Source of the DNA: a virus
DNA length: 22,264 bases
Virus record (IMG/VR): IMGVR_UViG_3300027704_000182
Location: 1-22,264 of that record
Direction: 5' to 3' (one strand)
In this document: piece after piece, positions 1 to 22,264 of the stretch
How the letters are laid out: each line of letters begins with the position of its first letter
Position numbering within the stretch: position 1 is the first letter of the stretch
Program-made: the position numbers and the translations under genes
The notes under the pieces: model-generated
What the model was told of the DNA's origin: nothing
Databases searched by the model: none
The model's input: the letters and a program-made list of their open reading frames with translations, nothing else

Positions 1-1200
1 ATGTTTCCTGTATGGGCTTGGATTAAGAATCCTAAGTTCAGATTCATAACAGCATCTTATTCTGCAGAGCTTTCAATAGAACATTCAACAAGAAGTAGAG
101 ATATTATAAACTCAGAGTGGTTTAAAGCAAGATGGGGAGATTTATTCTTCATTAAGAAAGACCAGAATCTAAAATCAAGATACGAGAACAATTTTCTAGG
201 AGTTAGGAGGGCAACATCAGTAGGAGGTACTGTTACAGGGCAAGGAGGGGACTTTCTGCTTGTAGATGACCCTGTTTCCCCACAACACGCTGCATCAGAG
301 ATAGAGAGAGAAAATGCAAACGAATGGTATAGGACAACATTCTACTCTAGGCTTAATAATCCATTAACAGGAGTAAGAATAATTATTATGCAGAGAATAC
401 ATGATGATGATTTAAGTGGATTCTTACTTTATGGTAGTCAAAGTAGACTAAAATATAAGCATATTTGCATACCTGCAGAGCTTTCAGAGGATGTTAAACC
501 TAAAATGCTAGAATCTAACTATGATGAAGATGGATTGTTTTGGTCAGATAGGTTCAGTAAGGCTATTTTAGATGATTATAAGCAAGCTTTAGGAAGTTAT
601 GGATATGCAGGACAACTTATGCAAACTCCTACACCTCTAAACTCAGGAATGATAAAATCTGAGTGGTTAAACATAGATAATCATAAAGTAGGAGATATTG
701 GAGAGCAAACTACAGTTGATTTCGTTATTGACCCTGCATATACTGCAAATGAGAAGAATGACCCTTCTGCACTACTCGCATATACATATAAAAATAACAA
801 ATGGCAGATAATTGATTGTATTAATGTATATAAAGAGTTTCCTGACCTAATTAAATTCATTCAACAATGGGTTTCTAAAAATGGATATACAAGTAGGAGT
901 AGAATATATGTAGAACCTAAAGCATCAGGTAAATCTATAGTTCAAACTCTTAAAAAGGAAACAGGACTTAATGTTAAAGAGGATAAACCACCATCTAAAG
1001 ATAAAGTGGCAAGAGTACAAGATATTTCTGCCTCTTTAGAGTCAGGTAGAGTAAGTTTACTCAAAGGGAAATGGAACGAGGAGTTTTTACAGCAATTAGT
1101 GAGGTTTCCATCTGCAAAACATGATGATATGGTAGATTGTTTAGTTATGGCTGTAAATAATAATATGTGGAGTGGCTCTAAGGTAGTTTATTTTTCTTAA
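1..1200 (+). CDS. terL: Terminase large subunit, C-terminal part (5' end cut by window)
   Basis: This is the ATPase/nuclease motor that packages phage DNA through the portal. The 399 visible residues begin after the P-loop: the Walker A segment, which normally precedes a motif like the FPVWAW seen at residues 2-7, is missing, so the ATG at position 1 is probably internal. Visible ATPase motifs are Walker B (FLLVDD, residues 85-90) and the coupling motif (QRIHDDD, 131-137). The RNase H-like nuclease domain follows, with candidate metal ligands at D244 (FVIDPAY), E305 (YVEPKASG) and D375/D376/D379 (HDDMVD). These motifs are those of the TerL family, so the assignment is secure. Roughly 60-100 residues should lie upstream, judged from usual TerL sizes. 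A 65-bp gap separates it from the next gene. Confidence 0.95.
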   Translation: MFPVWAWIKNPKFRFITASYSAELSIEHSTRSRDIINSEWFKARWGDLFFIKKDQNLKSRYENNFLGVRRATSVGGTVTGQGGDFLLVDDPVSPQHAASEIERENANEWYRTTFYSRLNNPLTGVRIIIMQRIHDDDLSGFLLYGSQSRLKYKHICIPAELSEDVKPKMLESNYDEDGLFWSDRFSKAILDDYKQALGSYGYAGQLMQTPTPLNSGMIKSEWLNIDNHKVGDIGEQTTVDFVIDPAYTANEKNDPSALLAYTYKNNKWQIIDCINVYKEFPDLIKFIQQWVSKNGYTSRSRIYVEPKASGKSIVQTLKKETGLNVKEDKPPSKDKVARVQDISASLESGRVSLLKGKWNEEFLQQLVRFPSAKHDDMVDCLVMAVNNNMWSGSKVVYFS

Positions 1201-1265
1201 CTTCTAAAAACTTCTAGGTTAATAGAAAAAAAAGTCATATAATTGCGAAAGAATAGGAATAAATT

Positions 1266-1676
1266 ATGGATGTAAGTAGTTTAAATAGTAAGCACGAAGA
1301 AATAATTCACAAATACTTGAAATTTGTTCAGGGAACTGTATATACAGCTACAGAAGAATATGGTAGTGATAAGTTCTTGGATTTCAATGAGATAATAGAA
1401 AATATTATAAAATATACAAATGCTTTTAATAAATTAATTAAAACAAATAACAGAAGGTCGGAGTGGGCATATATGACTCCAAATTTAATGCTATACGCTA
1501 CAATAGGATTCTTATCAGGAGTTAAAAGTGCTTCCAATAGCGATTTAATTGATGAATTATCAGAAGATTTGTTTGATAAGACTGTTGATTTTGTAGGAGA
1601 AACAACAGATATTTTAGAGGATATTCAAAATAAAGAAGATGTTCAAAAAAAAATACTAAAACTAACTAGAAAATAA
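1266..1676 (+). CDS. Hypothetical protein, 136 aa, helical
   Basis: I do not recognise this protein. It is mostly helical by residue pattern, moderately acidic, with no cysteine, signal peptide or convincing transmembrane segment; a short hydrophobic stretch (LMLYATIGFLSG, near residue 75) is too brief and too mixed for one. It lies between the terminase and the tail-chaperone gene, and ends 2 bp before the latter starts, so it is co-transcribed and probably works in virion assembly. The start ATG follows an A/T-rich leader (aataaattATG) typical of the other starts here. A family of small proteins occupies this position in related phages, but I cannot name it. Confidence 0.75.
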   Translation: MDVSSLNSKHEEIIHKYLKFVQGTVYTATEEYGSDKFLDFNEIIENIIKYTNAFNKLIKTNNRRSEWAYMTPNLMLYATIGFLSGVKSASNSDLIDELSEDLFDKTVDFVGETTDILEDIQNKEDVQKKILKLTRK

Positions 1677-1678
1677 AA

Positions 1679-2365
1679 ATGAGTGTAACTATTGCTATAA
1701 AGTATCAAAATGATGAGATGGATGTTGTTATTCCAACTCAATGGGAGGATATAACCCTTGAATATTGGACTGAAATATGTTCTATAGTAAACAAGCATAA
1801 AAAAAGTACGGAATTAAAAAAAGAACATCATAGTGAAAAATATTCTGAATCTAATGATTTAGATAGAATACTTGAGGATGTAGAGTTTATAGATAATATA
1901 TCTTTAAATAAGGATATTTTTTGCTTTATGACAGGCCTGAATGATGATGATATGAAAAAGGTAGACTTAGGTCAGGTAAATAAGGTTCTAGAAGCTGTTG
2001 GTATTCTTACTGAAGAATATAAACCTAAAGGAATTAAATCTTTTGACTTAGATGGAGAAACTTATTACTTCCCTTTAGAATCCTTTAGAAAAAATACTTA
2101 CGGAGATTTCATTGAATCTACTCAGCTTGATATGACTATTGAGAACACAAAAAACGGAAGGTTTGATGTTTTGCCTGAGCAGATGGCTATATTATGCAGA
2201 AGGATAGGCGAAGATTATGAAGAAGAAGATATACCTGAAAAAACTAAAAATTTCAAAAAATTAACTATGGACATTGTATATGAGTTCGCTTTTTTTTTGA
2301 CCATTCAAAGCAACAAGTTGCTAAAAATTTCCAATATGTATTTGGAGAAAAAAGAGAAGGAATGA
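1679..2365 (+). CDS. Tail assembly chaperone, short (unshifted) product
   Basis: Probable tail assembly chaperone, analogous to lambda gpG: it would bind the tape measure and recruit tube subunits without entering the virion. The N-terminus (VVIPTQWEDITLEYWTEI, residues 16-33) followed by a segment with an Asp-rich TGLNDDD motif (85-91) is a pattern I associate with tail chaperones of Bacteroidota phages. The strongest support is its 3' end. A run of nine T (2290-2298) lies where the -1 frame has just become open (a -1-frame TGA is at 2281-2283), and that frame stays open through the next gene to 2601. This is the classic chaperone frameshift arrangement. Unlike lambda, the tape measure is about 8.5 kb downstream. 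The unshifted product has 228 residues and ends in a Lys/Glu-rich helix. Confidence 0.65.
   Translation: MSVTIAIKYQNDEMDVVIPTQWEDITLEYWTEICSIVNKHKKSTELKKEHHSEKYSESNDLDRILEDVEFIDNISLNKDIFCFMTGLNDDDMKKVDLGQVNKVLEAVGILTEEYKPKGIKSFDLDGETYYFPLESFRKNTYGDFIESTQLDMTIENTKNGRFDVLPEQMAILCRRIGEDYEEEDIPEKTKNFKKLTMDIVYEFAFFLTIQSNKLLKISNMYLEKKEKE
2290..2322 (+). other. Probable programmed -1 frameshift site (T9 slippery run plus hairpin)
   Basis: Nine consecutive T at 2290-2298 read in the zero frame as T TTT TTT TTG, a perfect X XXY YYZ slippery heptamer. A 5-bp stem with a CAAG tetraloop (AGCAA/TTGCT, 2309-2322) starts about ten bases after the run and could act as a stimulator. A -1 slip at 2290-2296 joins the first 206 chaperone residues to 101 residues of the -1 frame, giving about 307 residues and skipping the stop at 2363-2365. 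Known family logic: many long-tailed phages make two overlapping chaperones this way. Confidence 0.7.
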
Positions 2366-2601
2366 TGGCTATAAAAACAAAAGGACTTTACAATATATAT
2401 ATAAAGCCTTTTGGATGGCTTAACAGCTTGTATGTTCTTGCAGAGAAGGGAATATTCCAAATAGAAGGAATGAATGGAATAGATAGCGTTAAAAACACTA
2501 ATCTATACAAGGTAATGACTTATTTAAGTTGGATAACAGCTAAAAATGAGTATGAATCAAAGGTTAGTGAGAAAATTTCTAATCCAAATAAAGTAAGTTA
2601 A
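2362..2601 (+). CDS. Tail assembly chaperone frameshift extension (T-like domain)
   Basis: The 79-residue reading frame from ATG 2362 overlaps the stop of the preceding gene (ATGATGG), but its frame is open back to 2284. The codons upstream of the ATG (DHSKQQVAKNFQYVFGEKRE, 2299-2358) look like ordinary protein continuous with what follows. I therefore read it mainly as the C-terminal part of a -1 frameshifted chaperone (lambda G-T type), with tryptophan- and tyrosine-containing helices (KPFGWLNSLYVLAEKGIF; YKVMTYLSWITAKNEYESK). In lambda the T domain contacts tail tube subunits. Independent translation from the double ATG at 2362/2365 cannot be excluded. It is followed 4 bp later by the next virion gene. 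Confidence 0.65.
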   Translation: MMAIKTKGLYNIYIKPFGWLNSLYVLAEKGIFQIEGMNGIDSVKNTNLYKVMTYLSWITAKNEYESKVSEKISNPNKVS

Positions 2602-2605
2602 AAAT

Positions 2606-3811
2606 ATGGCAATAAAACTAACAGATATAGTTACTGTAATGAAGGATAAGTGGACTTATGGAGATAAGTTCTTTGGATATACAGAGGAATTTAATGACAA
2701 TCATAATACTCAGTACCCTTCACTATTAATAACCCCTCCTGATTCAGTATTTCCTGAAGTGGGAATGAATAATGGTTGGGAAAACTACACTTTTGAAGTA
2801 TATTTTTCTGATTTATACAATAGGACTGCACAAGCAAATGAGTCTATTGACCAAAGATGGGAAAACCTACAGGATTTAGGGACAGAATGGTTAGATAACT
2901 TTTTAAAGAATTATCAGGCTAATGCACCTATACTAGCTTTCCTTGAAGATGAAAGTGTCAGTATAGAAAGAAATAAAGAGGTAGCTAACGACCAATTAAT
3001 ACAAATTAAAATGACATTTACTTGGAGGGTTTTAAGTAAATGCTTTAGGCCTCAGTCTACATATCCTAATCAAATTAGTAATCTTATTACTTGGTTGAGG
3101 GCTGATAGTAGTGTTACATTTAGTATTCCTACTAAAAAAGTAAGCTTAATAGGAGATGGCTCAGGAAATAATAACGGAGTTAGTCAGTCTATATCCGGCA
3201 ATCAGCCTCAAAGATTTAGCTATGGTGGTTCTTCAGAAAAAACACAAATTACTTTTGATGGATATATTAATGATTTTTTAGTTTCAGATAATAACTTTAT
3301 TACAGGAACTACAGTTGCAGGTGGTGTGGAATACACTATAATTGAGGTTAGCAAAATAGATAAAATAAATCAAAATGTTTTTGGTTACTTTAATTTATCT
3401 AGTGGTGCTTATATTTCAATGGGTTCTAATGCTACAGGTCATTATGAGATATCAATAAGTGATGGTAGTGCAGTACAAACTTCTTCGGCAGGTTCTTCAA
3501 CTTTAGGTAAGTTTCACATAGGAGCAATAAGGCAATCTAATAAAGGAATAAAACTAGATTATAAACACTTAGGAACGAGCAGTTCATTAAACTCGTATGA
3601 TGGGGCTTGGAACTTAAATGAAAATTTTGAGCAAAGTAAATTCACAATAGGTTGTACTAAAGCTTCTGATGGACTTGCACCTCCTTCGGCAATTAATACA
3701 AAATTCTTAGAGGGATTAGTACAAGAAGTAATTATTTATGATAGAAGAATAGATGACTTTGAGTATGCAAAAATAGAGGATTACTTAAACAAAAAATATA
3801 GAATATATTAA
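2606..3811 (+). CDS. Tail-terminator-like N-domain fused to LamG/ConA-like lectin domain
   Basis: A two-domain virion protein of 401 residues. Residues 1-145 resemble small tail terminator/completion proteins: a PSLLITPP strand (about 38-45), a YTFEVYFSDLY strand (about 61-71), a long helix (QDLGTEWLDNFLKNY) and a closing strand with a TFTWRV core (about 136-141). Residues from about 155 to 401 look like a concanavalin/laminin-G type beta-sandwich: it opens with LITWLRADSSV, has a DGSGNNNGVSQS loop, and ends with EVIIYDRRIDDFEYAKIEDYLNKKY, split here as EVIIYDRR plus a helix that packs at the end of such domains in bacterial secreted proteins. Such modules commonly bind sugars. The fusion suggests an exposed glycan-binding decoration on a tail structural protein. 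The terminator reading is less sure than the lectin-like one. Confidence 0.6.
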   Translation: MAIKLTDIVTVMKDKWTYGDKFFGYTEEFNDNHNTQYPSLLITPPDSVFPEVGMNNGWENYTFEVYFSDLYNRTAQANESIDQRWENLQDLGTEWLDNFLKNYQANAPILAFLEDESVSIERNKEVANDQLIQIKMTFTWRVLSKCFRPQSTYPNQISNLITWLRADSSVTFSIPTKKVSLIGDGSGNNNGVSQSISGNQPQRFSYGGSSEKTQITFDGYINDFLVSDNNFITGTTVAGGVEYTIIEVSKIDKINQNVFGYFNLSSGAYISMGSNATGHYEISISDGSAVQTSSAGSSTLGKFHIGAIRQSNKGIKLDYKHLGTSSSLNSYDGAWNLNENFEQSKFTIGCTKASDGLAPPSAINTKFLEGLVQEVIIYDRRIDDFEYAKIEDYLNKKYRIY

Positions 3812-3814
3812 GAT

Positions 3815-5947
3815 ATGGGATACGGAATAAACGGAGCAATGCAAATGGGTCAAGACCCTTATGGTTATGATTCAGGTTCATATAACAGGTTAAGAAATTA
3901 TGTAGGTAGTTATCAAAATATGTGGTGTGTAAATCTACCTATAGTAGTAAGTGTTAATTGGAATGGACTGTACGAAAACCAAGAACCTAGTCCTGCTAAT
4001 TTTAGTAGTGGGGATGGAGATATAGTAAATGTTATATTTGATGTTTACCAAATTAGTGATACAGATGGAGCTGCATGGCCTGATGATTGGACTTTAGTAG
4101 GCTCAATAAGAAAATCAAGAGATATAAGAAATATAAGTCAAGAAGATAGAGTAAATGGTGGGGATGGGGTTTTAACATCTTTAGGTCATATATTCACAGT
4201 AGATATTAGTGAACTGTGTAGGGATTTATTAAGTTATTCTTTGGTGCCGCATGGAAAAGGAACTTGGACTAGCACATTCTTTGGGGGATTGAATGGTGGT
4301 GCCGAGCAACAAGGAAATAGATTTGTGAGTGTTTGGCAAGACCAATTTATAGTTACAAAAAACGGTTCATTTAGGAAAATTAAGGTTAGAATTAGGACAG
4401 AGATAATTGATGGAGATGGTATTATCAGAGAGGCTACTGAATCAGGAAGTATTAAAGAGAGTAACAGCACTATTTGCATAATAAATAACGCACCTGATTT
4501 TGATGAGGCTACGGTGGCAGGTTATAGAAATCTTCCTTCTTCTTTTGTGCATTTAGGTTGGGGTACTAGTAATAGATACTTTAGGAGTTTTATGACAAAT
4601 TGTAAAAATGGTTATTGGGGTGGAAGTAATTTTAATTATTTAGGAAATTCTAAAGATGTGAGAATGGATGAGGCTGCAGAGTATTTACAATGGGTTATGG
4701 GTACGGTAAATAATTATTCAATTTATAATTCAGGTTTTGATTCAGGAAATGGAGAAACAAAATATGGTACAGGTAATACATCAGACTTATCAGGAGATGT
4801 ATGGATTAAGGTTAGGGCTAAAAATGCTGCAGGAGCTGTAATAAGAGAGGCAAGGCTTTACGATTGGAATCATAATTTAAGGCCAAGAGAAACAATAAAT
4901 GGAATAACCGGTATGTGGCCTAGAAGTCATTACAGAATGTGTTCACAGAACATATCTCCTGTTTTTATAAATGCAAATTGCATATTAGAAACATCTACTA
5001 CAAAAGAAAGTTGGGAGCTGTCAGGAACAACATACACAAGAGATATGATTGATAATCAAGGGTATGCTTCTGATAAGACTGCTCTTTTTTTAAATGATGA
5101 TGTTTATTATTATGATGTTGCTATTTATAATCAAACTACAACATCAGGAAATGGAACGGGAGTATTAAAAAGATTGTCAGAAATTCGTTATTATAAAATA
5201 GACAGAAGTGGAATTGTACTTAATGTTCCTGTTGCAAATGCAGGAGATGCTTATGCAGGTATTTATTATACGGAACTAAGAAGCGACCAAATGACATTAC
5301 CACACCCTATAAGATGTAAAGGTTTTAGGAGTGCAGGTTTGGGGATTACCAATAATATGCCTTACTTTAGAATATATTGGCTAAATAAATGTGGAGGAAT
5401 TGACAGTTATACCATAAAAGGTCATAAATCTATGACTTATAATGCTCAAAGAGATGTTATACAGAGAAAGGAGCCTAACCCATTTGATGTAAGGTATGGA
5501 AGGTCAGATACTAAAAATCCATATCCGGGAGATAACAGAACCACTACAGGTGCTTATCAGTCAGACTACATGGGTAATTCAATGAATCATAAAGGAGGAT
5601 TGGAAGTCTTAAATGTTAATTCTACAAGGTCAGGTAAAGTAACTACGCTTCCTTTAAATATAGCTAAAGCAGGGTGGCTTAGAGAAGTCCTTACATCTCC
5701 GAATGTATGGACAGAGTATTTAACCGTTCCTATAGATAATACAGGTCTATTTGGAAGGATAAATTATAGAGGTGTTAATGACCTAGAGGATGGTAGTAAT
5801 GTTGATGGTAGAACACCAAACAATATGGAATATGTCCCGATTATAATTACAAGCTCTAGTATGGATATTTATGATGAGTCTAAGGGATTAACAACAATGA
5901 CTTTTGAATACACACACTCACACGCTATTGTAACTCAAAGAAATTAA
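3815..5947 (+). CDS. Large tail structural protein, 710 aa
   Basis: A large, beta-rich, Gly/Asn/Tyr-rich protein without signal peptide or membrane segment, set 3 bp after the lectin-fusion gene and 3 bp before the next tail protein. Its C-terminal third carries a pattern I associate with tail proteins of Bacteroidota phages: YWLNKCGGIDSYTIKG, then AGWLREVLTSPNVWTEYL, then YVPIIITSSSMDIYD and a final EYTHSHA strand. The N-terminal part begins with a flexible Gly/Tyr/Met-rich stretch. Position next to the hub-like gene suggests a distal-tail or tail-tip component, and I see no enzymatic motif. The exact role (distal tail protein, tip ring or receptor-binding spike) is inference. It lies upstream rather than downstream of the tape measure, which is unusual for tail-tip genes. 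Confidence 0.6.
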   Translation: MGYGINGAMQMGQDPYGYDSGSYNRLRNYVGSYQNMWCVNLPIVVSVNWNGLYENQEPSPANFSSGDGDIVNVIFDVYQISDTDGAAWPDDWTLVGSIRKSRDIRNISQEDRVNGGDGVLTSLGHIFTVDISELCRDLLSYSLVPHGKGTWTSTFFGGLNGGAEQQGNRFVSVWQDQFIVTKNGSFRKIKVRIRTEIIDGDGIIREATESGSIKESNSTICIINNAPDFDEATVAGYRNLPSSFVHLGWGTSNRYFRSFMTNCKNGYWGGSNFNYLGNSKDVRMDEAAEYLQWVMGTVNNYSIYNSGFDSGNGETKYGTGNTSDLSGDVWIKVRAKNAAGAVIREARLYDWNHNLRPRETINGITGMWPRSHYRMCSQNISPVFINANCILETSTTKESWELSGTTYTRDMIDNQGYASDKTALFLNDDVYYYDVAIYNQTTTSGNGTGVLKRLSEIRYYKIDRSGIVLNVPVANAGDAYAGIYYTELRSDQMTLPHPIRCKGFRSAGLGITNNMPYFRIYWLNKCGGIDSYTIKGHKSMTYNAQRDVIQRKEPNPFDVRYGRSDTKNPYPGDNRTTTGAYQSDYMGNSMNHKGGLEVLNVNSTRSGKVTTLPLNIAKAGWLREVLTSPNVWTEYLTVPIDNTGLFGRINYRGVNDLEDGSNVDGRTPNNMEYVPIIITSSSMDIYDESKGLTTMTFEYTHSHAIVTQRN

Positions 5948-5950
5948 AAT

Positions 5951-8900
5951 ATGGCTAAAGATATAAGTATTGAACTTTTACAAGATAGAGAAAATGTAAG
6001 AATTGGAGAACAAATGCTTTCTAATTCAGAGTTTTCTACCTCTACAGGTTGGACAAGTCCTGCTTTAAGTAGTACAGATGCCTTTACATTTAATGGCTAT
6101 CAGTTAATAAAAATGACAACAGGACTAGGTGCTGCTAGAGCTACAATACTTTGTGATTTTGTAGAGGGTTATGAGTATGAGTGTGAGGTTGCTGTTAAAA
6201 ATTATAATAGAAATGGTCAGTTTCTTTTGGCTAATCATGGAGCAAATAATGCTAATATATCTGTGTTAAGCAGCACCATTGTACCTGCTAATGCTCCAGG
6301 AACAGGAAATAGTTATGGTTATTATTCTGCAAAATGGATTCAAGGCTCAGGTCAAAACACTAAGCTTAGTGTTTATGCAAATGATGGTGTAAAGCTAGAA
6401 ATAACATATTTAAGGATTTATAGAACAGCAGTTGATAAGAGTTCTGTATTTGGAATTATAGATGCTTCAACTACAGAAGATTTTCCATTATCTTTAAACT
6501 TCTCTGTTAATGACCCTTCTAATATTGATGCTAGGAAAGGCTCATATAGTAAAACATTTCAAGTGCCTGCTACTGCAAATAATAATATAGTATTAAAAAA
6601 TTTCGGTATTCCTAATTCTACTCATCAAGATGCTCAGTTATACGATAAAATTCCTTGCAGGATTTTAGTAGGAAATTTATTCTCTTTAACAGGATTACTT
6701 CAACTTCAAGATGTGCAAAGATTAAATGATAAACCAATATCATATTCTTGTATCTTCTTAGGGGACAATCTTTCTTGGTCTACCGAAATGGATGGAAAAT
6801 ACCTTAGCGATTTACAGTTAAAAAACTCTACAGGACTAAAATTAAGTGCTAAAGAGATTACAGCTAGTTGGAGTCAAACTGATGCTACTCTTAGGGCTAC
6901 AGGAGCTGCTAATGATTCGGCTGTAGTTTACCCTTTAGCTAGTTACGGACAAGTCAATGAAACAGGATGGGATTATGGAAATGGATTTCAACTATTTAGA
7001 GAACAATGGGAGATTGATTACATGAACAATAATAGTTATAATATATCTCAAACAGGTTTTTTAGGTTCTAACCAATTTAACGCTGTTCCTGTAAATGATT
7101 GGAGGCCTCTTGTGTGGATATACAATATGATGCACAAAATATTTAATGATGCAGGATATAAATTAACATCTTCTTTTGTAGAAACAGACCAATTTAAAAA
7201 ACTATTATATGCTAGCCCTAACTTTCTTTTTAATAATTCTGCCAACAGGATGCAAACTAATTCTTATATCGGTAATTTTAAAGACAATAGCTCATGCTCT
7301 GCAACTCAAGCAAATTTAAAGATTTTTGATGAAACTACAAATGTTGGAGCTAATGTTGCAAATCAAAGTGGACTTCTTCTTGTTGAGGCGACAAATCAAG
7401 CTCCTTATGACCCTATAAGATTTGGAGGTAGTTGTGGTTCAGGAGATGGTAGTGCTAGATTTCAACCTGCTCCCGGTGTTATAACAACTACAACAGGTAA
7501 TCAGCAGGATTTAACGATATCATCAGCAGCCTCAGGGAATCTTTGGACTATTCCTATTGCCGGTCGCTATACTGTAACTACACAGAATATAATGTATTAC
7601 TTTAATTGGCAGCAAAGTGATTGGAGTGGAAGTGGTAATTTTGGCTCTAACAATACAGGATTGACAATGTATGCTAATATAGTTGTAGAGAAGAAAGTGG
7701 TGGCTAACACAGCTTTTTACCCAATAAATTACATTGATAATCAGAGTGCTACAGCTTTAGGTGGATTTAAAAAGTCAAATACAACACATTCTTATGGTGG
7801 TACTTTACCTACGACATCATTTACAGCATACTTTAACGAAGGCGACCAGATAAGGCTTACTCTTGGTATGGCACCTATATATGAGATACAGAGTCCTAAT
7901 AATAATTTCACAGGAGTAACTAATGTTAATATTCAAGCAGAATTATTTGGAACAGCTTATAATGATTGGACAAGCTCAAATGGTCAAGTCAGCATAGAAA
8001 TGGCTAATCCTGATGTTCCTGTTTATGGTGGAGAGTATAATCTACAAGATATTCTCCCAAAAGACCAAAAGCAAATTGACTTTGTTAAGGGTGTTGCTCA
8101 TGCATTTAACTTGCAATTTTATACAGAAGAATTTTCTAAAACTGTTTTTGCAGAGCCATATCCTGATTTTTATTTACCTCCTAAAAATGCTATTGATTGG
8201 ACACATAAACTAGCAAGAAATTTATCAGATACTCAAAGCTTTATACAGAGTAATTGGACTAGAAAGTTGATATTTAAGTACCAAACTGATGATAAAGATT
8301 GGAGGGTTAATGATATGAGTGAAGAATACTTTGATAACATAGGAGATATATACCCTAAACAGGTTATTCTTAATAACACATACCCTGCAGGAGAAACTAT
8401 ATTTGAAAACCCTTTCTTTGCAGGAACATACGACTCTAAATCTTTTGGAGCAGGAGTAACTGAGTTGGAAGATTATAACTTTTATACTGCAGCTTTATGG
8501 ACTAATAATGTTTGGTATAATTCTCCAAAGGGTTATGGATTTAAGCCTAGAATGTTATATTACAATCGAATGGAAATGCCGGTAGCTCACGACCCTTTAT
8601 GGCAGGGTTTTAATGTTGAAAATGGAAGTCAAACAGTAATCGCATTTAATTTTAGCAGAAAAAAAGTTCAGGTATCAGATGTTACAGCGTTGCCTCAGTC
8701 TGCTTTTGTAGGTAACTCAAATGTTTATGTTAATAATGCAGTATATTGCTCTGCGACATTTGTCAATAGATATGATTTCTCAACTCAATTTGGATTGTCT
8801 TATGGTAATTATTGGGCAGCAGACTACGACCCCGCAACAAACACTTATAGTGCAGTAGGGAATCAAGTTGGTTTAGGACTGTACTCTAGGTATTATGAGT

Positions 8901-9220
8901 CTATGATAGAAGGATTAAGGGCAAGACCTAAATTAAGAGTTTGCTATATAGATTTAAAAATAACAGATATAACGAAATTAGACTTTAGAAAAATGGTTTA
9001 TATTGATGGGTGTTATTATAGAATAATAAAAGTTGTTGATTATCAACCACATAAAAACGAGCCTACAAAAGTTGAGCTGCATCAGTTTAATCCCGGAGTT
9101 GGTTCAGTACTTCCAACATCAGGTGTTTGGATAAATAATACATTCACAAATAATAATGGTGGTGGTGGTACTAATGGAGGAGGGGGGCCGATTCCTGATG
9201 ATGATGGTGCTTATGCTTAA
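5951..9220 (+). CDS. Tail-tip/hub-like protein with inserted carbohydrate-binding-like module
   Basis: At 1089 residues this is the second largest protein here. Residues 1-18 (IELLQDRENVRI) and 162 onward form a beta domain with the motif GSYSKTFQVPATANNN (197-212) that I recognise from tail proteins of Bacteroidota phages and prophages. Near the C-terminus (995-1046) is the usual partner motif, LDFRKMVYIDGCYYRIIKV followed by EPTKVELHQF. Between the first two strands sits an extra segment (about 22-159) that starts NSEF..TGW and ends with LEITYLRIYRT, the look of a CBM4/9-like jelly roll. The tail ends in a Gly-rich linker (about 1070-1080) and DDDGAYA. Role inferred as baseplate hub or tail-tip scaffold that positions receptor-binding parts. 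Followed 14 bp later by another module-bearing gene. Confidence 0.6.
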   Translation: MAKDISIELLQDRENVRIGEQMLSNSEFSTSTGWTSPALSSTDAFTFNGYQLIKMTTGLGAARATILCDFVEGYEYECEVAVKNYNRNGQFLLANHGANNANISVLSSTIVPANAPGTGNSYGYYSAKWIQGSGQNTKLSVYANDGVKLEITYLRIYRTAVDKSSVFGIIDASTTEDFPLSLNFSVNDPSNIDARKGSYSKTFQVPATANNNIVLKNFGIPNSTHQDAQLYDKIPCRILVGNLFSLTGLLQLQDVQRLNDKPISYSCIFLGDNLSWSTEMDGKYLSDLQLKNSTGLKLSAKEITASWSQTDATLRATGAANDSAVVYPLASYGQVNETGWDYGNGFQLFREQWEIDYMNNNSYNISQTGFLGSNQFNAVPVNDWRPLVWIYNMMHKIFNDAGYKLTSSFVETDQFKKLLYASPNFLFNNSANRMQTNSYIGNFKDNSSCSATQANLKIFDETTNVGANVANQSGLLLVEATNQAPYDPIRFGGSCGSGDGSARFQPAPGVITTTTGNQQDLTISSAASGNLWTIPIAGRYTVTTQNIMYYFNWQQSDWSGSGNFGSNNTGLTMYANIVVEKKVVANTAFYPINYIDNQSATALGGFKKSNTTHSYGGTLPTTSFTAYFNEGDQIRLTLGMAPIYEIQSPNNNFTGVTNVNIQAELFGTAYNDWTSSNGQVSIEMANPDVPVYGGEYNLQDILPKDQKQIDFVKGVAHAFNLQFYTEEFSKTVFAEPYPDFYLPPKNAIDWTHKLARNLSDTQSFIQSNWTRKLIFKYQTDDKDWRVNDMSEEYFDNIGDIYPKQVILNNTYPAGETIFENPFFAGTYDSKSFGAGVTELEDYNFYTAALWTNNVWYNSPKGYGFKPRMLYYNRMEMPVAHDPLWQGFNVENGSQTVIAFNFSRKKVQVSDVTALPQSAFVGNSNVYVNNAVYCSATFVNRYDFSTQFGLSYGNYWAADYDPATNTYSAVGNQVGLGLYSRYYESMIEGLRARPKLRVCYIDLKITDITKLDFRKMVYIDGCYYRIIKVVDYQPHKNEPTKVELHQFNPGVGSVLPTSGVWINNTFTNNNGGGGTNGGGGPIPDDDGAYA

Positions 9221-9234
9221 ATAAATTATATAAT

Positions 9235-10383
9235 ATGAGAAATTCAATAACAAATATAAATACAGCTCCCAATGGGCTTGCTCTTAATTCAGGGCTAGGA
9301 ACTATGTCTGAATTTAGTTTAGCGACTAAAGTGCCTGCTCAGTTTAATGAAACAACAACAATTAAATACACTAAATCTGAGAACTCATCTAATGATTATC
9401 TTTCTGATAATGGAGATACATCTCAATTTAGTGTAAATTCAGGAGTAGTTTTAGTAGATGGTCAAAGTTATGATAATAATTTTATAGCTAGGCATTGTCA
9501 GTTTATTGCTCCTTTAGATTGTTATATTAAAAGCATTAATGGATTTATAAATACTAATAATGGAGCTGAGTGTGGGGAAGAATCATTTATATTAAGTGTT
9601 TGGAAAAAATCATCATCAATAGGAGTTACTTCTACTGCGATAAATTTATTATTTAGGCAAACATTTGTTTTTAATGCTTCATCTAATAGTAATGTGTTAT
9701 CTATAGATGGCTCTACAGACTCTAAGGTTGGAGATAAAACATATAAAATACCTGCGAAAGAAGGAGTTATGGTTTCTATAAAAAGAGGAGCATCAGAAGG
9801 TGCTGATTTAATTATAAATGGAAATTTTTTAACGGCTACTAATCTTAATGGTTGGAGTGTATCATCAGCAGGAGGCTTTTTTTTAAGTAAAGGTCTGAAT
9901 TTAAATAGTAGACTAATAAAAACAGAGAGAGGTACAGTTTATTCAGCCTGTACACAAGTTGGAAGTATTTTTGAAATAGGTAAAACCTACAAATTAGTAA
10001 TAGAAGGCTTAAATATTACAAGCGGCTCAATAGAGTTGAAATTTGGTCGTTCCCATAATACTAATCCACCAAGACCTATTTTAACCTCATCAAACAATGG
10101 GACTTATGAAGATACTTTTATAGTCCTTAATCAGAATGATGGTTTCACTATAAATAGCAATGGCAATACAGTTGCTTCTTTAAGCAGTATATCAATAAAA
10201 GAAGTTTCATCAACTTGTCATGATATAAACGCTAAATTTACAACTATTATTGAAACTATAGATAATCAAGCTACCCTAGATGACTTTAAGTTAAATACAA
10301 TTAGTGTGGCTAGAAATAGATATGACAACACAGTAAGCAACCCTAATGCATTTAATTTGCCTAAAAAATTTAACGGAATATAG
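9235..10383 (+). CDS. Virion accessory/fiber-like protein with nested carbohydrate-binding-like module
   Basis: 382 residues, beta-rich. Residues about 85-188 (CQFIAPLDCYIKSINGF ... EGVMVSIKRG) and 328-342 (CHDINAKFTTIIETI) together resemble the complete domain of the small protein encoded at 20580-21071 (YIRMPYDCRIKEV ... SEILINL ... KDLKVYLIVCRT). Between the last two strands lies a separate module (about 190-326) that begins LIINGNF..LNGW and ends LSSISIKEV, the pattern of CBM4/9-like jelly rolls. So one beta-sandwich appears to be inserted in a loop of another. No catalytic motif is seen. Likely a tail-tip or fiber protein displaying a glycan-binding domain. The start ATG is preceded by ataaattatataat, with no Shine-Dalgarno. 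Confidence 0.55.
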   Translation: MRNSITNINTAPNGLALNSGLGTMSEFSLATKVPAQFNETTTIKYTKSENSSNDYLSDNGDTSQFSVNSGVVLVDGQSYDNNFIARHCQFIAPLDCYIKSINGFINTNNGAECGEESFILSVWKKSSSIGVTSTAINLLFRQTFVFNASSNSNVLSIDGSTDSKVGDKTYKIPAKEGVMVSIKRGASEGADLIINGNFLTATNLNGWSVSSAGGFFLSKGLNLNSRLIKTERGTVYSACTQVGSIFEIGKTYKLVIEGLNITSGSIELKFGRSHNTNPPRPILTSSNNGTYEDTFIVLNQNDGFTINSNGNTVASLSSISIKEVSSTCHDINAKFTTIIETIDNQATLDDFKLNTISVARNRYDNTVSNPNAFNLPKKFNGI

Positions 10384-10386
10384 GAA

Positions 10387-10887
10387 ATGTCAGCATATAA
10401 AGTAATAGACAAAGCATTAAAAACTGCAGGAGAATTTTACATTGATTTGCTTCAAACAGAACTTGTATTTCAGGAGCATATTGCCTCAAGAAAACTATAT
10501 TCATCTTTTAAAACTATTGTTTCTGAAAGGGGAGGTAATTTATATATGGATGTTGTAAATGATACTGAATATATGTGGTTGGTTAATGATGGAAAGAGTA
10601 GAGTGCCTGATGTTACCTTTGAAGATATTAAAGCTTGGACTCAATTAAAAGGGCTAGACTTCTCTAAGCAAAGAATTTGGAGTGTAACAGAGGAATTAAG
10701 AGAAAATTACTACACAGCAGGTGGTTTACTTGTTGCACCAAGAAGAACAGGCTTTATAGATTATGCTTTTGGAATTGCAGATTCAATGGGAATAAATCAA
10801 ATGGTAGAAGATGAGATATTAAAGCAGATAGATGTAGTAATAGGAGAAGAAGGACAAAGTAAGGCAATACAATTAACGATAAGCTAA
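10387..10887 (+). CDS. HK97 gp10-like neck/tail completion protein
   Basis: 166 residues. The layout matches the HK97 gp10 family of tail-completion/neck proteins: an N-terminal helical stretch, RKLYSSFKTIVSERGGNLYMDVVNDTEYMWLVNDGKSRVPDVTFEDI (split: RKLYSSF near 35, YMWLVNDGKSR near 57-67), then an IKAWTQLKGL helix (about 74-83) and a C-terminal GGLLVAPRRTGFIDYAF segment (about 112-128). These proteins sit at the head-tail junction in many siphoviruses. Here the gene lies just before the tape measure and after tail-tip genes, 7-8 kb from portal and capsid genes, an unusual location. Start ATG at 10387 follows tagga-aATG, with too short a spacing for a functional Shine-Dalgarno. Confidence 0.65.
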   Translation: MSAYKVIDKALKTAGEFYIDLLQTELVFQEHIASRKLYSSFKTIVSERGGNLYMDVVNDTEYMWLVNDGKSRVPDVTFEDIKAWTQLKGLDFSKQRIWSVTEELRENYYTAGGLLVAPRRTGFIDYAFGIADSMGINQMVEDEILKQIDVVIGEEGQSKAIQLTIS

Positions 10888-10896
10888 AATAAAATT

Positions 10897-13800
10897 ATGG
10901 CATTAAAAAGTAAGGTAGCGATAGAGGTAGTAATCAAAGACATTAAAAAGATTGCTGACTTAAAAAAGGGATTAAAAGAGTTAAGAGCAGAGCAGAAAAA
11001 ACAAGAAAAAGAATCTAAAACAGGACAATTTCAGTCTAAAGCAAGTGCAAAAGCATACAAAGAAAGAGCAAAGGCAATAAAAGAAAACTCAAAAACATTG
11101 AGGAATCTTAATAAGGATATGGCAGGTGCCAATAAGTCTACAAAAGATATTACTAAATCATCTAATGGAATGGCAAAGCAATTTATCAAAGGTGCTGCTG
11201 CTATTGGTATTGTAGTTGGTGCTTTTAGAGCTATAAACAGAGTTGTTAGTTCAGTTGTAAGTACATTTTCTGACTTTGAATTTGTTATGGCTAAAGTCAA
11301 TGCAGTTTCAGGTGCAACAGAATCAGAATTTTCAGCACTAACAAAATCAGCAGAGGATTTAGGTCGTTCAACATTCTTTACTGCTACACAAGTTGGAGAA
11401 TTACAATTAGCATATTCTAAATTAGGATTTACAGCACAAGAGATACTAGATGCTACTGAGGCAACTCTTGATTTAGCTACTGCAACAGGAACCGATTTAG
11501 CTAGAGCTGCTCAGGTGGCAGGTGCTTCTATCAGGGGATTTCAATTAGATGCTAGTGAGGCAGGTAGAGTTGTAGATGTTATGGCTGTTGCGTTTTCAAG
11601 TTCAGCATTAGATATTGAGAAGTGGAATACAAGTATGACTAAGGTTGCTCCTATTGCAGCTATGGCAGGATTTGAAATAGAGGAAGTCGCTGCTATTATG
11701 GGTAAGCTTTCTGATACAGGTATTGAGGCTTCTATTGCAGGTACATCTTTAAGGAATATATTCCTTAAAATGCAAGACCCTTCATCAAAGTTATCCAAAA
11801 CATTAGGTCATACGATAACAAATTTAGATGAAATGTTAATAGCATTTAAAGGACTACAAGATGAGGGTACTGACCTTACTGATGTTCTTGGTTTTATGGA
11901 TATTAGACAGGTAGCTGCGTTTTCTACTATGTTAGAGGGTTCTGATGATATTGCTACACTTAGAGATAATCTTCTTCTAGCTACAGGGGAGGGGGATAGA
12001 ATGGCAGATATGGTTGGAGATACATTGCAGGGTGCTTTCTTAAAATTCAAATCTGCAGTTGAAGGAGTTTCTATTAGCGTTATGAAAAACTTTGGTAAAG
12101 CTCTTACCAAGACAGTAGCTAATATGGCTAAACTCATGAATTCATTTGTAGAAAATGAAGGTTCTGTAAAGAAATTTACTGATGGTTTGATTACTCTTGG
12201 AAACATAATAAAGAAGGGAGTAGCATTATTCCTTTCTTATAAGATAGGTATAATTGCAGCAGGTGTAGCTACAAAAGCAATGACAGGTCTTTTGTATTTA
12301 CAAGCGTTTGGAATGGAAGCAGTTACTTTAGTTACAGGTAAGGCTACGGTAGCAATGAGGTCATTCGGTAAGGCTATGGCTAAGACAGGAGTAGGACTGT
12401 TAGTATTAGCAGTTATTGACTTAGTTTTCTATATGAATTCTTTTAACGAATCTGCTCAAGATGCCATTAATTTTACAGATGGTGTTTCAAAATCAACTAA
12501 AGATTTACAGAGTAAAGTAAAAACCTTAGATGAGTGGGAAAGAAAATTAATTGAATCAAGAAAGGTACAAAACAGATTATTAAACTCTGAAGGTAAGCTG
12601 ATGGATGAAAGTGCAGAAAATGCATATAAACTAAAAGAAGCTAAAAATATAGAAACAAGAGCAATCCAAAATCTAAATAAAGAGCTTAAATTAGAGGGGG
12701 ATGAGTTATTATCTGTTAAGGATAAAACTGAAGATGTTATTACTGCAATGAATAAACTTACTAAAAAAGTAGGGGAAAATGCATTGGCTAAATTATTTCT
12801 AGAGCAAGAAACACAGATAATAAAGACTAAAGTAAATGCAGAACAAGCTATAGCAGAACTTAACAAAGCTATGGGTGGAGGAAAGTCAGATGAAGCTATT
12901 ATTGGATTTATTAAAAGAGTTAAAGATGTTCAGGGTGGTTTTGGGATGTGGATGCACGAAATAGTTGGCTTCTTTGGTGGAGATACTCCTACTGAGAAGG
13001 CAAATAAAATTATACTAGGAATAATGGATAAGTACAGCTTAACTCTAGGTACTTTAATTGATGCAAGTGGAGAAAATTATATAGATAAGCAAACTACATT
13101 ATTAACAAATTCAATAGAAAAAGCTGCAAGTAAGCTTGATATAGGAGATTTTAAATTAGAAGATGCTTTAGCTGATTTAGAACCTGAAACAGAAGAAGGA
13201 AAGAATCAAAAGAAGTCAGCTCAGTTTGAAATGAACGAGAAGATATCAATAAGAAAGGAGGGGTTATCAAAATTATTACTAGAGGAAAAGGCATATCAAA
13301 AGGCATTACTACAGGCTAATATTGATGGAGTGCAAGACTATTTAGACCAAGAAAATAATAAGGATGAAGGCATAACTGCAGCTAATATTAAGATGAATGA
13401 TTTAATAAGAAAGCAGAACGCTCAATTCAGAGCAGAAGAATTACAAGACAGAAGGGATTTAGCTAATGATGACTTAAATATAGCACAAGAAAGTTACATA
13501 GATAAGGTAGATAGTTTACTTGTTTACCAAATCAATGTAAACAAGATAAACAAAGAATTACTAGAAGATGAGTTTAAGCTTCTAACAGAGCAGGAGAGAT
13601 TAGGAAAAGAAGGGATAGAAATACAGAAAAAATTACTAACACTTGAGCTTCAATTAACAAAAATAAACTCATCCGAAAAGGAAAGGCTTCTTAAAGAAGA
13701 ATTTAATGATAAGGTTCTTGCTCTTGAATTAGAGCAATCAACTACTATGATGAATAAGATAGAGTTTGATAATCGTATGCTTTCTTTGGAATTTGATTAC

Positions 13801-14682
13801 CTAATGGCAAGAAAGGGTTTATACGAAAAAGGTGCTTTGGAATTGATTGATATTAACAATGGTATTCTTGCAAATAATGTTGATGTTAATGAGAAACAAA
13901 AACAACTAATGCAAGAGCAGATTTCGGCTTATGGTGGAGTTGGTAGTGCATTAACAACATTAGCAGGGGATAATGAGAGATTAAATGCAGTAAAAGAGGT
14001 GGGTAACGCTATATCTGAAGCGGCAAATATAATTTCTACCATAACAACTTTAAAAGAGAATTTAAGTACAATAGCTAAGGTTGGTAAGACAGGGGCAATA
14101 ATATCCGAATCGGCAGCAATAGCAGTTCAAACTCCTTTAATATTTGCAAACACAGCAGCAGAAACTATTAGTATAGGGCCAAAAATAGCATCAGGTGCTG
14201 CAGGTCAGGCTAAACTACCATTTCCTTTGAATCTTATTGCAGTCATTGCTACATTAGCATTATTATCTAAGATAATGGGTTCATTTGCAGATGGTGGAAT
14301 AGTAGAAGGCAAGTATGAGGTTGGAGGATTAATTAGTGATGGTAAATTTGCTAACGGAGGAATGGTGCAAGGCAAATCACACGCACAAGGTGGAGAGAAG
14401 TTTGCAGTAGGTGGTAGGGTGGTTGAATTGGAAGGAGGAGAGGCTGTAATCAATAAAAAAAGCACAGCTATGTATAGGGGTCAGTTATCTCAAATGAACG
14501 CAGCAGGAGGGGGTGTTAAGTTTGCTGATGGAGGCTTACTAAATAGCCCTCAGTTTGCTAATCAACAATTTACTTCAGGTTTAAATCAGGATAGAAATTC
14601 ACAAAGGGTATTTGTGGTTGAATCAGATATAACTAATAGCCAAAGAACAGTAGGGATTCTTGAGGCTAATGCAACTATTTAA
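10897..14682 (+). CDS. Tail tape measure protein
   Basis: 1261 residues, the longest gene in the window. N-terminal Lys/Glu-rich coiled coil (about 10-95), then a phage minor-tail/tape-measure domain (about 125-345) with the signature run FEFVMAKVNAVSGAT, STFFTATQVGELQLAYSKLGF and MTKVAPIAAMAGFEIEEVAA. Hydrophobic helices follow (about 430-515), then long Lys/Glu/Leu-rich coiled coils (about 530-1010), a second hydrophobic segment (about 1105-1127) and a Gly-rich tail with ADGGIVEG, GKSHAQGGEKFAVGG and LEGGEAVINKKS motifs typical of Bacteroidota phage tape measures. It sets tail length and is thought to help DNA cross the membranes. Using the common rule of about 0.15 nm per residue, the tail would be about 180-190 nm (inference). 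Role secure. Confidence 0.95.
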   Translation: MALKSKVAIEVVIKDIKKIADLKKGLKELRAEQKKQEKESKTGQFQSKASAKAYKERAKAIKENSKTLRNLNKDMAGANKSTKDITKSSNGMAKQFIKGAAAIGIVVGAFRAINRVVSSVVSTFSDFEFVMAKVNAVSGATESEFSALTKSAEDLGRSTFFTATQVGELQLAYSKLGFTAQEILDATEATLDLATATGTDLARAAQVAGASIRGFQLDASEAGRVVDVMAVAFSSSALDIEKWNTSMTKVAPIAAMAGFEIEEVAAIMGKLSDTGIEASIAGTSLRNIFLKMQDPSSKLSKTLGHTITNLDEMLIAFKGLQDEGTDLTDVLGFMDIRQVAAFSTMLEGSDDIATLRDNLLLATGEGDRMADMVGDTLQGAFLKFKSAVEGVSISVMKNFGKALTKTVANMAKLMNSFVENEGSVKKFTDGLITLGNIIKKGVALFLSYKIGIIAAGVATKAMTGLLYLQAFGMEAVTLVTGKATVAMRSFGKAMAKTGVGLLVLAVIDLVFYMNSFNESAQDAINFTDGVSKSTKDLQSKVKTLDEWERKLIESRKVQNRLLNSEGKLMDESAENAYKLKEAKNIETRAIQNLNKELKLEGDELLSVKDKTEDVITAMNKLTKKVGENALAKLFLEQETQIIKTKVNAEQAIAELNKAMGGGKSDEAIIGFIKRVKDVQGGFGMWMHEIVGFFGGDTPTEKANKIILGIMDKYSLTLGTLIDASGENYIDKQTTLLTNSIEKAASKLDIGDFKLEDALADLEPETEEGKNQKKSAQFEMNEKISIRKEGLSKLLLEEKAYQKALLQANIDGVQDYLDQENNKDEGITAANIKMNDLIRKQNAQFRAEELQDRRDLANDDLNIAQESYIDKVDSLLVYQINVNKINKELLEDEFKLLTEQERLGKEGIEIQKKLLTLELQLTKINSSEKERLLKEEFNDKVLALELEQSTTMMNKIEFDNRMLSLEFDYLMARKGLYEKGALELIDINNGILANNVDVNEKQKQLMQEQISAYGGVGSALTTLAGDNERLNAVKEVGNAISEAANIISTITTLKENLSTIAKVGKTGAIISESAAIAVQTPLIFANTAAETISIGPKIASGAAGQAKLPFPLNLIAVIATLALLSKIMGSFADGGIVEGKYEVGGLISDGKFANGGMVQGKSHAQGGEKFAVGGRVVELEGGEAVINKKSTAMYRGQLSQMNAAGGGVKFADGGLLNSPQFANQQFTSGLNQDRNSQRVFVVESDITNSQRTVGILEANATI

Positions 14683-14701
14683 TAATTAAAAAAATAAACA
14701 A

Positions 14702-14902
14702 ATGTTTGTTAGTAAAAAAGTAAAGAAAGATAGAATAGATACCTGTAAAAAATGCGACTTTTATAGAAATTTCGCAATGTTAAAATATCCTAAATGGACT
14801 AAGGGAGCAAGGTGTGGAAAGTGCAGTTGCTTCTTAGATGCTAAAGCAACTCTTACTAAAGAGTATTTCGGAGAGTGTCCTTTGGATAAATGGAAAGAGT
14901 AA
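14702..14902 (+). CDS. Small zinc-ribbon-like protein, 66 aa
   Basis: A 66-residue basic protein with six cysteines: C15-x2-C18 (DTCKKCDF), then C38-x2-C41-x-C43 (ARCGKCSCFLDAKATL) and C59 in GECPLDKW. The two CxxC pairs form a likely zinc site. Small proteins with this CKKC ... C(G)KCxC ... CPxxKW pattern are common in tail regions of Bacteroidota phages, but their function is unknown to me. The strong spacing of cysteines and its place between tape measure and two other small genes argue for a real gene. Starts 19 bp after the tape measure stop in an A-rich leader (aaaaaaataaacaaATG). Confidence 0.75.
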   Translation: MFVSKKVKKDRIDTCKKCDFYRNFAMLKYPKWTKGARCGKCSCFLDAKATLTKEYFGECPLDKWKE

Positions 14903-14920
14903 TAATTAAATAATAATAAT

Positions 14921-15241
14921 ATGGACTACAGCTCAATAATTAAAGGTTACACAGAAGAAAAAAAAGATTTAATCGTTCAAATGGCTAAGTCAAATAAGGC
15001 AGATATTGGTTTACATAACCTGTATAACAATGCAGCGTTAGGTTTATTTTTTAGACTATGGGCAGAACACTTCCCAAATATAAAACAGGAAATTTCCTGT
15101 AAAGGTTGCAGGGACTCAGTTTGTAAATTCTTTCATAATATAGCTGATTTTATTTCTAGTCAAAGATTAGCAAAGTTAGATGAATTTAAAGAGATTACAG
15201 GCAAAACCAAAAAATCTAAAAAATCTAAATCTAATGTCTAG
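14921..15241 (+). CDS. Hypothetical protein, 106 aa
   Basis: I do not recognise this protein. Mainly helical, with a central IKQEISCKGCRDSVCKFFHN segment (55-74) holding C60, C63 and C68, which could be a small metal or disulfide site, and a Lys/Ser-rich C-terminus (KTKKSKKSKSNV). The start is preceded by taataataatATG. The 3' end overlaps the start of the next gene by 8 bp (ATGTCTAG), which suggests coupled translation. It sits in a three-gene cluster of small proteins between the tape measure and the head module, so a role in morphogenesis or its control is possible but not shown. Confidence 0.7.
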   Translation: MDYSSIIKGYTEEKKDLIVQMAKSNKADIGLHNLYNNAALGLFFRLWAEHFPNIKQEISCKGCRDSVCKFFHNIADFISSQRLAKLDEFKEITGKTKKSKKSKSNV

Positions 15242-15551
15242 GCAAAATAAGTCTGATATAGTTTACGAGTATATTTTGTTAGCTGAATCTGAAATAAAAA
15301 AAAGATGGAGTGAGCCAACTACTGTTGATGTTTTAAGACATCTTACAGAAAGAGGAATAGTAGAGCCAAAAAGATTAAGGAATTATATGATAATATATGA
15401 TTTTGATTGTATGCTTAGGTTCAATGAGGGAAATAGAACTCATACTTTTATGGACTTATCTATAAAATATGATATATCAGAAAGACAGGCTCAAAGCATA
15501 GTTTACAAAGAAAGAATCAAAGAAAGAGCTACTGTAAATATCACTTATTAG
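15234..15551 (+). CDS. Small helix-turn-helix protein (regulator or DNA-binding factor)
   Basis: 105 residues from ATG 15234. An earlier in-frame ATG (15180) lies deep inside the upstream gene and would add only an unlikely Lys/Leu/Asn-rich leader, so the ATG in the 8-bp stop overlap is preferred. Residues about 72-95 (FMDLSIKYDISERQAQSIVYK) read as a helix-turn-helix like that of Mor-type or other small DNA-binding proteins. No other domain is seen. It is the last gene before a 55-bp gap that holds a possible promoter for the head genes, so it could be a late regulator; a small-terminase-like DNA-binding role is an alternative, although the large subunit is 15 kb away. Confidence 0.65.
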   Translation: MSRQNKSDIVYEYILLAESEIKKRWSEPTTVDVLRHLTERGIVEPKRLRNYMIIYDFDCMLRFNEGNRTHTFMDLSIKYDISERQAQSIVYKERIKERATVNITY

Positions 15552-15576
15552 AATTTGTTCCAAAAACTTCGTAAGA

Positions 15577-15601
15577 TTGTCATAGTATAAAATTATTTTT
15601 G
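15577..15601 (+). promoter_or_regulatory. Possible Bacteroidota-type promoter before head genes
   Basis: TATTTTTG at 15594-15601 matches the Bacteroidota -7 element TAnnTTTG exactly and lies in the 55-bp gap before the protease gene. The only nearby TTG (15577-15579) gives a 14-bp spacer, shorter than the roughly 17-23 bp usual for -33/-7 pairs, so this is weaker than the promoter at 18425. If used, transcription would begin about at the protease ATG (15607), giving a leaderless or nearly leaderless mRNA. Confidence 0.35.
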
Positions 15602-15606
15602 TTTCC

Positions 15607-16602
15607 ATGAATGAAAAATGGTATAACATAAATTCAAAAGCATCTAAAGTTGTTGATGTTTATATTTTTGATGAGATAGGAATGGGTGGGGTAAATGCTC
15701 AAGGATTCATTGAAGAAATCAAATCTTTTAAGGACTCCCCAATGAATTTGCACATTAATTGTGTGGGTGGAGATGTATTTGATGGAATGGCTATCTATAA
15801 TATAATAAAGAAAAGGACTGCAACTACTACGGTATATATTGAAGGTATTGCTGCAAGTATGGGTAGTGTTATTGCGTTAGCTGCTAATAAGGTTGTTATG
15901 GCAGAAAACTCTTTATTTATGATTCACAATGCTTGGGGTGGAGCAATGGGAGAGGCTAAAGAAATGAAAAAAACAGCAAAGCTTTTAGATAAGATTAGTG
16001 GAGAGATTGCTGACATCTATGTTAAGAAAACAAAATTACCTTATGATAAGGTAAAAGAAATGATGGATGAAGAAACTTGGTTAAATGCTGAAGAAGCATT
16101 AGAACTAGGATTTATTGACTCTATCTCGGATGCTATTAAAGTAGCAGCCAAATATGATGTTTCTAAGTTTAAAAATATAACAAACAAGGAAATTAAAACT
16201 AAATTAAGTATTAATATAAAAAGTAAAAAAATGACTGATGAGTTAAAAGCTTGGTTTAATGGAAAAGTTGAGGACATTATCGCTAGAGTAAAAAGTGAAA
16301 ATGTTGAAGCTGATTCTAAATCAAATGTTGAGGTTACTATGTCGGATGAAGCTGAAATTTTAAATAAATTTTCAGATTTTGAAACAAAAGTAGCAGAAAT
16401 TAGTGGGTCTGTAACTGAATTAGAAGGAGAAAAAGAAACTCTTACTATGGAAGTTGAAAGACTTAATGGTTTATTAAGTAAATCAAATGCAAAGGGAACT
16501 GAAATCTCTACAGATGGCGACCCTGCAGTAGTAGTAGCAAATAAAGTAGAAGATGGTAATGCTTCATTTTGGAATGAAATGGTAGCAAAAATAAATTTAT
16601 AA
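15607..16602 (+). CDS. ClpP-like head maturation protease with C-terminal scaffold-like region
   Basis: Residues about 10-180 are a ClpP/SppA-type serine protease: an NCVGGDVFDGMAIYNII segment (51-67), the nucleophile Ser84 in GIAASMGSV, the catalytic His107 in FMIHNAWG, and an acidic DEETWLNAEEAL stretch (154-165) at the place of the third triad residue, whose exact identity I leave open. It would trim capsid and scaffold during head maturation. Residues about 209-331 are a separate acidic, helical coiled-coil region (ELEGEKETLTMEVERLNGLL, 271-290), ending FWNEMVAKINL, the look of a scaffold or delta domain. The capsid gene follows 19 bp later. The combined protease-scaffold gene recalls lambda C/Nu3. 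Start ATG 15607 is the first that covers the whole domain. Confidence 0.85.
   Translation: MNEKWYNINSKASKVVDVYIFDEIGMGGVNAQGFIEEIKSFKDSPMNLHINCVGGDVFDGMAIYNIIKKRTATTTVYIEGIAASMGSVIALAANKVVMAENSLFMIHNAWGGAMGEAKEMKKTAKLLDKISGEIADIYVKKTKLPYDKVKEMMDEETWLNAEEALELGFIDSISDAIKVAAKYDVSKFKNITNKEIKTKLSINIKSKKMTDELKAWFNGKVEDIIARVKSENVEADSKSNVEVTMSDEAEILNKFSDFETKVAEISGSVTELEGEKETLTMEVERLNGLLSKSNAKGTEISTDGDPAVVVANKVEDGNASFWNEMVAKINL
16231..16602 (+). CDS. Possible nested scaffold protein (internal start in protease gene)
   Basis: Met209 of the protease gene lies at the exact boundary between protease and scaffold-like regions. Its upstream sequence (aagtaaaaaaATG, 16221-16233) is the same kind of A-rich leader seen before the capsid gene (aaaataaaataaaATG) and other stand-alone starts here, and is unusually A-rich for coding DNA. 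Initiation there would give a 123-residue acidic coiled-coil protein, MTDELKAWF to the shared stop, in the manner of lambda Nu3 nested in C. This is inference from context and start sequence; a purely fused protease-scaffold is the alternative. Confidence 0.5.
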   Translation: MTDELKAWFNGKVEDIIARVKSENVEADSKSNVEVTMSDEAEILNKFSDFETKVAEISGSVTELEGEKETLTMEVERLNGLLSKSNAKGTEISTDGDPAVVVANKVEDGNASFWNEMVAKINL

Positions 16603-16621
16603 TAATTAAAAATAAAATAAA

Positions 16622-17755
16622 ATGGCAAATGTAGCACTACAAGCGGCAGGTACTTTAGCATATAATGGTACTTACGCATCTAAGATTCTTTTAGAACCAA
16701 TGTTTCACTCTGATGATATAATGAGAAATTATACTATCTATCCAAATGTGAAGTATAAGCAAAATATAGTAATGGCTCCAAAATTAGCAGGAATAACTGC
16801 TGTAAATTCAGGATGTGGAACAGCAAATACTTGCGACCCTGCAGGATTTTCAGTAATTCAAAAGCAAATTGTGGTTAGTAATGTTTCTGTAAAACAAGTT
16901 CAATGTTGGGATGAGTTTAAAGATTCAGTAATAGTAGAATCTTACAGAAATGGAATTAATATGCCTGATTTAACAGGAACTGAGTTAGCTCAAGTTATTG
17001 TTGATAGAGTAAGAAGTGGAATTTCTTCTGATATGGTTAGAAATATGTGGGCAGGAGAAGCAACTATTACAGCAGGTTCGGCTGATTGTACTTACCAATC
17101 AATGGGAGATGGACTATGGTTGCAAATGGCAACAGGAACAGCTTTCCAAGCAGGAACAAGTGCAAACTTAACACCTGTAACAGGAGGTTTGACAACAACA
17201 GCAGCAACAGCTGCTTACGCAACAGTAGGAGGGTTAATTAGCGTAGCTGATGTAACTTTATTATTAGAGAATGTATTCTCAACTGCACCTTCTGCTTTAC
17301 AGCAAGTACCTGCAGCAGAAAAAAGAATGTTTGTTACTCCAAATGTATATAACGCTTGGTATAGTGCTTTAACTGCAGTAGCAGTATCAGGAGCAGTTGA
17401 TTACGGACACTCTGAAGCTCAAGCAGGAAAAGGAAGATTATTCTTTAGAGGAATTGAATTAGTTCCTATGTATGAGTGGGATGTAGCTTTAGCTTTAGCA
17501 GCAACAGGAGCAGGAATTGATTTATCTGCATTGTTTACTCAAGCAGGAGCAACAACGACAACTCAAACTACAAATGGAGTAATTTATACTGCTTCAGCTA
17601 ATCTTATGATTGGAACTGATGTTTCAGCTCCTGAGAATGAAATGAAAATGATTTATGATGAGGTTTCTGATAATATGTATATTAGAGCAGGATTCACTAT
17701 GGGCTTCCAATATGGTTGGAACTCTTTAGTTAATGGTGCTACTTTAATAGGATAA
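16622..17755 (+). CDS. Major capsid protein
   Basis: 377 residues, directly after the protease/scaffold gene, where the capsid gene is expected. The protein is Ala/Thr/Gly-rich and compact, with an N-terminal SKILLEPMFHSDDIMRNYTI segment (20-39), a long Asn/Gly/Thr-rich middle, a VPAAEKRMFVTPNVYNAWYSAL helix-containing section (about 230-250), and a C-terminus IYDEVSDNMYIRAGFTMGFQYGWNSLV typical of capsid subunits of Bacteroidota phages. HK97-like fold is assumed, not seen. The leader (attaaaaataaaataaaATG) and frequent use of A/T-ending codons suit high expression. Cysteines at C65, C71 and others in the SGCGTANTCDPAG loop could be solvent-exposed. Confidence 0.8.
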   Translation: MANVALQAAGTLAYNGTYASKILLEPMFHSDDIMRNYTIYPNVKYKQNIVMAPKLAGITAVNSGCGTANTCDPAGFSVIQKQIVVSNVSVKQVQCWDEFKDSVIVESYRNGINMPDLTGTELAQVIVDRVRSGISSDMVRNMWAGEATITAGSADCTYQSMGDGLWLQMATGTAFQAGTSANLTPVTGGLTTTAATAAYATVGGLISVADVTLLLENVFSTAPSALQQVPAAEKRMFVTPNVYNAWYSALTAVAVSGAVDYGHSEAQAGKGRLFFRGIELVPMYEWDVALALAATGAGIDLSALFTQAGATTTTQTTNGVIYTASANLMIGTDVSAPENEMKMIYDEVSDNMYIRAGFTMGFQYGWNSLVNGATLIG

Positions 17756-17780
17756 TTAATAATTTAAAAAATAAAATAAA

Positions 17781-18362
17781 ATGCCAATAGATTCAGGATT
17801 ATTAGTCGATTGTGGCGACTTAAACGCAGTAGGTGGAATTAGACAAATTCTACTTACAGACCTAGACAATATCGCAACTGTCGCACCAACAACAGCAGCA
17901 ACTGACCACATTATTACAGGGCTTACAGTTACAAACCCTTGGGCTAGATTTGAGTTCAAAAACGAAACTGCAGCATTAGCAATAACAGGAACAAAAGAAG
18001 GTGGAAGTACAGCTTACGAGTGTGCTTTATCTTTCTATATCCCTGATATGACTGCAAATAGAATGGCTGAACTTTCAGACCTAGAGGATGTTTGTCCTGT
18101 AGCAATGGTTGAAATGAACTCAGGACAGATTTTTGTTATTGGACTCTCATACAGATATGAGAACTTATCAGCATCATCTACTCCTTGGACAAGAAACCAA
18201 ACTTATGCAAACTTAACTTCTATTGAAGGAGGAACAGGTTCTGCTTATGCTGATGACAACGGATTGACAGTAACTTTAACTGCAAGACAGTTTGAGTTAC
18301 CTTTCAATTATTCAGGAGCAATTACAGTTGTAGCAGGAGATTTAACTGCTACTACTTCATAG
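17781..18362 (+). CDS. Probable major tail tube protein
   Basis: 193 residues, beta-rich, small and Thr/Ala-rich, next to the capsid gene and before a strong terminator, so likely made in large amount. The opening CGDLNAVGGIRQILLTDLDNI (11-31, split at CGDLNAVGG and IRQILLTDLDNI) and a later AMVEMNSGQIFVIGLSYRYENL segment fit tail tube or other major virion proteins of Bacteroidota phages as I remember them. A head decoration protein is the main alternative. A tube gene is otherwise missing from this window, which favours the tube reading. The leader (aaaaaataaaataaaATG) closely matches the capsid leader, pointing to matched high translation. Confidence 0.5.
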   Translation: MPIDSGLLVDCGDLNAVGGIRQILLTDLDNIATVAPTTAATDHIITGLTVTNPWARFEFKNETAALAITGTKEGGSTAYECALSFYIPDMTANRMAELSDLEDVCPVAMVEMNSGQIFVIGLSYRYENLSASSTPWTRNQTYANLTSIEGGTGSAYADDNGLTVTLTARQFELPFNYSGAITVVAGDLTATTS

Positions 18363-18372
18363 TAGTAAATTA

Positions 18373-18416
18373 AGATAGGTAGGGGGTTATGAACACCCCC
18401 TATTTATATCTTTTTT
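18373..18416 (+). terminator. Rho-independent terminator after the head/tail-tube genes
   Basis: A perfect 8-bp G/C-rich stem (TAGGGGGT 18380-18387 with ACCCCCTA 18395-18402) and 7-base loop stands out in A/T-rich DNA. Outer bases AGATA (18373-18377) and TATCT (18407-18411) can pair across small bulges. A run of six T (18411-18416) follows. It begins 10 bp after the tail-tube stop and should end the head transcript just before a new promoter. Confidence 0.9.
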
Positions 18417-18424
18417 ATGTGTAA

Positions 18425-18455
18425 TTGTAATTCTAAAGAAATTGTGGTAGATTTG
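18425..18455 (+). promoter_or_regulatory. Bacteroidota-type promoter for the portal block
   Basis: TTG (18425-18427), a 20-bp spacer and TAGATTTG (18448-18455) match the Bacteroidota TTG/TAnnTTTG promoter exactly in both boxes and spacing. It lies 9 bp after the terminator T-run. Transcription would start near 18460, about 20 bases before the ATG at 18480, and would drive the small basic gene, portal and downstream genes. This favours 18480 over the in-frame ATG at 18417 as the start. Confidence 0.75.
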
Positions 18456-18479
18456 CCACACATTAATATATATACAAAT

Positions 18480-18707
18480 ATGGCTGAATATAGATTTAAA
18501 AAACAATACGAAGGTGCTGCGACTAGATTTAAAGGTTTGCGTGTTAATTGGAGTACAGCAACTCAAGAGATACTTGCTTGGGTTTATGAAGAAGCAGATA
18601 ATGGCTCCCATTATGTAGAGAAAATTAATAAAAAATCATCTAATGAAGAAAGCATCAACAAAGGCAGTAAAAAGCTCGGTAACAAGAAAGACTCAGAAAA
18701 AGAGTAA
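18480..18707 (+). CDS. Small basic protein upstream of portal, 75 aa
   Basis: Starting at ATG 18480, just after the promoter, this encodes MAEYRFKKQYEGAATRFKGL followed by a short beta/helix region and a Lys/Asn/Ser-rich tail. An in-frame ATG at 18417 would add 21 residues (MCNCNSKEIVVDLP...), but it lies upstream of the promoter and overlaps its boxes, so I prefer 18480. I recall small proteins with a similar Y-FKK-YEG opening near head genes in Bacteroidota phages; function unknown. Its 3' end overlaps the portal start by 65 bp, unusually long. The overlap codes for Lys/Ser-rich, low-complexity sequence in both frames, consistent with flexible termini. Confidence 0.65.
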   Translation: MAEYRFKKQYEGAATRFKGLRVNWSTATQEILAWVYEEADNGSHYVEKINKKSSNEESINKGSKKLGNKKDSEKE

Positions 18708-19962
18708 TACTTTTGAGTTCGGAGTATTTGATTTAACAGTTCCACCAAGTATTACTGAGGTAAAAGACCTAAAATCACTTAATAATGATTGGGTTCCATT
18801 TGGAGATGATAACTTATTTCCTCAGTATTTAGCAGAATTAAAGAGAAAGTCCTCTACACATAGAAGTGTATTGGCTCAAAAGACTGTATTTACAAGTGGA
18901 GCTAAATTTGTTTGTGAGAACGAATCATTAAGAGAGTTTATTGAGGATGTTAATGCAGATAAAGAATCACTAAGAGATGTATTTAAGAAATTAGCAGATG
19001 ATTACTATACTTTTGGTAATGCTTATATGGAGTGCGTTATATATGATGGAGGTGTAAATCTTTACCATTTAGATGCAACTACTGTAAGAATGTCTAAGAC
19101 TAAAAAAGAGGTTTATGTAAACCCTGATTGGTGTAAGTATTGGAATCAAGATAAAAAAATAAAAAGACTACCTATATACCCTAGAGTAGCACATAACAAG
19201 TTTGTAATTCACTTTAAAGATTACGAGCCTACATTTAACTTTTACGGACTTCCTGACTATGTAGCAGCACTAGAACATATCTGTGTTGATTACGAAATTG
19301 GAAAATGGAATCATACTAAATTCTTAAACGGATTTCAGCCATCTGCTATCGTTGAGATTAGTGGAGATATGGGAGAAGAAGAAGCTCAAAAGATGGTTCA
19401 TGAGGCTCAAAAGAAATTTGTAGGAGAAGGTAATAATGGCAAAATACTCTTTATAGTTAAGAATGGAGATACATCTCCTGCTAATGTTCAGATTATAAAA
19501 GATGACCAAGAAGGAAGTTGGATTGATTTACAGCAGATTACTGACCAAAATATTATAACTGCTAACAGATGGCAGCCATCACTTTCAGGTATTGTTAGTT
19601 CAGGGAAAATGAATAACTCAGGAAGTGAGATTAGAATTGCTTATGACTTGGTAATGACTACAGTAATTAGAGATACTTCTGAGTTAATATTAAACGGTAT
19701 AAGAACAGTTCTTTATAATGAACTAGGATATGACCCTAAAGATTTAAAGATTCATTACGAGCCACCAATCTCATACGCTAATGATGTGGATATAAAACAA
19801 GTTCTTACTATAAACGAACAAAGAGCATTGATTGATGAGGACTTACCAATGTTAGAAGATGGAGATATGTTTGTTTCAGACAGAGAAGTTATAGTGGTTG
19901 AAAAAGATAATGATGGAGATGGAGAGATTGATGAGAGTAAAGAAATAACAGTAGAGCAATAA
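18643..19962 (+). CDS. Portal protein
   Basis: 439 residues. Forms the ring at the unique capsid vertex through which DNA passes. The opening region NDWVPFGDDNLFPQYLAELKR (48-68, split at NDWVPFGDDNLFP), the SGAKFV segment (85-90), a long middle with DYEIGKWNHTKFLNGFQPSAI and a helical C-terminal part with GSEIRIAYDLVMTTVIRDTSELILNGIRTVL (split at GSEIRIAYDLVM) are typical of portal proteins of Bacteroidota phages. The 20-residue Lys/Ser-rich N-terminus lies in the overlap with the previous gene; no later Met could serve as start without losing the conserved portion. The C-terminus has a DNDGDGEID motif (422-430) like calcium-binding loops. The gene lies 18 kb from the terminase and downstream of the capsid, reversed from usual order. 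Confidence 0.85.
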   Translation: MKKASTKAVKSSVTRKTQKKSNTFEFGVFDLTVPPSITEVKDLKSLNNDWVPFGDDNLFPQYLAELKRKSSTHRSVLAQKTVFTSGAKFVCENESLREFIEDVNADKESLRDVFKKLADDYYTFGNAYMECVIYDGGVNLYHLDATTVRMSKTKKEVYVNPDWCKYWNQDKKIKRLPIYPRVAHNKFVIHFKDYEPTFNFYGLPDYVAALEHICVDYEIGKWNHTKFLNGFQPSAIVEISGDMGEEEAQKMVHEAQKKFVGEGNNGKILFIVKNGDTSPANVQIIKDDQEGSWIDLQQITDQNIITANRWQPSLSGIVSSGKMNNSGSEIRIAYDLVMTTVIRDTSELILNGIRTVLYNELGYDPKDLKIHYEPPISYANDVDIKQVLTINEQRALIDEDLPMLEDGDMFVSDREVIVVEKDNDGDGEIDESKEITVEQ

Positions 19963-19965
19963 GAT

Positions 19966-20568
19966 ATGGGTAATACTAAACAATATAAAACGCTAGTAAG
20001 TGCAGGAGAAGTAATTGATAAGACCTTCACTAACAAGAATACCGACCCTGTATTAGTTTCAGAGAACACTATTGTATTGTCTGAGTTAGCACATATCAGA
20101 CCCTTACTAGGAGAAAAGTTTTATGCAGAATTAAAGCTTGAACACGATACAGGGACTTTAAGTGTTAATAATCAAGCATTTATGACTTATTACCTAGAAG
20201 ATACATTGTCTTGGTTTGTTAGGTTTGAAGTTGTTAATGATATTATGAGTAATATTTCATCTAGTGGAGTGGTTAATAATATAGATGAGTTCTCAAGAAT
20301 AATAAGTCAAGATACATATAATACATTCAAGCAAGACACATACAGGAAAGCAGATATATTTGCTAATGATATGATGGACTTTTTGAATGGTACTGACCAG
20401 GCAGGACTATATCCTACATTTGCTAGTAATAGACCTAAAAGCATGAGTGATACATATAAGAATCATGGAATGATATTCTATGATAGTATATATGGTTATA
20501 ATGGTGTTGATGGTTGTTATAGCTGTGGAAATCCTTATTTAAAAGGAAAATCAAATTGTAATTGTTAA
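19966..20568 (+). CDS. Head-tail adaptor-like protein with Cys-rich tail
   Basis: 200 residues immediately after the portal (3-bp gap), the usual place for head-tail connector proteins. The middle reads ELAHIRPLLGEKFYAELKLE (39-58), then a helical core with LEDTLSWFVRFEVVNDIM, a pattern seen in adaptor proteins of Bacteroidota phages. It would attach to the portal and extend the DNA channel. The extreme C-terminus carries C184-x2-C187 and C198-x-C200 (CYSCGNPYLKGKSNCNC), a possible small zinc site I do not associate with adaptors. Start context is aataagatATG. The adaptor role is moderately sure. Confidence 0.6.
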   Translation: MGNTKQYKTLVSAGEVIDKTFTNKNTDPVLVSENTIVLSELAHIRPLLGEKFYAELKLEHDTGTLSVNNQAFMTYYLEDTLSWFVRFEVVNDIMSNISSSGVVNNIDEFSRIISQDTYNTFKQDTYRKADIFANDMMDFLNGTDQAGLYPTFASNRPKSMSDTYKNHGMIFYDSIYGYNGVDGCYSCGNPYLKGKSNCNC

Positions 20569-20579
20569 AATAATATAAT

Positions 20580-21071
20580 ATGGCTGCAAACGAACATAAA
20601 AATTTACTAGATGCTAACAGGCACTTTCCATTAGGATATGAGTCTGCAGAAAATAATATGGTTATAGGTAAGAAAAGTGGAATTTCTTATGATGATAAAA
20701 ATGGTAATTATGGTTGGGTTTACCCATTACAAACATTTATATTAAGATTAGATGGTTCTTTGTCATCAAGAAGTAGTGTTGATTATATAAGGATGCCTTA
20801 CGATTGCAGAATAAAAGAGGTTAGGGCTAGTGTAGGAGTAGCAGGTGCATCAGTATCGGTAGATATAATGGAATCAGGTGTTTCAATACTTTCTACTGCA
20901 TTGACTATAGATTCAGGAGAAAAAACATCAATAACAGCCGCAACTCCTGTTGTAATATCTGACTATGATTTAGCAAATGATAGTGAAATTCTTATTAACT
21001 TAACATCAGGAGAAGGCGAGGTTGCAAAAGATTTAAAGGTATACTTAATAGTATGCAGAACAGTTAATTAA
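20580..21071 (+). CDS. Beta-rich virion/decoration-like protein, 163 aa
   Basis: A single beta-sandwich-like domain: YIRMPYDCRIKEVRASVG (64-81), SVSVDIMESGVSIL, then SEILINLTSGEG and KDLKVYLIVCRT at the end. It resembles the outer domain of the 382-residue protein at 9235-10383 (shared PxDCxIK element and final two strands), but lacks the inserted carbohydrate-binding-like module. The N-terminal part (HFPLGYESAENNMVIGKKSG) is typical of small phage fiber/decoration proteins. Likely on the virion surface. Starts 11 bp after the adaptor gene with a taatataatATG leader. Confidence 0.55.
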   Translation: MAANEHKNLLDANRHFPLGYESAENNMVIGKKSGISYDDKNGNYGWVYPLQTFILRLDGSLSSRSSVDYIRMPYDCRIKEVRASVGVAGASVSVDIMESGVSILSTALTIDSGEKTSITAATPVVISDYDLANDSEILINLTSGEGEVAKDLKVYLIVCRTVN

Positions 21072-21072
21072 G

Positions 21073-21234
21073 ATGAAATCTAATATGAAAGATACAACAG
21101 AGGTATTAATTGCAAATGGAGGTGTAATTGGCTTAAGCATTGGTCAATGTAATGAAATTCTTCTTTTCTTATCCACTACGCTAGCTATACTATTTACTAT
21201 GTATAAATTTTACAAATTACAAAAAAAGAAATAA
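21073..21234 (+). CDS. Small one-TM membrane protein, holin candidate, 53 aa
   Basis: A 53-residue gene, starting 1 bp after the preceding stop. It reads MKSNMKDTTEVLIANGG, a mixed segment, then one transmembrane helix (about residues 29-43, ILLFLSTTLAILFTM) and a basic tail (YKFYKLQKKK). One TM, short polar N-terminus and Lys-rich C-terminus fit a small holin or holin-like protein that lets the endolysin reach the peptidoglycan. The endolysin gene is 525 bp downstream. A second in-frame Met is at 21085. Size and position favour holin; a virion-assembly membrane factor is an alternative. Confidence 0.6.
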   Translation: MKSNMKDTTEVLIANGGVIGLSIGQCNEILLFLSTTLAILFTMYKFYKLQKKK

Positions 21235-21239
21235 AAAAA

Positions 21240-21758
21240 ATGGCAACAACAATACAACAAACAAGTCTTAATGTTTCTATTAGCGAAAGCATAAGCATAA
21301 ATGGGGTGGCTTATGGTAATAATATAACAAAGGCATTTGATGGTAACGGAAAGGTAGACCAAAGAGTTATGGCTATAAATAGTTCAAGATTAACATCAGT
21401 TTTTGAATATCAAGCAGCATTACCTGATATTAGAGGAACAGGTGTTAAGAGTGAGTTTACATATTTTAGGATAACAAATACTGATAACTCTGTAGCAATA
21501 ACAGTTCAGTTATTTGTTAGTTCAACTAAATCAGGATTTTTTAATTTACCTGCAGGATGTAGTTTTATTCTCATGGGCAATGATATGGACTTTTTATGTG
21601 AGGGAGAAGCATTTAATTTATCCGATTTAGTTAAAGTTCAAGCAAAAACAGATGGAGGAGATAAGCCTTCTGTTGAATCATATATAGAGTATGTTGCTGT
21701 TTTCAAAGGTGGTACTTCTGATACAGATGGAGAAGGAGCTGAGGAAGAAGCGAGATAG
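21240..21758 (+). CDS. Hypothetical beta-rich protein with acidic tail, 172 aa
   Basis: I do not recognise a family with certainty. Residues 1-150 alternate polar and hydrophobic residues in beta fashion, with an FTYFRITNTDNSVAITVQLFV core (74-94, split at FTYFRITNT) and a FNLPAGCSFILMG strand, the look of small phage decoration or fiber proteins. The C-terminus is a short acidic tail (TSDTDGEGAEEEAR). It stands between the holin candidate and the endolysin, an odd place for a structural protein, and its stop adjoins the ATG of the endolysin (TAG-ATG), so the two are translated together. Start context is gaaataaaaaaaATG. Confidence 0.6.
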   Translation: MATTIQQTSLNVSISESISINGVAYGNNITKAFDGNGKVDQRVMAINSSRLTSVFEYQAALPDIRGTGVKSEFTYFRITNTDNSVAITVQLFVSSTKSGFFNLPAGCSFILMGNDMDFLCEGEAFNLSDLVKVQAKTDGGDKPSVESYIEYVAVFKGGTSDTDGEGAEEEAR

Positions 21759-22160
21759 ATGACTAAGTGGTATCAAGATAGACTAAGAAATATGGATATA
21801 AAACACTTTAATTTTTCTGAATTTGATAGTCCTGATGATATTGGTTCAGGTAATAATATGTGCTTATCATTTTTATCTAAGTTAGATGATGCTAGGGAAT
21901 TAGCAGGTATACCATTTAAAATAAATTCAGGATATAGAACTCCTAAACATAATGCTAAAGTAGGTGGAGTAAAGGGTTCATCTCACATGAACATACCATG
22001 TAATGCAGCAGATATACAGGTACTAGGAAGCAAGGAAAGATTACTTATAATATCTGCAGCAATAAAAGTTGGTATAAATCGTATTGGAATTGGAAAGAAT
22101 TTCCTACATTTGGACACAGATAAACAAAAAAGCCAAGATATTATTTGGCATTATTATTAA
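21759..22160 (+). CDS. Endolysin-like peptidase, M15 family (D-Ala-D-Ala carboxypeptidase type)
   Basis: 133 residues, a complete peptidase M15_3-type domain: INSGYRTPKHNAKVGG (55-70), zinc ligands His76 in SSHMNIPC and Asp85 in AADI, and the C-terminal His117 in FLHLDTD, with Asp119 close by, then IIWHYY at the end. Compared with the common SxHxxGxAxD form, the first His and Asp are two residues further apart (H-x8-D), a variant I believe also occurs in phage lysins of Bacteroidota. It cuts peptidoglycan crosslinks. No signal peptide is seen, so export needs a holin. The preceding stop directly adjoins its ATG. Confidence 0.9.
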   Translation: MTKWYQDRLRNMDIKHFNFSEFDSPDDIGSGNNMCLSFLSKLDDARELAGIPFKINSGYRTPKHNAKVGGVKGSSHMNIPCNAADIQVLGSKERLLIISAAIKVGINRIGIGKNFLHLDTDKQKSQDIIWHYY

Positions 22161-22174
22161 TAAAAAAAAAGAAA

Positions 22175-22264
22175 ATGAAAGATTGGTTAATTAAAGCAAT
22201 GTTAAAAAGTAAAAAATTCTGGTATGCAATATCAGCAGTAGTAGTTCCTGCACTAGTAACTTAC
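22175..22264 (+). CDS. Small membrane protein, holin-like, 5' part (cut by window end)
   Basis: The first 30 codons of a gene that runs off the window. It begins MKDWLIKAMLKSKKFWYAIS and continues into AVVVPALVTY, a basic amphipathic start followed by a hydrophobic helix. The KSKKFWYAI element before a membrane segment is common in small membrane proteins near phage lysis genes. It starts 14 bp after the endolysin with an A-rich leader (aaaaaaaagaaaATG). Second holin or antiholin/spanin-like role is a guess until the rest is seen. Confidence 0.5.
   Translation, partial: MKDWLIKAMLKSKKFWYAISAVVVPALVTY

Follow-up and report, generated by a model that had tools for sequence, protein, structure and literature searches.

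Genes and features at the locus

The window is a virus record of 22,264 bases. It opens with a terminase ORF (1-1200), followed by an ORF of 136 aa (1266-1676) and then by a zero-frame ORF that overlaps, around a run of nine Ts (T9), an ORF in the -1 frame. The features of the site, together with the probable partner gene, are:

1679-2365, + strand: zero-frame ORF (N protein, 228 aa), conserved in 124 distinct relatives; proposed gpG-like chaperone
2268-2272, + strand: 5′ arm of the upstream hairpin, TGGAC; found with RNAalifold, five pairs in 52/52 variants
2284-2288, + strand: 3′ arm of the upstream hairpin, GTTCG, one base short of the T run; same evidence as the 5′ arm
2284-2601, + strand: -1 frame ORF (C domain, about 100 aa past the run), under purifying selection from the run on
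2290-2298, + strand: T9 run, with T_TTT_TTT in the zero phase at 2290-2296; nine Ts in 124/124 distinct relatives
2298-2300, + strand: +1-frame stop TGA, read after loss of one T; TGA in 116 and TAA in 8 of 124 relatives
2362-2364, + strand: ATG overlapping the zero-frame stop (ATGA), possibly an extra independent start for C in the window's lineage
10897-14682, + strand: tape measure protein, the probable partner; matches PF10145 (1.6e-34) and PHROG tape-measure families

N and the N-C fusion have residues 1-206 in common, the last 22 residues of N forming a zero-frame tail, and the zero-frame codons at the run are GCT TTT TTT TTG ACC. The -1 frame is shut by a TGA at 2281-2283 and is thereafter open to the stop that ends at 2601; its first ATG past the run is that at 2362, and the zero-frame TGA occupies 2363-2365. 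The positions of the run, of the TGA and of the -1 frame, and the perfect heptamer, had been given in a preliminary description of the window and were all verified, and its estimate of about 8.5 kb between the site and the tape measure gene agrees with the ~8.6 kb measured from the run to the ORF at 10897.

Gene order in the window looks unusual, in that the terminase, the proposed chaperone, tail-type genes and the tape measure gene precede ORFs for a ClpP-like protease, a capsid-like and a portal-like protein (these three labelled by eye from their sequences). Two ORFs in different frames, 14921-15241 and 15180-15551, share 62 bases. An A-rich element, ACTTCTAG..TAATA..A8-9..TCATATAATTGCGAAA, lies within 1200-1265, after the terminase stop and ahead of the following ORF. 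Many relatives have it too, some 1,080 bases upstream of the run, and it may be a promoter or a processing signal. ORF 1266-1676 has an A9 close to its 3′ end (1645-1653), seen at a similar distance in several relatives, which could be a second slippage site.

Conservation of the T run

We collected 124 distinct junctions of the main lineage (family 1) from viral-contig searches with the N and C proteins and from the alignments of these. The run is exactly nine Ts long in all 124, at N identities to the window as low as ~45% (among the first 92 junctions), and the motifs used for alignment scans lie far from the run, so that the searches did not select for T9. Composition by itself would say little in this AT-rich window, where three T9 runs are seen on both strands against 3.2 expected by chance; the run is judged non-random because of the comparison across relatives. 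On the plus strand of the same loci (1.01 Mb), three other T9 runs occur outside the site and none longer. Past the run, the -1 ORF extends for 100-106 aa in all relatives bar one entry (60 aa), while the zero-frame tail varies in length from 66 to 138 nt.

A second, divergent lineage

Sequence searches of annotated phages gave no close relative. A second lineage (family 2) was reached only through a fold search with an AlphaFold2 model of N (built with 50 sequences; mean pLDDT 79), whose matches in BFVD are uncharacterised phage proteins, including one of the cultured Nonlabens phage P12024S. Family 2 includes P12024S and its close relative P12024L along with hundreds of aquatic viral contigs. 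In P12024S the homologous N gene adjoins the terminase gene, T9 is found at 23578-23586, and the -1 frame runs on into the C domain, which the annotation lists as a hypothetical protein of its own. Profiles of N from both families align with an hhalign probability of 95.5% (E 1.4e-8), the alignment reaching the slip site, and by this profile comparison the N genes of both lineages are homologous; for the C domains the alignment is suggestive. The run starts at codon position 2 in family 2 versus position 3 in family 1.

T9 was found in the first 63 family-2 loci except for one T10, and in 78/78 further distinct sequences, although some family-2 search motifs included FFYHL and were thereby biased towards a T run without requiring one. 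The slip site is kept among the relatives, with T9 in 124/124 of family 1 and 78/78 of family 2, and no homolog lacking a slippery run, which the preliminary description had named as a refutation of its proposal, was found among them. The sole T10 of family 2 (locus L270, near 2970) results from an adjacent substitution that lengthened the run and left the frame unchanged. Phase variation of the run at the DNA level was considered and ruled out, a length other than nine having been met once, as this T10, in well over 200 sequences. Flavobacterium phage 6H (locus L258, 10352-10927, minus strand) encodes a probable fold relative of N, and the unannotated gap after it contains a C-like ORF; the frames at this junction do not connect simply.

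Among annotated phages the nearest terminase is that of Croceibacter phage P2559Y (42%), and together with P12024S it would point to a flavobacterium as the host. The hosts of these aquatic phages are probably Bacteroidota; a search of genome contigs found no host proviruses.

Coding in both frames past the run

Constraint was measured in 61 sister pairs, with the overlap taken as +4 to +63 past the run. The -1 frame there has 159 amino-acid changes against 229 expected (sd 6.3), and the zero frame 163 against 209 (sd 6.4). On the 5′ side of the run the -1 frame is unconstrained (879 changes, 758 expected) and the zero frame strongly constrained (319 changes, 767 expected). Since the -1 frame is constrained in the overlap, the segment between the run and ATG 2362 is conserved. 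The residues encoded there had earlier been thought to look like real protein; similarity extends upstream of ATG 2362, where its loss would have spoken against a joined product.

Of the 123 scorable relatives, 89 lack an ATG in the -1 frame ahead of the conserved P[FY]GW core, and 67 lack ATG, GTG and TTG alike; in these 67, expression of the core therefore requires a change of frame. Judged from sequence comparison, the two ORFs are fused by a programmed shift into the -1 frame, as the preliminary description proposed for these T9-linked frames. The locus is a real, strongly conserved recoding site: the event is of a known kind, its signal is unusual, and the level of control is plausibly new. 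The relatives without start codons before the core rule out internal initiation as the only way to make C; in the window's own lineage, some separate C protein alongside the fusion is possible.

RNA structure around the run

Wobble bases just 5′ of the run are fixed (GAG in 89/92 relatives, TTC in 91/92), TTC accounting for 13% of the Phe codons in the N gene. RNAalifold places a stem TGGAC/GTTC[AG] here, one base short of the run, with all five pairs present in 52/52 distinct variants of the main lineage. The segment folds better than after synonymous recoding in 42 of 50 representatives (p<0.05), at a mean of -3.22 versus -0.44 kcal/mol when recoded with the protein kept, and control windows along the gene have no such excess. 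The hairpin is weak (about -0.5 to -6 kcal/mol) and its covariation thin: one pair varies (C-G, U-G, U-A), with two compensated variants, and the covariation score was matched by 51 of 500 shuffles. Family 2 gave no signal for it. A hairpin directly 5′ of U9 is placed like the nascent-RNA hairpins through which RNA polymerase is affected, and its geometry is terminator-like. As a check for an internal Shine-Dalgarno sequence, GGAG was found upstream in 77/92 relatives, the window having only GAG.

On the downstream side, the preliminary description had pointed to a short hairpin at 2309-2322 as a stimulator. It is present in the window but is not conserved, 10 of 124 relatives keeping five pairs and 81 just one, and its proposed role lapses with it: over 50 family-1 representatives no general downstream structure was detected, folding being no better than shuffled (mean z -0.42). 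The window's own 2299-2420 folds with z -3.1. This check covered local structure; a search of Rfam gave no match.

Three readings in which the frame change is absent or secondary can be weighed against these results. Homopolymers are prone to sequencing error, so that the real run might be T10 and the gene one continuous frame; yet well over 200 contigs, drawn from many metagenomes, have the same T9, as do the GenBank entries of P12024S and P12024L, and the zero-frame tail is itself under constraint, leaving assembly or sequencing error hardly credible. The locus might instead comprise two genes, C being translationally coupled through the ATGA overlap and starting at ATG 2362, in which case the open -1 frame ahead of that ATG would be accidental. 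In the window and its close relatives that ATG does overlap the zero-frame stop, and the cultured relatives are annotated as two ORFs (P12024S_38/_39), but the constraint on the -1 frame from the run on and the many relatives lacking an ATG (89/123), or any of the three start codons (67/123), before the core make separate genes very unlikely. Finally, the hairpin and T9 could form a weak terminator or pause site that governs how the tail genes downstream are transcribed, the joining of frames being secondary. The hairpin is indeed followed at once by a U9 tract; however, it is weak and missing from family 2, and the -1 frame is clearly coding, often without a start, so that we consider a terminator highly improbable as the explanation of the site.

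Mechanism of the frame change

The reading that we prefer is that one start gives two overlapping proteins, N (228 aa) and a minor N-C fusion of ~307 aa, through slippage of the host RNA polymerase on T9, and that the pair would act as a gpG/gpGT-like chaperone; we give this whole explanation a probability of about 0.58. Slipping on the nine-T tract, the polymerase would produce transcripts with one extra U or two fewer, and standard translation of either would enter the -1 frame. Gain of one U would give ..E-F-A-F-F-F-D.. across the junction, the same product as a -1 ribosomal slip, and loss of two Us the same protein one Phe shorter. Transcripts that lose one U would end at once on the +1-frame TGA/TAA. 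In the main lineage alone, the nascent-RNA hairpin beside the tract probably tunes slippage. We infer both this role of the hairpin and the status of the fusion as the minor product.

Runs of nine A or T are slippage sites in bacterial transcription, and a nascent stem-loop beside the tract stimulates slippage by bacterial RNA polymerase (PMC5009743); the E. coli enzyme prefers poly(T), with insertion exceeding deletion in the transcript data of the paper concerned (PMC6260861). The tract here is likewise a homopolymer of about nine, of fixed length, as is characteristic of slippage tracts for bacterial RNA polymerase. A hairpin directly 5′ of the tract, as in Roseiflexus, is found in family 1 only, its stimulation being putative. 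T9 is kept in both codon phases, although a ribosomal heptamer requires just seven Ts; those superfluous to the heptamer (positions 8-9 in family 1, 1 and 9 in family 2) are invariant. Ordinary long ORFs of these genomes contain 40 in-phase T7 runs (T_TTT_TTT), and hence the heptamer by itself is no dedicated signal. A +1-frame stop directly past the run in 124/124 relatives, the adjacent upstream hairpin and the failure to find a downstream stimulator also speak for the polymerase. Against it, every T9 holds T_TTT_TTT, so that a ribosomal slip would yield the same protein; coding constraint in the two overlapping frames may be what keeps the extra Ts, and the +1 stops are partly dictated by the other two frames; the hairpin is weak, absent from family 2 and thin in covariation; and the known stem-loop case (the Roseiflexus IS) is a deletion, not an insertion.

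The same N-C fusion would arise by -1 programmed ribosomal frameshifting at T_TTT_TTT (2290-2296), as in lambda G/GT, with the upstream hairpin tuning the efficiency of the shift, probably lowering it. Every member has a perfect zero-phase heptamer, and long-tailed phages as a rule make G/GT by ribosomal frameshifting (PMC5009743). In the Bacteroidota phages RAP44 and PJN03, two small ORFs lie upstream of the tape measure gene, and A_AAT_TTT occurs close to where the first one ends. An attenuating hairpin would also have a precedent in SARS coronavirus, where a natural stem-loop 4 nt 5′ of the site is reported to attenuate -1 shifting, and G/GT wants low efficiency. In E. coli, however, A_AAA_AAG shifts better than U_UUU_UUU, no downstream stimulator was found and the hairpin at 2309-2322 is not conserved, and the site always has nine Ts, in two phases, where seven would suffice and where 40 in-phase T7 occur elsewhere. 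We therefore regard the ribosome as a somewhat unlikely agent of the shift, and favour with some confidence, from the sequence patterns just given, slippage of RNA polymerase on T9. Transcript slippage, mentioned in the preliminary description as another way to the same product, is thus favoured by the exact nine Ts in two phases and the upstream hairpin.

Proposed function of N and N-C

That N and N-C are a G/GT-like pair of tail-assembly chaperones seems to us quite probable from gene anatomy: a two-ORF pair fused in -1 lies in a structural block that also encodes a tape measure protein, and the C domain is small and helical in a predicted model of moderate confidence. As for lambda gpG/gpGT, N would bind the tape measure protein and N-C would recruit the tail-tube protein. 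The function had been suggested at the outset; the anatomy fits, but profile and fold searches of Pfam, NCBIfam, PHROG and PDB gave no chaperone or other informative match. The usual, though not universal, place of G/GT is directly before the tape measure gene, whereas the pair here is near the terminase, ~8.6 kb upstream; the P12024S pair likewise adjoins the terminase and is remote from the tape measure gene. Elsewhere among Bacteroidota phages, two small ORFs ahead of the tape measure gene carry A_AAT_TTT (RAP44, PJN03) or A10 (Cellulophaga phage phi17:1). The latter, at 27807-27816 of locus L324, lies where the two small ORFs overlap in -1 and may be another homopolymer-based site.

The ratio of G to GT chaperones is the textbook product of programmed ribosomal frameshifting. 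We see about even odds that a very large group of aquatic phages sets its chaperone ratio instead by polymerase slippage on an invariant T9, tuned by a hairpin in one lineage. If true, this would be the first case, as far as searches show, of a phage setting a tail-assembly ratio during transcription, and a parallel to the length regulators of type III secretion. Our search of the open-licence literature for tail chaperones together with transcriptional slippage found no report of such a site, which is weak evidence of absence. Annotation of these abundant phages currently splits one conserved gene into two "hypothetical" ORFs. P12024S and P12024L offer a cultured test system.

Comparison with known systems

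The closest cultured counterparts are P12024S and P12024L (P12024S_38 and _39), which share N directly past the terminase, T9, and the C domain in the -1 frame. They differ in being very divergent, in a run that starts from codon position 2 and in having no conserved upstream hairpin, and their genes are annotated as two hypothetical proteins.

With lambda gpG/gpGT the locus has in common an overlapping ORF pair in the structural block, a -1 shift near the end of the first ORF, a small C domain and a tape measure gene within that block. It differs in its T9 homopolymer, which replaces the typical X_XXY_YYZ site, and in its position near the terminase, 8.6 kb from the tape measure gene that the lambda-type pair directly precedes. 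It also differs from known chaperones in having no sequence or fold match to them.

The nascent RNA stem-loop directly 5′ of a slippage tract is shared with Roseiflexus IS630. There, T5C5 and a strong GC stem lead to a one-base deletion, whereas here T9 is paired with a weak stem and the change needed is +1 or -2. Shigella mxiE (a tract of more than 8 Ts) and Thermus dnaX (A9) resemble the locus in that a homopolymer of about nine A or T opens another frame, and Thermus dnaX also in the stops placed in unwanted frames. Unlike these two, the T9 described here lies in a structural-block gene of a very large and divergent phage group, where slippage is putative and where, in one lineage, a hairpin stands beside the run.
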